From positions 62,001 to 126,000 of the forward strand of contig NZ_PGCK01000010.1 in NCBI RefSeq assembly GCF_021023085.1: DNA of 64,000 nt, written 5' to 3'. The DNA is from Methanooceanicella nereidis. GTDB lineage: Archaea > Halobacteriota > Methanocellia > Methanocellales > Methanocellaceae. A program made the position numbers and the translations under genes. The notes under the pieces are model-generated. The model was not told the DNA's origin. It did not search any database and saw nothing but the letters and a program-made list of their open reading frames with translations. Below, piece by piece: positions 1 to 64,000 of this stretch; within the stretch, counting starts at the first letter, position 1, and every line of letters begins with the position of its first letter.

Positions 1-226
1 CATCCATAGGATGATGACAAACGGCCGTTTCGGACACATAGTCAAACATAAATCGTTTAGGGTACAGCACAGATGCCTGGTCAAAACTGGTCTCTATCGT
101 AAAGTCATATTTTTCTCCAAGCGAATCGACCATCTGTTTTTTTATCCCGTAAACCTGTTTTTCAAACTCAAGCATACATGGCAGGTCATTTCTGTCCTTC
201 TGCTTAACGGTAAACATTACCTTCAT
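1..226 (-). CDS. Hypothetical protein, 5' part only (runs off the left edge)
   Basis: An open frame on the minus strand starts at ATG 226 and leaves the window after 75 codons without a stop. A TAG lies directly before the ATG in frame, so no earlier start is possible. The visible part begins MKVMFTVKQKDRNDLPCMLE and contains no motif I recognise. The sequence has the mixed charged and hydrophobic make-up of a soluble protein. It is transcribed away from the next gene at 318, so about 90 bases separate two divergent starts. I cannot assign a function; the evidence for a gene is the full-length open frame with plausible codon use. Confidence 0.6.
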   Translation of the reverse strand, partial: MKVMFTVKQKDRNDLPCMLEFEKQVYGIKKQMVDSLGEKYDFTIETSFDQASVLYPKRFMFDYVSETAVCHHPMD

Positions 227-288
227 CTAATATCCCGGCATAAATGAGGATCTATCTAATAATATGTTTTTCCCCGGAATGTCAATGA

Positions 289-297
289 TTTATATAT
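289..297 (+). promoter_or_regulatory. TATA box for the gene at 318
   Basis: TTTATATAT lies about 25 bases before the ATG at 318. Archaeal transcription starts roughly 25 bases after the TATA box, so the mRNA would begin at or next to the start codon. That predicts a leaderless or nearly leaderless transcript, in line with the absence of a Shine-Dalgarno sequence there. Confidence 0.5.
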
Positions 298-317
298 GGC
301 GGCGATAATTACTCATT

Positions 318-614
318 ATGGACTCTCCTTACGAAGCCGTGAAGAGGACCTTAGGGCAGGATATGGTGGAAGCCGCCGGTATCAATATCTTCAGGTTCCC
401 GGGCACGAGGGATGATTTTGCGGACAGGCTTATAAATACGGGAGCGCAGCAATGTATCATAAAATATGGCCTAAGATTTGAAGACAGGCTGATCGACCTT
501 GACGTGCTATTCCAGGTAGTCGATATCATAACGACGATAGACGGATGTGTCATATTTTATAATCCGGACAGCAGGATACTGGACCTTAAGGTCGTAAGGC
601 GTCCGCCAGCGTAA
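318..614 (+). CDS. Hypothetical 98-residue protein
   Basis: A small soluble protein that I do not recognise. It has no Cys pairs, no signal peptide and no membrane segment. The central part (residues about 40-75) alternates hydrophobic and acidic residues, with a run of Ile/Val near residues 66-72, which suggests a small alpha/beta fold. The start has no Shine-Dalgarno sequence, but a good TATA box at 289-297 suits a leaderless message. The minus-strand frames that overlap it are shadows. It may be cotranscribed with the gene at 652, 37 bases downstream. Confidence 0.55.
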   Translation: MDSPYEAVKRTLGQDMVEAAGINIFRFPGTRDDFADRLINTGAQQCIIKYGLRFEDRLIDLDVLFQVVDIITTIDGCVIFYNPDSRILDLKVVRRPPA

Positions 615-651
615 GAAAGGATTATTTATTATAAGATTAAATTTGTTTTTA

Positions 652-1014
652 ATGAAACATTCCATATGTTTATCGGAAAGGTCACGGATATTCGTCGAGT
701 TAAGAAAAAAGGATCTCTCAAGCGACGAATATGTAAACATGATACTGGAAAACCTGCTTGACCTGAGCGAAAAAGGTCACTTCATCCCGGATCGTATCAG
801 CATCATAGACGCTATTGAAAGCCATGTCATACTGAACCCGCAAGAGAACCTGATCGAGAAAAGCAGGGAACTCGAAAATATAATAGATATGTTAAGAGAT
901 GCTTTCCATGATAAAGTCCCTGCGCATATCTTTCGAGAAAAATGCAGGATAGCAGGGATGAACGAGAAAGATATTGAGTTCGCTGAAAACATGTTCAAAG
1001 AATGGCTGGTATGA
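652..1014 (+). CDS. Hypothetical 120-residue helical protein
   Basis: The frame can be opened at TTG 643 or ATG 652. I chose ATG 652 because it is the stronger codon and neither has a clear ribosome binding site. The product is mostly charged and probably helical, with a Glu/Lys-rich middle (residues about 65-85) and a C-terminal segment ending in FAENMFKEWLV. There are no catalytic motifs, signal peptide or membrane helices. It follows the hypothetical gene at 318 on the same strand and may share its promoter. Function unknown. Confidence 0.55.
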   Translation: MKHSICLSERSRIFVELRKKDLSSDEYVNMILENLLDLSEKGHFIPDRISIIDAIESHVILNPQENLIEKSRELENIIDMLRDAFHDKVPAHIFREKCRIAGMNEKDIEFAENMFKEWLV

Positions 1015-1016
1015 GT

Positions 1017-1497
1017 CCTCAGGTGATATATACCAGTTATAATGAACAAATGATATTTTAGGAAGCGGAATATACGTCCGCTTCCTGCGTATCCACAACC
1101 ATCCGGATATTCTCAAATATCATCTTTGGGAGGTGTCCTCCGAATGGAAATATAAGGCCCACATTATTTTGACCTACCAATTATTATGTTAGAGTCAGAT
1201 AAGTTAAAGGTTTCTATGATAAAAACCAACATTACCATACATTTTGGTTATTTTCTAACAATATTATTAATGAAATACTAAAATAATAATAAAAATCCGG
1301 TATTTATCAAAACGGTCATTATCTTTAAAAAGAAACATTACTGATTTGTTTTCAATTTATTAAGCGTAAGCGATACATGGATATTTTTAGCAAATCGGCC
1401 ATTTACAGGACATACAGTCAAAAATATAGCAAATTATGCCAAATTAACTAAAATTACAGATAAATAACTACGATCTGATTTGTAGTCTAAATAAATG
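1017..1497. other. AT-rich intergenic stretch, no gene seen
   Basis: About 480 bases, strongly AT-rich after 1150, with stops in all frames. I see no tRNA, repeat or strong hairpin. It ends in the TATA box of the SIMPL-domain gene. Confidence 0.6.
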
Positions 1498-1504
1498 TTA
1501 TATA
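1498..1504 (+). promoter_or_regulatory. TATA box that decides the start of the SIMPL gene
   Basis: TTATATA sits only two bases before the ATG at 1506. Transcription should start near 1528-1530, downstream of that ATG, so the real start must be the next ATG at 1539. That ATG has a GGTGA ribosome binding site at 1527-1531. Confidence 0.55.
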
Positions 1505-1538
1505 CATGGCTATCGATGATTTATACGGTGAATCTCTT

Positions 1539-2321
1539 ATGGAGTTTAAGCGAGGGTTTCTATTTGGTCTCGGCATGATCACTGCATTTGCCGTTTTACT
1601 TGCAGTGTTAGGCAATTCGTGCGTAAACGGCATAGGTGTCGCAAGTTCGGCATCGGAGAATAACGAGTCCGAAAGAACCGTAACAGTAACGGGTAACGGA
1701 TATGTCTATACGGAACCCGACATAGCAAAGGTGAGCGTGGGCGTAGTGACTGAGGCTAACACCTCGTCCGAGGCGATGCAGATGAACGCGGACCAGATGG
1801 ACGCCGTTATGAAATCAGTTAGAAGGTTAGGTATACCGGAGAAGGACATCAAGACAAGCCAGATCTCGGTACAGCCGGTATACAATTACCAGTATCAGCC
1901 AAAGGACGCTACGGAAAAGCCGAAGATAGTCGGCTATAAGGCCAGTAACACTGTCACTATCACTGTAAGGGATATGTCCAAAGTTGGCCCTGTTATCGAT
2001 GCTTCATACGGGTCGGGCTCGAATAAGATCGATGGCGTGAGCTTTATGCTATCGGAGGAAAAGCAGTCGCTAGTCTATAAGCAAGCCCTTGAGAAAGCAG
2101 TGAAAGACGGTGCCGATAAGGCAAAAACCATAGCTTCAGCCGCGGACATAGAGGGAATGAAACTAAAGACAATATCCGAGTCCGGAGGCTTCTATCCGGT
2201 ATATTATGACTCGTATAATATGGCAGCTGCGGAAAGAGCCAGTGGAGCTGCACCGACACCGGTATCTCCGGGCGAGCAAAAAGTCCAGGCCACAGTGACC
2301 ATGGTATATACATTTGGCTAA
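1539..2321 (+). CDS. SIMPL-domain (DUF541) membrane-anchored protein
   Basis: A 260-residue protein with one N-terminal membrane segment (residues about 8-30), followed by a SIMPL/DUF541 domain over the rest. Typical family features are the strand near TVTVTGNGYVYTEPDIAKV, the repeated Ala/Met helix after it, and the C-terminal VQATVTMVYTFG strand. The domain would lie outside the membrane. Family members are periplasmic or surface proteins of unclear role, sometimes linked to oxidative stress. An ATG at 1506 also opens the frame, but the TATA box at 1498-1504 makes it unlikely; the 1539 start has a GGTGA site seven bases upstream. The stop codon lies inside a terminator hairpin. Confidence 0.85.
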   Translation: MEFKRGFLFGLGMITAFAVLLAVLGNSCVNGIGVASSASENNESERTVTVTGNGYVYTEPDIAKVSVGVVTEANTSSEAMQMNADQMDAVMKSVRRLGIPEKDIKTSQISVQPVYNYQYQPKDATEKPKIVGYKASNTVTITVRDMSKVGPVIDASYGSGSNKIDGVSFMLSEEKQSLVYKQALEKAVKDGADKAKTIASAADIEGMKLKTISESGGFYPVYYDSYNMAAAERASGAAPTPVSPGEQKVQATVTMVYTFG

Positions 2322-2345
2322 TATTTTTTAGCCTTGCTTTTTTTA
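2316..2345 (+). terminator. Terminator hairpin containing the stop codon of the SIMPL gene
   Basis: GGCTAA (2316-2321) pairs with TTAGCC (2328-2333) across a six-base loop and is followed by a T-rich tract. The TAA stop (2319-2321) is part of the stem. Confidence 0.6.
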
Positions 2346-2370
2346 TTCCAATTTTTTCTCTTATTTTAGG

Positions 2371-2378
2371 TTTATATA
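2371..2378 (+). promoter_or_regulatory. TATA box for the gene at 2411
   Basis: TTTATATA lies 33-40 bases before ATG 2411, giving a predicted leader of about ten bases. Confidence 0.45.
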
Positions 2379-2410
2379 GTAGGGCTTACTTATAATAGAC
2401 ATAGAGTATT

Positions 2411-2662
2411 ATGACTGACAGAACGGCTGGAAGCATCGCTGTAATAATTTTAGGGACAATGCTTGCTATACTGCTATTAATATTCCTGGCGAGCACTTTC
2501 GACCTTCTCAATGATCAATATATAGAATGCTTGATGAACGGCGGAGGTCTATATTGCTGGGCAATAGACCAGTCGGCTAAAAACCTGCTGGCACTGGTAG
2601 CAATATTAGTCACATGCGGCATAGGCATAATATGGTATATCCTGTCAAGCGAACACACATGA
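2411..2662 (+). CDS. Small two-helix membrane protein, function unknown
   Basis: 83 residues with two hydrophobic segments (about residues 8-30 and 59-78), separated by a short loop with two Cys (MNGGGLYCW region) that could form a disulfide. The ends are polar. It has its own TATA box. I know no family for it; size and layout suit a small integral membrane protein with both termini on the same side. Confidence 0.6.
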   Translation: MTDRTAGSIAVIILGTMLAILLLIFLASTFDLLNDQYIECLMNGGGLYCWAIDQSAKNLLALVAILVTCGIGIIWYILSSEHT

Positions 2663-2702
2663 CCATCGAAAATTTTCCTTTTTTAACGCTGATAAAAGGT
2701 CA

Positions 2703-3365
2703 TTATAAGGCCAGATATATGAAATACAACCCTATCAGTATGATCGCGAGCCCGATGGCAGTGTCCAGATAATTCCCGTACCTGGAGGTCATGTCCTTCA
2801 GTTTACCGCTTATCGTCCCTCCCGCAGAGCCGATAAGTGCAAGCGGTATTACCATTCCCGTTGAATAAAGGAGCATTGTGCCCAGTCCTTGCAGCGGGCC
2901 CTGGTATAGACCGATATAGGTAATGACTGCCAGAAGCATCGGGGCGCCCCGGCCGATGGTTATCGCGCCGAAAGAAAGGCCGAGTAAAAAAGTCCCTGCC
3001 GCAGTATTAGTTTTTGAGCCCTTGAACATATTGAATATACTTTTAATCGGGGGCTTATAGATCTTGAGGAGCTGTAAACCCATAAGTATCATAACCAGGC
3101 CGCCGAACGCCCATGCGACGGATTCATTGATCAATAAAAGGTAATCGCCCATTATACCGGCTATCAAACCAAGAGGTAAAAGAATGATGATCGTGCCTGC
3201 GGCGAACGGAATCATCAGCTTTAGGTTATCAAGGAAACTGGTATTTTTTTCGGATCCGGCGATATAGCCTACCAATCCTAAACACAGCACACTATTACAC
3301 GGGCATATACCGGCGATGATCCCGAATATGAATATACCGATCAGTGTCGGTTCAAAAGCGGCCAT
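2703..3365 (-). CDS. CcdA/DsbD-like cytochrome c biogenesis membrane protein
   Basis: 220 residues with about six membrane helices in the arrangement of the CcdA family, which normally moves electrons across the membrane by thiol-disulfide exchange. The first helix holds C21-P-C23 and C28. The usual Pro-Cys of the fourth helix is absent: the matching site reads ITIGRGAPM. A complete CcdA redox relay is therefore doubtful. It could still be a transporter of the broader LysE/CcdA type. It follows the 285-residue gene by five bases and closes a possible operon aksF - unknown - this gene. Confidence 0.75.
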   Translation of the reverse strand: MAAFEPTLIGIFIFGIIAGICPCNSVLCLGLVGYIAGSEKNTSFLDNLKLMIPFAAGTIIILLPLGLIAGIMGDYLLLINESVAWAFGGLVMILMGLQLLKIYKPPIKSIFNMFKGSKTNTAAGTFLLGLSFGAITIGRGAPMLLAVITYIGLYQGPLQGLGTMLLYSTGMVIPLALIGSAGGTISGKLKDMTSRYGNYLDTAIGLAIILIGLYFIYLAL

Positions 3366-3370
3366 GTTGA

Positions 3371-4228
3371 TCAGTTTTTATTTTTTATCGCTTCGGTAAG
3401 AGCTTTTACTGCTTCGTAGATTTCACGCGGGTTCGCACCCCAGTGTACAGCTATGCCCTGGATCCCGCGGATACTTGTCAGCCCCAGCTTTTCTGACTGG
3501 CAGCATCGGAGCACGAAAGGACGCTCAGGCCGGATAGTCGATAGAAGGCAGATATTGACATGCTCATATTTTTTGTTCGGGAACCTTGCCTCGAACACCT
3601 GCTTTGACGTATCGCAGCCGATAAGTTTTATATCACCCTGCGGCTCGCCATCCAGAGAGTCCAGGAACAAGCCTTTAAGGCCAGAAGCATAGCATGGGAA
3701 TATGATCGTATTATCCGGATCCTCAAACTCTTTTAAGTTTTTAGTATAATAGTTAAATGTAAGCATTAGCTCCCCGAACATTCCGGCATCGTCAAGCCTC
3801 TTGATATTATACTCAAGCCATGCGGGCTCGGGCGGCGCGATGTCGTATACATCTATAGAGGTTAGCCCGTCGGTGGACGGGGAATGTACGAAATTCAGGT
3901 GCTGGTCGATTCCCCTGAACACGACAGTATTGACCCGATCATCGCAGAGCCTGGAAGCGATCCTGATCAGGTTAGCGCGGTTCGAGAGATCTACAGGCCT
4001 GTCATATACCAGTGTCTCGTTTATCCCGGCTATTTTCTTAGCTTCCTTTTTCTTTTTCAAAAAAGTCCCTTCGCCCTCGCTCCTGACCTCATAGACCTCG
4101 CATCTGTCAGGGGCCTCGAAGACAAGTACATATTTCGACGAGAAATAGATGATATCTTCAGGACTGTATTCCTTTCTCAGATATTTGTTAATAGCGCCGA
4201 TAAACTTGCAGTGCTCCGGGAATATCAT
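3371..4228 (-). CDS. Conserved-looking hypothetical protein coupled to aksF
   Basis: 285 residues, soluble, not recognised. The N-terminal half has many short strands and Lys-rich loops. The C-terminal half holds several Cys (about residues 178, 205, 227, 242-243, the last a Cys-Cys pair) that could bind metal or take part in thiol chemistry. Its ATG overlaps the stop of aksF by four bases (ATGA), which means translational coupling, and the CcdA-like gene follows after five bases. The context suggests a partner of the membrane protein, perhaps a thiol or metal-handling factor, but that is only inference. Confidence 0.7.
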   Translation of the reverse strand: MIFPEHCKFIGAINKYLRKEYSPEDIIYFSSKYVLVFEAPDRCEVYEVRSEGEGTFLKKKKEAKKIAGINETLVYDRPVDLSNRANLIRIASRLCDDRVNTVVFRGIDQHLNFVHSPSTDGLTSIDVYDIAPPEPAWLEYNIKRLDDAGMFGELMLTFNYYTKNLKEFEDPDNTIIFPCYASGLKGLFLDSLDGEPQGDIKLIGCDTSKQVFEARFPNKKYEHVNICLLSTIRPERPFVLRCCQSEKLGLTSIRGIQGIAVHWGANPREIYEAVKALTEAIKNKN

Positions 4229-5199
4229 ATTTCCGCCTCTATGAGCTTTAAGAGTGAATGCTTAACGTCAGAGGTCTTATATATGCCTCCAAGGTCCGGC
4301 GTGAATATTCTTTCTTGCAGTATCGTGTCCACGGCTCTCTGGACTTTCTCGGCCTCTTCCCGTTTTCCGGCCCACTCGAGAAGCATCTTAGTGCTAAGCA
4401 CTGCTGCTATCGGGTTTGCCACATCCTTTCCGGCTATGTCCGGAGCGCTGCCGTGCACGGGCTCAAAAAGAGCGTATTTATCCCCGATATTGGCGCTCGG
4501 CGAAAGCCCAAGCCCGCCTATCAGGGCAGCCGCCTCATCTGAAAGGATGTCGCCGAACAGGTTCGTCGTGACTATGGTATCATACCGGGACGGACACCTT
4601 ATAAGATTATATGCCATGGCATCCACCAGCATCTCTTCATACGGCACCATCAGCCCTTCTGCCACTTCAATACAGCAGTCCCTGAATAAAGCGCATGACT
4701 TTAAAACGTTAGCCTTGTGCACGATAGTGAGCTTTTTTAACCCCGGGTTTTTACATGCCATCCTCGCTATGCGCTCGCTCGCTTTTTTTGTGATGACCCT
4801 GGTCGACCTTACCTCATCTTCCGTTACATCTTCAAGCCCCAGATAAAGGTCTTCGCTGTTTTCCCGGTAAATGGTAAAATCCACTTTAAAAGGAGAGATC
4901 GCTGATGACTTGAACGGCCTGATGTTAGCGTATAGCCCGAGCTCGCTCCGCAGGGTCAATATCACGCTTCTGTAATCCCTTTTCGGCGGCGTGGTGATCG
5001 CCCCGAAGAGCACGCAGTCGCACGACCTGACCAGGTCGATATCCTCTTCGGTCATTGCTTTGCCCTCGCGCCTGAACCTCTCATATCCTACGTCCACCTG
5101 GACAAGCTCTGCCCCGGGAAGTATGAGCCTGAGCATATCGAACGCTACGGGTATGACTTCTTTGCCTATCCCGTCGCCGGGCAATATCGCGATCTTCAT
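4225..5199 (-). CDS. aksF: Homoisocitrate/3-isopropylmalate dehydrogenase (AksF/LeuB family)
   Basis: 324 residues, full length for the beta-decarboxylating dehydrogenase family, with GDGIGKEV at residues 8-15, the substrate segment around [15 protein letters not shown], the [11 protein letters not shown] motif and the metal-binding Asp region near [12 protein letters not shown]. These enzymes oxidise and decarboxylate a 2-hydroxy-tricarboxylic acid with NAD. In methanogens AksF does this on homoisocitrate and its longer homologues in coenzyme B synthesis; LeuB does it in leucine synthesis. The neighbours (aksE with an Arg in the specificity loop, a short AksA-type synthase) favour AksF, but LeuB or a shared enzyme cannot be excluded. 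It overlaps aksE by four bases. Confidence 0.8.
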
Positions 5200-5669
5200 C
5201 GCCTGCCTCTCCTGTATGCGACCAGCCCTCCGGCTTCAAGTATCTCCTGAAGGAAATCCGGCAGCTTTGTGCTGGTGTACTCTTTTCCGTTCGCGGTCAC
5301 TATGCCCGAATCCAGGTCGACCTCTATGATCTCGCCCTTGCTCACCGCGTCGGCGACGTCAGCCTCTACGATAGGGAGGCCCACGTTAATGGCATTCCTG
5401 AAAAATATCCTGGCAAAGGATCTTGCGACGACACAATCTATACCTGCATATTTTAAAGCGATAGGGGCTTGTTCCCTTGATGAGCCGCATCCGAAATTGT
5501 TCCCGGCGACAATTATGTCACCTTTCTGCGGCTTGAAATCCGGATCAATACCTTCCATCGCATGTTCCGCGAACACGTTATAGTCGGTGCTTCTCAGGTA
5601 TTTTCCGGGTATTATGACATCGGTATCCACGTTGTCGCCGTACTTCCATACTTTTCCCCTGAACTTCAT
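5196..5669 (-). CDS. aksE: Homoaconitase/isopropylmalate isomerase small subunit
   Basis: 157 residues, the swivel domain of the aconitase family. It shows [14 protein letters not shown] at residues 12-25 and the [12 protein letters not shown] active-site loop near residues 58-69. The specificity loop reads YLRS (residues 24-27). From the work on the Methanocaldococcus enzymes, homoaconitase (MJ1271) has YLRT with Arg26 reading the longer substrate, while isopropylmalate isomerase has an uncharged residue there. Arg26 is present here, which argues for homoaconitase activity in coenzyme B synthesis. It overlaps aksD and aksF by four bases each, so the three are one operon. Confidence 0.82.
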
Positions 5670-6925
5670 AGATACCGCCTCGGATCGGTTATCTTTCCAT
5701 TGATCGCGGTCGCTGCTGCCGTCAGTGGCGAGCCGAGATATACTTCGGAGCCCTTACCCATACGCCCCTTGAAGTTCCGGTTTGTGGTCGACATACATCT
5801 TTCACCCTCTGCAAGGACACCCATATGGCCGCCAAGGCAAGGGCCGCAGCCCGGATTACATATCGTCGCGCCCGCTTTCAACAGAGTGGCGGCAACGCCC
5901 GAGTCTACAGCATCGATCATCACGCTTCTGGACGCAGGTATTATCAGCGTCCTGCATTTGACGGTCCTGCCTTTTAATATCATGGCAGCGCTTTCCAGAT
6001 CCTCATACCTGCCGTTAGTGCACGAGCCTATGAGCACCTGGTCGACATCCTTACCCTCGACCTCTTCTATGTCATGGACGTTATCGACATCTATGGGGCA
6101 TGCGACCTGAGGCGAAATATCAGAAATATCATAAGTGAACTCTTCACAGTAATGAGCGTCGATGGCATAAACCGGCCTGTACGGCTCTACTGCCCTGCCG
6201 CGAAGGTAATCATCGGTCTTTTCGTCAGGAGGCACTATCCCGGCCTTTCCCCCCATCTCTATCGCCATATTACAGATGGTCATCCTGCCGGCTATGGATA
6301 AGGCCCTTATCGCCTCTCCGTAAAATTCTATCGCTTTATATGCGGCGCCATCAGTCTTTACATCCTTTATGATACGTAATATGATATCTTTGGCAGTAAT
6401 GCCTTTAGCAAGCTTACCGTCAACTGTCACCTTTATCGTCTCAGGTACCCTGAACCAGAGCTTTCCGGAAGAGTATACCTCTGCCATATCGGTAGCGCCT
6501 ACACCCGTGGCGAATGCACCGAACGCGCCGTACGTGCATGTGTGAGAATCAGCGCCCACGATCACCTTACCGGGCATTGCGAAGCCTTTCTCGGGAACGA
6601 GCTGATGGCATATACCTTCGCCCACATCGTACAGGTTCGTGATCCCCTGTGCTTTTGCCCATTCCCTGATGTCTTTCTGCAGCAGGGCGGTATTTTCGTT
6701 ATTCGCCGGGACAAGATGGTCGAACGGTATTATTATCCTTTTAGGGTCCCAGACTTTTTCCACCCCCATCTCCCTGAACGCTTTAACGGCAAGCACTGAC
6801 GTCCCGTCATGGCTCATGGCATAATCGACGGGAGCTATGACAAAATCTCCGGCGCTGGCTTTTTTACCGGCCGCTTTTCCTAGAATCTCTTCGCTAATAG
6901 TTCCCAAATTTTCCCACGCTCGCAT
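5666..6925 (-). CDS. aksD: Homoaconitase/isopropylmalate isomerase large subunit
   Basis: 419 residues, the usual length for archaeal AksD/LeuC. The three ligands of the 4Fe-4S cluster are visible: the Cys of LIGSCTNGR (about residue 300) and the two Cys of [10 protein letters not shown] (about 360). The catalytic-site stretch [21 protein letters not shown] is also intact. Together with the small subunit it hydrates and dehydrates homocitrate-type acids. It is the first gene of the minus-strand aksDEF operon. Its start lies about 95 bases from the divergent synthase gene, so one short intergenic region controls both directions. Confidence 0.85.
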
Positions 6926-7019
6926 ACTGAGGTAGAAAGTTATTAGTACCCCGAATATTTAATTGTTATTGTGAGCGAAATTTTCGGTATCGAAATTTTC
7001 GGCATAAAATGGTGAGAAC

Positions 7020-8201
7020 ATGACCGGATACTCGAAAAACGAGTGGATGAAGTATGTGCAGAACGATATCGGGGACATCGAGATATGCGATGTGACCCTG
7101 AGGGACGGGGAGCAGACGCCTGGAGTCACCTTTACCAGGGAGGAAAAGATAGACATAGCGCGCATGCTGGATGAGATCGGTGTCGAGATCATCGAAGCCG
7201 GATTCCCGGTCGTGTCGCAGGCGGAAAAGGAGTCGATCAAAGCAATAGCCGGCTTAGGGCTTGACGCAAAGATATGCTGCCTGTCAAGGGCCATTAAAAG
7301 CGACATCGACGCAGTGCTTGATTGCGATGCGGATGTCGTGGGGATATTCATAGGGACGTCGGACCTTCATCTGAAATATAAGCATAAAAAGACACAGCAG
7401 GAAGCCATCGATTGTATCGTTCCTGCGGTGGAGTATGCAAAGAGGCACGGCCTGATAGTAAGGTGCGCCGCAGAAGATTCGACAAGGACTGATCTTGATT
7501 TTCTTAAAAGGTATTATAAGGCAGGAGAAGACGCCGGCGCGGATTATGTAAGCATCGCCGATACTGTCGGCATAATGAATCCGACCACCATGAGATTTTT
7601 AGTCGGCGAGGTCAGGAAGACAGTGAAGATACCCGTATGCGTACACTGCCATGACGATCTCGGTATGGCTGTGGCCAACACGCTGGCTGCCGTAGAGGCA
7701 GGTGCAACGCAGCTTCATACTACGACGAACGGTATAGGCGAGAGGGCGGGAAATGCCGCACTGGAGGAAGTGCTGTTAGGCCTCCTGCTGCAGTACGGTA
7801 TCGATAGGTACAAGCTTTCCACCATCACGGACCTCTCAAAGTCCGTCGAAAAATATTCCGGCATTAAAATAGCGAAGAATAAGGCCGTAGTGGGCGACCA
7901 CGCGTTTGCCCACGAGTCAGGGATACATATTGCGGCCCTTCTTGAAAATGACCGTACATACGAGGTATTCACTCCCGAGATCGTAGGAGGCAAAAGAGAG
8001 TTCATCCTCGGAAAGCACAGCGGTAGCAAGGCATTATGCTATATGGCAAGACAGATGGGCTTTACGCTTACAGAGGCCGAGACGAACATTGTCCTTGAAG
8101 AGATCAAAAGGCTGAGTGAGGATAAGGTATCGTTCAGGCGGGAAGATCTGAGAGAATTGATAACCGGCTTATTGACGGATAAAAAGGCCGTTATCGCGTA
8201 G
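7020..8201 (+). CDS. aksA: Homocitrate synthase family (AksA type)
   Basis: 393 residues: a TIM barrel of the LeuA/CimA/homocitrate synthase family without the C-terminal regulatory domain that makes LeuA and CimA about 500 residues long. The catalytic TLRDGEQTPG motif is at residues 26-35, and the metal-binding HCHDDLGMA and the NGIGERAGNA signatures follow. Length fits AksA, which condenses acetyl-CoA with 2-oxoglutarate and then with 2-oxoadipate and 2-oxopimelate to build the chain of coenzyme B. It is divergent from aksDEF. The stop codon is inside a terminator hairpin. A synthase of another 2-oxoacid remains possible. Confidence 0.82.
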   Translation: MTGYSKNEWMKYVQNDIGDIEICDVTLRDGEQTPGVTFTREEKIDIARMLDEIGVEIIEAGFPVVSQAEKESIKAIAGLGLDAKICCLSRAIKSDIDAVLDCDADVVGIFIGTSDLHLKYKHKKTQQEAIDCIVPAVEYAKRHGLIVRCAAEDSTRTDLDFLKRYYKAGEDAGADYVSIADTVGIMNPTTMRFLVGEVRKTVKIPVCVHCHDDLGMAVANTLAAVEAGATQLHTTTNGIGERAGNAALEEVLLGLLLQYGIDRYKLSTITDLSKSVEKYSGIKIAKNKAVVGDHAFAHESGIHIAALLENDRTYEVFTPEIVGGKREFILGKHSGSKALCYMARQMGFTLTEAETNIVLEEIKRLSEDKVSFRREDLRELITGLLTDKKAVIA

Positions 8202-8209
8202 GCCTTTTT
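8181..8209 (+). terminator. Terminator hairpin containing the aksA stop codon
   Basis: AAAAAGGCC (8181-8189) pairs with GGCCTTTTT (8201-8209) around an 11-base loop; the stop at 8199-8201 sits at the loop/stem border. Because the stem ends in A and T runs it may work in both directions, also for the convergent gene ending at 8212. Confidence 0.65.
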
Positions 8210-8211
8210 TC

Positions 8212-8841
8212 TTACTTTTTTCTTAACCCGTATTTATTCATCCGGATCACATCGTCAAATCCGGTCCCATAAGAAGTTATTTTTCCACTGAGCCGTTTTT
8301 CCAGCTCTTCAAGCTTTTCCGATAATAGATCGCCGTTAAGCGTGCCCATGATCGAATTATCTGCGCCGTTTATCGTCTCTTCCATCCATATGTCGCAATT
8401 TGTCGAAACAGTAAGCGTTGCCATGGGCTCTTCCGCCTTGATTTCGCTGTCAAGCCGGAAGCTAAGGGCATTAGGTATCAGCGCCCGTGACATGCCCGTC
8501 ACAGTAAAAGCATATACATACGTAAGACCGTATATCATGGCGTTAGGTGAAAAATCAGAGTCTTTTGACCCCATCATTTCCCATCTTTTTTCAAGGGCTT
8601 CACGCAATGATCCCGGGGTTATGGGCCTTATCCTGTCAAAGAGCGTATACTTATAGGGGCACTCTACCCTTGTCACGACAAAAATGTCGCCCATGATGCC
8701 CATCATATCGACAAGTATGTCGGTCAGGTACCCATTGCCGTAGGCGCTTAGTTTTTCCCGGTTAAGCTGGATGGTTATGGTCCAGCTTCCCACATATTTG
8801 TCATACCAGCACCATGCCGAGGGTTTATAGCTAACGTCCAA
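8212..8841 (-). CDS. Hypothetical protein, 209 residues
   Basis: A soluble protein I do not recognise. It is rich in aromatic residues near the N terminus (WCWYDKYVGSWTITI) and has a long mixed alpha/beta middle. The frame opens with TTG at 8841, and no ATG upstream was found. It ends ten bases from the end of aksA, tail to tail. There is no signal peptide and no membrane helix. The presence of many Met (MMGIMG, EMMG) and few Cys gives no clue to function. Confidence 0.6.
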   Translation of the reverse strand: MDVSYKPSAWCWYDKYVGSWTITIQLNREKLSAYGNGYLTDILVDMMGIMGDIFVVTRVECPYKYTLFDRIRPITPGSLREALEKRWEMMGSKDSDFSPNAMIYGLTYVYAFTVTGMSRALIPNALSFRLDSEIKAEEPMATLTVSTNCDIWMEETINGADNSIMGTLNGDLLSEKLEELEKRLSGKITSYGTGFDDVIRMNKYGLRKK

Positions 8842-8959
8842 AGCCGGTCACGTTTAAAATGTTGACCTCTGCGATAATCACATATTCCATTATTAATAGC
8901 GGTGCCCGACTCCGTAAAAGAAGCTTGCCATTAAGAAAAAGGAAAAGACCGGGTTAATA

Positions 8960-10459
8960 TTACTTTTTAACGCACAGCCCTTTAACAAGATAGACCTTCA
9001 TGGAAGGCTCTTCATACATTTTTTTAAGGTCTTCATAGACATTTTCGGCAGTGAGCCCTTCCGCTTCATTTACCGAACAGTCATCTCCGAACAGGCTTTT
9101 TATTATGCCGGTGACTTCGGGTATTTTTTGTCCCCCTGTCATAGCAGCCTCCTCGTTCACGAACACGACTACAAGCACATTATGCCCGTGTAATTTAGCG
9201 TTCAGCATAGACTGTAAGCCGGTATGCAGCAAGCTGAAATCGCCTGCCATAGCCACTCCTTTTTTATTGAAGCCGCATGCAGCGCTTATCGAAGACCCGA
9301 GGCCGCAAGCGACAGTAACGATGTTATAAGGGGGGTTCGCCGTATATATCGAACAGCCTACATCGCTTGATACCGGAGCGTCCAGCATTTTGATAGCGTC
9401 GTAAACGGGCTTGTAAGGGCATTCTTTGCAAAGGCTTTTAGCGAAGCCTCTGGATTCCAGTGTCTCGGGAACGATCTCCGGATTAATACGGTCTTTTAAA
9501 ATATTCTCGACCGCGTTCATTATGTTATCCTCATCCAGCACCCCGGCCCGTGGAAGATGTCCTGTCATCCTTCCCCTTGCCTTTGGCGAATTTATGTGCT
9601 CTTCCAGGAATGGCGCGACATCCTCGCATACCAGCACGTACTCCATTTCAGAGATAAAGTCATTTACCTTATTCTTTGGGAACGGGTTCACAAACCCGAG
9701 AGTCAGGTGGGACATGCGGTATGATGCTGCGATGGCAGCAGCGGGGATAGATGCGTGCCCCGACGATATAATGCCGTACGGGCCGCGTCTCACTATCTTA
9801 TTAAGGCCCGACCGTGAAGACTCGAAGCTGGCGGCGCTCCATCCTTCCTTAAGGTATTTTTGATGCTTGCCATACATCGTGTAGTTCCAGATATCCCTCC
9901 CCAGCTTACCGGGCTCGGCCGTGTATTTTCTTCTGGTAATATCACTACGGTCATTAAGGACTGCGACGGTGACGCGCACTAGAACGGGCGCCGATATGCG
10001 TTCGGATAGCGCCAGGCCGTCAAATATGGAATCATAAAGGTCCTGCGGCGTTGATGGATCATATACAGGGATCTCTGCAAGCTTACCATACCACCGGGAA
10101 TCCTGCTCATTTTGTGAAAGCTCCGCACCGACATCATCCCCGGCGATAACAACTATGCCAGCCCCTATGCCGTGTGTTGCAGAGATTATAAGAGGGTCCG
10201 ACATCACATTGATACCGACATGCTTGGACACTACTATCGCCCGTTCGCCGCAAGCCGACGAGCCTACAGCCATCTCATATGCGATCTTTTCATTATACTG
10301 CCAGTTCGCGCATATTGACCCCGAGCTTTGTAATGATGCGAATATGCCGTTTATCGGATAACCCGGCACACCTGTGGCGAGTTTTACGCTGCCGTCCTCG
10401 GCCGCGGCTAAAACAGCTCCGACACCGTCGGTATTTAATGTGCTGACTTTTGAGACCAT
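8960..10459 (-). CDS. IorA-like thiamine-diphosphate enzyme without ferredoxin domain
   Basis: 499 residues resembling the alpha subunit of indolepyruvate:ferredoxin oxidoreductase. The N-terminal pyrimidine-binding domain holds GVPGYPINGIF (about residues 29-39). A LCKECPYKPVYDAI stretch matches the LCPGCPH motif of IorA, and the C-terminal diphosphate-binding domain has AGDFSLLHTG followed about 25 residues later by VNEEAAMTGGQ. IorA is normally 600 residues or more, because two 4Fe-4S clusters follow; here the chain stops at KGLCVKK and lacks them. No iorB is nearby. It could therefore be a non-oxidative 2-oxoacid decarboxylase, or an oxidoreductase using another partner. It lies near the aks genes. 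Confidence 0.75.
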   Translation of the reverse strand: MVSKVSTLNTDGVGAVLAAAEDGSVKLATGVPGYPINGIFASLQSSGSICANWQYNEKIAYEMAVGSSACGERAIVVSKHVGINVMSDPLIISATHGIGAGIVVIAGDDVGAELSQNEQDSRWYGKLAEIPVYDPSTPQDLYDSIFDGLALSERISAPVLVRVTVAVLNDRSDITRRKYTAEPGKLGRDIWNYTMYGKHQKYLKEGWSAASFESSRSGLNKIVRRGPYGIISSGHASIPAAAIAASYRMSHLTLGFVNPFPKNKVNDFISEMEYVLVCEDVAPFLEEHINSPKARGRMTGHLPRAGVLDEDNIMNAVENILKDRINPEIVPETLESRGFAKSLCKECPYKPVYDAIKMLDAPVSSDVGCSIYTANPPYNIVTVACGLGSSISAACGFNKKGVAMAGDFSLLHTGLQSMLNAKLHGHNVLVVVFVNEEAAMTGGQKIPEVTGIIKSLFGDDCSVNEAEGLTAENVYEDLKKMYEEPSMKVYLVKGLCVKK

Positions 10460-10580
10460 GAGACCAAAATCCCTGATAGAATAAGACTCTAAAAATCATA
10501 AGGCTTTGCGCAAAAATATAACTGTATTCATCGTAAAGCAACTTCACTTCAGAATAATGTGCATTAAAAGAGCTAGCAAT

Positions 10581-10851
10581 TTCACCACAAAGCGCACAAA
10601 GGCGAACAAGGTACACCAGTTTCCACCACGAAGCGCACAAAGGCGAACAAGGTACACCAGTTTCCACCACAAAGCGCACAAAGGCGAACAAGGTACACCA
10701 GTTTCCACCACAAAGGGCGCTAAGGGCTCGAGGGTTCACAAAGGACTTTTCTTAGAAGATTATCATATGTTAAAAAAAATTTGTGGACCCTTGAGCCCTT
10801 CGAGCGCTTAGTGGTGAAAAAAACCGTGTCCTTTGTAGCCTTCGTGGATAG
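10581..10851. repeat. Dispersed palindromic element A with 41-bp tandem copies in its left arm
   Basis: The left arm has three full tandem copies of a 41-bp unit starting ACCACAAAGCGCACAAAGGC (10584-10624, 10625-10665, 10666-10706) plus a diverged fourth. A central spacer rich in A follows, and the right arm carries the inverted counterpart (CGCTTAGTGGTGAAAA region). The element contains no credible gene. A minus-strand frame across it with repeated Cys/Trp is a by-product of the tandem copies. Confidence 0.85.
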
Positions 10852-10935
10852 TATTATTGGACACTACATTAAAAAATTATGGATCATATAACAAAGGTAG
10901 AAAATTTTATGATATTAATCCGGACAGGTAAAATC

Positions 10936-11916
10936 TCATAAGTCTCTATGAGGCACCAGGTCGCAGCCGGTACAAAGCAGGCATCCTGTCAGCGCCAGAT
11001 CTGCACGAAGTCCGTATCTGTCAAGTATCTTCCTTTCCTCGGCAGCAAGTTTTAGAAGACGTTCGGCGGGAACATTCTCTGTATAAACTTCGCCTGCCCT
11101 GAGCGGGTGAGGATTAACCTTTCGGAGTATGGGGATAATGCCCTTACTTGCGAGCATATCCATGCCTTTTATAACGGTCTCGTCAGTCTCGCCCAGTCCG
11201 ATGATTATGTTGGTGAAAACGTGGTTACGGCCGAATATCTTAACGGCGTGCTCTAATGACTTTACGATATAGTCCAGCGATAGCCCCGGACAGACCTTTT
11301 CGAAAACATCAGGGTCTATAGTCTCCGCGTTATATTTTATTTCATCCGCGCCTGCCTCTTTTAATATCTCGGAAGAATCGTCAGTCGGGTAGACCGAGAC
11401 TCCGATGGGGACGTTAAGCTGCTTTAATTCCCTGACTATCTCCGCGACTCTCTCGACTTCCTCTTCCGGCGTCTTCCAGACTCCGGAGGTCAGCGATATC
11501 GCCTCGAACGAAGGATGCCGGGAGCCTTCGAGGGCCATTTTAACGACATCGTCTTTCGATTTGATCTTTCCCTGCAGCTTCGGAACGGGACAGTACTTGC
11601 AATCAAAAACGCATTTTTCGCTGACAGTGACGTATACCTGCCCCGGGCAGTGGGATATGGCCTCCTCGAGAACCCCTTTTACGAACACGTCGCCATCCTT
11701 AAAAATAGTCACTTCGCCCCTGTCCATGACGGCCTTATATGGAGAGCTTTCACGGACGCTCAGCCTTACGCGGCGTCCGCCGGAGCTAAAGAAAAATGAG
11801 CTGAGCCCGGCCCCCGGGCCTGCTGTGGACCGGGATAGATAAGGCATAAAAGAGTCGTCTACCTCAACGCCTCCGGCCTCTATTAGCTCAGCCTTTTTTC
11901 TCGCGTCCATAAGCAT
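10936..11916 (-). CDS. Radical SAM protein, BioB-related, coupled to methanogenesis marker 11
   Basis: 326 residues. The radical SAM cluster motif reads CVFDCKYC (Cx3Cx2C) near residue 103, and it is followed by a TIM-barrel with features of biotin-synthase-like enzymes (SLTSGVWKTPEEE, NIIIGLGETDE). Two more Cys groups at the C terminus (GCLLCTGCDL, about residues 312-320) could hold a second cluster or zinc. Its ATG overlaps the stop of the marker-11 gene (TAATG), so the two are translated together and probably act in one process. The substrate is unknown. It resembles the archaeal biotin-synthase-related family rather than BioB itself. Confidence 0.78.
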   Translation of the reverse strand: MLMDARKKAELIEAGGVEVDDSFMPYLSRSTAGPGAGLSSFFFSSGGRRVRLSVRESSPYKAVMDRGEVTIFKDGDVFVKGVLEEAISHCPGQVYVTVSEKCVFDCKYCPVPKLQGKIKSKDDVVKMALEGSRHPSFEAISLTSGVWKTPEEEVERVAEIVRELKQLNVPIGVSVYPTDDSSEILKEAGADEIKYNAETIDPDVFEKVCPGLSLDYIVKSLEHAVKIFGRNHVFTNIIIGLGETDETVIKGMDMLASKGIIPILRKVNPHPLRAGEVYTENVPAERLLKLAAEERKILDRYGLRADLALTGCLLCTGCDLVPHRDL

Positions 11917-12806
11917 TACAGGATCACCGATTGGGACGGATTACCAAAATACGGCAGCGATGCCATCGCCCCGATAATGCCCCGGCCATCCATCAGTATG
12001 TCGGCTCCCGCATTTCTCGCGTTCCTCAGCGTGGTCTCGCGGGATACCTGCTTCTGTTTACACAGCATTCCATAGTCTTTAAGCATCTCGGCGTCAAAGT
12101 TTTGAAGGACGACCATACCTGTCTCCTCCGAAAGGGTATGTTTGGCAAGAAGCCTTCCGAAGTCCCTTACAAGCTTTGTCTCGTCGATGCATGCGAACTC
12201 TACAACCGTGGAAGTGCAGTTTTGAGTTTTTTGCGGCACGGGATAGAGCTGTACTATTGAGTGAGAGATATACCTTGCATTCTTATTATCCACGTCGGTG
12301 GCTATGTTATGCATAAGTGACCAGGTGGCGCCTTCTTCCTTAGTGTCGGTGTCATCCACACCTATAAGGACCCTTTTCCGGCGCGGCACTATTATGGTGC
12401 CCCTGCTCTTCCTGCTGCCCCCGGCCTCGGATATGTCATAGTCGATGACGTCTTCGGCGAGAGACCTGCTCATTGTGGCTCCTACGCCCCCTCCGCCAAG
12501 ACCTGCATACGTTATGGCGACAGTCTCATCGTCGACGACCACCGACTCTATGCCTGCCGCCGCAAGTGACGGCACAAGGTCCAGCTCGGATGTACCGACG
12601 CGTGTCATGTACCTGATAGAGTTACTGAAGATCTTTGTGCTTACTATAAGGGGGCTTGTGCGCTTATAGTGGTATTCTGACCAGCAAGCGCCTCCAAAAC
12701 AATTGGACTGCTCTACTATCTCTACCCAACCATCTCCATCGCATACTGCGATTATGTTCTTATAGGGCACAACCCACTTTTTTCGTGCATAGGAGTTGTC
12801 TTTCAT
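11916..12806 (-). CDS. Methanogenesis marker protein 11
   Basis: Recognised from the GVDDTDTKEEGATWSLMHNIA segment (about residues 145-165 from this start), the Gly-rich YAGLGGGGVGAT stretch and the C-terminal MDGRGIIGAMASLPYFG. The family is found in methanogens and has no established function; the DDTD motif recalls ATP-using tRNA(Ile) modification enzymes (TiaS), which is only a resemblance. The frame can also be opened at TTG 12836. I chose ATG 12806 because a GGGGA site precedes it. The radical SAM gene downstream is coupled by a one-base overlap, which points to a shared modification reaction. Confidence 0.8.
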   Translation of the reverse strand: MKDNSYARKKWVVPYKNIIAVCDGDGWVEIVEQSNCFGGACWSEYHYKRTSPLIVSTKIFSNSIRYMTRVGTSELDLVPSLAAAGIESVVVDDETVAITYAGLGGGGVGATMSRSLAEDVIDYDISEAGGSRKSRGTIIVPRRKRVLIGVDDTDTKEEGATWSLMHNIATDVDNKNARYISHSIVQLYPVPQKTQNCTSTVVEFACIDETKLVRDFGRLLAKHTLSEETGMVVLQNFDAEMLKDYGMLCKQKQVSRETTLRNARNAGADILMDGRGIIGAMASLPYFGNPSQSVIL

Positions 12807-12900
12807 CGATGTATAGTCCCCTGAAGTTTTTATCAAGTAAGCACCGGAATCGCTGATGTTACTATACGGGATTATTAATCAAACATATTATACCTATCGA

Positions 12901-13527
12901 TTAGCGACTGGATGGGGAGTTTTTAATAAGTTCCCTGCAAATCTCAAGGTCTTTAGGGTAATTAATGTTAATTGCAAGAGCTTCATTGTCATATACGATA
13001 GCGGACTCCTCCTGTGGCCTGTCGATATGCTTACCGTTTATGACATTGATACCGCACGGGACAAGCTTTCTCCCGGAATCGTCTAACGTAAGGTCTTTGT
13101 TAATATCGATGTTTTTGAGGCATGACTCATCCACCCATACCGATAGAGCCTCTTTTCCGCAGTTTTCGTAGGCCGTAATGATGTCATCGATAACATCCGG
13201 CGTGATCATCGGTATGTCCGACGACAGTATGAGGAAAGGCTCATTAAGCGATAGCAGCTCCACAGCATATCTGGTGTCCTCAATATAGCCTTTTCCCGGG
13301 GTCATTATTATCCTGACATCCGGCCCTTTACCATACGTATCCCGCAGGTATTCTTCTGTCAGCGGCACATTTTCTGATATGGCAATATTTATATTCTCTA
13401 TCTTGCTACTGGCCTTCAGCGCATCGACAACATAGCTTATAAGGGGCTTATCTTCAAGAAGCAGCATAGGCTTTTCAACTGAGCCCATCCGCTTTCCGCG
13501 GCCGCCTGACATCACAAGAGCGTCCAC
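12901..13527 (-). CDS. cobY: Adenosylcobinamide-phosphate guanylyltransferase, archaeal type
   Basis: 208 residues with the nucleotidyltransferase signature GGRGKRMG at residues 8-15 and KPML near 19-22, and the metal site around ILSSDIPMI. CobY is the archaeal, non-orthologous replacement of bacterial CobU: it transfers GMP from GTP to adenosylcobinamide phosphate in the assembly of the nucleotide loop of cobalamin. It is the last gene of the cobD-cbiB-cobS-cobY operon and overlaps cobS by 16 bases. The product would pass directly to CobS. Confidence 0.88.
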   Translation of the reverse strand: MDALVMSGGRGKRMGSVEKPMLLLEDKPLISYVVDALKASSKIENINIAISENVPLTEEYLRDTYGKGPDVRIIMTPGKGYIEDTRYAVELLSLNEPFLILSSDIPMITPDVIDDIITAYENCGKEALSVWVDESCLKNIDINKDLTLDDSGRKLVPCGINVINGKHIDRPQEESAIVYDNEALAININYPKDLEICRELIKNSPSSR

Positions 13528-14363
13528 ATCAGTATCCCCATGATTATTAAGGCTACTATCCTTGCGACCTCGTTAGACGCGCCGATGACATCCCCGTTCG
13601 CGCCACCGAAGTTCTGGTCCGCGACATACAGCATTATCAATCCGGTCACGATCGAGGAGCCAAGCGCGATCAGCCCGATGAGCAGCACGACCGAGCACCT
13701 TATTATAACCGCTGCGGGGTCCATTGTCTGGAAAGGCAATATCGGGAACAATCCTGCCAGACCCATAACGACCCATACTATGCCCAGCGCCATAATAAGG
13801 CCAACGGCATAGTGTTCACGTGTGGCGCCTTCCATGGTAAGGGAGCCCATGCCCGTGTGTATGCTTTTTCCGAAGGTAGCCACCGTCGTCATGGCGGTCT
13901 TCGCGCATATCTCGGCTACGAGCAAAATGAAAAACAGGTTCGTACCAAGCCCGAGGAGCAGTGATATAGCAGAGTGGAGGAATAGCAGGTCCAGGACTAT
14001 GAACAGAAGCCCCCCTGTTCCCGCATGCACGTCTTTCATCGCCTTGATCTTTTTCTCCACGCTACCGCTCGCTATGATGCCGTCAGCCATGTCCGATAGC
14101 CCGTCCATGTGGTTGATGCCGGTGAGCAGGTATATGCATGCTATGATGAATATCGCCATAAGCGCCGCAGGGAAAAACGTTTGTATCAAAAAGCCTGCGG
14201 TCCCGAGGATAACCCCGATAATGGCGGCTGCGATAATGAACAGGTAGATCCTTTTTGTGAATTGTTCAAAATCGCCATCCTTGATGTTCACGGGGATGTT
14301 CGTGAAAAACCCGATCGCGGCCCGAAGACCTTTCAATTCATCGTTCAACGTCATATCGCTCAC
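13512..14363 (-). CDS. cobS: Adenosylcobinamide-GDP ribazoletransferase
   Basis: 283 residues, an integral membrane protein with about six or seven hydrophobic helices. The family signature is the acidic NHMDGLSDMADGIIAS loop (about residues 84-99), which binds metal and the GDP-cobinamide substrate. CobS joins the activated cobinamide with alpha-ribazole phosphate in the last steps of cobalamin synthesis. It starts one base after cbiB ends and overlaps cobY by 16 bases, so the four genes are one transcript. Confidence 0.9.
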   Translation of the reverse strand: MSDMTLNDELKGLRAAIGFFTNIPVNIKDGDFEQFTKRIYLFIIAAAIIGVILGTAGFLIQTFFPAALMAIFIIACIYLLTGINHMDGLSDMADGIIASGSVEKKIKAMKDVHAGTGGLLFIVLDLLFLHSAISLLLGLGTNLFFILLVAEICAKTAMTTVATFGKSIHTGMGSLTMEGATREHYAVGLIMALGIVWVVMGLAGLFPILPFQTMDPAAVIIRCSVVLLIGLIALGSSIVTGLIMLYVADQNFGGANGDVIGASNEVARIVALIIMGILMWTLL

Positions 14364-14364
14364 C

Positions 14365-15309
14365 TTATACCTGTATCAATGGAAACCCCGTGAAGTAAAG
14401 TATTATGATGATAATGGATACCAGTGCCGCAGTCAAAGCTTTATTGTACAGTATCGCCCTGCCGATGTCGTTCACGTCGCAAGGCCTGAGACCCTCCCCA
14501 AGCACGTAGTAGCCGATCTTTTCCAGCCTGACGCCAAGAGCGCCGGCGAACGCTGACATCGGATAGCCTGAGTTTATGCTCGGTGTGTTTCTCGCGTCCT
14601 TCAGAGCGGTCTTCAGCGACCTTATGGGACCGCCGAACAGGATCGCGACCAGGGCCATTAGTATGACTGATAATCTCGCGGGTATGAAGTTGGCGACATC
14701 GTCTATCTTTGCCGATGCGAAGCCGATCTGCCTGTGCTTTTCGTCCTTATAGCCCACCATTGAGTCGAGAGTGTTTATGGCCCTGTATGCCAGCGCTCCG
14801 GGAAGACCGAATATGGCAAAATAGAACAATGGCGATAAAATGCCGTCCACAAAGCTTTCTCCAAGGGACTCTACCACGCAAGAAGACATCTGTCCCGGGT
14901 TTAGCTTGCTGACGTCCCTGCCGACGAGCGCCGGAAGCTTCGACCTCGCCAGGTCCAGCCTTCCTGCTTTAAGGTCGCTATAGATGTCGCCTGAAATAGC
15001 CCACAGGAACGATAAGCAAAACGTTGATTTCAGCAGATAGGCGGTCGCAAGTAGCGCAATAAGAGGTGAAAATCCGTAAAGGATCACAGATATGCCGTAG
15101 CCGATCCCCACGGTAAGCCCTATAGTCAGGAACGCGAGCAAGAACCCATAGAGAACTTTGAACCTTTTCGGAGGATGCTCTTTTAGATATCCGATGAACC
15201 TGCCTATCCATACGACAGGATGATATTTTTCTTTTGGCTCCCCGAAAATAAGGTCTAAAGCCACCGCCAGTGCAAACGCTTCGAGCAGAAATGTGATCAA
15301 TTTAAGCAC
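14365..15309 (-). CDS. cbiB: Adenosylcobinamide-phosphate synthase
   Basis: 314 residues, with several membrane helices and the family motifs DLIFGEPKEKYHPVVWIGRFIGYLE-like at residues 20-44, YRAINTLDSMVGYK and the Asp-rich end of that loop. CbiB attaches the aminopropanol phosphate made by CobD to adenosylcobyric acid. Its start overlaps the end of cobD by eight bases. The membrane position fits the common anchoring of nucleotide-loop assembly together with CobS. Confidence 0.9.
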   Translation of the reverse strand: MLKLITFLLEAFALAVALDLIFGEPKEKYHPVVWIGRFIGYLKEHPPKRFKVLYGFLLAFLTIGLTVGIGYGISVILYGFSPLIALLATAYLLKSTFCLSFLWAISGDIYSDLKAGRLDLARSKLPALVGRDVSKLNPGQMSSCVVESLGESFVDGILSPLFYFAIFGLPGALAYRAINTLDSMVGYKDEKHRQIGFASAKIDDVANFIPARLSVILMALVAILFGGPIRSLKTALKDARNTPSINSGYPMSAFAGALGVRLEKIGYYVLGEGLRPCDVNDIGRAILYNKALTAALVSIIIIILYFTGFPLIQV

Positions 15310-16399
15310 CCGCTACATTTTTAAGAGCCTGGACAAGCCTATCGTTCTCCTCGCGGGTCCTCACGGCAAGCCGGATAAACGATTCGCCAAGCATCCTGAA
15401 CGAGTTGCATTCTCTGACAATGATCTTTTCCTTTAATATTCTTGAAGCGAACTCCGGGCAGTTCATTCCCGTGCCGCTCACATCCACCAGGAAATAATTG
15501 ACAGTGCTGGGATATGCATTTAATCCTTCTATGGCCGAGATGTTTTTCATAAGCCAGTCCCTTTCCCGGGTTATGTATGACCTTGAAACGTCGAGATACG
15601 CATGAGAGTTTTCCATATAATAGATGCCGACCTCGCTCGCTATCGAGCTAAGGTTCCACGTCACCCTGGCCACATTCAGTATTCCTGCCGTTTCCGCGTT
15701 CGTGATGCCGAAGCCGAGACGGAAGCCCGGAATAGCGAAGCATTTTGTCAGCGACCTCATTACGAACAGGTTGTCGTATTTTTCGACATACTTCGCCACG
15801 CTCTGGCCGGGGTCGGCGAGATCGATAAAAGCCTCGTCAACCACAAGGATGATCCCGTTTTTCTTACAGTGGTCCGCAATGCTTAAAACGTCCTCTGCCG
15901 GCAGGAGTACACCATCCGGGTTATTGGGGTTGCATAGAAACGTGGCCACGCATCCGTTGAGATGCCAGTATTCCTTTTTTATGAGATCTGAATATCGGAC
16001 ATACCTGATGTTCGCTCCGAAAAGCCTGCACTGCTGCTCGTATTCACCAAAGGTCGGGCAAGGTATAGCTATCAGGTCTCCTCGCTCTAGTATAGATTCG
16101 GCGAGCAGCCGGATGATCTCTGTAGAGCCGTTGCCCGGCACTATGTTCTCCATTCTCGCACCGGTGAACTTAGCGGCGCTCCTCTTGAATCTTTCATAGC
16201 GGTTATCGGGGTATCGGGATACAGAGCCATATGCCTTTGCTATGACATCGCGCACGTCCATCGGTTGATAGGGATTGATGTTAACGCTAAAATCTAAAAA
16301 CTCGCTCTCGCTAAAGCCGTTCTGCTCGGCTATTTCCTGAAGCTTTCCGCCATGGGCGCATGGAGCGAGGCCCTGAAGTTCTTTACGTACCTTAAACAC
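15302..16399 (-). CDS. cobD: Threonine-phosphate decarboxylase (CobD-type PLP enzyme)
   Basis: 365 residues, a class I aminotransferase fold. The PLP-binding lysine lies in VMRSLTKCFAIPGFRLGF, the cofactor contacts in CNPNNPDG and the DEAFIDL motif. CobD makes (R)-1-amino-2-propanol phosphate from threonine phosphate. Histidinol-phosphate aminotransferase has the same fold; the operon with cbiB, cobS and cobY decides for CobD. It is the first gene of the operon, preceded by an AT-rich region (16400-16600) that probably carries the promoter. The N terminus has CAHGGKLQE, a typical CobD start. Confidence 0.88.
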   Translation of the reverse strand: MFKVRKELQGLAPCAHGGKLQEIAEQNGFSESEFLDFSVNINPYQPMDVRDVIAKAYGSVSRYPDNRYERFKRSAAKFTGARMENIVPGNGSTEIIRLLAESILERGDLIAIPCPTFGEYEQQCRLFGANIRYVRYSDLIKKEYWHLNGCVATFLCNPNNPDGVLLPAEDVLSIADHCKKNGIILVVDEAFIDLADPGQSVAKYVEKYDNLFVMRSLTKCFAIPGFRLGFGITNAETAGILNVARVTWNLSSIASEVGIYYMENSHAYLDVSRSYITRERDWLMKNISAIEGLNAYPSTVNYFLVDVSGTGMNCPEFASRILKEKIIVRECNSFRMLGESFIRLAVRTREENDRLVQALKNVAGA

Positions 16400-16686
16400 T
16401 GGCAGCCATCCGTGGGTTAATCAATTTTACTTTTCAAATATTAAATATTATGGAGTAAGGGTATCTGACCAGTATATGAACATAGTCAGAATTAAAGTTA
16501 ACGGATAAGACATAAAATGTTTTATGGCGAGGCCGGATCAATTAAAATATCAGAATATTAGGCGATATTATTTTTATAGTTAAATTTCTTTAGAGGATGC
16601 TATGAGCTTCGCTCAAAGAGCGATAAAGAATGACATTGTAAAAAACGATGTTGATATGATAGAATAGAATAAAATAAAATATACAA

Positions 16687-16705
16687 CGAAGAGGTGATCT
16701 CTTCG
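16687..16705 (-). terminator. Terminator downstream of the CxxC triplet
   Basis: CGAAGAG (16687-16693) pairs with CTCTTCG (16699-16705) over a five-base loop. On the minus strand it lies 14 bases after the stop of the last mini-protein gene and is followed by a T-rich tract. Confidence 0.55.
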
Positions 16706-16719
16706 TATTTGCTTAGATC

Positions 16720-16908
16720 TTAGAACCTGGGTTTCCTGTGCTTTGGTAAGCAATCCCTGCAGTATACAGGTCTGCCTTCGGTGGGCTCGAATGGAACTTC
16801 GCACTCTTGACCGCAGTCTGAGCAAGTTGCCTTGTGCATCTCTCTCGGACCGCTGCTGTTTCTTGGGCCGCCGAAGCTTCTGCGACCGCCAAATCCGCCG
16901 TCTCTCAT
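16720..16908 (-). CDS. CxxC-x17-CxxC zinc-ribbon mini-protein, copy 3
   Basis: 62 residues. The N-terminal half is rich in Gly, Arg and Ser (RDGGFGGRRSFGGPRN) and looks flexible and RNA- or DNA-binding. The C-terminal half has C29-x2-C32 and C50-x2-C53 with exactly 17 residues between, a known small zinc-binding family of unknown role, plus an extra C36. This copy differs from its neighbours mainly at residues 41-45 (EPTEG). It is preceded by the same GGCGGGTGTAAAATA leader as copy 2 and is the last of three genes with a 204-bp period. Confidence 0.82.
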   Translation of the reverse strand: MRDGGFGGRRSFGGPRNSSGPREMHKATCSDCGQECEVPFEPTEGRPVYCRDCLPKHRKPRF

Positions 16909-16923
16909 TATTTTACACCCGCC

Positions 16924-17112
16924 TTAGAACCTGGGTTTCCTGTGCTTTGGTAAGCAATCCCTGCAGTATACAGGCCTGTCCTCGCTGGGCTTGAAAGGCA
17001 CTTCGCACTCTTGACCGCAGTCTGAGCAAGTTGCCTTGTGCATCTCTCTCGGACCGCTGCTGTTTCTTGGGCCGCCGAAACTTCTGCGACCGCCAAATCC
17101 GCCGTCTCTCAT
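16924..17112 (-). CDS. CxxC-x17-CxxC zinc-ribbon mini-protein, copy 2
   Basis: 62 residues, same design as the flanking copies, with KPSED at residues 41-45. All four zinc-ligand Cys are kept. The gap to the next copy is 15 bases and includes the same ribosome binding region, so the whole gene plus leader was duplicated. The substitutions between copies are few, which points to recent duplication or gene conversion, and the reading frame and Cys are preserved in each copy, so all three appear functional. Confidence 0.82.
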   Translation of the reverse strand: MRDGGFGGRRSFGGPRNSSGPREMHKATCSDCGQECEVPFKPSEDRPVYCRDCLPKHRKPRF

Positions 17113-17127
17113 TATTTTACACCCGCC

Positions 17128-17316
17128 TTAGAACCTGGGTTTCCTGTGCTTTGGTAAGCAATCCCTGCAGTATACAGGTCTGCCTTCGCTGGGTGCGAAT
17201 GGCACTTCACATTCTTGACCGCAGTCTGAACAGGTTGCCTTGTGCATCTCTCTCGGACCGCTGCTGTTTCTTGGGCCGCCGAAACTTCTGCGACCGCCAA
17301 ATCCACTGTCTCTCAT
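17128..17316 (-). CDS. CxxC-x17-CxxC zinc-ribbon mini-protein, copy 1
   Basis: 62 residues, first of the three in the direction of transcription. It has Ser in place of Gly at residue 4 and APSEG at 41-45. Its leader differs from the other two (GAGAGTGTAAAATA), as expected for the original promoter-proximal gene. The Gly/Arg-rich arm and zinc ribbon suggest a nucleic-acid-binding or chaperone-like small protein, by analogy only. Confidence 0.82.
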   Translation of the reverse strand: MRDSGFGGRRSFGGPRNSSGPREMHKATCSDCGQECEVPFAPSEGRPVYCRDCLPKHRKPRF

Positions 17317-17331
17317 TATTTTACACTCTCT

Positions 17332-17723
17332 TTTATAGAATAGTGCTAAGAACTAAGCTCCCTTTCCCGTGGGCGTTAATAACTGCAATAAACTGGCTTG
17401 CCGACTTTCTGCGAAAAAGTGAACTTTCTTTTGCCGCTTTAAGAACAAGTTGATTTATGCCTTTATTTTGGCCCAAGGTTTATTGGACCCAGATATTCAT
17501 TATCACTTTCTAATTTATATTACAGGTTTTTCCTGCAATACCAGAAAGGTATAACATAGTATAAAAATCTATGCATGATTTTTTGTTAGGAATATCCAAA
17601 ACTGCTTGAAAAGTCGTAAGATCCTTTTTTCATTTTACGATTATCATGCATTTGAATGGATAACAGGATATAATAAAATAAAGCCGGGAAACCGGACAGG
17701 TATCCCTGATGGTTCCGGGTGTT
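17332..17723. other. Intergenic region without gene; probable terminator near 17685
   Basis: About 390 bases with stops in all frames. It must hold the promoter of the mini-protein genes (minus strand). Near 17683-17694 the palindrome CCGGGAAACCGG, followed on the minus strand by a T-rich tract, probably ends the gene at 17724. Confidence 0.45.
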
Positions 17724-18116
17724 TCACAGAGCAGATATTTCTTTGTTCTTTATGACATGTAAATGGACACGATCGTCCTTACCCTGCATAGAATCAAATA
17801 CGCGGAATGCCAGATCTTCCATTTCACTGACGTTATCTGCCGATATGACCATCCTGAACCGGTTAAATCCGAGGTCATCCCGTTCCTTTATACCTTCCTT
17901 GATCAGTCCGTCCAGCTCTTTTTCAATGAAAATAAGGTCATTGGTCTCCAGGATATATACGAGAAGCCTGTTACCTATGTTTATTCGATCGCTCAGGCAT
18001 ACGTTGCCCGGCATATCAACGTCCTTATTGTGCTCAATATAACAGAACACTTCTTCCGGGCACCCGCAGCCCAGCGTTTCCTGGACGAATTCCTTGATCT
18101 TTTTTTCATCAGACAT
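17724..18116 (-). CDS. Hypothetical protein with GCGCP motif, 130 residues
   Basis: A soluble acidic protein with a Cys cluster GCGCPEEVFC at residues about 17-26 and another Cys at about 40, which could bind metal. The rest looks alpha/beta with two long helices. The ATG at 18116 has a GGTGA site five bases upstream. It lies downstream of the cbiA/cfbB gene in the same direction with a 50-base gap, so it may be cotranscribed. I do not recognise the family. Confidence 0.65.
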   Translation of the reverse strand: MSDEKKIKEFVQETLGCGCPEEVFCYIEHNKDVDMPGNVCLSDRINIGNRLLVYILETNDLIFIEKELDGLIKEGIKERDDLGFNRFRMVISADNVSEMEDLAFRVFDSMQGKDDRVHLHVIKNKEISAL

Positions 18117-18166
18117 ATATTCACCGAAATATGATAAGTATTATATTTTTATCAGGTTAAAGAACA

Positions 18167-19492
18167 TTACGTTCTGTTATATCGATATGCAGACCGTAAC
18201 AAAGAGTCAGCAAACTCATTATTGAAGTATGCATGAGTATACGAGCCCATGGCATTATGCTCATACATGCCGTCCCTGCCATCCATTATCCCTTTACCTC
18301 TTGTCATTCGTATGGCGAACCTGGCGCTGCTCTCACATTCTACTTTTGAGTAATGGAACTCATGGCCTTTATAGGATATGCCCGGAGAGAGCAAGGAAGG
18401 GCCGCCTATAAATCTGGCATCGACATATCCCAGACTTTGCAGTTTTTTTGTCATGAAAGACATAGCGGGAAGCACCCCGGCCATTTTATGCTCTTTTTCG
18501 GCGACGATGCCGCCTGTAAGATACATGAGCCCGCCGCACTCGGCATATACCGGCATCCCGTCATCTACTGCATTTTTAACGTCATCCCTGCATCGGGACG
18601 AACCCAGTTGTTCTGCGTATAGTTCCGGGTAGCCGCCGCCAAGGTAGATTGCGTCGACCACGGGAAGACGGTCGGCAATAGGGCTGAAAAACTTTAGCTT
18701 TGCACCCCGTCCTATGAGCCTGTCAAAATTGTCCCGGTAGTAGAAACAGAATGCGTCATCCATAGCGATGCCTATTGTGACATCATGGTTAGATGTCGCA
18801 CAGTATGCCGCATCATCGGTGATCGGCGGTGAATCTCCTGCTGCATCCAGGATGGCATCGACATCACAATTTTCTTCTATGATCTTACCGAAGGCGTTCA
18901 TACCCGTGACCTCGCCGGCCATCTTAAGCCCGAGATGCCTGCTGCTGACGGATAGATCGTCCTTCCTCGGCATCCATCCCAAAGCCCGGATACCCATGGA
19001 AGCCGTTATCATTTCCCTGTGCCTTGGGCTTCCTACGTTGTTGAATATTACACCGGCGATGTTCACATCCGGATCAAAGCCGGTATAGCCTTTAATGAGA
19101 GCGTTGGCGCTCCGGGACATGCCATTTACGTCGACGACAAGTAATACAGGCGCGGACAATATTTTTGACACGTGTGCTGTGCTGCATGTATCGGTACCTT
19201 CAAGGCCGTCATACATCCCCATGACGCCTTCGATGACCGCGACGTCAGCGCCCCGGCACGATACCCGGAAGGTTTCGAGAACCCCTTCCTCACCCATCAT
19301 GAAAGGGTCGAGATTTCTGGACGGCCTGCCGCATATGGCCGTGTGGTGAGTCGGGTCGATAAAGTCCGGCCCCACCTTGAATGGCTGCACTTTCATGCCG
19401 CGTGCGGTGAGCGCGGCCATCAGTCCGCTCGAGATGGTCGTCTTGCCGCATCCGCTGTGAGTTCCGGCTATGACTATACGTGGAATGTCCAT
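18167..19492 (-). CDS. cbiA: Cobyrinate / Ni-sirohydrochlorin a,c-diamide synthase
   Basis: 441 residues in two domains. The N-terminal ATP-binding domain has the P-loop GTHSGCGKTT at residues 10-19. The C-terminal class I glutamine amidotransferase has YAECGGLMYLTG with the nucleophile Cys (about residue 337) and HEFHYSKVE with the catalytic His. The enzyme amidates the a and c side chains of cobyrinate; in methanogens a homologue, CfbB, does the same on Ni-sirohydrochlorin in F430 synthesis. Sequence by eye does not separate the two. Nearby cob genes favour a cobalamin role, but cfb function is possible. Confidence 0.85.
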   Translation of the reverse strand: MDIPRIVIAGTHSGCGKTTISSGLMAALTARGMKVQPFKVGPDFIDPTHHTAICGRPSRNLDPFMMGEEGVLETFRVSCRGADVAVIEGVMGMYDGLEGTDTCSTAHVSKILSAPVLLVVDVNGMSRSANALIKGYTGFDPDVNIAGVIFNNVGSPRHREMITASMGIRALGWMPRKDDLSVSSRHLGLKMAGEVTGMNAFGKIIEENCDVDAILDAAGDSPPITDDAAYCATSNHDVTIGIAMDDAFCFYYRDNFDRLIGRGAKLKFFSPIADRLPVVDAIYLGGGYPELYAEQLGSSRCRDDVKNAVDDGMPVYAECGGLMYLTGGIVAEKEHKMAGVLPAMSFMTKKLQSLGYVDARFIGGPSLLSPGISYKGHEFHYSKVECESSARFAIRMTRGKGIMDGRDGMYEHNAMGSYTHAYFNNEFADSLLRSAYRYNRT

Positions 19493-19663
19493 ATTATACC
19501 TTCATTAAATTGATGTTAATTAAAGTTTTCTTTATTAGCGTTACTGCGCTTTAATAATAAAAGTAACTATCTCATGACAGGAATGTGATTGCCGGACAAT
19601 GGCAAAATATTTATCCTTATGGGAAAAGAATGGCTTAATTTTAATGGCTAAACACGGGTAGAT

Positions 19664-21259
19664 ATGATAAGCTGGGAACTTTTCGCGCTCATTCCGGGAC
19701 TTATTTTGTTCCTTTACGGAATAGAGAATTTCAGCAACGAGATACAAAAGGTCGTAGGGGACCGGTTTCGATCCCTTCTTGGAAAGCTGACGAATACCAG
19801 GATCAAAGGCGCGATATTGGGGGCTGTGGTAACAGCCATAGCACAGTCAAGCACTGCGACTACCGTAATTACCGTAGGGCTCGTAAATGCCGGAGTCATC
19901 TCATTCTCCCAGAGCCTCGGCGTGATAATCGGGACCAATGTCGGCACCACGATGACCGCACAGCTTGTGGCGTTCAGGTTAACGGCGATAGCACCCTTGT
20001 TCATACTTCTCGGCTTCCTTATCAGCCTGTTCGGAAAAAAATACAGGTTCCTGGGAAAGCCGATATTTTATTTCGGCCTTGTATTTTTCAGCCTGAACAT
20101 TATGTCGGATGCTATCGAGCCCTTCAAAGAAGATCCGGATATAGCGTTTCTGTTCGCAAGCTTCACGAACGTGGCCATAGCGCTGCTCGCAGGTTTTCTG
20201 TTCACGCTGATAGTCCAGTCAAGCTCGGTCACGACCGGCATAGTGGTCGTGCTGGCGCAGGGAGGTTTTATTTCCCCCATTCAGGGCATACCCATTCTTT
20301 TAGGGGCCAACATAGGCACTACGGCGACCTCATTGCTCGCATCTTCTAGGATGAGCCTTCACGCAAAGCGGGCATCTGTGGCGCATTTCCTCTTTAATTT
20401 CATCGGCGTGCTGCTGATCCTGCCGTTCCTGGCGGACTTTGAAGAGCTCATATATATGATAGGCGGAGGGCCGGCGCAGCAGGTAGCTAACGCCCACCTG
20501 GTGTTCAACATCATAATGGCGATCGTGTTCCTGATCTTTATCGGACAGTTCAAGAAAGCCGTCGAGCTTGTCGTGCCCGGCACCGAGGACGAGATCCTTT
20601 TCAAGACAAAATACCTTAATAACAAGCTGCCCGAGGACAATAAGGAAGCATTCGGAGTGATCGAAAAAGAGCTCGGACACCTGTTCGATGTCAGCACAAC
20701 GCTGTTCAAGGAGTCCATGTCATGCATAAACGACAATAATGACGGAAAGACACAGAGAGTGGCCAAACTGGGCGGGCTGACAGATTTCCTGAATAAGGAG
20801 ATAGAGCAGGCCATACTGGACCTGTCAAAAAGAAAGCTTAACGCGAATGAGGCTAGAAAGACGATATTGCTGGTCAGGATATCCAACACCCTTGAGCATC
20901 TAAGCGACATAGCAGTCGACTTAAGCGAGCTTTCGAGAAATATGATGGATACCGGGCTCAGCCTGACACCTGAGGGCGTCAGCGGACTTCGGAGCATCTA
21001 TGGAAAGTTTAATGAGAACATGATAGTATTGCGGGAAAGTTTCCCGATGATCAAGAACGAGGACATCGATAAGATGAGAGATAATGACGTCGAGCTCAGA
21101 GAGCTGACGAACCTGGATTACGGCGATTACATCAACAGGTACCTGGTGAGAAAGGTCAGTTCGGGCAGCATGTTCATTGAGATGGTCTCGGTCATAGAAT
21201 CGGCTAACTACAGGCTCAGGGAGATAAGGAAGCTGCTGCAGGAATATCGTACGTTATGA
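19664..21259 (+). CDS. Na+/phosphate cotransporter family protein with PhoU-like C-terminus
   Basis: 531 residues. The N-terminal 310 residues hold two repeated membrane modules, each with the QSS signature of the NptA family (AQSSTATTVITVG and VQSSSVTTGIVVV) and a GTNVGTT / GANIGTT motif. The C-terminal 200 residues are helical and resemble PhoU. Such proteins take up or export phosphate with sodium, and the PhoU part probably regulates. It stands alone between cobalamin genes, about 13 kb from the pst operon, and gives the cell a low-affinity phosphate route. Confidence 0.87.
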   Translation: MISWELFALIPGLILFLYGIENFSNEIQKVVGDRFRSLLGKLTNTRIKGAILGAVVTAIAQSSTATTVITVGLVNAGVISFSQSLGVIIGTNVGTTMTAQLVAFRLTAIAPLFILLGFLISLFGKKYRFLGKPIFYFGLVFFSLNIMSDAIEPFKEDPDIAFLFASFTNVAIALLAGFLFTLIVQSSSVTTGIVVVLAQGGFISPIQGIPILLGANIGTTATSLLASSRMSLHAKRASVAHFLFNFIGVLLILPFLADFEELIYMIGGGPAQQVANAHLVFNIIMAIVFLIFIGQFKKAVELVVPGTEDEILFKTKYLNNKLPEDNKEAFGVIEKELGHLFDVSTTLFKESMSCINDNNDGKTQRVAKLGGLTDFLNKEIEQAILDLSKRKLNANEARKTILLVRISNTLEHLSDIAVDLSELSRNMMDTGLSLTPEGVSGLRSIYGKFNENMIVLRESFPMIKNEDIDKMRDNDVELRELTNLDYGDYINRYLVRKVSSGSMFIEMVSVIESANYRLREIRKLLQEYRTL

Positions 21260-21352
21260 TATGCCCGGGAAGATTCGACATAGTTGTTAGTCCCATAAAT
21301 ATGTTTTATAGTATCTTGTTACGGATACGAATTATGATGGATGCACTCTTTT

Positions 21353-21552
21353 TTAACCACTAAGCGCACAAAGGCAAACAAGGAACACAAAGACTTCTTT
21401 TATAAGATTAGCATAAATAAAAAAAATTTTGTGTACCTTACTCGCCTTCGTGCGCTTCGTGGTTAACAGTTAGTGTACCTTGGTCGCCTTCGTGCGCTTC
21501 GTGGTTAACAGTTAGTGTACCTTGGTCGCCTTCGTGCGCTTAGTAGTTAGAA
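21353..21552. repeat. Dispersed palindromic element B with 42-bp tandem copies in its right arm
   Basis: A single left arm (AACCACTAAGCGCACAAAGG) and the A-rich centre are followed by three right-arm copies starting with GTGTACCTT at 21431, 21473 and 21515 (period 42 bp). This is the mirror image of element A, where the left arm is amplified. No gene is present in 21260-21669. Confidence 0.85.
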
Positions 21553-21669
21553 AGAAGATATAATAAATCTATGAATTAACGGGACATACCACATAGTCTC
21601 ATCTGCCACATCATCCATTTTCATCTAAGAGAGGGTATACATCCGGTCCTTCCGGCAGTGTGGTCCGCC

Positions 21670-22452
21670 TTACGCTTTCTGCCTTCCGTTCGTTTTGATA
21701 GGGACGATATGAGTACCGTAATCGCTCTTTATCTGCAATGTGTCCACATCGTAGACTTCCTTGATGTTCTCGGGCGTCAGCACGTCGCCGGGCTTGCCCT
21801 GAGCGAATATTTTTCCGCCCCGGAGCATGACGACCCTGTCAGAATAGTTAAATGCAAGATTAAGGTCATGTAGCGCTATGATAAGGGACGATCCTTCCTC
21901 TTTTGCCAGCCTGCTCGTAATTTCCAGCACTTCCATCTGGTGCTTCAGGTCGAGATTACTGGTGGGCTCATCGAACAGGAACAGTTTTGGCTCCTGCGCG
22001 AGGGCCCTTGCGATATGCACTTTTTGTTTCTGCCCCCCGCTAAGCTGGTCCATGAATTTGCCTGCGAGGTCGCTTATGCCCATGTCGTTTAATGCGTTCT
22101 GGACTATTTCAAGGTCCCTTGGGCTGATACTCCAGGTTATATGCGGCTTCCTGCCAAGCAATACGGTTTCCATGACGGTGGAAAAGAACAGGTAATGGAA
22201 ATTTTGGGGCACATAGCCTATTAGCCTGGCAACCTCTTTGAGGCTGATCTTTGAGATGTCCCTGTCGTCCAGGTATATCTTCCCTTTTGAGGGCTTATGT
22301 ATCTGCGCCATACACTTGATCATGGTGCTCTTTCCGGAGCCGTTCGGGCCGACGAGACTGACTATCTCTCCGGAACTGACATCAAAGGATATGTCCTCGA
22401 GTGCCTTATGTTTACCATAGTAAACGCTGACGTTATCCGCTATGATCTTCAA
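21670..22452 (-). CDS. btuD: ABC transporter ATPase for cobalamin (BtuD/FecE type)
   Basis: 260 residues with Walker A GPNGSGKST (about residues 35-43), the signature LSGGQKQKVHIARALA, Walker B LFLFDEP and the His switch IIALHDLN. It drives import through BtuC, energised by ATP on the cytoplasmic face. Iron-siderophore and cobalamin importers share this family; location between cbiA/cfbB and cbiP favours corrinoids. It follows btuC by 18 bases. Confidence 0.87.
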   Translation of the reverse strand: MKIIADNVSVYYGKHKALEDISFDVSSGEIVSLVGPNGSGKSTMIKCMAQIHKPSKGKIYLDDRDISKISLKEVARLIGYVPQNFHYLFFSTVMETVLLGRKPHITWSISPRDLEIVQNALNDMGISDLAGKFMDQLSGGQKQKVHIARALAQEPKLFLFDEPTSNLDLKHQMEVLEITSRLAKEEGSSLIIALHDLNLAFNYSDRVVMLRGGKIFAQGKPGDVLTPENIKEVYDVDTLQIKSDYGTHIVPIKTNGRQKA

Positions 22453-22470
22453 CCGCGCTGCCCCCCTGAC

Positions 22471-23577
22471 CTAATATATATGACTCTCCCTCCCTCTGAG
22501 AAGAAGATAAAGGAAAAACACTCCGCCGAGTATGTACATGATTATGCCGACAGGTATCTCTATGGGGCTCATAATGGTCCTGGCGAAAGTGTCCGATATT
22601 AACAGTATAAGTCCGCCCATGAGTGCTGCACATGGTACGAGGAACCTGTGGTCGTTGCCGATCAGCATACGGCATATATGCGGAGCCATCAGCCCTATGA
22701 AGCCTATGACGCCAGTGAACGCGAGACAGCTTGATGCCGCCATAGTGGCGATCATCAGGCAGAACAGCCTCGTGCCCTCCACGTTTATTCCCAGGTTTTT
22801 CGCTATCTCGTCGCCTGCGGACAGGGCGTTAAGCCTCCACGCCATCAGCCATAGCAGGATCACGCATATGGTCGTAATGATCGAGACTATGATAACTGCG
22901 TTCCAGTTAGCGCCCCACATGCCGCCCATGAGCCAGACGACCAGCTCTTTAAGCTTTTCGTTATTAGAAGAATATTTTAATATCAGCACTCCGGCCTGGA
23001 AAATATAGCCGATCACGACGCCCGCGAGTATAAGCGTTGCCTGGCTTGTGCCTTTGACACGGGCTATGGCATATATGATCAGCATGCTGAAGCATCCGAA
23101 AAGGAATGCGTTGAATATTATGTCATAGTTCCCCATACCGGCCATGAACAATCCCAGTATCCCCGTGCCCATCACTATGGTCATTGCCGCCCCGAACGAT
23201 GCCGCTGAAGCAAGGCCAAGCGTAAAAGGGCTTACAAGCGGGTTCCTAAGGGTACCCTGCATTACCGCTCCCGCGACTGCGAGAGATACGCCGGTAAATA
23301 TCGCGAGCAATATTCTCGGCAGCCTCATGTTGAGAACTATTATGGATGCGAACTCATTATCAGGCCCTGCAAAGAGATCAGGAAAGATGCTATGGGCTAT
23401 GGAAAGGAACACATCTTCAATGCTGATGTTGGCCGTCCCTGCCGATATGGCATACAGCGATGTGAATACCAGGACCGCCAGGATCACGATCAAAAGAACC
23501 ACCCTTTTTAGATGACTCTCCTTATACAGGTCGACTACGTGCTGTACTTGTAGATTCTTTTTTCCGGGTAAATTCAT
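22471..23577 (-). CDS. btuC: ABC transporter permease for cobalamin (FecCD/BtuC family)
   Basis: 368 residues with about ten hydrophobic helices and the family signatures LRLPRILLAIFTG, GTLRNPLVSPFTLG and FIGLMAPHICRMLIG. It forms the membrane channel of a B12-type importer as a homodimer. I set the start at ATG 23577, which has an AGGGTG site five bases upstream, rather than the GTG six bases earlier. A strong terminator-like hairpin lies between btuF and this gene, so the permease may be made at a lower level than the binding protein. Confidence 0.87.
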   Translation of the reverse strand: MNLPGKKNLQVQHVVDLYKESHLKRVVLLIVILAVLVFTSLYAISAGTANISIEDVFLSIAHSIFPDLFAGPDNEFASIIVLNMRLPRILLAIFTGVSLAVAGAVMQGTLRNPLVSPFTLGLASAASFGAAMTIVMGTGILGLFMAGMGNYDIIFNAFLFGCFSMLIIYAIARVKGTSQATLILAGVVIGYIFQAGVLILKYSSNNEKLKELVVWLMGGMWGANWNAVIIVSIITTICVILLWLMAWRLNALSAGDEIAKNLGINVEGTRLFCLMIATMAASSCLAFTGVIGFIGLMAPHICRMLIGNDHRFLVPCAALMGGLILLISDTFARTIMSPIEIPVGIIMYILGGVFFLYLLLRGRESHIY

Positions 23578-23671
23578 GAGCACACCCTGGCCACTATTGA
23601 CGGAAAACCATCAGTTTTCGCATCCGGCTTGAAGTTGTTACCCTTATTCCTTTATAAAGTTATGGAAATAA

Positions 23672-23699
23672 GAAAAAGATGAGCTTAAACAAGCTCATC
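23672..23699 (-). terminator. Strong hairpin between btuF and btuC
   Basis: On the minus strand GATGAGCTT pairs with AAGCTCATC (9 bp, four-base loop) just after the btuF stop and is followed by TTTTTCTTATT. It reads as an intrinsic terminator, probably partial, inside the btuFCD operon. Confidence 0.7.
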
Positions 23700-23704
23700 C
23701 GATT

Positions 23705-24757
23705 TTACGGGTTCGGGTATATGAAAGCTCCCTTGTTCGCTCCGTCGACATACTTTTGGGCGTATTCGTCCAGAACCTTTACCGGGTCAACATCCGCGAA
23801 AAGGTCCGGGTGTATTATCTTTGCCGTATAAAGCAATCCTACAACGCCCTTCGGTCCGAACATTATTGCCTGTGATCCGACGTATACCCTGTCATTCTTG
23901 ACCGCGTCGACCTTCGGCATGCCTTCCCTGCCCATAAGGTCATTCCTTATGAGGGTCATGTTTTCAATCGATGCTGTTGTGGTGGATGCGGTCTTTATGA
24001 TAACGTCCGGGTTTTTATCCAGGACCCATTCGGCGCTCACTTTCGGGTATGACCCTGATTCTCCGCCTGCGATGTTAATGCCGCCGGCCATTATTACCAG
24101 CGTGTCCCCGCCCGAGCCGTTACCCGCGGTACTGTAAGCGGCGTTCTGTTCCCAGTAAACATCTGGCTTTTCGGCCTCCGTAATGTTGGCTGTCCTGACC
24201 CTGACAAGTTCCATGTTATCGTCAAGGAATTTTGCGAACTCATTCGCCTTTTCCTCTTTACCGGTCAGCACTCCCATCGACTTGATGTCGGAGGTCAGCG
24301 TATACATCTTATAGCAGTCGCTTGCGACTATCGTGATATTAGCGGCCTCGAACTGGTCGATGTTCTTTGGCTGCCAGCTCGAATAGACTATAACGACATC
24401 TGGCTGTAACTGGACGATCTTTTCCATGTTAGGGTTCTGCCAGTCGCCGATATCCTCGACATCCGCAAGTAATCCGGACAATAAGGGGTTATTTTTGACT
24501 GTGTTTGAAACTCCGATGATGGTGTCTTTTGCACCTATCGCGATCAATACCTCGGCAGCATCGGAGTTCGTTACAATGATCCTCCTGGCCGGTTCCGAAA
24601 GGTTGATCATGTTACCTTTCGAGTCGATGACCGTTATGCCCTGGCCATCTTTGCCTTCGTCCGGACCTGTGGTCGGTGTCGGCTGGGTGCAGCCGGAGAC
24701 ACAGGATACGAGCACGATGAGACAAATTACGAAACCTATGATAGTTCTTTTAGTAAT
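23705..24757 (-). CDS. btuF: Cobalamin-binding lipoprotein (BtuF/FepB type), probable ATT start
   Basis: A periplasmic-binding-protein-like lipoprotein of about 350 residues that captures the substrate and hands it to BtuC. The frame from GTG 24715 gives MLVSCVSGCTQ, too short for a signal peptide. Fourteen codons further upstream an ATT (24757-24755) lies eight bases after a GGGAGG site and gives (M)TKRTIIGFVICLIVLVSC, a classic lipoprotein signal with lipobox before a Cys. A TAG stop further upstream leaves no ATG, GTG or TTG in between. The mature part has the two lobes linked by a long helix, with NPDVIIKTASTT typical of the family. Confidence 0.82.
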   Translation of the reverse strand: MTKRTIIGFVICLIVLVSCVSGCTQPTPTTGPDEGKDGQGITVIDSKGNMINLSEPARRIIVTNSDAAEVLIAIGAKDTIIGVSNTVKNNPLLSGLLADVEDIGDWQNPNMEKIVQLQPDVVIVYSSWQPKNIDQFEAANITIVASDCYKMYTLTSDIKSMGVLTGKEEKANEFAKFLDDNMELVRVRTANITEAEKPDVYWEQNAAYSTAGNGSGGDTLVIMAGGINIAGGESGSYPKVSAEWVLDKNPDVIIKTASTTTASIENMTLIRNDLMGREGMPKVDAVKNDRVYVGSQAIMFGPKGVVGLLYTAKIIHPDLFADVDPVKVLDEYAQKYVDGANKGAFIYPNP

Positions 24758-24771
24758 GGTAAATACCTCCC

Positions 24772-25078
24772 ATATGGGCCTCTATCGATTACCCTAGAAA
24801 TGTTTGTATAAAATAAATGGTATTAATACTTTTTGAAATATTCATACTAAATGTGATGAAAATATAATATGTTATGTTTAAAAACGCAAAATAAGCACTT
24901 TTATCACCGGAGAGCATATTGACCATCTTAAACGAATAAAACAGTAAATTAAGGGTATCTTCCAGATCACTTTCTGATCATATCCTGATAGGGCTTATTG
25001 ACCGCAAGACTGTTATAAAGTAAGCACTTTATACTTATTCAAGTTTTATTTAATATCTTAAACTTTACCGGAATTAAC
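24772..25078. promoter_or_regulatory. Divergent btuF/cbiP promoter region with a repeated TAAGCACTTT
   Basis: An AT-rich stretch between the divergent btuF and cbiP genes. TAAGCACTTT occurs at 24892-24901 and again at 25021-25030, in the same orientation, the second copy about 50 bases before cbiP. It could be an operator for joint control of cobalamin uptake and synthesis. No riboswitch-like fold was recognised. Confidence 0.35.
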
Positions 25079-26548
25079 ATGTCACAAAATAACGGCACCA
25101 GATATATCACCATACTCGGGACGCAGTCACATGCAGGGAAAAGCGTACTGGTCACGGCGCTTTGCAGGATCCTGAAAAGGCGTGGATATAACGTAGCGCC
25201 TTTCAAAGCGCAGAACATGAGCCTTAACTCCTGGATTACGAAAGACGGAAAGGAGATCGGCATAGCCCAGGCGATCCAGGCTTTTGCCGCAGGTGTCGAG
25301 CCGTCGGCAGAGATGAACCCCGTACTGTTAAAGCCTAAAGGGGACATGACTTCCCAGGTGATAGTCATGGGCGAAGCGATCGGCGATAAGAGAGTCGGAC
25401 AGTATTATTCGAGCATAGACGATATGATGGCCGTTGCGAAAGGCGCTATCGAGGATCTATCGCAGAAATATGATATGATCGTCATAGAAGGTGCCGGCGG
25501 CGCCGCGGAGATAAATCTCTATGACAGGGACATCGCAAACTCCAGAATGGCCCATGCAGTAGGCTCGCCGATCATACTTGTTGGCGACATCGAGCGGGGA
25601 GGGGTTTTCGCAAGCATATACGGCACGATAGCCCTGATGCCTGAAGGGCATAAAAAGCTTGTAAAGGGCATCATCATAAATAAGTTCAGGGGAGAGGTCT
25701 CCCTTCTCAAGAGCGGCATCGAGGAGCTGGAAAAGCTTACCGGGGTGCCGGTACTGGGCGTCATTCCCTACAGGGAACTGGAGATACCCTCCGAAGACTC
25801 CGTCTCGATATCGGATAAGAAAGCATCGGGCAGCCTCGATCTTGACATCGCTATCATTAGATTCCCGTTCATTTCAAATTTTACGGATTTCGAGCCCCTT
25901 GAAAGAATAGCAAGGGTCCGCTATGTCTCAATGAACGATAAGCTGGGCTCTCCGGACATTGTGATATTGCCGGGTTCGAAGAATACGGTGAGCGATCTGA
26001 GATCCCTTGGAATGTCCCGATTATGGGATGAGATAAAAGCGATCTCCGGAAGCGGGACCCCGATATTAGGCATATGCGGCGGATACCAGATAATGGGGCA
26101 GCGAGTGGTAGATAACGGGATAGAAGGCGATAAGGAAGAGAGCATAGAAGGACTGGGATTATTACCGTCTTCGACCGTTTTCGACAGGTATGAAAAACAG
26201 ACACGCCAGACAGTAAAGATGGTGACTGCCGGTGGGCCGATATTAGGAGCCATCAACGGCTCGAACGTCAGAGGATATGAGATCCATATGGGTATGAGCA
26301 CGACGCCAAGCCCGGCGTTCGACGATGACGGATGCGTGGACGATACCGGCACGATGATAGGTACGTATCTGCACGGCATCTTTGATAATAAGAACTTCAG
26401 GGACGCGCTACTATGCTATGCCTGCCGGCGTAAAGGCATACCTTACGAGTGTGCGACAAATGCAACTGATCCTTATGATGTTCTTGCCGACCATGTGGAG
26501 TCAAGCGTTGACATGGACAGAGTGCTCGAGATAATTAACGAAGAATGA
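25079..26548 (+). CDS. cbiP: Cobyric acid synthase
   Basis: 489 residues. N-terminal ATPase domain with GTQSHAGKS (about residues 13-21) and the substrate segment FKAQNMSLNSWIT. The C-terminal amidotransferase domain has GICGGYQIMG with the nucleophile Cys and YEIHMGMS with the catalytic His. It amidates the b, d, e and g side chains of adenosylcobyrinate a,c-diamide, the step before CbiB. Known as CobQ in the aerobic pathway. It is divergent from btuF, so synthesis and uptake share a control region. Confidence 0.92.
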   Translation: MSQNNGTRYITILGTQSHAGKSVLVTALCRILKRRGYNVAPFKAQNMSLNSWITKDGKEIGIAQAIQAFAAGVEPSAEMNPVLLKPKGDMTSQVIVMGEAIGDKRVGQYYSSIDDMMAVAKGAIEDLSQKYDMIVIEGAGGAAEINLYDRDIANSRMAHAVGSPIILVGDIERGGVFASIYGTIALMPEGHKKLVKGIIINKFRGEVSLLKSGIEELEKLTGVPVLGVIPYRELEIPSEDSVSISDKKASGSLDLDIAIIRFPFISNFTDFEPLERIARVRYVSMNDKLGSPDIVILPGSKNTVSDLRSLGMSRLWDEIKAISGSGTPILGICGGYQIMGQRVVDNGIEGDKEESIEGLGLLPSSTVFDRYEKQTRQTVKMVTAGGPILGAINGSNVRGYEIHMGMSTTPSPAFDDDGCVDDTGTMIGTYLHGIFDNKNFRDALLCYACRRKGIPYECATNATDPYDVLADHVESSVDMDRVLEIINEE

Positions 26549-26819
26549 TCTTTATTTTTTGCCATACTACGATTTTGGGTATTTATCGTTGTTCCTTTCG
26601 GATGGCGGGTAAACACTAAAAACATCACCCCCAAAAGCCGAAAAATATTCTTTTTACAGAACCGGCAATATCCGACCCCTATCAGGAGAGGGCGTGATTA
26701 CGGTCGGAAATGATGCTATATAATTATACGAACATTAATATACATTTGAAAAGTACCCTGTTAGTGCGCGATACTCTAATAGAAGGGGTGGAAAAATTAA
26801 AAACGTCATAGTCGGCATA
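26549..26819. other. Intergenic region with an isolated end of the 56.7-kb palindrome
   Basis: At 26588-26625 the sequence GTTGTTCCTTTCGGATGGCG matches the outer end of the long palindrome at 56702. Only this tip is present, so it looks like a remnant. Farther on, TATATAATTATA near 26715 is a likely TATA box for the RavA-like gene. Confidence 0.45.
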
Positions 26820-28229
26820 ATGTCCGAGTTCGAGGATCACTTCAAGGAGAGAAGCGATGAGATAAATTGTGCTTTGCTTGCCATTATCTCCGGAGAGAAC
26901 CTGTTATATTTAGGGCCTCCCGGTACCGCAAAGTCGCTTCTGTCGAAGAATATTTGCGAGGTCGTTGACGGGTATTTCTTCTATTATCTGCTTACACGTT
27001 TTACGACACCCGAAGAGATATTCGGCCCCCTATCTCTTAAGGCCCTTCAGCATGACGATTTCAGGAGAAAGGTCGACGGATACCTGCCAACGGCGCATAT
27101 AGCTTTCCTTGATGAGATCTTTAAATCCAATAGTTCCATACTTAACAGCCTGCTCACCATCCTTAACGAAAAAAGGTTCCATAATGGAAGAGATGTCATT
27201 AAGATACCCCTATTATCCGTATTCGGGGCTTCTAATGAATTGCCCGATGAGGATGAGAACCTTGAGGCGCTTTATGACAGGTTCTTATTCAGGTGCTCTG
27301 TCAGCTGCGTCCGGGACGAGAATAATTTTAAAGAGCTGATATTCGGGGATGCCGATAGCTTTAAGCCGTCTTTCAAGATCCCGCTGGAAAAGATAGACGA
27401 GATAAAAAGGGTCTCCGGGAAAGTTAAGATAGACAGGGATGTAGAAAAGATAATACTCGAGACCAGAAAGGAGTTCTTGAGGAAAAATATTCACCTGTCC
27501 GATAGGCGATGGAAAAAGATCGTCAACGTGTTAAAGATAGCATCGGCAAGCATGGGCAATGAGGTCGTAGACAGGTCAATGGTACTTCTGTTGCAGCATA
27601 TGACCTGGGATACCCCGTCACAAAAAGAGCATATTCGAAACATTCTGATAGACCAGATAATTTCCGGCGGGGAGAGCCTGGAAAAATTGAAAAAGGACGT
27701 GACAGACCTGTATTTCCTCGTCCAGAGAACTATGGATTACAAATTCCCGTTGCCGATCAGGTGCTATCAGTGCAACGAGATATTCGATACCTCAAAAAAG
27801 CTTGGTGTCCACAGAAAAATATTCTCAAACCATATGTACTACGACCCCCACAGGATAAGCCTGAACCTGAGGTACTTCAACTACCCGGACCTTGTGAAGG
27901 TACTAAAAGAGGAGTATAAGTGGAACTTTATAGATAACACGCCGGAAAGGTCAAGATCTTATGCCACAGAGCTTGTCGACCTTAAGGAAAGGTTCGAGCA
28001 TGCGAGAAAAAAGGTCGAGGAAGAGTTCGAGCTGCTGAAAAAACTTTTCGCGGAAAATATCTGGATAACGGAAAATGACCGGATAGAGGTGCTTAACAGG
28101 TATGAGCATAAGATCAATCCGCTGCAGGAGATAAAGGAGACGTTCCGGATGATAGAGTCGATGCTCGAGCAGAACGAACAGATCAGCATCGTGGAAAAGA
28201 TGTCCTCTTTAGAAGCGACCGCGCAATAG
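26820..28229 (+). CDS. MoxR/RavA-type AAA+ ATPase with a Cys/His insert
   Basis: 469 residues. AAA+ core with Walker A GPPGTAKS (about residues 33-40), Walker B IAFLDEIFK (about 98-106), sensor 1 FGASNELPDE and an arginine-finger-like YDRFLFR, as in RavA. The rest is helical, with a coiled-coil-prone C terminus. Near residues 320-345 lies CYQCNEIFDTSKKLGVHRK followed by a second His, shaped like a C2H2 zinc finger and not usual in RavA. RavA-type ATPases work with VWA proteins to insert metals or remodel complexes. The VWA partner follows after 14 bases. No clear Shine-Dalgarno sequence precedes the ATG. Confidence 0.82.
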   Translation: MSEFEDHFKERSDEINCALLAIISGENLLYLGPPGTAKSLLSKNICEVVDGYFFYYLLTRFTTPEEIFGPLSLKALQHDDFRRKVDGYLPTAHIAFLDEIFKSNSSILNSLLTILNEKRFHNGRDVIKIPLLSVFGASNELPDEDENLEALYDRFLFRCSVSCVRDENNFKELIFGDADSFKPSFKIPLEKIDEIKRVSGKVKIDRDVEKIILETRKEFLRKNIHLSDRRWKKIVNVLKIASASMGNEVVDRSMVLLLQHMTWDTPSQKEHIRNILIDQIISGGESLEKLKKDVTDLYFLVQRTMDYKFPLPIRCYQCNEIFDTSKKLGVHRKIFSNHMYYDPHRISLNLRYFNYPDLVKVLKEEYKWNFIDNTPERSRSYATELVDLKERFEHARKKVEEEFELLKKLFAENIWITENDRIEVLNRYEHKINPLQEIKETFRMIESMLEQNEQISIVEKMSSLEATAQ

Positions 28230-28243
28230 CTCTGGCATATTTT

Positions 28244-29779
28244 ATGATGGAGACAGGATCGTTCAAAGAGTTCTCGGAAAACGAAGAGATAAGAGAAGTC
28301 TTAGCCGTGCCTCGAAATATACCCAGGAAGATACGGGAAGAGATAGCGGAGATAATATTTCATGAGATGATCCTTGGCGATAATTATGAGATAAGGGATC
28401 ACAGGAAATTCGTAGAGAGATACGGGGCTTTTTATCTTTTGTTCAGCACTATGAAAAGCTCCGATGAATGGCCCAGGATAAAGGACATCGCGAAATCGAG
28501 CGATATAGCGGCGACCTACATTCTCAGGGACATCGTTGAAAAGATCCTGGATATACTCGACGAGACAGGCTTATACCTGGAAAGTATGAAAAAAGGGTTG
28601 CCGGAAAACATGAGCCTGCTTATGGCAGAGTTTGAAAGGATCATGGAGGATACGCGAAAGCTCTGGGACAGAAAGGTACATAAGAACGCAGCTCCCGGAT
28701 ACGAAGATGAATATTTTGAGCCGCCCGTTGATCAGGTACTGGCCGAGAGGATCGATCTTTTTCTTAATGAAGAGAACTCAAGAAAATTTTTGATACATAT
28801 TACCAGGCAGTTATTATTAGAACGGTTCATGCAGTCGGTGAGAAATGCGGAAGAGCATTTAAGATCGATCGAGCTGATGACTCTGCTATATCCGGGAAGA
28901 GGCTGGGATCACTCGATGATCGAGCTGCACAGGAAATATTTTAGCGAGATACATAAATATTCCAGGATCTTCGAAAGGAACGAGGATCTAAAGAAAATAT
29001 TGAGGCTTCTGGGAAAGATAGAGATGGAACATGGTTTCCGGATGTCGGGCATTTCCAGCCATTCAAGATCCGAAGTCTACTCCATTTCAATGTCAAAGAA
29101 CCTTGAATATTTACTTCCGGCCGAACTTATCAAGCTACAGGATAATACTCTAAGGACCTTGTTTTTCGCTAACATGCTGGAGGGGAGACTGCTCACTTAT
29201 CAGCTCAGAGGTAAAGACCAGTCACGTAAAAGCCGTTCTAAAAAAAGAAAAGGACCTGTTATCACGCTTGTCGATACATCAGGATCGATGCACGGCGCTC
29301 CAGAAATAGTAGCAAAATCGGTCATACTGGCCATAGTCAAGAACATGTTAAAAGAAAAAAGGGATGTGAAGGTCTTTTTATTCTCTTCGGTTGACCAGAC
29401 CATAGAGATAGAGATGACCGATATTAAAAAGATGGCTACGGAGTTCCTTGACTTTCTGAGCTACACGTTCGAAGGCGGGACGGATTTTAATACTGCCCTA
29501 AAGGCCGGGCTTACCTCTCTGAGAGAGAAGAAGTTCCGAAGCGCAGACCTGTTATTTATAACGGACGGCCTATCCGATATTACAGACACTTCGCTGATCA
29601 GGGAATACAATATTTTAAAAGAGCAGTACGATACAAGGATATTTACCCTGATCACGGGCAATAACGATGCAGGAGGATTAAAAATGGTCTCAGACCATAT
29701 TTTTTTACTCGACAGAGAAGATAGCTGGGACCCTGACGATAACCCTGCAAAGCTGATAAAGATAATGACGAGAGAATGA
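28244..29779 (+). CDS. VWA-domain protein, ViaA-type partner of the AAA+ ATPase
   Basis: 511 residues. The first 330 residues are helical and charged. The C-terminal 180 residues are a von Willebrand A domain with a complete metal-ion-dependent adhesion site: DTSGSM (about residue 344), a Thr in the FEGGTDF loop and TDGLSD. This is the layout of ViaA, the partner of RavA. It follows the ATPase by 14 bases in the same operon. The two probably form a MoxR-VWA chaperone acting on an unknown client; no metalloenzyme gene adjoins them. Confidence 0.82.
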   Translation: MMETGSFKEFSENEEIREVLAVPRNIPRKIREEIAEIIFHEMILGDNYEIRDHRKFVERYGAFYLLFSTMKSSDEWPRIKDIAKSSDIAATYILRDIVEKILDILDETGLYLESMKKGLPENMSLLMAEFERIMEDTRKLWDRKVHKNAAPGYEDEYFEPPVDQVLAERIDLFLNEENSRKFLIHITRQLLLERFMQSVRNAEEHLRSIELMTLLYPGRGWDHSMIELHRKYFSEIHKYSRIFERNEDLKKILRLLGKIEMEHGFRMSGISSHSRSEVYSISMSKNLEYLLPAELIKLQDNTLRTLFFANMLEGRLLTYQLRGKDQSRKSRSKKRKGPVITLVDTSGSMHGAPEIVAKSVILAIVKNMLKEKRDVKVFLFSSVDQTIEIEMTDIKKMATEFLDFLSYTFEGGTDFNTALKAGLTSLREKKFRSADLLFITDGLSDITDTSLIREYNILKEQYDTRIFTLITGNNDAGGLKMVSDHIFLLDREDSWDPDDNPAKLIKIMTRE

Positions 29780-29925
29780 ATTTTTTTTAAAAACGATTAA
29801 TTCGATTATAATAGATATCTTAAACCATAATAAATATAAACTATAAACAAATAACTTATTGTTTAATAAAAATTATTTACTATGGTAAAACTAAATTTAT
29901 TTTGGTTTTCAGGGGATTATGCGGC

Positions 29926-30561
29926 ATGGTAGGAGGGACAAATAATACGGTAAGCGACAAGGACGTATTTTCAGGGTATTACGCTGACAATGACACAATT
30001 TTAGAAAATAAAAATGAAAAAATTGAAACATCGATCAACAGGACATATTACCTGCTTTCGCTATCGTCGTATTCATTTTGCCTGTATGGCGACATCCTGG
30101 ACTATAGTTTTAATGACCTTAAAAGCCCCTACATTCTTGCAAAAAACATAGAAAATAACGAGATTAAAAAGAATGTTTATATTATCAACACTTTTGATAG
30201 TATCACATCAAACAAAGATGCCATAGATAGTAAAGATCCCGGAGAGAACCACGATCTCAAACTATTCGATGGTCTTGACTTCGTCATAATGAATAGAGGA
30301 AATGGCAATGATGCTCTGCTATCAGTGAAAAATAAGATATTTTCATTCGCACACGTCAGCCTGAACGAATATGAATATAATACCAGCGCACTTGAGTTCA
30401 TATATGAAAGGATGGTATGCGGAGGGATCATTCTTATAGATGATACAGGTGAAAATATCAAGGGCAATACCATTAATAATGTAGCTGAAGATTTTATGTG
30501 GGATAAGGAAGAGCCATATATCTCATTATCCACCGGGCAATGTTTTATCATAAAAAGCTAA
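29926..30561 (+). CDS. TylF-like (class I methyltransferase fold) protein, divergent
   Basis: 211 residues. The second half resembles the end of TylF/macrocin O-methyltransferases: FDGLDFVIMNRGN, then a helix and ERMVCGGIILIDDTG. The N-terminal half lacks a clear Gly-rich SAM motif, so catalysis is uncertain. The gene is more AT- and Asn/Lys-rich than its neighbours, a possible sign of transfer. A TTG at 29902 also opens the frame; I prefer ATG 29926, preceded by AGGGG. Context (after the MoxR-VWA pair) offers no clear function. Confidence 0.55.
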   Translation: MVGGTNNTVSDKDVFSGYYADNDTILENKNEKIETSINRTYYLLSLSSYSFCLYGDILDYSFNDLKSPYILAKNIENNEIKKNVYIINTFDSITSNKDAIDSKDPGENHDLKLFDGLDFVIMNRGNGNDALLSVKNKIFSFAHVSLNEYEYNTSALEFIYERMVCGGIILIDDTGENIKGNTINNVAEDFMWDKEEPYISLSTGQCFIIKS

Positions 30562-30644
30562 ATGATCCGTCATAAAACCGTGGGGCATAAAAAAGATAAT
30601 TAAAGGCTAACTTTTTTCTATTTTCACGACATAATAGCCTTACC

Positions 30645-31385
30645 ATGCCAGTAAAAACTATCAAGGTAATCAAGCAGGGAAGCCTGCCTATCGATGGATT
30701 TGAAGAGCCCGATCCTCGTTTAATGGCGTTCAAGAACCTCGCCGGGGTCGGAGGCGGCTCGACCGTGACGTACATTGAATCCGACGTAAAGATAATAGTC
30801 GACACGGGCTTTGATTTTGACACGCATATGACGGATGAGAACGTTAAGCAGAACAAGAAAAACCTTACCAATGCCTTAAAGAGCTTTGGCCTAAAACCGT
30901 CTGACATCGATATTCTTTTTATAACTCACTGGCACCTGGACCATTTCGGGAACTATAAGCTATTCCGAAAGAGCAAGATATTGACTTATGAATCTGCTGT
31001 GGATAAATGCAGGATAAAAGTTACCGGCGTAAAGGACGGGGAGTCTATCGCGGATGGCGTCAGGGTCATGCACACCCCCGGGCATACTTCTGATCATGCG
31101 TCGTTACTCGTCGAAACGGATAGGTTAAGGTATTCGATCCCGACCTCAGCGGGAGGCAGGATAGTCGGCATCGGAGAGCTAAAGATAGCAGTTGCCGGTG
31201 ACGCGATCCTTTCGCCTATATTCTATGCCATGAATAAGACATGGACAAATAACAGGGACTTCTATTCGAATGAAGCGGCCGGGGAGAGCAGGAATAAGTT
31301 AACTGAGTATGCAGATTACATTATCCCCGGACACGGGAATGTATTCAGAAATGTGATCAAGGACAGGGACTCTCAAGATACCTGA
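30645..31385 (+). CDS. Metallo-beta-lactamase-fold hydrolase
   Basis: 246 residues. The metal-binding motif THWHLDHFGN is at about residues 94-103 (HxHxDH), followed by TPGHTSDH (third His), AGDAIL (bridging Asp) and PGHGN (last His). All ligands of a two-metal centre are present. Members hydrolyse thioesters, nucleic-acid ends or lactones, or act as quorum-type lactonases; the substrate cannot be read from sequence. It faces the FtsZ-like gene tail to tail with a gap of eight bases. Confidence 0.85.
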   Translation: MPVKTIKVIKQGSLPIDGFEEPDPRLMAFKNLAGVGGGSTVTYIESDVKIIVDTGFDFDTHMTDENVKQNKKNLTNALKSFGLKPSDIDILFITHWHLDHFGNYKLFRKSKILTYESAVDKCRIKVTGVKDGESIADGVRVMHTPGHTSDHASLLVETDRLRYSIPTSAGGRIVGIGELKIAVAGDAILSPIFYAMNKTWTNNRDFYSNEAAGESRNKLTEYADYIIPGHGNVFRNVIKDRDSQDT

Positions 31386-31393
31386 CATACCAT

Positions 31394-32353
31394 TTATTTT
31401 TTGAATCCGGTCAGTATTATCAGCAGGCCGAGCTTTTTTTCGAAGTCTTTTTTAATTTCTGCTCCCCATATTATATCTATGCCAGAAGGCAATACTTTTT
31501 TTATCCCGTCCATTAGCTTTACTGATTCGTCAAAAGATATGTTCCTGGTAGAAGTCATGACGACATATGCCTTTGTCGCGCCGCTGGCATCATGCTCTGA
31601 CATCGGGAATTCAAGGGCTGTTTCCAGAGATCCAATCAGGTCGCCGTCCATGGGATATTCTCTCAGGAACATGACACCAAGCCCGGTCCGTTCAAAGAAT
31701 CTTTTATAATCCCATATGGCTATATGCGACAACGACCTTTTTGTCACTATTTCCACCATCAGCCGGATCTTTTCCGCCAGCAGTTCATCCATCATGAAGT
31801 AGGCATTCTCTTTCGGGATGCCCGGATCATACCCCGGCAGTTTTTCATAATCCATTACAACGACAGTGTCGGCATTTTTCAATACCTCGTTAATGCCTTC
31901 CTCTGCCAGTTCCCGTTTTTCTTTTTCCTCCTTAAACGGTAAAGTGACGAGCGCTATGACATGGGCGCCATACTCTCTTGCAAGGCGTGCTACTACCGGA
32001 GCGCTCCCGGTCCCCGTAACTCCCCCCATGCCGGCTATCAGGAAAACGACTTTTGATCCCTGAAAAGCCTCATGAAGCCGATATCCGGAGACCTCGGCGG
32101 CTTTTTTTCCGAATTCAGGTGTTCTTTTCTCCGGAGCTTCTAATGAGCTTCCTATATGGAATTTTTTACCCGCCCGGATAACATCCAGGTGTCTTTTATC
32201 GGTATCGACCGCATAGGTATCCGCACCGAATAGCCCGATGCTATTAATGTAATTGATAATGTTATTGCCGGCGCCTCCGCATCCGACCACCTTGATCATC
32301 TTCGGGAAATAGTCATAAAGCTCGGCTTCAGGAATGTTTTCTTGTTCAAGCAT
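31394..32353 (-). CDS. Divergent FtsZ/tubulin-like protein
   Basis: 319 residues of the FtsZ superfamily. The nucleotide-binding N-terminal half is recognisable: VVGCGGAGNNIINY (residues about 22-35) and the tubulin signature as GMGGVTGTGSAP, where FtsZ has GGGTGTGAAP. The synergy loop that supplies catalytic Asp in FtsZ (NxDxxD) aligns by eye with SHIAIWDY, so the first Asp and the Asn are lost and only the second Asp remains. GTP binding is likely, normal hydrolysis doubtful. It is not the main cell-division FtsZ; it may be a regulator or form its own filaments. A GGTGAT site precedes the ATG. Confidence 0.75.
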   Translation of the reverse strand: MLEQENIPEAELYDYFPKMIKVVGCGGAGNNIINYINSIGLFGADTYAVDTDKRHLDVIRAGKKFHIGSSLEAPEKRTPEFGKKAAEVSGYRLHEAFQGSKVVFLIAGMGGVTGTGSAPVVARLAREYGAHVIALVTLPFKEEKEKRELAEEGINEVLKNADTVVVMDYEKLPGYDPGIPKENAYFMMDELLAEKIRLMVEIVTKRSLSHIAIWDYKRFFERTGLGVMFLREYPMDGDLIGSLETALEFPMSEHDASGATKAYVVMTSTRNISFDESVKLMDGIKKVLPSGIDIIWGAEIKKDFEKKLGLLIILTGFKK

Positions 32354-32705
32354 CTTATATCACCAATATCGAGAACTGCGGCATGATGTTGACTGTTTCA
32401 GTGTCATTCTTAGGAAATTTTACCGGTACATGATCTTTTCATGATGTTCGGACAGGCCGGAAAACCTGCACATTTGAATATTTTTATGCGAACAATAAAT
32501 ATTTTATCTATTTTCCATCAATAGGATAGTGAAAAACTCTCTTTTACGAATTCTTTTCAGAGCCTGTCTACTCTTTAGAAATAATATTTTAAAATATTCG
32601 GCATACGTAAATACTAACTAAACTTTTATTGTTTTATAAAAAGTAAACTTTATATATGTTAAACGTACACTTCTAACCGTTCAATAAAAAAAGGATTGTA
32701 TTACG
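32354..32705. promoter_or_regulatory. Divergent promoter region for the FtsZ-like gene and thiC
   Basis: 352 bases, AT-rich, no gene. A strong TATA box for thiC, TTTATATAT, is at 32649-32657, giving a leader of about 25-30 bases. No thiamine-pyrophosphate riboswitch (THI box) was found before thiC. Confidence 0.5.
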
Positions 32706-33980
32706 ATGAGTTTCCTTGAAGACGCAAAAAAAGGCATTATCACAGATGAGATGAAAGCTGTCGCACAGGCTGAAGGCGTAACGCCGGAGTTCGTACAAAG
32801 AGGCGTGGGCAACGGCCATATCGTCATACCCATTTCACCTTACAGGAAAGTAAAAGTTTGCGGGATAGGTAAAGGCCTCAGGACAAAGGTCAATGCGTCC
32901 ATAGGGACATCTTCGGATATAGTAGACATCGAAAACGAGATCAGGAAGGCCATAGCTGCCGAAGAGGCGGGTGCCGATACCCTGATGGAATTATCTACCG
33001 GAGGAGATTTTGCCGATATCAGAAGGCGTGTCTGCGAAGCAACATCCCTGTCCGTAGGAAGCGTCCCGTTATACCAGGCGTTCATCGAGGCCGCAAGGAA
33101 GGATGGCGCAGTCATCCATATGAAAGAGGACGATCTTTTCCGTATAACAGAGGAACAGGCAAAGCTCGGGACGAACTTCATGGCGATCCATACGGGCATA
33201 AACCGGATCACAGTGGAGAGGCTTAAAAGGCAGGGAAGGCACGGAGGCCTGTGCAGCAGAGGAGGGGCTTTCATGACCGCCTGGATGATCCATAATGACA
33301 AAGAGAACCCGTTATACAGCGAATTCGATTATCTTCTCGAGATCCTCAAGAAGCATGAGGTCACGCTATCAATGGGTAACGGCATGAGGGCCGGTGCAGT
33401 CCATGACGCTACCGACCGCGCCCAGATACAGGAGCTTATCATGAACGCCGAGCTCGCCGATCAGGCATACAATAACGGTGTCCAGGTAATTGTAGAAGGC
33501 CCGGGCCACGTTCCGATAGACCAGATCGAGGCGAACGTCGTATTAATGAAACAGATGTCAAACCATAAGCCGTTTTACATGTTAGGGCCGCTTGTGACTG
33601 ACGTCGCACCGGGTTATGATAATATAGTTGCAGCCGTAGGCGCTTCGTTATCCTCAGCCTACGGCGCTGATTTCATTTGCTACGTTACACCGGCGGAGCA
33701 TCTTGCCCTGCCAAACGTAGAGGACGTCAGGACAGGAGTCATGTCCGCAAGGATAGCCGCGCATATTGGCGATATGGTCAAGTATAACAAAAGGGATGAT
33801 GACCTGGCGATGGCGCATGCGCGTAAGAACCTTGACTGGAATAAAATGTATGAGGTCGCGCTTGACCCGGAGTACGCGAAAGAGATCAGGGCGAGCAGGA
33901 TGCCCGAGGACAAAGAAGCGTGCACGATGTGCGGCGACTATTGTGCGTTGAAGATCGTACGCAGCACATTCAACTTCTAA
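32706..33980 (+). CDS. thiC: Phosphomethylpyrimidine synthase
   Basis: 424 residues, the archaeal length. The radical SAM cluster ligands are in the C-terminal CTMCGDYCALK (Cx2Cx4C), typical of ThiC only. MELSTGGDF, NGMRAGAVHDA and VEGPGHVPIDQIEAN are the conserved active-site segments. ThiC rearranges aminoimidazole ribotide into the pyrimidine of thiamine. Its product would supply the TPP needed by the IorA-like enzyme among others. Single gene with its own promoter and a terminator that includes the stop codon. Confidence 0.95.
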   Translation: MSFLEDAKKGIITDEMKAVAQAEGVTPEFVQRGVGNGHIVIPISPYRKVKVCGIGKGLRTKVNASIGTSSDIVDIENEIRKAIAAEEAGADTLMELSTGGDFADIRRRVCEATSLSVGSVPLYQAFIEAARKDGAVIHMKEDDLFRITEEQAKLGTNFMAIHTGINRITVERLKRQGRHGGLCSRGGAFMTAWMIHNDKENPLYSEFDYLLEILKKHEVTLSMGNGMRAGAVHDATDRAQIQELIMNAELADQAYNNGVQVIVEGPGHVPIDQIEANVVLMKQMSNHKPFYMLGPLVTDVAPGYDNIVAAVGASLSSAYGADFICYVTPAEHLALPNVEDVRTGVMSARIAAHIGDMVKYNKRDDDLAMAHARKNLDWNKMYEVALDPEYAKEIRASRMPEDKEACTMCGDYCALKIVRSTFNF

Positions 33981-34011
33981 GGACTTTGCGTCCTTAGAAC
34001 ACTTTATTTTT
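33976..34011 (+). terminator. Terminator hairpin containing the thiC stop codon
   Basis: TCTAAGGAC (33976-33984) pairs with GTCCTTAGA (33990-33998) over a five-base loop, followed by a T-rich tract. The TAA stop (33978-33980) is in the stem. Confidence 0.7.
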
Positions 34012-34135
34012 ACATAAACGTCCACATAGCTTTAATTTGCTTATTTTATTACTTTATAATCTAAGCCGGGTAAAAATTAAAAAGGGGGCGTATAGGATTA
34101 TGCTCCCGTGTCCGTAAAAAATAGGCAAAAATCTT

Positions 34136-34789
34136 TTACCTTATCTTGAGCCTTTCACCGGTCACCATGTAAACGGTACGCGCCGCTATGACGCATGCAT
34201 GGTCCGCGCACCGCTCAATATACCTGGAGACGAACGAAAGGTGCGAGGCCATATCAGTAGCCTTTGGGTCCTTGATCATCTCCTCGATGAGCTCTCTTCT
34301 TACATGGTCATACATTGCGTCTACCTCATCATCCCTGGCGCCCATGTTCCTTGCCATCTCCAGATCCCTGTTCACGAACGCATGAATGCTGTCCGTCATC
34401 ATGCTTTCCGCCAGGTCATACATTCTCCTTATATCCTTTATCTCGGGAAGTAAAGGCTCATCGCCTATCTTGACAACTATTGCGCCTATATCGTATGCCA
34501 GCCGGGATAAGCGCTCAAGATCGGTCAGTATCTTAAGCGTGGACGTAATGAACCTGAGGTCGGATGCCATGGGCTGCTGAAGAGCCAGTATCTCGACACA
34601 ATTATGCTCGAGCTCCAGTTCCATTTCGGATATCTTACCGCTTCTCTCCATGACTCTCTTTGCCATCTCTACATCCCGGGATTCCAGCGCTTTGATAGAT
34701 AAAGATAGCAGCTCAAGAGAGTCCTCTCCCATCTTTAGAAGATCGTTTCCAAGTCCTTTGATCTGCTGAAAATAATATTCTCTCGTCAA
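34136..34789 (-). CDS. phoU: Phosphate uptake regulator PhoU
   Basis: 217 residues, two repeats of the three-helix PhoU bundle. The metal-binding EXXXD-type motifs are visible, e.g. DLERLSRLAYDIGAIVV and RYIERCADHACVIAAR. PhoU dampens the Pst transporter when phosphate is sufficient. It is the last gene of pstSCAB-phoU, 15 bases after pstB. Confidence 0.92.
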   Translation of the reverse strand: MTREYYFQQIKGLGNDLLKMGEDSLELLSLSIKALESRDVEMAKRVMERSGKISEMELELEHNCVEILALQQPMASDLRFITSTLKILTDLERLSRLAYDIGAIVVKIGDEPLLPEIKDIRRMYDLAESMMTDSIHAFVNRDLEMARNMGARDDEVDAMYDHVRRELIEEMIKDPKATDMASHLSFVSRYIERCADHACVIAARTVYMVTGERLKIR

Positions 34790-34804
34790 ATCTTATCCCA
34801 CCAA

Positions 34805-35569
34805 TTATCCGAACCTGCCCGTTATATAATCTTCCGTACGCTTATCCCGGGGGTTCTCGAATATTTTCTTCGTCGCATCGTACTCGATCAGATCACCCAT
34901 CAGGAAGAACGCCGTCCTATCCGACACACGCGCAGCCTGCTGCATGTTGTGCGTGACAATGACTATCGTGTATTTTTCTTTAAGCGCTCTCATAAGATCC
35001 TCTATCTTTGAAGTCGCTATCGGGTCCAGGGCTGAGCAAGGCTCGTCCATCAATATGATCTCAGGCTCTACCGCGAGACAGCGGGCTATACATAATCTTT
35101 GCTGCTGCCCTCCGGAAAGGCTCATGGCCGACTCCTGCTGCCTGCTTCCGACCTCATCCCACAGGAATGCCTGTTTCAAGCTTTTCTCTACGATCTCGTT
35201 AAGCCTTTTTTTATCCTTGATGCCATGGATCCTTGGGCCGTAGGCGACATTATCATATATGGACATCGGGAACGGGTTTGGTTTCTGGAATACCATGCCG
35301 ATGCTCTTTCTCAAGCCTACGACGTCCACGTCCTTGTCGTAAATGTTCTTGCCCCGGTAGGATATACTTCCCGTTATCCTGACCCCTGGAACAAGATCGT
35401 TCATTCTGTTCAGGCATCTGAGGAAAGTCGACTTTCCACATCCCGACGGGCCGATGATAGCCGTAATGCTACGTTCCGGTATCCCCATGGTCACGTCTTT
35501 CAGTGCATGTGTCTTTCCGTAAAATAGGTTAATGTCCTTTGACTCAAGGATATTGCCTGTAGCTTCCAT
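34805..35569 (-). CDS. pstB: Phosphate ABC transporter ATPase
   Basis: 254 residues with Walker [10 protein letters not shown], signature [16 protein letters not shown], Walker [14 protein letters not shown] and the His switch [10 protein letters not shown]. The [14 protein letters not shown] and [15 protein letters not shown] segments are PstB-specific. It powers phosphate import through PstC and PstA. Its start overlaps the pstA stop by one base. Confidence 0.95.
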
Positions 35570-36435
35570 TATATTTTACCGCCTAGTTTTGAAATGTATC
35601 TTCTTGTGATCATGTTACTGATTATCGTGATCGCCAGTATCATCAATACCAGCACCGCCGAGGTGCCGTATGCGTTCTTCATCGAAAGGTTCTCCATCGC
35701 CAGGACGTACACGTGAAGCGTCATCGTACGGACGGGATCGAATAGAGTCGTGGGGACTTTTGCCACGGTACCCGCAGTAAGCATCACGGCTGCGGTCTCT
35801 CCTACAGCCCTTCCCATGCCGAGTATCACGCCTGTGATCATTCCGGGAAATGCTGCGGGCAGTACGACCTTTCTTATAGTCTGCCATTTGCTGGCTCCAA
35901 GCGCCATGCTCCCGTGCTTATAGGATTCGGGCACTACACGTACAGCCTCTTCGGATACCCTCAGGATGATAGGCAGCGCCATCAGAGCCAGCGTCAATCC
36001 ACCGGCCAGTATCGAGAAGCCCATCTTTAACGTATATACAAAGAACAGGTAACCGAACAGGCCGAAAATGATGGAAGGAATGCCGGCAAGACTGTCGGCA
36101 CCGAACCTGACTATCTTAGTGATCCGGTTTTCTCCGGCATATTCTGCCATGTATATCGCCGCTCCGACACCAAGAGGCGTGGCGACAATGACCGCTACAA
36201 GTGTCACTGCTATCGTACCCACGATCGTCGGATAGATCCCGCCTTCACGCCCCATCTTTTTAGGGGATTCCGTCAGGAATTCCCAGTTTATCGCGCCAAT
36301 ACCGTTGACCAGTATGTAACCGATGACGACCAGGAGTATTAACAGTGTGATAATGCCGCACATCCAGAGCATCGCTATGCCCATATTATTATAGAGGTAT
36401 CTCCGGTCTTTTTTCTTTTCAGGCAACATACTCAT
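35569..36435 (-). CDS. pstA: Phosphate ABC transporter permease PstA
   Basis: 288 residues with six membrane helices and the EAA loop region [25 protein letters not shown] that contacts Pst[17 protein letters not shown] is a typical PstA/PstC segment. It pairs with PstC as the membrane channel. Its start overlaps pstC by four bases. Confidence 0.93.
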
Positions 36436-37292
36436 ATCCGGGTCCCCATTGACTTTTTCTTATATGCGACATATATGGCAATATTGAGCGCCATGATTAT
36501 GACCATCAAAACAGCCCCTACGGCGAATAGAGCCTGCTGGTGCTCACCGGCGGCATAGCCCCATTCCAGCGCGATCACGGCAGTGAGCGGTTCCACAGGG
36601 CTCAGGATGGAGTCCGGTATCATCGCCACATTACCGCTTACCATCAGGACAGCCATGGTCTCTCCGATAGCCCTGCCCATTCCCAGTACGGCGCTTGCGA
36701 TTATGCCCGATTTCGCAGTGGGGACGACTATCCCCGATATCATCTGCCATTTTGTCGCGCCAAGGGCTAGCGAGCTTTCTCTTAATTCACGCGGTACAGC
36801 CCTGATCGCATCCTCGGATATGCTGATAATGGTCGGCAATATCATGATAGCTAAAATGACTCCGCATGCAAGCACACTTTGACCTGTCGCCGCTCCGAGA
36901 TAGTTCATGATCAGCGGTACGATTATGATAAGGCCGAAAAACCCGTATATGACTGATGGTATGCCTGCCAGTGTCTCGATCGCAGGCCTGATAGTGTTCC
37001 TGACACCCGGAGGGGCCACCTCCGATATCAATAATGCGCAACCGAGGCCCAGCGGAAAGCCCAGGATAAGCGCCAGGACAGTTACTGCGACAGTCCCGAT
37101 TATCATGGGAAATATGCCGTATTGATAAGGCGGCATCCAGACCGTGCCTAAAATGAAATCTATAATGCCCCCTTTCATAAGCAATGGAAGGCCGTTAGTG
37201 AGAATATAGAAGATTATTAGAAAGATCGTGATGATGGATGATAGAGCGCATAATAAAAGGCTCGACTCGATTGTTTTTTCGATGATCTTCAT
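36432..37292 (-). CDS. pstC: Phosphate ABC transporter permease PstC
   Basis: 286 residues, six membrane helices, EAA loop LGATKWQMISGIVVPTAKSGI, and the segment ETLAGIPSVIYGFFGLIII. It is the second gene of the operon, 54 bases after pstS, and forms the channel with PstA. The N terminus is slightly shorter than in many bacterial PstC proteins. Confidence 0.93.
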   Translation of the reverse strand: MKIIEKTIESSLLLCALSSIITIFLIIFYILTNGLPLLMKGGIIDFILGTVWMPPYQYGIFPMIIGTVAVTVLALILGFPLGLGCALLISEVAPPGVRNTIRPAIETLAGIPSVIYGFFGLIIIVPLIMNYLGAATGQSVLACGVILAIMILPTIISISEDAIRAVPRELRESSLALGATKWQMISGIVVPTAKSGIIASAVLGMGRAIGETMAVLMVSGNVAMIPDSILSPVEPLTAVIALEWGYAAGEHQQALFAVGAVLMVIIMALNIAIYVAYKKKSMGTRI

Positions 37293-37346
37293 AAGTTATC
37301 CCGCTTTTAGAATATTAAAATGACGGGTCAATACCCGTCAGAAAAC

Positions 37347-38225
37347 CTAATTTGGTGATACCAGATTTCCTTCCTGTAATACTGCCTGGCCTTCGGAGCC
37401 GAGAGTGAACTCGAGGAAAGCCTTTACAAGAGCGTTGGTCTCTGCGGTGTTGCCTTTTGTAACGAACAGGAACGGCCTCTGTATACTGTAGGTCTTGTCC
37501 TTAATGGTCCCTACCGAAGGTGCGATGCCATCCACCTTTAAGGCCTTTACATCGTCGCTCAGAGTGCCGAAGGAGATGTAACCTATAGCGTTAGTGTTGC
37601 CCTTGATCACAGTAGATATTTGACCGTTTGAGCCCTGCTGGATGGCAGCCATCGTAATGTTAGCCTTGCTGCCCTTTTGCATAACAAGCTCCTCGAAGGC
37701 TCCCCTTGTACCGGAACCCGCCTCTCTCGTTACCACAACTATCTGTGCATCGTTACCGCCGACGTCCTTCCAGTTAGTGATGTTGCCGGCAAATATCTCT
37801 TTGATATTATCTGTGGTCAGGTCTGATACCGGGTTAGCCTTGTTAACGATGATCGCTATACCGTCGTAAGCTATGATATGGGGTTTAAGGTCCTGTGCCT
37901 CTTCCTCGGCCTTTAGTTCCCTGGATGACATGCCCATGTCACAGGTGCCGTCAGCGGTCGCTTTGATACCGGGACCGGAGCCGATGCCCGATACGAGTAC
38001 CCTTGTGCCCCTATATTTCTCTTCAAACGCAAGCGCAAGTTCATCCGCATAGGGCTGTACGGATGTTGAACCGGTGACCTGTATCGAGCCGGATAAGGTT
38101 GGTTCGCCGGTCGCTGCCGGAGTTGGGGTTGCAGTCGGGGTCTCCTGAGTGCAGCCTAGCGCAAATGCGCTAATGCTTATGATCGCTATTGCTAGAATCG
38201 CTAATACGGATTTCTTGTTAAACAT
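37347..38225 (-). CDS. pstS: Phosphate-binding lipoprotein PstS
   Basis: 292 residues. Signal peptide and lipobox ending FALGC (Cys about residue 25), then a Thr/Pro-rich linker (TPTATPTPAATG) and the phosphate-binding domain with GSTSVQPYADEL, GSGPGIKA and the TREAGSGTRGAFEE motif. I set the start at ATG 38225, eight bases after an AAGGTGA site; the GTG at 38237 lies inside that site. First gene of pstSCAB-phoU; its upstream region holds the motif shared with the regulator gene. Confidence 0.93.
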   Translation of the reverse strand: MFNKKSVLAILAIAIISISAFALGCTQETPTATPTPAATGEPTLSGSIQVTGSTSVQPYADELALAFEEKYRGTRVLVSGIGSGPGIKATADGTCDMGMSSRELKAEEEAQDLKPHIIAYDGIAIIVNKANPVSDLTTDNIKEIFAGNITNWKDVGGNDAQIVVVTREAGSGTRGAFEELVMQKGSKANITMAAIQQGSNGQISTVIKGNTNAIGYISFGTLSDDVKALKVDGIAPSVGTIKDKTYSIQRPFLFVTKGNTAETNALVKAFLEFTLGSEGQAVLQEGNLVSPN

Positions 38226-38243
38226 TAGATTGTTCACCTTATG

Positions 38244-38490
38244 GCATACCTACCCGCATATGATGTTAAACATAACCTATGTTACATCAGTAGTGATATA
38301 TAGAATATATAGTCCAAAATTGGATATTTAGTAATATTGGGTTAAAATAAGCGAAACAGGGTTATAGGCCCTATAAATTTAAAAATAGAGTTCTATTATA
38401 AAATATAGATAAGATTTTTTATGTAAGAATACACTGCCGATCTTAATGATTATATGATTTACAAAGAACTTTAAAAATTAGTTTAAGGGA
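38244..38490. promoter_or_regulatory. pst promoter region
   Basis: AT-rich region upstream of pstS with no gene. At 38296-38313 (read on the minus strand) lies ACTATATATTCTATATAT, matching the motif before the AbrB-PhoU gene. Confidence 0.4.
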
Positions 38491-38643
38491 TTAAGCCCTT
38501 ACAACATTATCCATTACTTTGACCGGCCTGACATTGCAGTCGATCTCGCCTTTGCGGCACTGATACCAAAAAACACAGTCCATGCATATGCTGCTGAATC
38601 GGGATTTTTTAGCATCGCTGCCATTCATTAATTTATTTTCCAT
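38491..38643 (-). CDS. 50-residue Cys-rich protein in the phosphate locus
   Basis: A short gene from ATG 38643 with an AGGTGA site seven bases upstream, ending at TAA 38491. It encodes four Cys as C20-x2-C23-x5-C29-x6-C36 in CMDCVFWYQCRKGEIDC, a spacing that could bind zinc or an iron-sulfur cluster; the N terminus is polar and the C terminus amphipathic. It lies between pstS and the AbrB-PhoU regulator on the same strand, and its upstream region carries the ACTATATAGA half-motif. The good ribosome binding site and the Cys pattern argue for a real gene. No family recognised. Confidence 0.6.
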   Translation of the reverse strand: MENKLMNGSDAKKSRFSSICMDCVFWYQCRKGEIDCNVRPVKVMDNVVRA

Positions 38644-38712
38644 TATTTCACCTTTTATGATAATGAGTATAGTAAGTGATCATATATAAATTAGCATGAT
38701 AAATTATATAGC

Positions 38713-38725
38713 ACTATATAGAAAT
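38713..38725 (-). promoter_or_regulatory. ACTATATAGA half-motif before the Cys-rich gene
   Basis: ACTATATAGAAAT at 38713-38725 repeats the left half of the motif found before the AbrB-PhoU gene and pstS. It lies about 70 bases upstream of the small gene. Confidence 0.35.
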
Positions 38726-38743
38726 TAAAAATAAGTGTCAACT

Positions 38744-39748
38744 CTATTTAGAGTTGGCCGTCGATACGGCAGAGTTTATAGCGATCTCGGAGATATTACA
38801 GCCATAATCGCATATCCTGTCCAGACTGTCGAGAATAATGCCGATAGGCATCGATACTTCCGAGCTGAGGTTCAGGACGGACTCGTCTATGACACGTATC
38901 TTTTCCGTCAGTTCGGTACGCCTCAGGAAGGTCGAGTTCGCAAGAGTGATGTTTTTCTTCATTAGCGCTTCCATCGAATCTTCGACTATCTTCATACAAA
39001 GCTTATTCGCTTCATCGATCCTGTCGATGACATCCTGCGGCACTTCCATTTCCCCGATCTGTATGACCATGTTGCATATCTTGTTCGCGTGGTCCCCTAT
39101 CCTCTCAAAAGGATATGCCGCAAGCCTCAGGTCAAGGTGCTCTTCCATGGTCATATCGAATTTATCCGCTATGGATATATCCCTCATGACCATCCGGAAC
39201 TGTTTAGAGACAAGAAGATACAGTTTATCCACTTCGCTATCCCTGTCCGCCACGTCCTTCGCGAGGTCGAAGTCCTTCTCCTTAAGGGCAGTTATCGCGT
39301 TCTCCTGCATGGAGCTTGTTATCATGAACATTCTTTTTATGCTCTTTTTAACTGATAGTTCGGCAGGATTAAGGATGTCCTGTAGCACGATCTTATCGGA
39401 CGTTTCCTCGATGATCTCAGGGCCGATCAGCATATTGACGGTCTTCCTGACGGTGTCGCGCTGTCTCGATAAGATCTTGGCAGATTTTAGCTCTATTGAA
39501 GTGAAACCGGCTATATAGGCTGCTATGATCTCCCTGATCAGGTTATCGCCATCTTTATTCTCGATATAGATGGTCTTGGAATGATGCACTTCCGGCGCAT
39601 TCTTGGTGCGTATCGATAGCGAGCCGTCTGACTGAGGCACCAGAGAGACTTCATCGCCACCCTTTAAATTCACCTTGTTAGCCCATGACTTGGGAAGAGA
39701 TACAATGAGTGTTGTTCCGCCTGTGATCTGAACCTTACGAGTTTCCAT
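38744..39748 (-). CDS. AbrB-PhoU fusion, phosphate-responsive transcription regulator
   Basis: 334 residues. The N-terminal 45 residues are a SpoVT/AbrB DNA-binding domain (RKVQITGGTTLIVSLPKSWA). The rest is a double PhoU helical bundle (e.g. ERIGDHANKICNMVI). Archaeal proteins of this design are thought to regulate phosphate genes. I chose ATG 39748, with an AGGGG site six bases upstream, over the frame start 39784. It is upstream of the pst operon, on the same strand, with its own promoter. It may bind the shared ACTATATA motif and so control itself, the Cys-rich gene and pst. Confidence 0.85.
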   Translation of the reverse strand: METRKVQITGGTTLIVSLPKSWANKVNLKGGDEVSLVPQSDGSLSIRTKNAPEVHHSKTIYIENKDGDNLIREIIAAYIAGFTSIELKSAKILSRQRDTVRKTVNMLIGPEIIEETSDKIVLQDILNPAELSVKKSIKRMFMITSSMQENAITALKEKDFDLAKDVADRDSEVDKLYLLVSKQFRMVMRDISIADKFDMTMEEHLDLRLAAYPFERIGDHANKICNMVIQIGEMEVPQDVIDRIDEANKLCMKIVEDSMEALMKKNITLANSTFLRRTELTEKIRVIDESVLNLSSEVSMPIGIILDSLDRICDYGCNISEIAINSAVSTANSK

Positions 39749-39840
39749 ATTTTTCCCCTGTATAAACGGTAACATTATTTTCAATAGCCCCTCATATTTA
39801 ACCTGTCATATCTATAGCCATGGTATGTATGATATATACC

Positions 39841-39858
39841 ACTATATAGAGTATATAT
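39841..39858 (-). promoter_or_regulatory. ACTATATAnnnTATATAT motif before the AbrB-PhoU gene
   Basis: ACTATATAGAGTATATAT at 39841-39858, about 93 bases before ATG 39748. The same pattern is present before pstS at 38296-38313 in the opposite orientation. It could be an operator; overlap with TATA-box sequence is an alternative explanation. Confidence 0.4.
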
Positions 39859-40068
39859 AATTAAAATATTTTATGATTAAATACGAATTATATACAATAT
39901 CCTGACACAATATAATGTAACAAAATAGATATATTGATATAAATATATATTTAAACAATAATAAGCTATTTCAACAAGTTTTTCATAGACATAAGAAAAG
40001 TATTTACTCGTATCGAAATGTACGAAAGATACATATCACATGTGCGATACTGAGTTCAAAGAGGGAAT

Positions 40069-40830
40069 ATGCCAGCTAAAAAGAGAGACTTCTTTTATAA
40101 TAAGGCCAAGCAAATGGGATACCGTTCGAGAGCCTCATTCAAATTACAATACATAAATGAAAGATATGAGATCATCAAGGAAGGGGACACCGTCGTAGAT
40201 CTGGGAGCCGCCCCAGGAGGATGGTTACAGGTAGCAAAAGAGATCTCCGGCGGGACAGTGATCGGCGTCGACCTGCAAAAGATAGAGCCCATTGAAGGAG
40301 TTACAACTATCAAAGGAGACATGACAGCACCCGCGACACAGGAGAAGATATTCGCGCTCGTGGACAGGGTAGACGCGGTCATATGCGATGCCGCCCCCAA
40401 CGTTTCCGGAAACTGGGCGCTTGACCATGGCAGGTCAATAGACCTCGGAAAAGTCGCGCTTGATGTAGCGGCTAAGCTATTATCGCCGGGCGGTAATTTT
40501 GTCGTCAAGATATTTCAGGGGGACATGTACGACATGTACCTGAATCTTGTTAGAAAGAACTTCGCATTCGTGACATCATACAAATCCGAAGCCTCTAGAA
40601 AACAAAGCGCAGAGATTTACGTTATTGGAAAAGGCTTCCTGACGGCGCCTGTGAAAAAAGGTCAGGTAATGGAAGTAGTGATCGAGGATGTTGGCAAGTC
40701 CGGAGACGGTATCGCAAGAGTGGAAGATTTTGTTATCTTCGTAAAAGACGCTAGGAAAGGGCAAAAAGCGAAAATTAAGATTGACGACGTTAAGGAAAAA
40801 TTCGCTTTTGCGAAGGTACTATCGGAATGA
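40069..40830 (+). CDS. rlmE: 23S rRNA 2'-O-ribose methyltransferase with TRAM domain
   Basis: 253 residues. RrmJ/FtsJ fold with DLGAAPGGW (SAM binding, about residues 44-52), CDAAPNVSGNWALDHGRS, and the K-D-K-E tetrad region (VVKIFQGD, KSEASRKQSAEIYVIG). Residues about 195-253 are a TRAM RNA-binding domain, usual in archaeal homologues. It methylates the ribose of a uridine in the large-subunit rRNA. The AT-rich region before it (39860-40068) holds the promoter. Its stop codon lies in a terminator hairpin. Confidence 0.9.
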   Translation: MPAKKRDFFYNKAKQMGYRSRASFKLQYINERYEIIKEGDTVVDLGAAPGGWLQVAKEISGGTVIGVDLQKIEPIEGVTTIKGDMTAPATQEKIFALVDRVDAVICDAAPNVSGNWALDHGRSIDLGKVALDVAAKLLSPGGNFVVKIFQGDMYDMYLNLVRKNFAFVTSYKSEASRKQSAEIYVIGKGFLTAPVKKGQVMEVVIEDVGKSGDGIARVEDFVIFVKDARKGQKAKIKIDDVKEKFAFAKVLSE

Positions 40831-40850
40831 TCAAATATCATTCTTTTTCT
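40825..40850 (+). terminator. Terminator hairpin containing the rlmE stop codon
   Basis: GAATGAT (40825-40831) pairs with ATCATTC (40837-40843) over a five-base loop, followed by TTTTTCTT. The stop TGA (40828-40830) is in the stem. Confidence 0.65.
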
Positions 40851-40903
40851 TCCGTTTAAAATGATATATGATCCCGGTTTTTACTGGATCTTTTATGTTC
40901 AAT

Positions 40904-41130
40904 GATGAACACGAAGGCTACTAAGTGCTCGAAGTACCAGCATTTTTCACCGCCAGAGGCGCAGTGGGCACCAGGGTTCACAAAGGATGTTTTTAATGGT
41001 AGAGGCATCTTTTAAAAAAAAAATTGTGTTCCTTTCTCGCCTTCGTGCGCTTAGTGGTGAAAAATGGTGGTACTTCTAGCCCTTAGAGCGCTATGTGGTG
41101 AGAAACCGTGCCCTTAGTAGCCTTCATGTT
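40904..41130. repeat. Dispersed palindromic element C
   Basis: A diverged copy. The outer end AACACGAAGGCTACTAAG is inverted at 41104-41130 (CTTAGTAGCCTTCATGTT). The core has CACAAAGGATG, an A-rich centre and GCCTTCGTGCGCTTAGTGG. It occupies most of the 359-base gap between rlmE and dedA. Confidence 0.75.
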
Positions 41131-41189
41131 GATCTTGATAATATATTAATATACACGGGAGACTTTACATGCACGCCACTAAGTTCCTT

Positions 41190-41825
41190 TTATCTTGTCC
41201 CCATAATGGCATCCATGCTTTCTTTTTTATAGAACGCTTTATAGCCAGCGTATAGAACGAACAGCACGACACCCAGGACAATGGCTATATCAAGATATAT
41301 CCAGTAGTCTTCCAGCCTCTTCCAGTTTTCGCCAAGAAGTATTCCCGCATAGGCTAAAGCGTAGCACCAGGGTATCGATCCGACAAATGAATAAACGGAA
41401 AATTTTTTAAAGTCCATTCTTGCTATGCCAGCCGGAAGAGAGATGAAAGTGCGTATGACGGGCAATAGCCTCGCAATGAAAACGGCCTTGCCGCCGTATC
41501 TCTCGAACCATCTGTCAGCAATGACCATCTTATCACTAGAAATGAGGACATACTTCCCGTATTTTTCCAGGATCGGCCTGCCGCCATAGTATCCCACGGC
41601 ATAGGATAACACCGACCCGATAAGACACCCGACGCTTCCTGCAAGCCCGACAAGGAAAAAGTCCAGGTCGCCCCTTTGTGCGGCGAACCCACCAAAAGGC
41701 ATTACGATCTCGCTCGGGACGGGCATACATGCGCTTTCCAGCGTCATCAGGAACACTATGCCAAGATAGCCGATCTGCGTAATAATGTCAGTGATATAAA
41801 GTGATAAGAATTCGAATAAGACCAA
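41190..41825 (-). CDS. DedA-family membrane protein
   Basis: 211 residues, with four or five membrane helices and the DedA signatures ESACMPVPSEIVMPFGGFAA (residues about 30-49), FIARLLPVIRTFISLPAGIARM and the final helix. DedA proteins are flippases or transporters for lipid carriers such as undecaprenyl or polyprenyl phosphate. It stands alone, divergent from the mch paralogue. Confidence 0.88.
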   Translation of the reverse strand: MVLFEFLSLYITDIITQIGYLGIVFLMTLESACMPVPSEIVMPFGGFAAQRGDLDFFLVGLAGSVGCLIGSVLSYAVGYYGGRPILEKYGKYVLISSDKMVIADRWFERYGGKAVFIARLLPVIRTFISLPAGIARMDFKKFSVYSFVGSIPWCYALAYAGILLGENWKRLEDYWIYLDIAIVLGVVLFVLYAGYKAFYKKESMDAIMGTR

Positions 41826-41963
41826 GGCCAGACCCCTTAATATATTTACCGTATTTATATTATTACTGTATAAATGTTTCTAATATCAGCGCCTATATAT
41901 CCTATTCACATTTGACATATATTTTTTGTATGTTTTAGTATGCGAAATGCTTTTATGTTATCT

Positions 41964-42007
41964 GATAAGGATTTGTATAGTTAGGATAATCTAAACTATC
42001 GCTTATC
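41964..42007 (+). promoter_or_regulatory. Two-tier hairpin in the leader of the mch paralogue
   Basis: GATAAG (41964-41969) can pair with CTTATC (42002-42007), and inside it ATAGTTAG (41977-41984) with CTAAACTAT (41991-41999, one bulged A) over a six-base loop. It lies 33 bases before the start codon; it may be an operator or an RNA element. Confidence 0.35.
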
Positions 42008-42039
42008 CATATCATAAGAAAAGAGGCAGGAAGTCGAAA

Positions 42040-42987
42040 ATGATCTCCATAAACGATAACGTGACAAGGTATATTGATGAGATACTTGACAGGGAAGAAG
42101 AGCTGAACGTAAAGTCATATTATCTTGAGAACCAGGCCACGGTCATCGATTGTGGAGTCAATGCGGTCGGCAGCATAGGCGCCGGCATACTATATGCAAT
42201 GGTAAGCCTGGGCGGCTTCGGCAAAATATCAATGGTCCCGGGCATCATCGATGACTATTACCTGCATTTCTCGCAAGTCTACATAGACAGCCCATACCTT
42301 GCGTGCCTGGGGTCCCAGAAGCCTGCGTGGAAATTAAAGATAGAAGGCTACACCGGCACGGCTTTTGGTCCGGCAAGAGCGATATCCCAAAAGCCTAAGG
42401 CGTTATATTCGGCGATAGATTATACTGATGATTCCGAGACGGCCATCATAAACATCGAATCACAGGCTTTGCCGGGAGAGAAAGAGATAGATTTCATAGC
42501 AAAGCAATGCTCGACAGACCCGGAATGTGTAGTGGCGCTGGTTGCTAAGCCCAACTCAATAGCAGGCTCGATCGTTAACAGCACGCGCACCGTGGAATGG
42601 GTATTGAACAGGCTGTACCAGCTGGGATATGATACGAGAAATATCACGTCAGCTTCAAGCGCCACGCCTATCGCCCCGGTAATGAGCGGCGAGCAGGAAT
42701 CAATGGGCGTATCCTTCGACAGCATTGCATATTACGGTATGGCATTTTTATATGCAAAATGCCAGGATGAACGTTTCAAAGACGCGGTCTCAGCGTCATC
42801 AAAGAACTACGGTAAGGGCTTTTTATCGATAATGAAAGAATCGCAGGGAGATTACTCGAAGGTCGATCCGGCGATGTTCACAACGGCCAGGCTCACGGTC
42901 AACGGCCTTGAGGACGGTATCACGAAAGGATATGGTAAACTGAACCCGTCAATGCTGATGACCTCATATGGCTTGAAGAATATTTAA
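42040..42987 (+). CDS. Divergent methenyl-H4MPT cyclohydrolase paralogue
   Basis: 315 residues, aligned along its whole length with the canonical Mch at 58711. It starts MISIND like Mch and keeps FGPARAI, VALVAKPNS and the Arg-x-x-Glu pair (RTVE) that corresponds to the catalytic Arg183/Glu186 of the Archaeoglobus enzyme. Other parts differ, for example VNAVGSIGAGILYAMVSLG and SATPIAP in place of SVPVPPV. Mch interconverts methenyl- and formyl-tetrahydromethanopterin. The paralogue may act on another pterin or under other conditions. It has its own leader with a hairpin and an AGGCAGGAAG binding site. Confidence 0.82.
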   Translation: MISINDNVTRYIDEILDREEELNVKSYYLENQATVIDCGVNAVGSIGAGILYAMVSLGGFGKISMVPGIIDDYYLHFSQVYIDSPYLACLGSQKPAWKLKIEGYTGTAFGPARAISQKPKALYSAIDYTDDSETAIINIESQALPGEKEIDFIAKQCSTDPECVVALVAKPNSIAGSIVNSTRTVEWVLNRLYQLGYDTRNITSASSATPIAPVMSGEQESMGVSFDSIAYYGMAFLYAKCQDERFKDAVSASSKNYGKGFLSIMKESQGDYSKVDPAMFTTARLTVNGLEDGITKGYGKLNPSMLMTSYGLKNI

Positions 42988-43162
42988 GACACATACCTTT
43001 TTTATGAAGTGTTCCGGGAACCGGATGCATGATCTACTAACTGCAGTGTATCTTAAATCCTTAATTTTATAATGAGAATTTATCATGGCCACGTTTTTAT
43101 TCCAAAGACGCAACGTTCTTAGTGGTGTATCCCTTAAATTCATTGTTTAGCATATCTTTATA
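42988..43162. other. Intergenic, no gene; remnants of repeat sequence
   Basis: GACGCAACGTTCTTAGTGGTG near 43108-43128 resembles a decayed arm of the dispersed palindromic family. Nothing else seen. Confidence 0.35.
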
Positions 43163-43386
43163 CCATAATCACAAAGGGCTCGAAGGAACACCAAACTGCC
43201 AACCACAAAGCGCACAAAGGCGACAAAGGAACACAAAGGACTTCCTTTAGAAGATTAACATATGCTAAAAAAATTTGTGTACCTTATTCGCCTTCGTGCG
43301 CTTTGTGGTTAAAAAAATAGTGGACCTTAGAGCCCTTCGTGCGCTTAGTGGTAAAAAACCGTAGTCTCGGTTGCCTTTGTGTTTAG
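43163..43386. repeat. Dispersed palindromic element D
   Basis: A well-kept copy: left arm AACCACAAAGCGCACAAAGG (43201-43220), centre CACAAAGGACTTCCTTTAGA, an A-rich stretch, then GTGTACCTTATTCGCCTTCG and CGCTTTGTGGTT. Outer flanks are a second inverted pair. Confidence 0.85.
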
Positions 43387-43559
43387 ATTGATTTATGAGG
43401 AACTGATATTTGTATAAAGAGCTTACGGGACAGAGCCCTAAAAACTCGGCGTGTCTTTAAAAAAGAGTGGAGCCTTTCAGATTAAAATGCATCATATTCA
43501 CGTAAAACATTAATAAAAACGCTCCGCATTAAGAAAAGAATTTAAAATTTATACGAAGA

Positions 43560-43583
43560 GCCGGACACTGGATGATGCCCGGC
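43560..43583 (-). terminator. Terminator downstream of the ATP-sulfurylase-like gene
   Basis: GCCGG (43560-43564) pairs with CCGGC (43579-43583), extended by two further pairs after one mismatch. On the minus strand it lies 12 bases after the stop. Confidence 0.5.
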
Positions 43584-43594
43584 CTTTTAATACC

Positions 43595-45268
43595 TTAATG
43601 GTATTCTTCGTATTTTAGCGGATTCCAGATAATCTTCTTAGAGTCCAGGCGTGAGTTCGGCAGGTTCTCATAGACATGCTTTGCAGATTCGAGTTCCTTT
43701 TCTGCCTCCTCTTTGCTCTGGAACATTCTGTTATCAGCGCTCGGGTCAGCTGTCTTCACTTTTTCCTCGAGGGCTTTAATAAGGCTGAGCTGCCTCTCGC
43801 GGGCATACTCGTCCCCGTCCAGGATCCATTGTGGCGCCAGGTCTCTCCTGACGTCGCCGAAGTATTCGACCTCGCGGGCTATGTCACGAAGTATCCTTTC
43901 GGAGTTCTCCCTGACATCCATAAGGGCCTTCTCAACGTCCTCTATGGTGAGGTCTTCCCAGCTCAGGGGCTTATCCCTTAGCTGTCCTCCCAGCCTCTTG
44001 GCGACCAGATAGAACGGGAACATCTTCTTTATGATAGAGCCTACTGGATAAATGGACCCTCCGTTCTCGTCAAGACCCTTAGGCTGAACGCCCTGCATCG
44101 CTATTCTGGCGACCTCGGGCCTGACGACCTCCTTCGGAGGCATATAGCCATATCTCATAAGTTCCCTGATCGATGTGCCGCTTATGTTTATCCTGTACTG
44201 TTTCCCGTGCGGGCAGGTATTCTCCGTCGCCGTTGTGCCGCAGCGTGTGCAGTAGAACACTTCGCTGAAGAACAGAAGATCGATGCCAAGCTCCTTTGTT
44301 CCTCCTTCGTACAGGCGGTCGAATATCGTCTGGCATTCATAGTCGCCGTAATAGCTGCCTACGCCTGCATGGTCCCTTCCTATGGCGAAGCTCGTCGCTC
44401 CGAAGTTCTTTGACACAAGCGCGTGCAGTATAGCCTCTCTCGGGCCTGCGAATATGTATGTCACACGAAGCGGGCTGATCAATGCCCTTTCTTTCGGGTA
44501 ATATTTGTTGATAAGAGTCTCGTAAGCCTGAAGCCGGTACTCGGACCGTACATACTCAGGCTTCGCCAGCTGCACCAGGGGCTGGATGAGCAGCATGTCA
44601 TTGTTCTCAAGCGCCGTGCGGTGAATGTATTCGTGGCCGCGGTGGACAGGATTGGCGCCGGTAATGAAGCCGACAACGCTCTTTGCGCCCTTTTTCTTGT
44701 AGAAGTAATCCCTGCATTCTGCCGGTGTAAGCCTGCATTTCTCAAATGCTCCCCAGTTGGCCCGGGTCATGAGCTCGACCTTTCCGGCAAGCGACCTGTC
44801 ACCCATCCTCTCATAGATGCTGCGCACTCCTGGGTGGCGCTTATCTGTCGTGCCGAAAACACACTGCGCGCGTTCCTCGCGGTCATACTCGAAGACTTCC
44901 TCGGTGATGATGCGCGCTATCGGCTCTTTATTCTTGTTGATAAGAGTAACGATGTCCCCTTTGCTGAGACCTTTCAGAACATCCTGGTTGCGTTCACCTG
45001 CGACCGCGAAAGACAGCGGTGTCGGCCATGGCGTACCGTCGGCAAGCCTGCCCGTATGTAACACAGACCTGTAGTCCTCCTGTGTGTGGAAACCATCACA
45101 TGGACTCAGGGCGCCTGTAGCTATCATCTCGATGGTGATCCATGCTTCCTCGTCTACCATGATGGTATCCTGGTTCTTAGAAAGGCTTTCCAATGCTTCT
45201 TCAAGGGCCACTTCCCTTGCCGGACCCTCCAGTATCGTATTGACAAGCTTCAGTTCTGTTCGGCTCAT
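43595..45268 (-). CDS. ATP-sulfurylase-like protein with altered sulfate site and long C-terminus
   Basis: 557 residues. PUA-like N-terminal domain, then a nucleotidyltransferase core with HRGHEY (the HxxH of the family), IGRDHAGVG, a CxxC...CxxH zinc site (CTRCGTTATENTCPHG) and ISGTSIRELM. ATP sulfurylase makes APS from ATP and sulfate. Its sulfate-binding QTRNP motif is here ITGANP: Gln and Arg are missing. A C-terminal extension of about 150 residues follows, Lys/Glu-rich and helical. No APS reductase or kinase is near. It may adenylylate another anion or act in another process; assimilatory sulfate use is less likely. Confidence 0.78.
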   Translation of the reverse strand: MSRTELKLVNTILEGPAREVALEEALESLSKNQDTIMVDEEAWITIEMIATGALSPCDGFHTQEDYRSVLHTGRLADGTPWPTPLSFAVAGERNQDVLKGLSKGDIVTLINKNKEPIARIITEEVFEYDREERAQCVFGTTDKRHPGVRSIYERMGDRSLAGKVELMTRANWGAFEKCRLTPAECRDYFYKKKGAKSVVGFITGANPVHRGHEYIHRTALENNDMLLIQPLVQLAKPEYVRSEYRLQAYETLINKYYPKERALISPLRVTYIFAGPREAILHALVSKNFGATSFAIGRDHAGVGSYYGDYECQTIFDRLYEGGTKELGIDLLFFSEVFYCTRCGTTATENTCPHGKQYRINISGTSIRELMRYGYMPPKEVVRPEVARIAMQGVQPKGLDENGGSIYPVGSIIKKMFPFYLVAKRLGGQLRDKPLSWEDLTIEDVEKALMDVRENSERILRDIAREVEYFGDVRRDLAPQWILDGDEYARERQLSLIKALEEKVKTADPSADNRMFQSKEEAEKELESAKHVYENLPNSRLDSKKIIWNPLKYEEYH

Positions 45269-45517
45269 TATCGGTCTCCATTCATCTTTATAATTTATAA
45301 TCGTTATAGATTTAACACTGCTGAGTAATTAAATTTATCCTACTTATACATATCGCTCGACAAATGACTAAAATGCATGAATGTCGACCTTAATAAATTA
45401 CATGTCTTCCAGTATTATAAAAATAAATTTCGGCATACGCTGACTTTGTTAATGAAAAATAATGATAAATAAATACACATATACTATAATGAAAATTCAT
45501 TATAAATCAATTTATCA

Positions 45518-45784
45518 TCAGTCCATTTTAACCATACCATTCCCTATGTGAAACTCGTATTTTTTATCGCCGAATGATAAGACGATCCTGTAGCCCTCGA
45601 CCAGCATCTGCGCATAAGACTTGCCGGGTTCGGGCATGCCAAGGCTGGTGTCGGGCCAGGTGATCTCTTCGCTTGATATGACCGCCAGGGTATTTTGAGG
45701 CGCGCCGAGCATTTTAGATAATTTATTTTTCGCCATCTCGATAGCTTCCTGTAGACTCTCCGGGTATTCGTCAGACATATTCAT
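45518..45784 (-). CDS. Small conserved-type protein with WPDTSLG motif
   Basis: 88 residues. The central EEITWPDTSLGMPEPGKSYAQ and the following GYRIVLSFGDKKYEFHIG match a small family seen in many bacteria and archaea, usually as part of secreted or lipoprotein contexts, function unknown. Here no signal peptide is present, so it would be cytoplasmic. Start could be Met 1 or Met 3 (45778). It stands alone between two AT-rich gaps. Confidence 0.65.
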   Translation of the reverse strand: MNMSDEYPESLQEAIEMAKNKLSKMLGAPQNTLAVISSEEITWPDTSLGMPEPGKSYAQMLVEGYRIVLSFGDKKYEFHIGNGMVKMD

Positions 45785-45986
45785 TCATATGTCGCTGGAT
45801 ATTGTTCAATGTTACTCAAAAATGGCACATAAAAAATTGAGGATTTGAAGACCATATGCAATGGCGGGAGCGGTTTTATATCCCTGCGGTCCGGCCGAAC
45901 ATACTGAAAAGGGACTTTATCGATATCGCTGGTTTCTATCTGACACCAATATGCTTTTAAACGTATTGTAATACATTTAGAGTCTG

Positions 45987-46640
45987 ATGCATATGAAGTC
46001 CAAAATAATGCTTATCACGGCACTGATGGTGCTGTGCTTTGTTACTCCCGCTCTTGGGGCTGAAGACAATATAAGTTATGTCAATCAGGTCTATGAGAAC
46101 AAGGGTATACAGATACATTTTGACAGGATAGAGGTCTCGGACAAGCCGACAGGATACTCGCCCATCAATTTCCCGTCATCTGAATACAGGTTCATTAAGC
46201 TTTATTACTCATTGTATAACCCCACGAATGAAAACGTAAAATACCTGCTCAATGTCACCATTCGTGACGATGACGGTAAGATATACTTAAGCGATGAGCA
46301 GACAACTTCCGAATCGATACCGCCCGAGCAGAAGTACTACAGGTTAAAGGAGTTCGCGGTCTCGAGGAACTCATCATATTATACATTATTATGGAATTAC
46401 TTTGACTGGGACGCGTTCATGGATAAGAGCACAGAGGTGTACACGATAAGGCCCGATGCCACCGCGACACCGACACCTACGCCAGTTGCGACCGTGACGG
46501 CTACCGCGACACCCACGCCCACGCCTTCTCCAACCCCGTCCCCTGGAACCGGATGTATGCCATTCCTCCCGCTAGGCCTGTTTATCGGCGGTGTCGGCGG
46601 AATGGTCCTGATAGGTAGAAATTACATTAAAAACAGGTGA
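45987..46640 (+). CDS. Secreted cell-surface protein with Thr/Pro stalk
   Basis: 217 residues. Signal peptide (residues about 4-25, ending PALGA), a domain of about 130 residues with beta strands resembling DUF4352-type extracellular domains, a Thr/Pro-rich stalk (residues about 155-190), and a C-terminal membrane helix with a basic end (GRNYIKNR). Such proteins sit on the outer face of the archaeal membrane with a glycosylated stalk. Two other secreted proteins of the window share this kind of design. The CinA-type gene follows; its ribosome binding site overlaps this stop. Confidence 0.75.
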   Translation: MHMKSKIMLITALMVLCFVTPALGAEDNISYVNQVYENKGIQIHFDRIEVSDKPTGYSPINFPSSEYRFIKLYYSLYNPTNENVKYLLNVTIRDDDGKIYLSDEQTTSESIPPEQKYYRLKEFAVSRNSSYYTLLWNYFDWDAFMDKSTEVYTIRPDATATPTPTPVATVTATATPTPTPSPTPSPGTGCMPFLPLGLFIGGVGGMVLIGRNYIKNR

Positions 46641-46646
46641 GACATT

Positions 46647-47321
46647 TTGGATGCCACGGTGATATGTATCGGGGATGAACTATTATCCGGCGACATATCG
46701 GACATGAACTCAGTATGGCTTGCTAAGCGGCTGACCGATAATGGAGTCGCTGTAAAAAAGATAATAGTCATACCCGATGACATAGAGACCATAGCGGATG
46801 AAATAAAAAGGGCCGCTACGGATAAGGTCATCATCACCGGAGGCATTGGCCCCACCCATGACGACATAACAAGGTACGGCGTAGCTAAAGCGGCCGGAGT
46901 TGGCCTTGTGCGGGACCCGGAAGCAGTAAAGATAGTAACTCGTGTCACATGCAAGCCCGACGCCCTGACCATGGCGGACATACCGGCAGGCTCCGGGGTA
47001 ATACCCAATCCGGTAGGGGCTGCACCGGGATTTATAGTTGAAGGGAGGATCTTTGTTTTTCCGGGCGTTCCTTCCGAGATGAAAGCCATGTTCGAACATG
47101 TGATGGACATGTTCACAGGTAAAAAGATGTTCGTTGACTGGCTGATCTCCAAAAGGCCGGAATCGGACCTTGTATCAGGCCTTAACGAGGCTGTAAAAAA
47201 ATTCCCCGATGTCCTGTTCGGCTCATATCCTTCCGGAGTCGTAAAGATCAAAATGAGATCATATGACGCCGAACAGCTAAGATCGGCAAAAAAGTGGCTT
47301 GAGGATAGAATAAGGGAATAA
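46647..47321 (+). CDS. CinA/MoaB-type molybdopterin-binding-domain protein
   Basis: 224 residues. The start TTG 46647 gives MDATVICIGDELLSGDI, the typical beginning of CinA N-terminal domains; an AGGTGA site is six bases upstream and overlaps the end of the previous gene. IITGGIGPTHDDITRYGVAKA is the nucleotide/pterin loop. The C-terminal amidohydrolase domain of bacterial CinA is missing, as is usual in archaea. In other organisms this domain cleaves ADP-ribose or binds molybdopterin; the substrate here is unknown. Confidence 0.82.
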   Translation: MDATVICIGDELLSGDISDMNSVWLAKRLTDNGVAVKKIIVIPDDIETIADEIKRAATDKVIITGGIGPTHDDITRYGVAKAAGVGLVRDPEAVKIVTRVTCKPDALTMADIPAGSGVIPNPVGAAPGFIVEGRIFVFPGVPSEMKAMFEHVMDMFTGKKMFVDWLISKRPESDLVSGLNEAVKKFPDVLFGSYPSGVVKIKMRSYDAEQLRSAKKWLEDRIRE

Positions 47322-47556
47322 TCCATATATCGGTACGTCTAAAAATCCCGTAATATATGCCGATCTTTTTTATCGCCACACATACGATGAACCCCTTTTT
47401 TTATAAACTTGTCATCGCTTAACTAATAATCATTTATATAAAATAAAATTACTAATAATTAATTTTCGCTTATAGTTCCATATAAACGTTTAAAAAAACA
47501 TAAAATGTTTTATAATTTACAAAAAATACAAAAGATTACTTTAGAGAAGATTATTT

Positions 47557-49122
47557 ATGAAACTAAGGCTAATACTATGCTCTATACTAATTTCGATTGT
47601 AATTATTGCCAATTTAGGGTTAATGCTACCTGTAGAATCATCGAACGACCGGATGCCGGGGAAAGTGGATTCTCTTTCAACACTGAAGGTCACTGTACTG
47701 GATAGTAATGGAGAACCCATCAGTTCGATGCTTGAGAATGTCAGCCTGGTTTTAATAAACAAGGAGAGCGGTGAAAGATGTTTCTACAGGTCCCCTTCTA
47801 ACACATTCTATAATTTAGTCCCGGGCGAATATGCCCTTACGGCAAATATTCTGGACATAGGCGGCCATCACTATTCAGTGCTAAAGATGGTCAACATAGG
47901 ATCACGGGAAGAGCGCATTGACATCATAGTGCCGGGCTACACTGCACATGACCCGCTTCGCATAGAATATCCGCAAAAATTTGCCGATAACCCGGGATCA
48001 ATAGAGCTGAAGGCTTTTTTTGTGGATGTAAATGCACTGCCGGAAAGGTTAATATGGGTGGAGGCAGGTCCGAAGATACACCTGGAGAGCAATTCTGCAG
48101 TGCTCCTGATGGCCGTCGACGAGAATGGGACCCCGATAAAAGGAGCAAATATCACTTCGACGGGTAACGGGCAATATCGTTCAAACTCGACGTCGAACAT
48201 TATGGCCATCTACTATGACGGGGGCCTGTCCCGGGATATTTTTAAAGCGGAGTTCAATGGCACCTACTCTAATGATGTGGAAATAAGCCTGGACACCGCA
48301 CAGAACCTTGTGATATCAGACCTTTCGGTATCCGATGATTTTCCTGTTCAGTTTGAAAATTTTGATATTACCTGCACGATCAGGAACATCGGTACGGGAG
48401 AGCTGTCGGATCTCAGGGCTTTGCCAGCTATACGGGTCTATCCGGAGTGCGAGATGAAAGATAGCATAATAAAACAGCCCGATACCATAATTGTCCATAC
48501 CAATCAGCTGAAACAATATAAAGCGACAATATATTGCAAAGAGCCCGGTGAACACTTCGCTTTCATCGGCAACAACATGATTAAGTTCAACGTATACCCT
48601 TCGGAAAACCCCGTATTGACTTTCGCTATAAGAGGTAATCGGATCGACCTGAAGGCAGGACAGTCAGAGGAGATGACGCTCAGGGATGAAAAAGGTCTGC
48701 CGGTCAGCGACGCAAATGTTTACATAGGCTCAATGCCAGTCGGTAAGACGGATGAGGGCGGTAAGATCACGTTGATGTTCAGGGATGAAAACCCCGGGCC
48801 GGGATATCTCGTAAACGCTTTCAAAAAAGGCTACAGTTCCCCTGAACCGGTAATAGTATACGTGTCAGGCGAAGGAGATAAAAGCGTTCTCGCCGACGAT
48901 TCGATCCAGATATACAGGAACACTGCTACGGTCCCTTCAGACTCCCGCCGCATCATTGACCTCGTTTTTTACTGGACATCACGGGACGTCATGGCCTGCG
49001 GCATTATAATTCATAATTTACTTTTCAGTGCGATAGAATACTGGTTCGTGACATTGATCCTGGCAGTATTCTTTATTCTTATAATCGTAGGATGGCTTAA
49101 AAATAGATCTGTCATTGATTAG
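47557..49122 (+). CDS. Large secreted membrane-anchored protein with Ig-like/CARDB-like domains
   Basis: 521 residues. Signal peptide or anchor at residues 1-26, then several beta domains: one with a carboxypeptidase-regulatory-like turn (VTVLDSNGEPISSML), a second with VDENGTPIKGANITSTGNG, a CARDB-like stretch (ISDLSVSDDFPVQFENFDITCTIRN) and another (LRDEKGLPVSDANVYIGSMP). Two hydrophobic segments at the C terminus (about 480-515) anchor it. Probably a surface or cell-envelope protein. TATA-like ATATAAAC lies at about 47480. Function unknown. Confidence 0.7.
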   Translation: MKLRLILCSILISIVIIANLGLMLPVESSNDRMPGKVDSLSTLKVTVLDSNGEPISSMLENVSLVLINKESGERCFYRSPSNTFYNLVPGEYALTANILDIGGHHYSVLKMVNIGSREERIDIIVPGYTAHDPLRIEYPQKFADNPGSIELKAFFVDVNALPERLIWVEAGPKIHLESNSAVLLMAVDENGTPIKGANITSTGNGQYRSNSTSNIMAIYYDGGLSRDIFKAEFNGTYSNDVEISLDTAQNLVISDLSVSDDFPVQFENFDITCTIRNIGTGELSDLRALPAIRVYPECEMKDSIIKQPDTIIVHTNQLKQYKATIYCKEPGEHFAFIGNNMIKFNVYPSENPVLTFAIRGNRIDLKAGQSEEMTLRDEKGLPVSDANVYIGSMPVGKTDEGGKITLMFRDENPGPGYLVNAFKKGYSSPEPVIVYVSGEGDKSVLADDSIQIYRNTATVPSDSRRIIDLVFYWTSRDVMACGIIIHNLLFSAIEYWFVTLILAVFFILIIVGWLKNRSVID

Positions 49123-49345
49123 AAGATACGATAGCCGGGTATCCTTAAACAGGCTAATGCTTAGCCCATATCTTTGATCATCCGTACCTTTTTTAACATG
49201 TTTTGTCTGATCATAAAACGAATCAATAGGCCATAAAAGCCGGGCTAATGACCATTTTTTCTCTGACAGGCCGCCCAAAAGATATATCGCTGAAAGACTA
49301 TTTTATTGTCTAATAAAAATTTCACACATTCAGGATCGTGAAAGC

Positions 49346-50302
49346 ATGGATATTAAGAAGAGCGCTATGATCGCCGTTAAGGACTGTATGGGAGTAAAGC
49401 CGCACGAAAGAGTATTGATTGTAACTGACTCCGTAAGGAAGGATATTGGTATCCCACTATATGATGCGGCGATCGAGCTTGGATGCGATGCTTTATACAT
49501 GGAAATGAAGCCTCGCTCAAGGAGCGGGGAGGAGCCTCCTAAGGCAGTAGCCGATTCGATGCTGGAGGCGGATGTCGTGATCGCGGCCACGAAAGTGTCA
49601 CTTTCGCATACCGAGGCCAGAAGGAACGCGTGCAGGAAAGGGGCGCGCATAGCTTCCATACCGATACAGGAAGCGGACGGGGAACTTGTCATGAAAATGT
49701 TCTCCACGGGCGGAATGAGAGCGGACTACGCAAAGATGGAGGAGAACATCGATCGCCTGTTAGAGAGACTAAAGGATTCGAGCATAGCTCGTATAACTAC
49801 TGCCCTGGGAACTGACGTCACCATCGAGTTCGGAGGCAGGGAATTTCATAAGGATACGGGTATAGCGCATAACACCGGCGACTTCACCAACCTTCCCGGA
49901 GGGGAGATATATCTTGCCCCGACCAACGTTAACGGAAAGGTGGTCATAGACGGCTCATTCGGGGACTATGGATTATTAAGGTCGCCTCTTGAGCTTATCA
50001 TCAAGGACCGCCATGTCGTCTCCGCAAAAGGCGACCGCGCGGACGACCTTGAGAACACATTCGAGCTTTTAGGCAAGGATGCCCGTAACATAGCCGAGCT
50101 TGGTATCGGGATGAACCCGACCGCAAAATTATGGGGCATACTTCTTGAAGATGAGAAAGTAGGAAACACCATACATATAGCTCTCGGGGACAATACGAGC
50201 TTTGGCGGGGACGTTAGCGTCCCGATGCATTATGACGGCATAGTTACAGCCCCGACGGTGATCATTGACGGAGAAAAGATAAACCTAAACGACTACCTTT
50301 AA
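49346..50302 (+). CDS. M29-like (AmpS-type) aminopeptidase
   Basis: 318 residues with features of the thermophilic aminopeptidase family COG2309: GVKPHERVLIVTDS, the TALGTDVTIEFGGREFHKDTG segment, NLPGGEIYLAP with its catalytic-site Glu, and HIALGDNTSFGGDVSVPMHYDG with metal-binding His. These are two-metal exopeptidases, but short archaeal members have not been well tested. It is directly followed by alaX with eight bases from its stop to the ribosome binding site and start, so the two are one operon. Confidence 0.78.
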   Translation: MDIKKSAMIAVKDCMGVKPHERVLIVTDSVRKDIGIPLYDAAIELGCDALYMEMKPRSRSGEEPPKAVADSMLEADVVIAATKVSLSHTEARRNACRKGARIASIPIQEADGELVMKMFSTGGMRADYAKMEENIDRLLERLKDSSIARITTALGTDVTIEFGGREFHKDTGIAHNTGDFTNLPGGEIYLAPTNVNGKVVIDGSFGDYGLLRSPLELIIKDRHVVSAKGDRADDLENTFELLGKDARNIAELGIGMNPTAKLWGILLEDEKVGNTIHIALGDNTSFGGDVSVPMHYDGIVTAPTVIIDGEKINLNDYL

Positions 50303-50315
50303 GGAGGAAATTTAC

Positions 50316-50966
50316 CTGACGCCAAAGGATCTCTACTTTGATGACCCGTACAGGAAAGAGTTCGAAACTACCGTAGTTTCGGTGAACGGGAACATGGTAG
50401 AATTAGAGGATACTTATTTTTTCCCGCGCGGAGGAGGCCAGGTCGGCGACCAGGGAACCATAAACGGCATAAAAGTTGTCGATACGGTCTACGAGGACGG
50501 CCGGATCATCCATGTAATGGAAAATGAGCCGCCCTTCAAGACAGGAGACCTGGCAGCATGCGCGATAGACTGGGATAAACGCTACAGGAGAATGCGCCTG
50601 CATTCTGCGTCACATATCGTCCATTATTTAATGGGCGAAGTCTTTGGCAACGATTGTAAAGCGGCCTCATCAGGGCTCCTGGACGAGGAAAAGGAGAGGA
50701 CTGATTTCCTTTTTGATGTATCTCTTGACAGGGAAAAATTAATGGAAGTGGAAAACAGGACGAACAGCATCATAGCACAGGACCTGGAGATCCGCTCATA
50801 CAGGGATGAAGCTGATCCGGAGACCCTTGTATGGGAGATGGGGAACTGGAAAATGTTATGCTGCGGCACTCACCCGCGCAGATCGGGGGAGATAGGGCCA
50901 ATACGTCTCGTCAGGGGTAAAAAGCCGGGAAAAGGCAGGGAAAGGATAGAGATACACCTTGCATAA
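50316..50966 (+). CDS. alaX: Alanyl-tRNA editing protein AlaX, probable CTG start
   Basis: 216 residues from CTG 50316. Zinc ligands HSASH (HxxxH) and CCGTH (CxxxH) of the AlaX/AlaRS editing domain are present, as is the FFPRGGGQVGDQG motif. It removes wrongly attached Ser or Gly from tRNA(Ala). The frame from GTG 50382 would lack the family's typical N terminus. The codons upstream give LTPKDLYFDDPYRKEFETTV, which matches the usual start, and an AGGAGG site (50302-50307) lies eight bases before CTG. No ATG, GTG or TTG occurs between the TAA at 50286 and CTG 50316. Confidence 0.82.
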   Translation: MTPKDLYFDDPYRKEFETTVVSVNGNMVELEDTYFFPRGGGQVGDQGTINGIKVVDTVYEDGRIIHVMENEPPFKTGDLAACAIDWDKRYRRMRLHSASHIVHYLMGEVFGNDCKAASSGLLDEEKERTDFLFDVSLDREKLMEVENRTNSIIAQDLEIRSYRDEADPETLVWEMGNWKMLCCGTHPRRSGEIGPIRLVRGKKPGKGRERIEIHLA

Positions 50967-51282
50967 TTTTTATGGTTTTGTGTATTAAACAAAATAATTT
51001 CTTTTTTGTACAAAATGTACATACACTTAGGTTGTATTGGTTTATATACTAATAAATTCTATCCTTATTTGCTGTAGGACGGCAGAGGTATAAGATACAA
51101 GCTATATACCCCCCAAAATCGCGAAATATTTCTACCTTTGCCATCCTGACATCAAATTTTTATAAATTATAATTTTTCATTGAAATTTACTTATAAATTA
51201 TGTTTAAAAATGTATAGAAACATATAAATAATAGTCAGTATAACAAGCACTTAAACATAAGGAGTCTGGAGGAAGAGGAAAG
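50967..51282. promoter_or_regulatory. Promoter region of the wHTH gene with palindrome
   Basis: A 316-base gap without gene. TGTACAAAATGTACA (51007-51021) is a perfect palindrome with a five-base centre; TTTATATA follows at 51040-51047. A second TATA-like CATATAAATA near 51221 better suits the start at 51283. Confidence 0.4.
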
Positions 51283-51594
51283 ATGGACATTTTAAAAACG
51301 CTTTCATATGCAGGGACGATGGACGTACTTTTTTCCATATGTAAAGGGAAATCCAAATTTACGGATATAATGTTCGAGACAGAGTTAAATCCGGGGATCC
51401 TTAACAGGTTATTAAAAACGCTCATAGTGTCAGGGATCCTCATTAAAGACCTTGACGGCTACCACCTCTCGGAGAAAGGAACAAAGGTCGTCCTGTACAC
51501 GTTACAGATACTGAACACCGAGAACGAGAATAAGAACTATGAGGCTCTGATCGATATACTGTCCGGCAGGATACAGCACCACGCGGAAGCTTGA
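51283..51594 (+). CDS. Small winged-helix DNA-binding protein
   Basis: 103 residues with the helix-turn-helix pattern FTDIMFETELNPGILNRLLKTL (recognition helix about residues 36-52) followed by a wing (LIKDLDGYHLSEKGTKV), as in HxlR/ArsR-type regulators. A strong GGAGG-type site precedes the ATG. It has no sensor domain, so it may respond to redox or bind a partner; its targets are unknown. The palindrome at 51007 could be its own operator. Confidence 0.78.
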   Translation: MDILKTLSYAGTMDVLFSICKGKSKFTDIMFETELNPGILNRLLKTLIVSGILIKDLDGYHLSEKGTKVVLYTLQILNTENENKNYEALIDILSGRIQHHAEA

Positions 51595-51601
51595 TCAACC
51601 C

Positions 51602-51859
51602 TTAAAAATCATCTTCCAGCCTTACGGTTTTAATATCAAATACAGGTGAGCCGGATGCGGGTTTATTAGAGTATAGCTCTATCCGCTTACCACATATCGG
51701 GCATACGATAGAAGCAAATATGACGCTTCCGTTTTCGTTTATCTCCATATTGTCTATTGCCGCTTCTGAGAAATACAGGATGTTTTTACACCGGTCACAT
51801 TCTTTCTTTATGGTAAAATTACATTCGTCGACGGATACGTTCTTAATATTCTTTATCAT
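51602..51859 (-). CDS. Zinc-ribbon protein, 85 residues
   Basis: Two Cys pairs, CDRC (about residues 21-24) and CPIC (about 53-56), 28 residues apart, form a likely zinc ribbon, and an acidic tail follows. The protein is probably a small nucleic-acid or protein-binding factor. It converges with the wHTH gene (gap of seven bases). Family not recognised. Confidence 0.7.
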   Translation of the reverse strand: MIKNIKNVSVDECNFTIKKECDRCKNILYFSEAAIDNMEINENGSVIFASIVCPICGKRIELYSNKPASGSPVFDIKTVRLEDDF

Positions 51860-52015
51860 CGGACATCACATATCCCGGTCCTTAAAACGAGTTACCGATA
51901 TTTGATAATGGGTATTGCTTTACCATACATATAATATTTGTAATAAAAATGAAATTACTGTTTAGAAAGATACTTTTTAATTATATATCATCAGTGATTA
52001 ATAAGAGGCATATTA

Positions 52016-52804
52016 ATGGCTCCAATAATGACCGTTACGACAGATTTCAGGGATGTTTACCCCGCCATCATGAAGGGCGTCATAATGAATATAGCCCCTG
52101 GAACGAATATCATTGATATCACTAACACCATAGAACAGGGAAATATTCTGCAGGGTGCGTTCATACTGAAGTCGGCCTCCGCGTATTTTCCGCCGGGCAC
52201 TATCCATCTGGCAGTGGTCGATCCGGGGGTGGGCAGCAAACGTAGAGCCCTGGTGATAAAAGGCGAGAGATACACGTTTGTCGGGCCGGATAACGGGCTT
52301 ATGATACCGGCAGCCAGAGAGCAGGGAGAGTTTAAGGTTTTTGAGATAACAGACCCGGAGTTCTATACGGACCATGTTAGCCCTGTGTTCCACGGAAGGG
52401 ATGTTTTCGCCCCCGCTGCGGCATTCATCGCGGCAGGTAAGGAAGTCCCGCTATCCGGTGAGATATTGGACTATATCGAAATTGACCCGGGCAAAGAAAA
52501 AGTAGCTGATAGATCGATATACGGGAAGGTAGTATATGTCGACGGGTTCGGAAACATGATCACCAATATAACGGGCGAGACTATGTCGGGCATTTATGAC
52601 TATGGAGATAAAATTAAAATAAATGGCTCGCCTTCAAAGTTCGTCAAAGCATATCATGAAGGCAGTGAAGAGACTGCGATAGCGCTGATAGGGAGCCATG
52701 GAATGTTAGAGATCGCGGTCAATCTGGGAAGCGCCTCGAAAGCGCTGAGTATTAATGCAGGCGATGAAATAAGTATAGAACCGATCAGGGGAAACACGTA
52801 TTAA
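52016..52804 (+). CDS. SAM hydroxide adenosyltransferase (DUF62)
   Basis: 262 residues. It shows VTTDFRDVYPAIMKG (N-terminal motif), VVDPGVGSKRRALVIKG and the FHGRDVFAP stretch of the Asp-Arg-His triad. Archaeal members hydrolyse S-adenosylmethionine to adenosine and methionine with water as nucleophile and are relatives of fluorinase. It may regulate SAM levels. The next gene begins 40 bases later on the same strand. Confidence 0.87.
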   Translation: MAPIMTVTTDFRDVYPAIMKGVIMNIAPGTNIIDITNTIEQGNILQGAFILKSASAYFPPGTIHLAVVDPGVGSKRRALVIKGERYTFVGPDNGLMIPAAREQGEFKVFEITDPEFYTDHVSPVFHGRDVFAPAAAFIAAGKEVPLSGEILDYIEIDPGKEKVADRSIYGKVVYVDGFGNMITNITGETMSGIYDYGDKIKINGSPSKFVKAYHEGSEETAIALIGSHGMLEIAVNLGSASKALSINAGDEISIEPIRGNTY

Positions 52805-52843
52805 TAATCGAGTAATATTATTTGAGGAATTTTTTTACAGGGT

Positions 52844-53536
52844 TTGATAGCATTGAAAAGACCATATACGGTGTTAATTTCAGAGATGACCGTCGACGGT
52901 AAGCTTACTTTAAAAAGAGGATTATCAAGCAAGATAATCATGGGCCTGATGGATGATGAAAGCCACAGATTTCTCCATCAAAAGCGTACGGAGTTCGACG
53001 CGATCATGGTAGGAAGCAACACGATAAAGATCGATAACTCCATACTCACTAACAGGCTTGTTGAGGGGAAAAGCCCTGTAAGGGTCATCCCTAACAGCGA
53101 TGCGTCAATACCACCGGGCTCGAACGTATTGAATAGTGACGCGCCCACCATAATCGTAGTTTCGGAGAACGCGGATAAAGAGAAAGTCAATGCCATCAGG
53201 TCCAGAGGCGCGGATATAATCGTTTGCGGTAAAGACAGGATAGACATAGACGGCATGATGGAACGCCTCGTCGACCGCGGCATAAGCAAATTAATGGTCG
53301 AAGGCGGCCCCACCCTCATATGGCAGCTTATCAGCAAAGCGATGATAGACCACATCATTCTGATCCAGATACCATATATCATAGGGGGAGATAGTACCCC
53401 ATCCCTGGTCGGAGGCCCGGGAGTCGACTCTATCGAAGATGTGGTCAGCGTAGAACTAACTGATTTTTATAAAGTCGGTAAACATCTTATAACCGAATAC
53501 GATCTGTATTATAATGGAAAAAACGCAAAAGATTAA
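52844..53536 (+). CDS. 2,5-diamino-6-ribosylamino-pyrimidinone 5'-phosphate reductase
   Basis: About 230 residues, the reductase domain of the RibD/RIB7 family, stand-alone as in archaea. NADPH-binding and substrate segments: RPYTVLISEMTVDGKL, DAIMVGSNTI and LMVEGGPTLIWQL. It reduces the ribosyl side chain in riboflavin and F420 precursor synthesis. TTG 52844 opens the frame, but a second TTG at 52853 gives KRPYTVL directly and may be the true start. Its 3' end overlaps the convergent receiver gene by four bases. Confidence 0.85.
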   Translation: MIALKRPYTVLISEMTVDGKLTLKRGLSSKIIMGLMDDESHRFLHQKRTEFDAIMVGSNTIKIDNSILTNRLVEGKSPVRVIPNSDASIPPGSNVLNSDAPTIIVVSENADKEKVNAIRSRGADIIVCGKDRIDIDGMMERLVDRGISKLMVEGGPTLIWQLISKAMIDHIILIQIPYIIGGDSTPSLVGGPGVDSIEDVVSVELTDFYKVGKHLITEYDLYYNGKNAKD

Positions 53537-53913
53537 ACTTTATTGGCAGTCTTATTTTTTGTATGCTTATCTACGGCACGCACAAGATCTGCTATGCTGA
53601 ACGGTTTGTTTAGCATAGCTGTGAAAAGGGTTTTGTCCAGCTCGCTTTCCAGAGTGCCGCGCCCCGACATCAATATTATCGGGATATCTTTGCCCTTTTC
53701 CATCTTCTTTATCAATCTCGCAGCTTCAGTACCGTCTATATCGGGCATTAACATATCAAGCAGGATGAGGTCCGGTGAGAATTCTTTAACCAGGTCAACT
53801 CCTTTTTCTCCCCGGAACGCGGTCTTTACTTCATACCCTTTTCCGGAGAGGGCAAGCTCAACCAGCTCGCATATGCTTTTCTCATCATCAATGATCAGGA
53901 CCTTATTTCCCAT
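53533..53913 (-). CDS. Stand-alone response-regulator receiver domain
   Basis: 126 residues, CheY-like: acidic pair at LIIDDE, phospho-acceptor Asp in LILLDMLMPD, Ser in ILMSGRG and Lys in NKPFS. No output domain and no histidine kinase gene near, so it is an orphan. It probably acts by protein contact. It overlaps the riboflavin reductase gene tail to tail. Confidence 0.88.
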   Translation of the reverse strand: MGNKVLIIDDEKSICELVELALSGKGYEVKTAFRGEKGVDLVKEFSPDLILLDMLMPDIDGTEAARLIKKMEKGKDIPIILMSGRGTLESELDKTLFTAMLNKPFSIADLVRAVDKHTKNKTANKV

Positions 53914-54147
53914 ATGGATACTCCGTTAATTTATGATAGGTTCATAATATTTACAAATCTTGTTTATTTTATTATTTTATTTATATTGCGGTCTTCATGT
54001 ATAAATCTCACGACGATAATTGACAACATCCCGATATCATAGTGCACGACCATAGTTTCAAAGCAAAATGTATTTGGTAAATCAAAAATACAGTAAAGAG
54101 CATTTAATAGAAATAAATTATCATCATATTTCAAGCCTGGTGAGTTA

Positions 54148-55479
54148 ATGGATATAGAAGGATATGCGAAGAGAGGCATTAAAAAGCAAGACCCGGAGCT
54201 TACTGAAAAGCTTACCGAAAGAATACTGGAGATCAAGAACATTTCAAAGGAAGGCGCTCGAAAGCTTGCCGAAGCCGTCATAACTGAGGCAAAAGCCACC
54301 ATTGATGTAAAAGATAAAATAATAGCTTTACAGCCATGCGGCGTCACGATGGGAGAGTTCGGTGTCGGTTCGCGCGGCAAGGGAGATTTTTACGCTCATA
54401 AAAAGATAGCCGAGGTCATCGGCAAGACAAAAGCGGTCTGTGATTCAAGCCAGCTGGACGACTCAGGCGTTGTGGAAGCAGGTGGAAAATATGTCGTCGT
54501 CACAGTTGACGGCATGCATTCAAGGCTCTCTGATTTCCCCTTCCTGGCGGGTTTTCACGTGACACGCGCATCATTAAGGGACCTCTTTGTAATGGGAGCC
54601 CGGCCGGTAGCCCTGTTATCGGACATACATGTAGCCGATGACGGCGACGTTGCCAAGATATTCGACTATACTGCGGGAATAGCCACAGTGTCGGATCTTA
54701 TCGGAGTGCCGCTGGTCACGGGAAGCACCTTACGCATAGGCGGCGATATGGTAATAGGCGAGCGCATGACGGGCTGTGTGGGAGCGGTAGGGGTAGCCGA
54801 AAACCTGACAGCGCGTATACAGTCCCGGCCAGGGGACGTCATCATGGTAAGCGAAGGAGCAGGAGGAGGCACAGTGTCCACCACGGCGCTGTATTTCGGA
54901 ATGCAGGACGTCGTAGAGAAGACGCTTAACGTTAAGTTCCTCGAAGCTTGCCAGGCGCTATTCGAAAACGATCTCATAGACAAGATACATGCCATGACGG
55001 ACGTCACCAACGGAGGCATCAGGGGCGACGCATACGAGATAGCCGGTACCGCTGAAGTAAAACTGGTATTCTACGAGGAGCGCATAAGAAAGCTTGTAGA
55101 GCCTACTGTCCTGGATATGTTAAATAAGCTGAAGATAGATTACCTCGGAGTATCCCTGGATGCCCTTCTTATAATCGCCCCTGCCGAGAATGCCGAAGAG
55201 ATCATGAAGGCGGTCCGCAGCAAGGGAGTGGGCATAGACATTGTCGGAGAAGTAAAAGAGGGCAATGGCGCCTATATCGTCAGGGACGGCGTGGAAATGG
55301 ACTTTGTCCCGCTCTTCAGGGAGTCGGCCTATACGCCGGTCAAAAAGGTAGTTGGCGAAGAGACCCCGATGACTTTCGAGGAGATGCAAAAGAAGGTTGA
55401 TTCTGCCGCAATTAATGCGGTCAGGAAGAAAGAGCTCATGTTAGAAAGGATAAAAAAGAACTCGAAGCCCCTGGCATAA
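54148..55479 (+). CDS. AIR-synthase/SelD-related ATP-binding protein
   Basis: 443 residues. The AIR synthase/HypE/SelD fold is seen in GVTMGEFGVGSRGKGDF, CDSSQLDDSGVVEAGGKYVVVTVDGMHS, MGARPVALLSDI and the Gly-rich MVSEGAGGGTVSTTALYFG. The first 45 residues are an additional helical segment. The archaeal family is often called selenophosphate synthetase-related; it lacks the Cys/Sec of SelD and its reaction is unknown. A GGTGAG site precedes the start. The stop lies in a terminator hairpin shared with the convergent gene. Confidence 0.82.
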   Translation: MDIEGYAKRGIKKQDPELTEKLTERILEIKNISKEGARKLAEAVITEAKATIDVKDKIIALQPCGVTMGEFGVGSRGKGDFYAHKKIAEVIGKTKAVCDSSQLDDSGVVEAGGKYVVVTVDGMHSRLSDFPFLAGFHVTRASLRDLFVMGARPVALLSDIHVADDGDVAKIFDYTAGIATVSDLIGVPLVTGSTLRIGGDMVIGERMTGCVGAVGVAENLTARIQSRPGDVIMVSEGAGGGTVSTTALYFGMQDVVEKTLNVKFLEACQALFENDLIDKIHAMTDVTNGGIRGDAYEIAGTAEVKLVFYEERIRKLVEPTVLDMLNKLKIDYLGVSLDALLIIAPAENAEEIMKAVRSKGVGIDIVGEVKEGNGAYIVRDGVEMDFVPLFRESAYTPVKKVVGEETPMTFEEMQKKVDSAAINAVRKKELMLERIKKNSKPLA

Positions 55480-55505
55480 GCCACATGGGCTTCAACCTGT
55501 TTTTT
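55464..55505 (+). terminator. Terminator hairpin containing the stop codon of the AIR-synthase-like gene
   Basis: GAAGCCC (55464-55470) pairs with GGGCTTC (55487-55493); TAA (55477-55479) is in the loop; a T run follows. It may also serve the convergent gene ending at 55504. Confidence 0.65.
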
Positions 55506-56430
55506 ATTTCTTTACAAGTTTTCTTAACACAAGTATAACGATCGTCAGGATCGCTGCCCCTATCGCAGATACGAGTAATATTCCCTGCACCTGTTTTTCT
55601 GTATCGCCTGATGGCGATGGAGTCGATGTCGGCGTCACTATGGGCGTCGTGGTCGGGACTGTCGTAGGTGCTGCTGTCGCGGTCGGCTCCGGCGACACAA
55701 CAGGAGTTGCTTCAGGAGTTGCGGTGATAGTGGCCTCATAATCCTCTATCCGGATATTTACCGTAGGATTATCCGCCGTTATCGTCGTGATCAGATACCC
55801 GGTCTTTCCTTCTTTTTGGGCTTCTATATAATAGGTATCGAGTGGCAATTTATCGAACCGGTACTGTCCAGGAGCCCCGGTGCTGCTATCCGAGGATACC
55901 TGCGGGTTATTGGCTACATGGACCAGCGACCCCTTATTCTGGCCGTCGGTATTGTATACGGCCACAATGGCCCCCTGTACTCCATTATAGGACTTATCGG
56001 TGATCAGGCCGCTTAACGTCCCGTACCCTCCGACACGGAAAGTTTTCGTCGCAGAGATCCCGCTGCTCGACTTTATCGCCGTGGCTGTGATATTCACATA
56101 TCCAGATTTATCCGTCGTCACGAAATCAAGTCGTGCAATGCCGTTATCATCGGTCAGGCTATATGATCCTGATTCTACAGCGATTATGGAACTGTCGCTT
56201 GAGGTGAAGTAAACCCTTGTCCCGTTTATCGAGTACGGGCCTCCGCCGAGGGTAACCTGGACTTCTATGGTATAGCTATTACCTCCGGCCGCGAACATAT
56301 CCTCATCCCCGAGGAACTGGACACCATCCGGCGACACTACCTGTGCCGCACCCTGACCGGCGATGAAACCAGGGATAATTAACAACATCAGCGATAAGAA
56401 GACGATGAACTTCGAGAACTGCAAAGACAA
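55504..56430 (-). CDS. Secreted protein with Ig-like and carboxypeptidase-regulatory-like domains
   Basis: 308 residues. Signal peptide at residues about 6-28; a bacterial-Ig-like domain at about 35-135; a carboxypeptidase-regulatory-like domain at about 137-230 (GTLSGLITDKSYNGVQGAIV, GQYRFDKLPLDTYYIEAQK); a Thr/Pro-rich stalk (about 232-275); and a C-terminal membrane helix with a Lys-rich end. It is an extracellular, membrane-anchored surface protein. It resembles in design the secreted proteins at 45987 and 47557. Confidence 0.78.
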   Translation of the reverse strand: MSLQFSKFIVFLSLMLLIIPGFIAGQGAAQVVSPDGVQFLGDEDMFAAGGNSYTIEVQVTLGGGPYSINGTRVYFTSSDSSIIAVESGSYSLTDDNGIARLDFVTTDKSGYVNITATAIKSSSGISATKTFRVGGYGTLSGLITDKSYNGVQGAIVAVYNTDGQNKGSLVHVANNPQVSSDSSTGAPGQYRFDKLPLDTYYIEAQKEGKTGYLITTITADNPTVNIRIEDYEATITATPEATPVVSPEPTATAAPTTVPTTTPIVTPTSTPSPSGDTEKQVQGILLVSAIGAAILTIVILVLRKLVKK

Positions 56431-56700
56431 CTATAACTTCCTCCAGATATTATCAGTAATAGAGTCCAAAAGATAAAGGTTTTGTTTCCACAAGCAGGAT
56501 TTATTAATGATAAAAAAGCCTAAATTATCTATCCGGTATTTTTCCTAAATAGGTACATCAGTACAACCGTTATCAATCAATCACTAAGGTAAAAAAGACC
56601 ACTGGCTTTCACCACGAAATCTTTGAAGAGCGGGGTCTTGCTCAGGTTTTAAGAATGAAATAACGTGTCTTTCCTATTGGTCTTTGAGATGAAGTTTTTT
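56431..56700. other. Intergenic, no gene; mixed repeat remnants
   Basis: Stops in all frames. CTTTCACCACGAAATC near 56607 resembles an arm of the dispersed palindromic family. It leads into the long palindrome. Confidence 0.4.
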
Positions 56701-56701
56701 G

Positions 56702-57245
56702 GTTGTTCCTGTCGGATGGCAGGTAGGCACATAACCTCACAAAAACACGGAAACACTAAAATTTTTTATATGATATTTTAAGAGCTCAAAAAGCACCAAA
56801 AACTCACTCACCAAATCACGAAGGCTCAAGTATCACAGTCAACGCTCTAACACCTCTAACGCTCGGCTCAACGCACTAACCTCTCAAAGTCACCAACGCT
56901 AAAACAAGGCCCGAACATTCTCCAAAAACACTAAAATCTAATATCCCGGTCTGTGTTCGCCTGACCTATAACAGGGAAATATAGATCATTTAAACGTCAA
57001 CCGAGATGTTAAAATTTCGTGCCCTTGGAGAATGTTCGGGCCTTGTTTTAGCGTTGGTGAATTAGAGAGGTTAGTGCGTTGAGCCGTGCATTAGAGCCTT
57101 TAGTGCGTTGACGGTGATACTAGAGCATTTGTGGTTTGGTGAGTGAACCTTTGGGTTTTCGTGACCTTAAATTCTAAAAAAAAAATTTGTGGTTCTGTGT
57201 TTCTGTGAGGTTACGTATCTACCTGCCATCCGACAGGCACAACGG
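56702..57245. repeat. Long palindromic element of about 550 bp
   Basis: Two arms of about 240 bp run in opposite orientation around a centre near 56945-56995. Outer ends: GTTGTTCCTGTCGGATGGCA on the left and its complement at 57226-57245. Inner part: CTCAACGCACTAACCTCTC and AAAACAAGGCCCGAACATTC on the left, complemented on the right at about 57027-57100. No coding frame of note. A tip of the same sequence occurs at 26588-26625. Confidence 0.85.
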
Positions 57246-57312
57246 CAGAACATCGATCCCATAATAGATGTTACATGCAAGTCTTTACAGAGACCTTCAA
57301 AAAGTTTTTCAT

Positions 57313-57497
57313 GGGAGCGCACGAAGGCGAACAAGGACCACTATTTTTCACCACAAGCGCACAAAGGGACACAAGGGTACACAAAGGACTTCTTAAGAAG
57401 GGTTAGTATATACTTAAAAAAATTAGTGTACCTTATTCGCCTTCTTGCGCTTCGTGGTGAAAGCCAGTGGTCCTTTGTGTGCCTTTGTGGTCAAAGG
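57313..57497. repeat. Dispersed palindromic element F
   Basis: Left arm GCGCACGAAGGCGAACAAGG and TTCACCACAAGCGCACAAAG, centre CACAAAGGACTTCTTAAG, A-rich stretch, then GTGTACCTTATTCGCCTTC and GCGCTTCGTGGTGAAAG. It lies directly beside the long palindrome. Confidence 0.85.
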
Positions 57498-57601
57498 GAA
57501 GATAGAATAAAACTATTAATTAAAATGATACACGGTTAAGTGTAAAAATAATATTAAAAAAGTTGAGAATGATCCGTCCGCATTTAAGCTTATAGACAGG
57601 A

Positions 57602-58588
57602 TCAATCTTTACAGCCGCAGGTTATCTTTACCTGGTTCCCCTCTTGCTCAAGCTGCTGCTGCTCTTTTAATTCGGCACGCATCTTACCCATAGTGGTCTT
57701 GAGCTCGGCGAAAGCGTTGTGCTGGTGTATGCTCTCCTCATTGATCTGCTTGATCGTTATTACAGATTCGTCCGGCAGCTCGGTGAACCCTGATACAAGG
57801 CGTCTTGCCATGTCCCTGACACAGTCTTCGACGAACTTGGGGTTGCAATGGGCGTTCTTAACGACCTGGTGCTCGTCCAGCCTCTTTAACAGCTCATAGT
57901 TCATAGTGCTCATAGAATGCTCTATGATGTCTATGAGCTTGTTCAGCGAGACCTCGTGATCTCCCGTGACCTCGATGGACACGATGCCGTGTCCTCTCTG
58001 ATTATGGGTGGCCATCGGTATTTTATTGAGGAACGCATCTATCTTGGACTGCTCTATGCCGAGGTCCTGAAGCTCCTTCTTTGCCTCTTCCTTCATGGCT
58101 TCCTGAGCACACGGGCATGCTGTTATGCCTACAACGTCAGCGCCAATGACTTTCCGGACCCGGATATTGTCATCCCTCTCGGCCATGGCCTTAGCGAATA
58201 CTTTGACGACCTTTTGCGATTTCATCTCGCTCATCGGTGTCTTTCTTTTTACGATGTACTCGCTGTCCATGTGGACCTCTGACCTTGTCGCATATTCGTG
58301 CCTCTTGAGCAGGCGGCGGGCGACTTCTCCGCAAAGATCCTCGATCTCAAAGACCGGGGATTTAACAGCCTCTTCCAGTACCTCGTCGATAACTTCAAAG
58401 TTTCTCGATAGGTTTGCTCCTCGCCTTTCAGAGGGAAGGTCGACATACATGTTGAACGTAGAGATAAGTATGATAGGCCTCTTGTTCTCTCTTGCTACCT
58501 TTACTAGTTTTTTTACATTCGTAACGCCAACGCGTGAAAGGTTTATAGCGACCTCCGAGCGTGTGGCCTGAACATCTGGCAATATCAT
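57602..58588 (-). CDS. mptA: GTP cyclohydrolase MptA (FolE2 family)
   Basis: 328 residues from ATG 58588. It is the Fe(II)-dependent type I cyclohydrolase that begins methanopterin synthesis by converting GTP to 7,8-dihydroneopterin cyclic phosphate. Motifs: [11 protein letters not shown] with the conserved Cys, [16 protein letters not shown] with metal-binding His, and [15 protein letters not shown]. The frame opens at 58624; I prefer 58588, since [13 protein letters not shown] is the family's usual beginning. A Cys-rich tail (ITCGCKD) closes it. It is next to mch, divergent. Confidence 0.88.
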
Positions 58589-58710
58589 TATGATCATCCG
58601 CTTGTTTGAATATCTAGTTATCATGGCTTTAACAGTTTAATAGTTTTTGGGTACATGTGCGGGGGGAAAAATTAAAAACTAATGCTTGCTATTAAATCTT
58701 GGTGAAATTT

Positions 58711-59667
58711 TTGATCAGTGTCAACGAATTAGGTTATTCCATAGTTGAGGAGATGCTGGACTTCGCAGAGGATTATAAGGTCGAGCCCCAGACGCTTGCA
58801 AACGATTCAGTGGTCATCGACTGCGGTGTGAAGGCAGAGGGAGGCTACGAAGCCGGTCTGCTGTACACGCAGGTCTGCATGGGAGGACTCGCCACCCCGA
58901 CCATAACACACAAGAAGCTGGGACACGAATTCTTCTTGCCTTTCATGGAAGTATCCACCGATTACCCGAGCATAGCCTGCCTTGCGGCACAGAAGGCCGG
59001 ATGGCAGATAAAGGTAGAAGACTATTTCGCAATGGGTTCCGGACCCGCAAGGGCGCTGGCCCTTAAGCCGAAACACACCTTTGAGGTCATCGAGTACGAA
59101 GACGATTACGATTTCGCCGTGATCGCACTTGAAGCTGATAAGCTTCCGAACGAGAAGGTCATGGACTACATCGCTACCGAATGTGGCGTGGACTCCTCGA
59201 GCGTCGTCGCATTAGTGGCACCGACAAACAGCCTTGTCGGCTCCTTACAGATCGCGGGCCGTGTCGTCGAGATGGCCATCTATAAGCTCAACGAGATGGG
59301 CTTCGACACCCGCAAGATAATCAGCGCATTCGGCAGCGTGCCCGTACCTCCGGTCAAGAAGAACGGGGCGGTCGCCATGGGTACAACGAACGATGCGTCC
59401 ATATACCACGGCAGCGTCACGCTCACGGTGAACGGCGGAGGCATTAAGGACTTCGTCAACAAGATCCCGTCCTCGACGTCGAAGGATTACGGAAGGCCGT
59501 TCTTCACGATATTCAAGGAAGCGGGCTTCGACTTCTACAAGATCGACAAGTCCATCTTCGCACCGGCAGAAGTTATCGTCAACGATATTTCTGCAGGCGA
59601 GACCTACCGCGCAGGAAAGGTCAACCCCGAAGTCATAATGGAATCTTTCGGCATAAAGAACATATAA
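58711..59667 (+). CDS. mch: Methenyltetrahydromethanopterin cyclohydrolase
   Basis: 318 residues from TTG 58711, giving MISVNELGYSIVEEML, the usual Mch start; a GGTGA site is five bases upstream. An earlier TTG at 58699 precedes that site and is less likely. Motifs: VVIDCGVKAEGGYEAGLLY, GSGPARALA, VALVAPTNSLVGS and GRVVEMA with catalytic Arg and Glu. It interconverts methenyl- and N5-formyl-H4MPT in the main C1 pathway. Divergent from mptA; a strong terminator follows. This is the canonical copy; a paralogue is at 42040. Confidence 0.92.
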   Translation: MISVNELGYSIVEEMLDFAEDYKVEPQTLANDSVVIDCGVKAEGGYEAGLLYTQVCMGGLATPTITHKKLGHEFFLPFMEVSTDYPSIACLAAQKAGWQIKVEDYFAMGSGPARALALKPKHTFEVIEYEDDYDFAVIALEADKLPNEKVMDYIATECGVDSSSVVALVAPTNSLVGSLQIAGRVVEMAIYKLNEMGFDTRKIISAFGSVPVPPVKKNGAVAMGTTNDASIYHGSVTLTVNGGGIKDFVNKIPSSTSKDYGRPFFTIFKEAGFDFYKIDKSIFAPAEVIVNDISAGETYRAGKVNPEVIMESFGIKNI

Positions 59668-59670
59668 ATT

Positions 59671-59700
59671 AAATAAACCCTGAACAGGGGTTTATTTTTC
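59671..59700 (+). terminator. Terminator of mch
   Basis: AAATAAACCC (59671-59680) pairs with GGGTTTATTT (59688-59697), ten base pairs with a seven-base loop, followed by T residues; four bases after the stop. Confidence 0.75.
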
Positions 59701-59804
59701 ACTCTTTTTTTAAAAAATGTAAATATCATTTTGTTTTTTTAGCCTTAGTTCAAGTTAACATCAATAGATTAAAATTAACTTATATATTGCTCATTTCATC
59801 ATCT

Positions 59805-59972
59805 GCACAAAGGCGAAAAAAGAACACTAACTCTCACCACGAAGCGCACGGAGGGACACAAGGGTACACAAAGGACTTTTTAAGGATTAGCAGATACTAA
59901 AAAAATTTGTGGACATTTTCGCCTTCGTGCGCTTCGCAGTGAAAAATAATGGACCTCTGTAGCCCTATGAGA
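59805..59972. repeat. Dispersed palindromic element G
   Basis: Shorter copy: CTCACCACGAAGCGCACGGA on the left, CACAAAGGACTTTTTAAGG, A-rich centre and GCCTTCGTGCGCTTCGCAG on the right. It fills most of the gap between mch and mptG. Confidence 0.8.
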
Positions 59973-60003
59973 AAAATTAATTGTTTTACCTGCACAGCAC
60001 GGC

Positions 60004-61038
60004 TTATATTATCTGGCTTACCACTTTGCTTCTGGATTCTGCCTTTTCCGCATTATCCAATACGGTGAAACCGTGGTTATTCGGGCCTGTGATCCAGCTT
60101 ACATAAGGAGTGTCCATGTCATCGAGATGCTCGGTAACTGCCTTTCTTATCTCTATGGCATCATTATCGTTGTCAGTCAGTCCGAACACTGTCGGCCCAA
60201 AAGAGCTCATGCCGCTGCCATACGAGCCTGCGTTGTTCATGATGCTCAATAGGTTGGGAACGAGCGGAGATTTAAGCTGGACCTCGACGTTCTTGAAGCC
60301 TATGTTCTGCATGGTATTTATCGCCTTACCGAAAGTAGCGATGTCCTTTTCAAGTATTCCGGGGACCAGCTGCATGAGGATCACACGGCATATCTTATTC
60401 GTCTCTGTCTCATTAAGAGGGAAGGACGACTCGAAGATGTCTACTTCGGATTTTCCATGGGAACCCTCATAGTTCAACGGGGTCACCAGGACAAAACGCC
60501 AGTCCTCGGGAACATCGCACCGGAGGACCTGGGGGGACACCTTTGCTTTCGACGCGGATGAAGGCATACAGGATGATTTTTCCTTTCCTTTGCCGAAGCT
60601 GTGCCCGCAATCCAGTATAAATCCGCCCCGGTCAAAAGCGCGCACACCTATGCCGGAAGTGCCGCCCCTGCCGACAAGGCGGGAAAGTTCATCTATGTTC
60701 GTATAGCTGATACCGTACTCCCTGCAGATGGCATATGCGAGCGCAAGGCTCATCTGCGTTTTTGACCCGAAGCCTGCGTGGCTCGGTATCTCCTCTTCTA
60801 CGGTAATTTCCATGTCCGGGAGAGGCCGGTTCAGCTTATTACAGATATTTTGAGCGATATCCTGAATAAGCTTTGGATTTGATCCATTGACCTGGAACGA
60901 TTTTCCTCTACGAATGGACAGCACGTTGCCAGGGTTAGATAACGAAACTCCGGTACCACCGTCGATCCGGCCCAGATCCCCGTTAAAGTCTATCAACCCA
61001 AAATGCAAACGTGAGGGCGTTGAGATCTTAAATTTCAT
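60004..61038 (-). CDS. mptG: Beta-ribofuranosylaminobenzene 5'-phosphate synthase
   Basis: 344 residues, GHMP-kinase fold. N-terminal STPSRLHFGLIDFNGDLGRIDGGTGVSL is the signature of RFAP synthase, followed by the GHMP loop IPSHAGFGSKTQMSLALA (about residues 88-105). It joins 4-hydroxybenzoate (or aminobenzoate) with phosphoribosyl diphosphate, releasing CO2, in methanopterin synthesis. The C terminus holds the second GHMP motif (GSYGSGMSSFGPTVFG). It is near mptA and mch, so this is a tetrahydromethanopterin locus. Confidence 0.9.
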   Translation of the reverse strand: MKFKISTPSRLHFGLIDFNGDLGRIDGGTGVSLSNPGNVLSIRRGKSFQVNGSNPKLIQDIAQNICNKLNRPLPDMEITVEEEIPSHAGFGSKTQMSLALAYAICREYGISYTNIDELSRLVGRGGTSGIGVRAFDRGGFILDCGHSFGKGKEKSSCMPSSASKAKVSPQVLRCDVPEDWRFVLVTPLNYEGSHGKSEVDIFESSFPLNETETNKICRVILMQLVPGILEKDIATFGKAINTMQNIGFKNVEVQLKSPLVPNLLSIMNNAGSYGSGMSSFGPTVFGLTDNDNDAIEIRKAVTEHLDDMDTPYVSWITGPNNHGFTVLDNAEKAESRSKVVSQII

Positions 61039-61589
61039 TGGTCAATCATCCTTAACTTAAATGCCTATTATTTACCATTTATGACATATATAGTTAATTA
61101 TCGCCGGTATCCAGAAAATACCAGTTCTGTTGCCCATCCATGAAAAATAATTTTCAGGGCCATATATCCTGTGATATTATGCCTATCTAGGTCACTTTAT
61201 TCATTTATATTGATTTCGATAGATGCACAAACATGTAGTATTGAACTTTTATATATTATAGAATTTTCGGAAGGTAACCGCTTTTTTACCGGAAATATAG
61301 CTGAGGATAATGTATTCTTATCTATCGGGAAAAGACAGTTAAGATATTGAGGATAATTCCGGGCATGATAGTCCTGACGTAAAGTCCCGGCCTGATAAAA
61401 TGTTTAATCTTAAATAAGTCTTTAAAATGCTTTATTTACAAAAATTAGTACAAATTACTTCTCTTTTTGAAAATACAATCTTTTAATTTAGAATTAAATA
61501 GAAAATTTACTTATATAAACATATGATAGTTATTATTTGGAAACGTCACGTTAAAGCCGTTTTCCCAGGCTAACAAAAGAAGTGGAAAC
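61039..61589. other. AT-rich intergenic stretch, no gene seen
   Basis: About 550 bases between the start of mptG and the hairpin at 61590. It is AT-rich with scattered stops. It must contain the mptG promoter. No repeat or tRNA seen. Confidence 0.5.
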
Positions 61590-61628
61590 GCCGCTGTAGT
61601 GCTTCCTTGCAGGAAGTGTTACGGCGGC
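61590..61628. ncRNA. Strong 18-bp hairpin, possible structured RNA
   Basis: GCCGCTGTAGTGCTTCCT (61590-61607) pairs with AGGAAGTGTTACGGCGGC (61611-61628) across a three-base loop. All 18 pairs hold on the plus strand: fourteen Watson-Crick and four G-U. On the plus strand the pairs at 595/623, 599/619, 600/618 and 601/617 are wobbles, which would be mismatches in DNA or on the opposite RNA strand (A-C), so a plus-strand RNA is favoured. Whether it is an RNA gene or a leader element of mmp10 is open. Confidence 0.4.
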
Positions 61629-61931
61629 ATTTGTCATCCATTTTTTAATCGATACTTTTGTTGTTTTGAACGTATGTATGTGGTCTTGTTTTTTTCCAAT
61701 AGGCCTGGCTCTCTCTAATATCTCAAAATATATTATAAAGGCGTTGAGTCTTTGAGATGAGAATGCATCAAATTCTGGCACAACATTAAGGATATCTATC
61801 AAAGGACAATGAAATTATAAACCAACGAACTAATGGCACACAAACATAAAATCATCTGGAAAGCTATATGTGTAATTCCTTCCATACTTATTGAAAACCA
61901 TATAGCTGGATAAAGATAACTGGTGTGAACA

Positions 61932-63167
61932 ATGGTCGAGGTATTAGCTGACGTAGGCGGGAGTCCGGGTAAGGACTGTAAAGGATTTTGCAAATACTGT
62001 TATTTCAGGAATGTAAAGGAGGTCCCGCCATTCGGCTGTAAGTATTGTTTCCCGTTCCAGAAAGGCTGTGATTATTGCACCCGGGGCGTAAGGGAGCAGT
62101 ATTCCGGATTTAAGCCGCTGGAGATGGTAATGGCCGAAATAACGAACTCCATAATGTTCACTCCGAACATAGAAAAGATCACCATTAGCGGCGGCGGTGA
62201 CGTAAGCTGCTATCCCCAGTTGAAAGAGCTGGTATCATATTTGAGCCAGTTCGGGATACCCATACACCTCGGGTACACCAGCGGCAAAGGGTTTGACGGC
62301 CCGGAAGACGCTGACTTCTTTATCGAGCATAACGTTACAGAGGTAACTTTCACGGTATTCTCTGCCGACCCCAAAAAGAGAAAAGAATACATGAACGATA
62401 AGCATCCGGAAGAGTCTCTGGAAGCGCTGAAAAAGTTCTGTAAACATTGCAAGGTATACGCGGCATCTGTGCTGGTACCTGGCGTCAACGATGGCGACGA
62501 CCTCATAAATACCTGTGACACGCTTAAAAAGTGGGGCGTAAAAGGAGTGTTGTTGATGAGGTTCGCCAACAGCGAAGAGCAGGGCCTGATACTGCAGAAC
62601 GGACCTATTATCAAAGGCGTGGTCCCGCATACTGTCGAACAGTTCGAGTCCATAGTGAAGGATATAGCGTCAAAATATTCTTTCAGGGTAGCGGGAACTC
62701 CGCTGGGCGATCCGAAGTTTGGCTCTCCTTTCGCCATACGTAACGATCCGAAGAAGCTGCTGAAGCTTCCAAAGGTGACAAAGGAAGCTACCATCATTTC
62801 AGGTAGTATCGCCGGGCCGCTAATCGCAGATATCTTCGCTAAACTGGGCAGCAGCGTAAACGTAGTCCCGGTCAAAAAGGAGATAGCGTGCCTCATGACA
62901 ATATCGGACCTCAGGGGCATCAACCTTAAAGAGGTTAAGGAGACGGTCATATTGCCGGGAAGGGCTTTCTTATTCGACAAGGAGGCTGAAGAGATACTTT
63001 GCAGCGACGGCGTCGACCGTTTAGTGCGCAGAGGACCTGACAGGCTGACGGCAGACGGCGAAATGACCATCGGGATGAAAAAGTCCGATGTAATAAAATT
63101 CGAGGTGGAGGCATTCACCGAGCTGATAGAGCTGATCAACGCTATCGGGTTGCCCCCGAAAGATTAA
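61932..63167 (+). CDS. mmp10: Methyl-CoM reductase arginine methyltransferase (radical SAM/B12)
   Basis: 411 residues, recognised by its Cys-rich N terminus: [33 protein letters not shown] (residues about 18-52). Methanogenesis marker 10 methylates an arginine in McrA using SAM, a 4Fe-4S cluster and cobalamin. The core has [10 protein letters not shown] and a TIM-barrel; the C-terminal third is the family-specific domain ([32 protein letters not shown]). The mcr operon is not in the window. A GGTGTGAA site precedes the ATG. The need for cobalamin ties it to the cob/btu genes. Confidence 0.92.
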
Positions 63168-63176
63168 AATAAAATT

Positions 63177-63686
63177 TTAAAAGTTCGTCAGAGCCCTTTT
63201 TACCTGTATCTTTTTTATCGCCTGATCTGCGCTCCGCTTTACCTGGTCATAATCCTCTTTGGCGGCTTTTTTCAATGGCCCCAGCGCTTTTTCGCTCCCT
63301 ATCTCCCCCAGGGCATAAGCGGCCATAGCCCGGACATCCGCGTTTTTATCGGTGTTCAGTGCATCTATGAGCGGGTCGACGGCCATTAGGTCTTTAGTCG
63401 CCGCAAGGCTGCAGGCGGCATCTACTGCCAGTTTCGGGTCTTTAAGATTATTGATCAAGGTCTCGACATCATGGTCCACTGCCATATTAACATTCTTTTT
63501 TCTCATCGCTATTTCGACGATCTTGATGAATATGATCATTCCGGCAATCACAAGTGCTGTCATGCCCAGGACATATAACAGACTTTCATTGCTTGAGGGG
63601 ACTTCCTCTGATTGCGCATAAGCTACGGGCACAATAAAAATGGCACACAGGATAGTTATCAATAATATTGTATAATGGCGATCCAT
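63177..63686 (-). CDS. HEAT-repeat protein with signal peptide and membrane helix
   Basis: 169 residues. Signal peptide (residues about 5-24, ending AYAQ), a membrane helix at about 37-58, and then HEAT/PBS-lyase-type repeats: VETLINNLKDPKLAVDAACSLA, AVDPLIDALNTDKNADVRAMAAYALGEIG and ALGPLKKAAKEDYDQVKRSA. It would bind a partner on the inner or outer face of the membrane. A strong CCGGAGGAAG site precedes the start. It converges with mmp10. Function unknown. Confidence 0.8.
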   Translation of the reverse strand: MDRHYTILLITILCAIFIVPVAYAQSEEVPSSNESLLYVLGMTALVIAGMIIFIKIVEIAMRKKNVNMAVDHDVETLINNLKDPKLAVDAACSLAATKDLMAVDPLIDALNTDKNADVRAMAAYALGEIGSEKALGPLKKAAKEDYDQVKRSADQAIKKIQVKRALTNF

Positions 63687-63844
63687 CTCAACTTCCTCCG
63701 GTTAGACCATTATTGTATCTTTTCAACATATTTAAGAATTATCTTATTTATTCATCGATATGACAGGTTATGACATTTAAGCGATATGTCTTCCTTGAAT
63801 TGTATCAAAAGAGCTATTTGAAGCATAAGCGAATATAACATATT

Positions 63845-64000
63845 ATGCCTTTGGAAGTCGAGAGCCTGGAAATAAAAAACAGGAATGGTCTGATAAAGGG
63901 AGAGCTTTTCAAAGTGTATACTGACCGCGGGATATTGTTCTTGCATGGTAAAGATGATTACAGGTACGGCCCGTCCGGGATGTATAAAAAGATCTCCGAT
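63845..64000 (+). CDS. Start of a possible alpha/beta hydrolase (cut by the right edge)
   Basis: From ATG 63845 the frame stays open to the window end (52 codons, no stop). It begins MPLEVESLEIKNRNGLIKGE, continues with a hydrophobic strand GILFLHG, which resembles the oxyanion-hole strand of alpha/beta hydrolases, and then YRYGPSGMYKKISD. The evidence for a hydrolase is this short stretch only. A TATA-like element is not clear. Confidence 0.55.
   Translation, partial: MPLEVESLEIKNRNGLIKGELFKVYTDRGILFLHGKDDYRYGPSGMYKKISD

Follow-up and report, generated by a model that had tools for sequence, protein, structure and literature searches.

The window, by which we mean the whole 64,000-nucleotide stretch of DNA analysed here, comes from a methane-producing archaeon of the Methanocellaceae and carries a gene for a homologue of ATP sulfurylase (Sat, EC 2.7.7.4) whose acceptor pocket, judging from sequence alignment, has been rebuilt. 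The core fold, the motifs for AMP and pyrophosphate (PPi) and the zinc site were retained, a C-terminal tail was added, and the Gln and Arg that hold sulfate were lost together with their partner Asp. Because of this joint loss, the full retention of the nucleotide side and the weak matches of the altered motif to generic HxGH nucleotidyltransferase models, which six canonical Sats lack, we favoured the reading that the enzyme would still transfer AMP, but to an acceptor other than sulfate, a proposition that we regard as evenly balanced. In such a reaction AMP would be moved from ATP with release of PPi, and the acceptor would be held unlike sulfate in the canonical enzymes and would most likely not be free sulfate. 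The conserved first 50 residues of the tail probably serve to complete the new acceptor pocket or to cover it, and the helical part that follows would mediate assembly.

The gene runs on the minus strand from an ATG at 45268 to a stop at 43595 (557 codons and the stop, 557 amino acids), and the coordinates given in the initial annotation were right. Both the PUA_2 and the ATP-sulfurylase domains were found by Pfam (Table 1), and the core of an AF2 model, mostly at pLDDT >85, showed the Sat fold. Compared with T. thermophilus ATP sulfurylase (ATPS) with bound APS (1v47) and with M. thermolithotrophicus ATPS (8a8d), the core gave TM scores of 0.94 and 0.92, normalised to the 1v47 and 8a8d chains, respectively. 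The Methanothermococcus thermolithotrophicus enzyme was the best solved relative, with the match limited to residues 7-388, and the next folds after Sat in the structure comparison of the model were NMNAT and PPAT. The protein shares with Sat (8A8D, 1V47) the PUA domain, the catalytic domain and a zinc-bearing domain III, but its N-terminus is without the HGG motif, which the census of homologues located near the N-terminus of nearly all archaeal canonical proteins. Across the whole gene, dN/dS was about 0.03-0.05 where computable, the synonymous sites being saturated.

Table 1. Coordinates of the Sat-like gene and its parts in the window, and of the APS-kinase-like gene elsewhere in the genome.
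Feature	Position	Strand	Evidence
ANP-type ATP-sulfurylase homologue, whole gene	43595..45268	minus	ORF; PF14306 and PF01747; orthologues
N-terminal PUA-like domain, residues 1-168	44765..45268	minus	PF14306 (PUA_2), residues 7-168
Catalytic ATP-sulfurylase domain, residues 177-391	44096..44740	minus	PF01747, 255.8 bits
Altered anion loop ITGANP, residues 202-207 (QTRNP in canonical Sat)	44648..44665	minus	alignment of 46 homologues
Retained HxxH (H209, H212)	44633..44644	minus	alignment
Altered mobile loop QLAKPEY, residues 233-239 (GxxKxxD in canonical Sat)	44552..44572	minus	alignment
Retained GRDHA, residues 297-301	44366..44380	minus	alignment
Retained zinc site C340-x2-C343-x8-C352-x-H354	44207..44251	minus	sequence, alignment
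Retained SGTxxR, residues 363-368	44165..44182	minus	alignment
Tail part A, residues 391-442, MQG[VI]QPKGL...RLGG..R..PL	43943..44098	minus	at least as conserved as the catalytic domain
Tail part B, residues 443-557, helical and coiled-coil-like, with lower conservation	43598..43942	minus	identities; AF2
APS-kinase-like gene	L043 9197-9754 (G000:C7)		orthologues L077, L078, L079

The nucleotide motifs and the zinc site proved to be intact, as had been claimed (H209xxH212, G297-RDHA and S363-GTxxR368, together with C340, C343, C352 and H354), so that the protein carries the HxxH, GRDHA and SGTxxR of Sat, and the remaining active-site positions examined were canonical. The claimed loss of the sulfate motif was likewise seen in a 46-row alignment. 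All 40 canonical homologues, which were archaeal, Bacillota, Deinococcota, cyanobacterial and proteobacterial (Sulfurovum was left out of the 40), read Q-T-R-N, and in place of this QxRN(P) sulfate-binding loop the window protein has ITGANP, with a one-residue insertion and with the Thr, Asn and Pro kept. ITGANP occurred in 0 of the 40 canonical rows and was present in four Methanocellaceae and one bacterial record, which we call ANP-type. The GxxKxxD loop with its Arg-pairing Asp was also lost, the G being replaced by Q or E and the D by Y (Gln233 and Tyr239 here) to give QLAKPEY or EMAKREY in the ANP-type proteins. The MR of MRYAGP was YI (YIFAGP), and VRK was VSK, VSR or IMK, with Ser for the R of VRKNFG in the window protein.

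In Allochromatium ATPS, the sulfate oxygens are bonded by Gln199 and Arg201 of the QxRN loop, Arg201 is itself bonded by Asp237 of the mobile GxxKxxD loop, and the active site of ATPS has been called virtually identical whatever the metabolic role (PMC3779200). Here the replacements (Q to I, R to GA, D to Y, G to Q/E, MR to YI and VRK to VSK) co-vary and strip the acceptor side of several charged or polar groups. Set against the motifs that were kept, the altered residues therefore place the changes on the acceptor side, with the AMP/PPi side retained. Since several charged or polar contacts were lost, a larger or less charged acceptor would be as likely as another oxyanion, and the earlier suggestion of another oxyanion or a cofactor acid was a fair guess.

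Profile scores set the protein outside the curated Sat families of NCBIfam (PRK04149, 378.6 against a cut-off of 387; sopT, 289.4 against 322.95), and neither it nor its M. paludicola orthologue reached the cut-off of any NCBIfam Sat model. Of six canonical homologues, all passed PRK04149 and five passed sopT as well. Weak generic HxGH matches (cyt_tran_rel, E 0.07; nicotinate-nucleotide adenylyltransferase, E 0.04; citrate-lyase ligase, E 6e-4) were obtained as well; matches to such models lay near the altered motif in the ANP-type proteins, were absent from the six canonical ones and were mostly not significant. The HxGH nucleotidyltransferases (NMNAT/NadD, PPAT and citrate lyase ligase) share a generic GxxNPxHxGH-like signature with the protein but have another domain architecture.

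The tail, which the initial annotation had put at 150 residues, was real but comprised about 167 (391-557), with no recognisable domain past residue ~398. It was found in 0 of the 40 canonical homologues aligned, in line with the claim that normal enzymes lack it; it was not gained by one protein, however, being normal for the tailed members of the subfamily. Among Methanocellaceae, identity was 88-94% in part A and 85-87% in the catalytic part. Part A was 57% identical to the bacterial copy (L040), to which the core was about 52-74% identical by region. Its invariant basic residues, including K397, R425 and R431, were conserved across the archaeal and bacterial copies. With conservation no lower than that of the catalytic domain, part A would behave as though it belonged to the active or assembly surface. 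Part B was 65-70% identical within Methanocellaceae and 31-36% identical to the bacterial copy, and appeared in the AF2 model as long helices, with confidence varying between blocks from about 30 to 84; these may act as a helical spacer or oligomerisation arm. Confidence for the tail as a whole was low to medium, with a mean pLDDT of 53 when it was modelled alone from four sequences. Pfam, NCBIfam and PDB profile searches gave no convincing domain match for the tail. PDB-profile matches to coiled-coil ATP synthase b chains (E 0.0075 or worse) were taken as composition, and a C-terminal APS kinase, as in the bifunctional Sat/APS kinases, was rejected, there being no APS_kinase domain match in the tail and a PRK05537 score of 242 against the 669 bits needed.

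A search for homologues with the same tail and motif, proposed at the outset, was successful in all three other Methanocellaceae genomes compared (4/4 in total), at 80-82% identity (82% in G001 and 80% in G002, M. paludicola), and in the bacterial record L040. We infer that the M. paludicola gene is MCP_1659, in part because it is the sole Sat homologue of that genome; MCP_1659 and the RC-I orthologue have the same motif and tail and, at that level of identity, no distinguishing sequence feature. To most archaeal Sats the window protein was roughly 35-45% identical. Sats were found in 72 of 394 genomes of the phylum, its own genome included, and in 11 of 394 genomes of one class, and in neither scan did a match outside Methanocellaceae reach the tail. 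One scan of genome contigs gave matches in Methanocella only and no further bacterial members, and none were added by the viral contig scans, the phage scans or a motif-pattern search. Searches of plasmid records, including tblastn, returned L040 and L070 only.

L040 is an unannotated record of 16.7 kb (NZ_CP081281.1), labelled as a Phaeobacter inhibens plasmid, with frameshifts inside the Sat-like gene. Its pieces include GFITGANPLHR, are 56% identical over the aligned parts of the core and extend through the tail to the last residues. It is probably a low-quality or misassigned contig of uncertain true source. One block of it is ~75% identical to Azospirillum plasmids, and the surroundings are bacterial. 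L070, Sulfurovum mangrovi WP_318532963, shares the one-residue insertion, as AANP, and TYIFAG, but is without the tail and reads GSNHG for GRDHA and NxxH for HxxH, the first His being lost. Among the proteins compared, it matched the Methanocella family best, at 200 bits, the top canonical protein reaching 135. A tree set six rows (the four Methanocellaceae, L040 and L070) apart from the 40 canonical ones, the separating branch having a length of 0.96 and 100/100 support; the branch of L070 itself was very long (6.1), so its place is unsure. The ANP-type loop and the co-lost Asp and Arg positions were seen in the four Methanocellaceae and L040. The tree and alignment indicate that the ANP-type proteins are a distinct subfamily spanning archaea and bacteria, in a clade separate from the canonical Sats. 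More tentatively, and with slightly less than even confidence, we propose that they are cross-domain adenylyltransferases with a non-sulfate acceptor and with the tail in the active site, mislabelled in databases as sulfate adenylyltransferase.

The observation that no sulfate-reduction genes adjoin held for the neighbourhood, none being present among the Pfam-matched neighbours (methenyl-H4MPT cyclohydrolase, a VTT-domain membrane protein, FtsJ, PhoU, an ABC permease, a MoCF_biosynth protein, peptidase M29, SAM hydroxide adenosyltransferase, RibD and an AIRS-like protein), but not for the genome, which has homologues of CysC, CysH and sulfite reductase elsewhere. The Sat-like gene stands alone, with downstream neighbours that differ between genera, and its solitary position gives no hint of the substrate. 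Contigs other than that of the Sat-like gene carry one clear APS-kinase-like gene and one marginal match, a pair of CysH-like proteins (about 640-650 aa) and a single small protein resembling sulfite reductase; no SulP family match was found in the genome. This set corresponds to the one from which, in the portion of the M. paludicola genome paper considered here, assimilatory sulfate reduction was proposed (Sat MCP_1659 with CysC, CysH and sulfite reductase homologues); that portion annotates MCP_1659 and its RC-I orthologue as sulfate adenylyltransferase and makes no mention of the lost motif (PMC3146512).

The APS-kinase-like protein tested scored 107 bits where 138.7 were needed and reached no curated APS-kinase cut-off, and the one CysH-like protein that was scored missed the CysH cut-offs (87.6 against 165.1 bits); the published pathway itself is therefore weakly supported, being drawn from homology with soft members. 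Where canonical APS kinases read DGDNVR, the protein of this genome reads LELDKVR and the Methanocellaceae set L-[EN]-[LI]-D-x-[IV]-R. Its gene is flanked by a member of the inositol-monophosphatase family and a kinase gene of the APH family, and the Methanocellaceae 'APS kinase' may not be an APS kinase.

The protein could alternatively be a true ATP sulfurylase that serves sulfate assimilation in Methanocellales, with the Gln and Arg contacts replaced, for example, by K397, R425 and R431 of tail part A or by main-chain amides of the lengthened G-A loop. The conservation of the fold, of all AMP/PPi motifs and, across domains, of the basic residues in part A is consistent with this, but QTRN was kept in every canonical homologue aligned. 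The gene is the sole Sat homologue in its genome, and the genome search found no CysD-like protein; thus, if Methanocella activates sulfate at all, this protein is the candidate. A pathway has been published for M. paludicola and RC-I, yet in this genome the gene lies apart from the other pathway genes, the scores of two putative partners fall short as described, and, among methanogens, M. thermolithotrophicus alone is reported to grow with sulfate as its sole sulfur source (PMC3146512, PMC10322725). We consider genuine sulfate use through a rebuilt pocket a serious rival, possible but on balance rather improbable.

A non-catalytic or regulatory role, for instance as a nucleotide-binding scaffold assembling through the helical tail, is unlikely. 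The losses of GRDHA and of the first His of HxxH in Sulfurovum L070, the most divergent protein of the group, mean that proteins near the ANP-type group can lose catalytic residues, but the tailed copies of Methanocella and of the bacterial record retain each AMP/PPi catalytic residue examined, and purifying selection on the gene is strong. That the gene is an artefact of sequencing or assembly, or a pseudogene in decay, is virtually ruled out by the four Methanocellaceae orthologues, which keep the 557-codon frame at 80-82% identity with low dN/dS, and by the bacterial copy with the same motif and tail. As for AMP transfer to another acceptor, the loss of the sulfate ligands is real, fixed in an archaeal-bacterial subfamily and coupled to the loss of the partner residue, and a changed acceptor is therefore plausible; the new substrate put forward in the initial annotation was to this extent supported, with sulfate use still competing.

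If this reading is true, the subfamily would offer a clear natural example of how the ATPS fold can switch its acceptor, with the sulfate ligands dropped and the chemistry kept, and the first step of the published sulfate-assimilation pathway in rice-field methanogens would be removed. The database label 'sulfate adenylyltransferase', and the published pathway resting on MCP_1659, may then be wrong. Caution would also be due in the automatic annotation of Sat, including in Campylobacterota, with Cj1609 as a possible case. Campylobacter jejuni Cj1609, labelled as sulfate adenyltransferase, has been reported to be essential (PMC10077673). The Sulfurovum locus (L070/L072, NZ_CP087125.1, 392214-393251) has the gene order ispDF - response regulator - sat-like - pgpA, and Cj1607-Cj1608-Cj1609 share this arrangement, if perhaps only partly (PMC4435418).

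Immediately upstream of the Sat-like gene and co-directional with it lies an ORF of 87-88 aa with no Pfam family (window 45518-45784, minus strand; L042 8808-9071). Its protein was 54% identical between this genome (G000) and M. paludicola (G002); none was listed in G001, where the gap is too short. The window also holds two paralogues of methenyl-H4MPT cyclohydrolase (Mch; 42040-42987 and 58699-59667), which are 39% identical and 16 kb apart, and the copy adjoining the Sat-like gene may be the divergent one.
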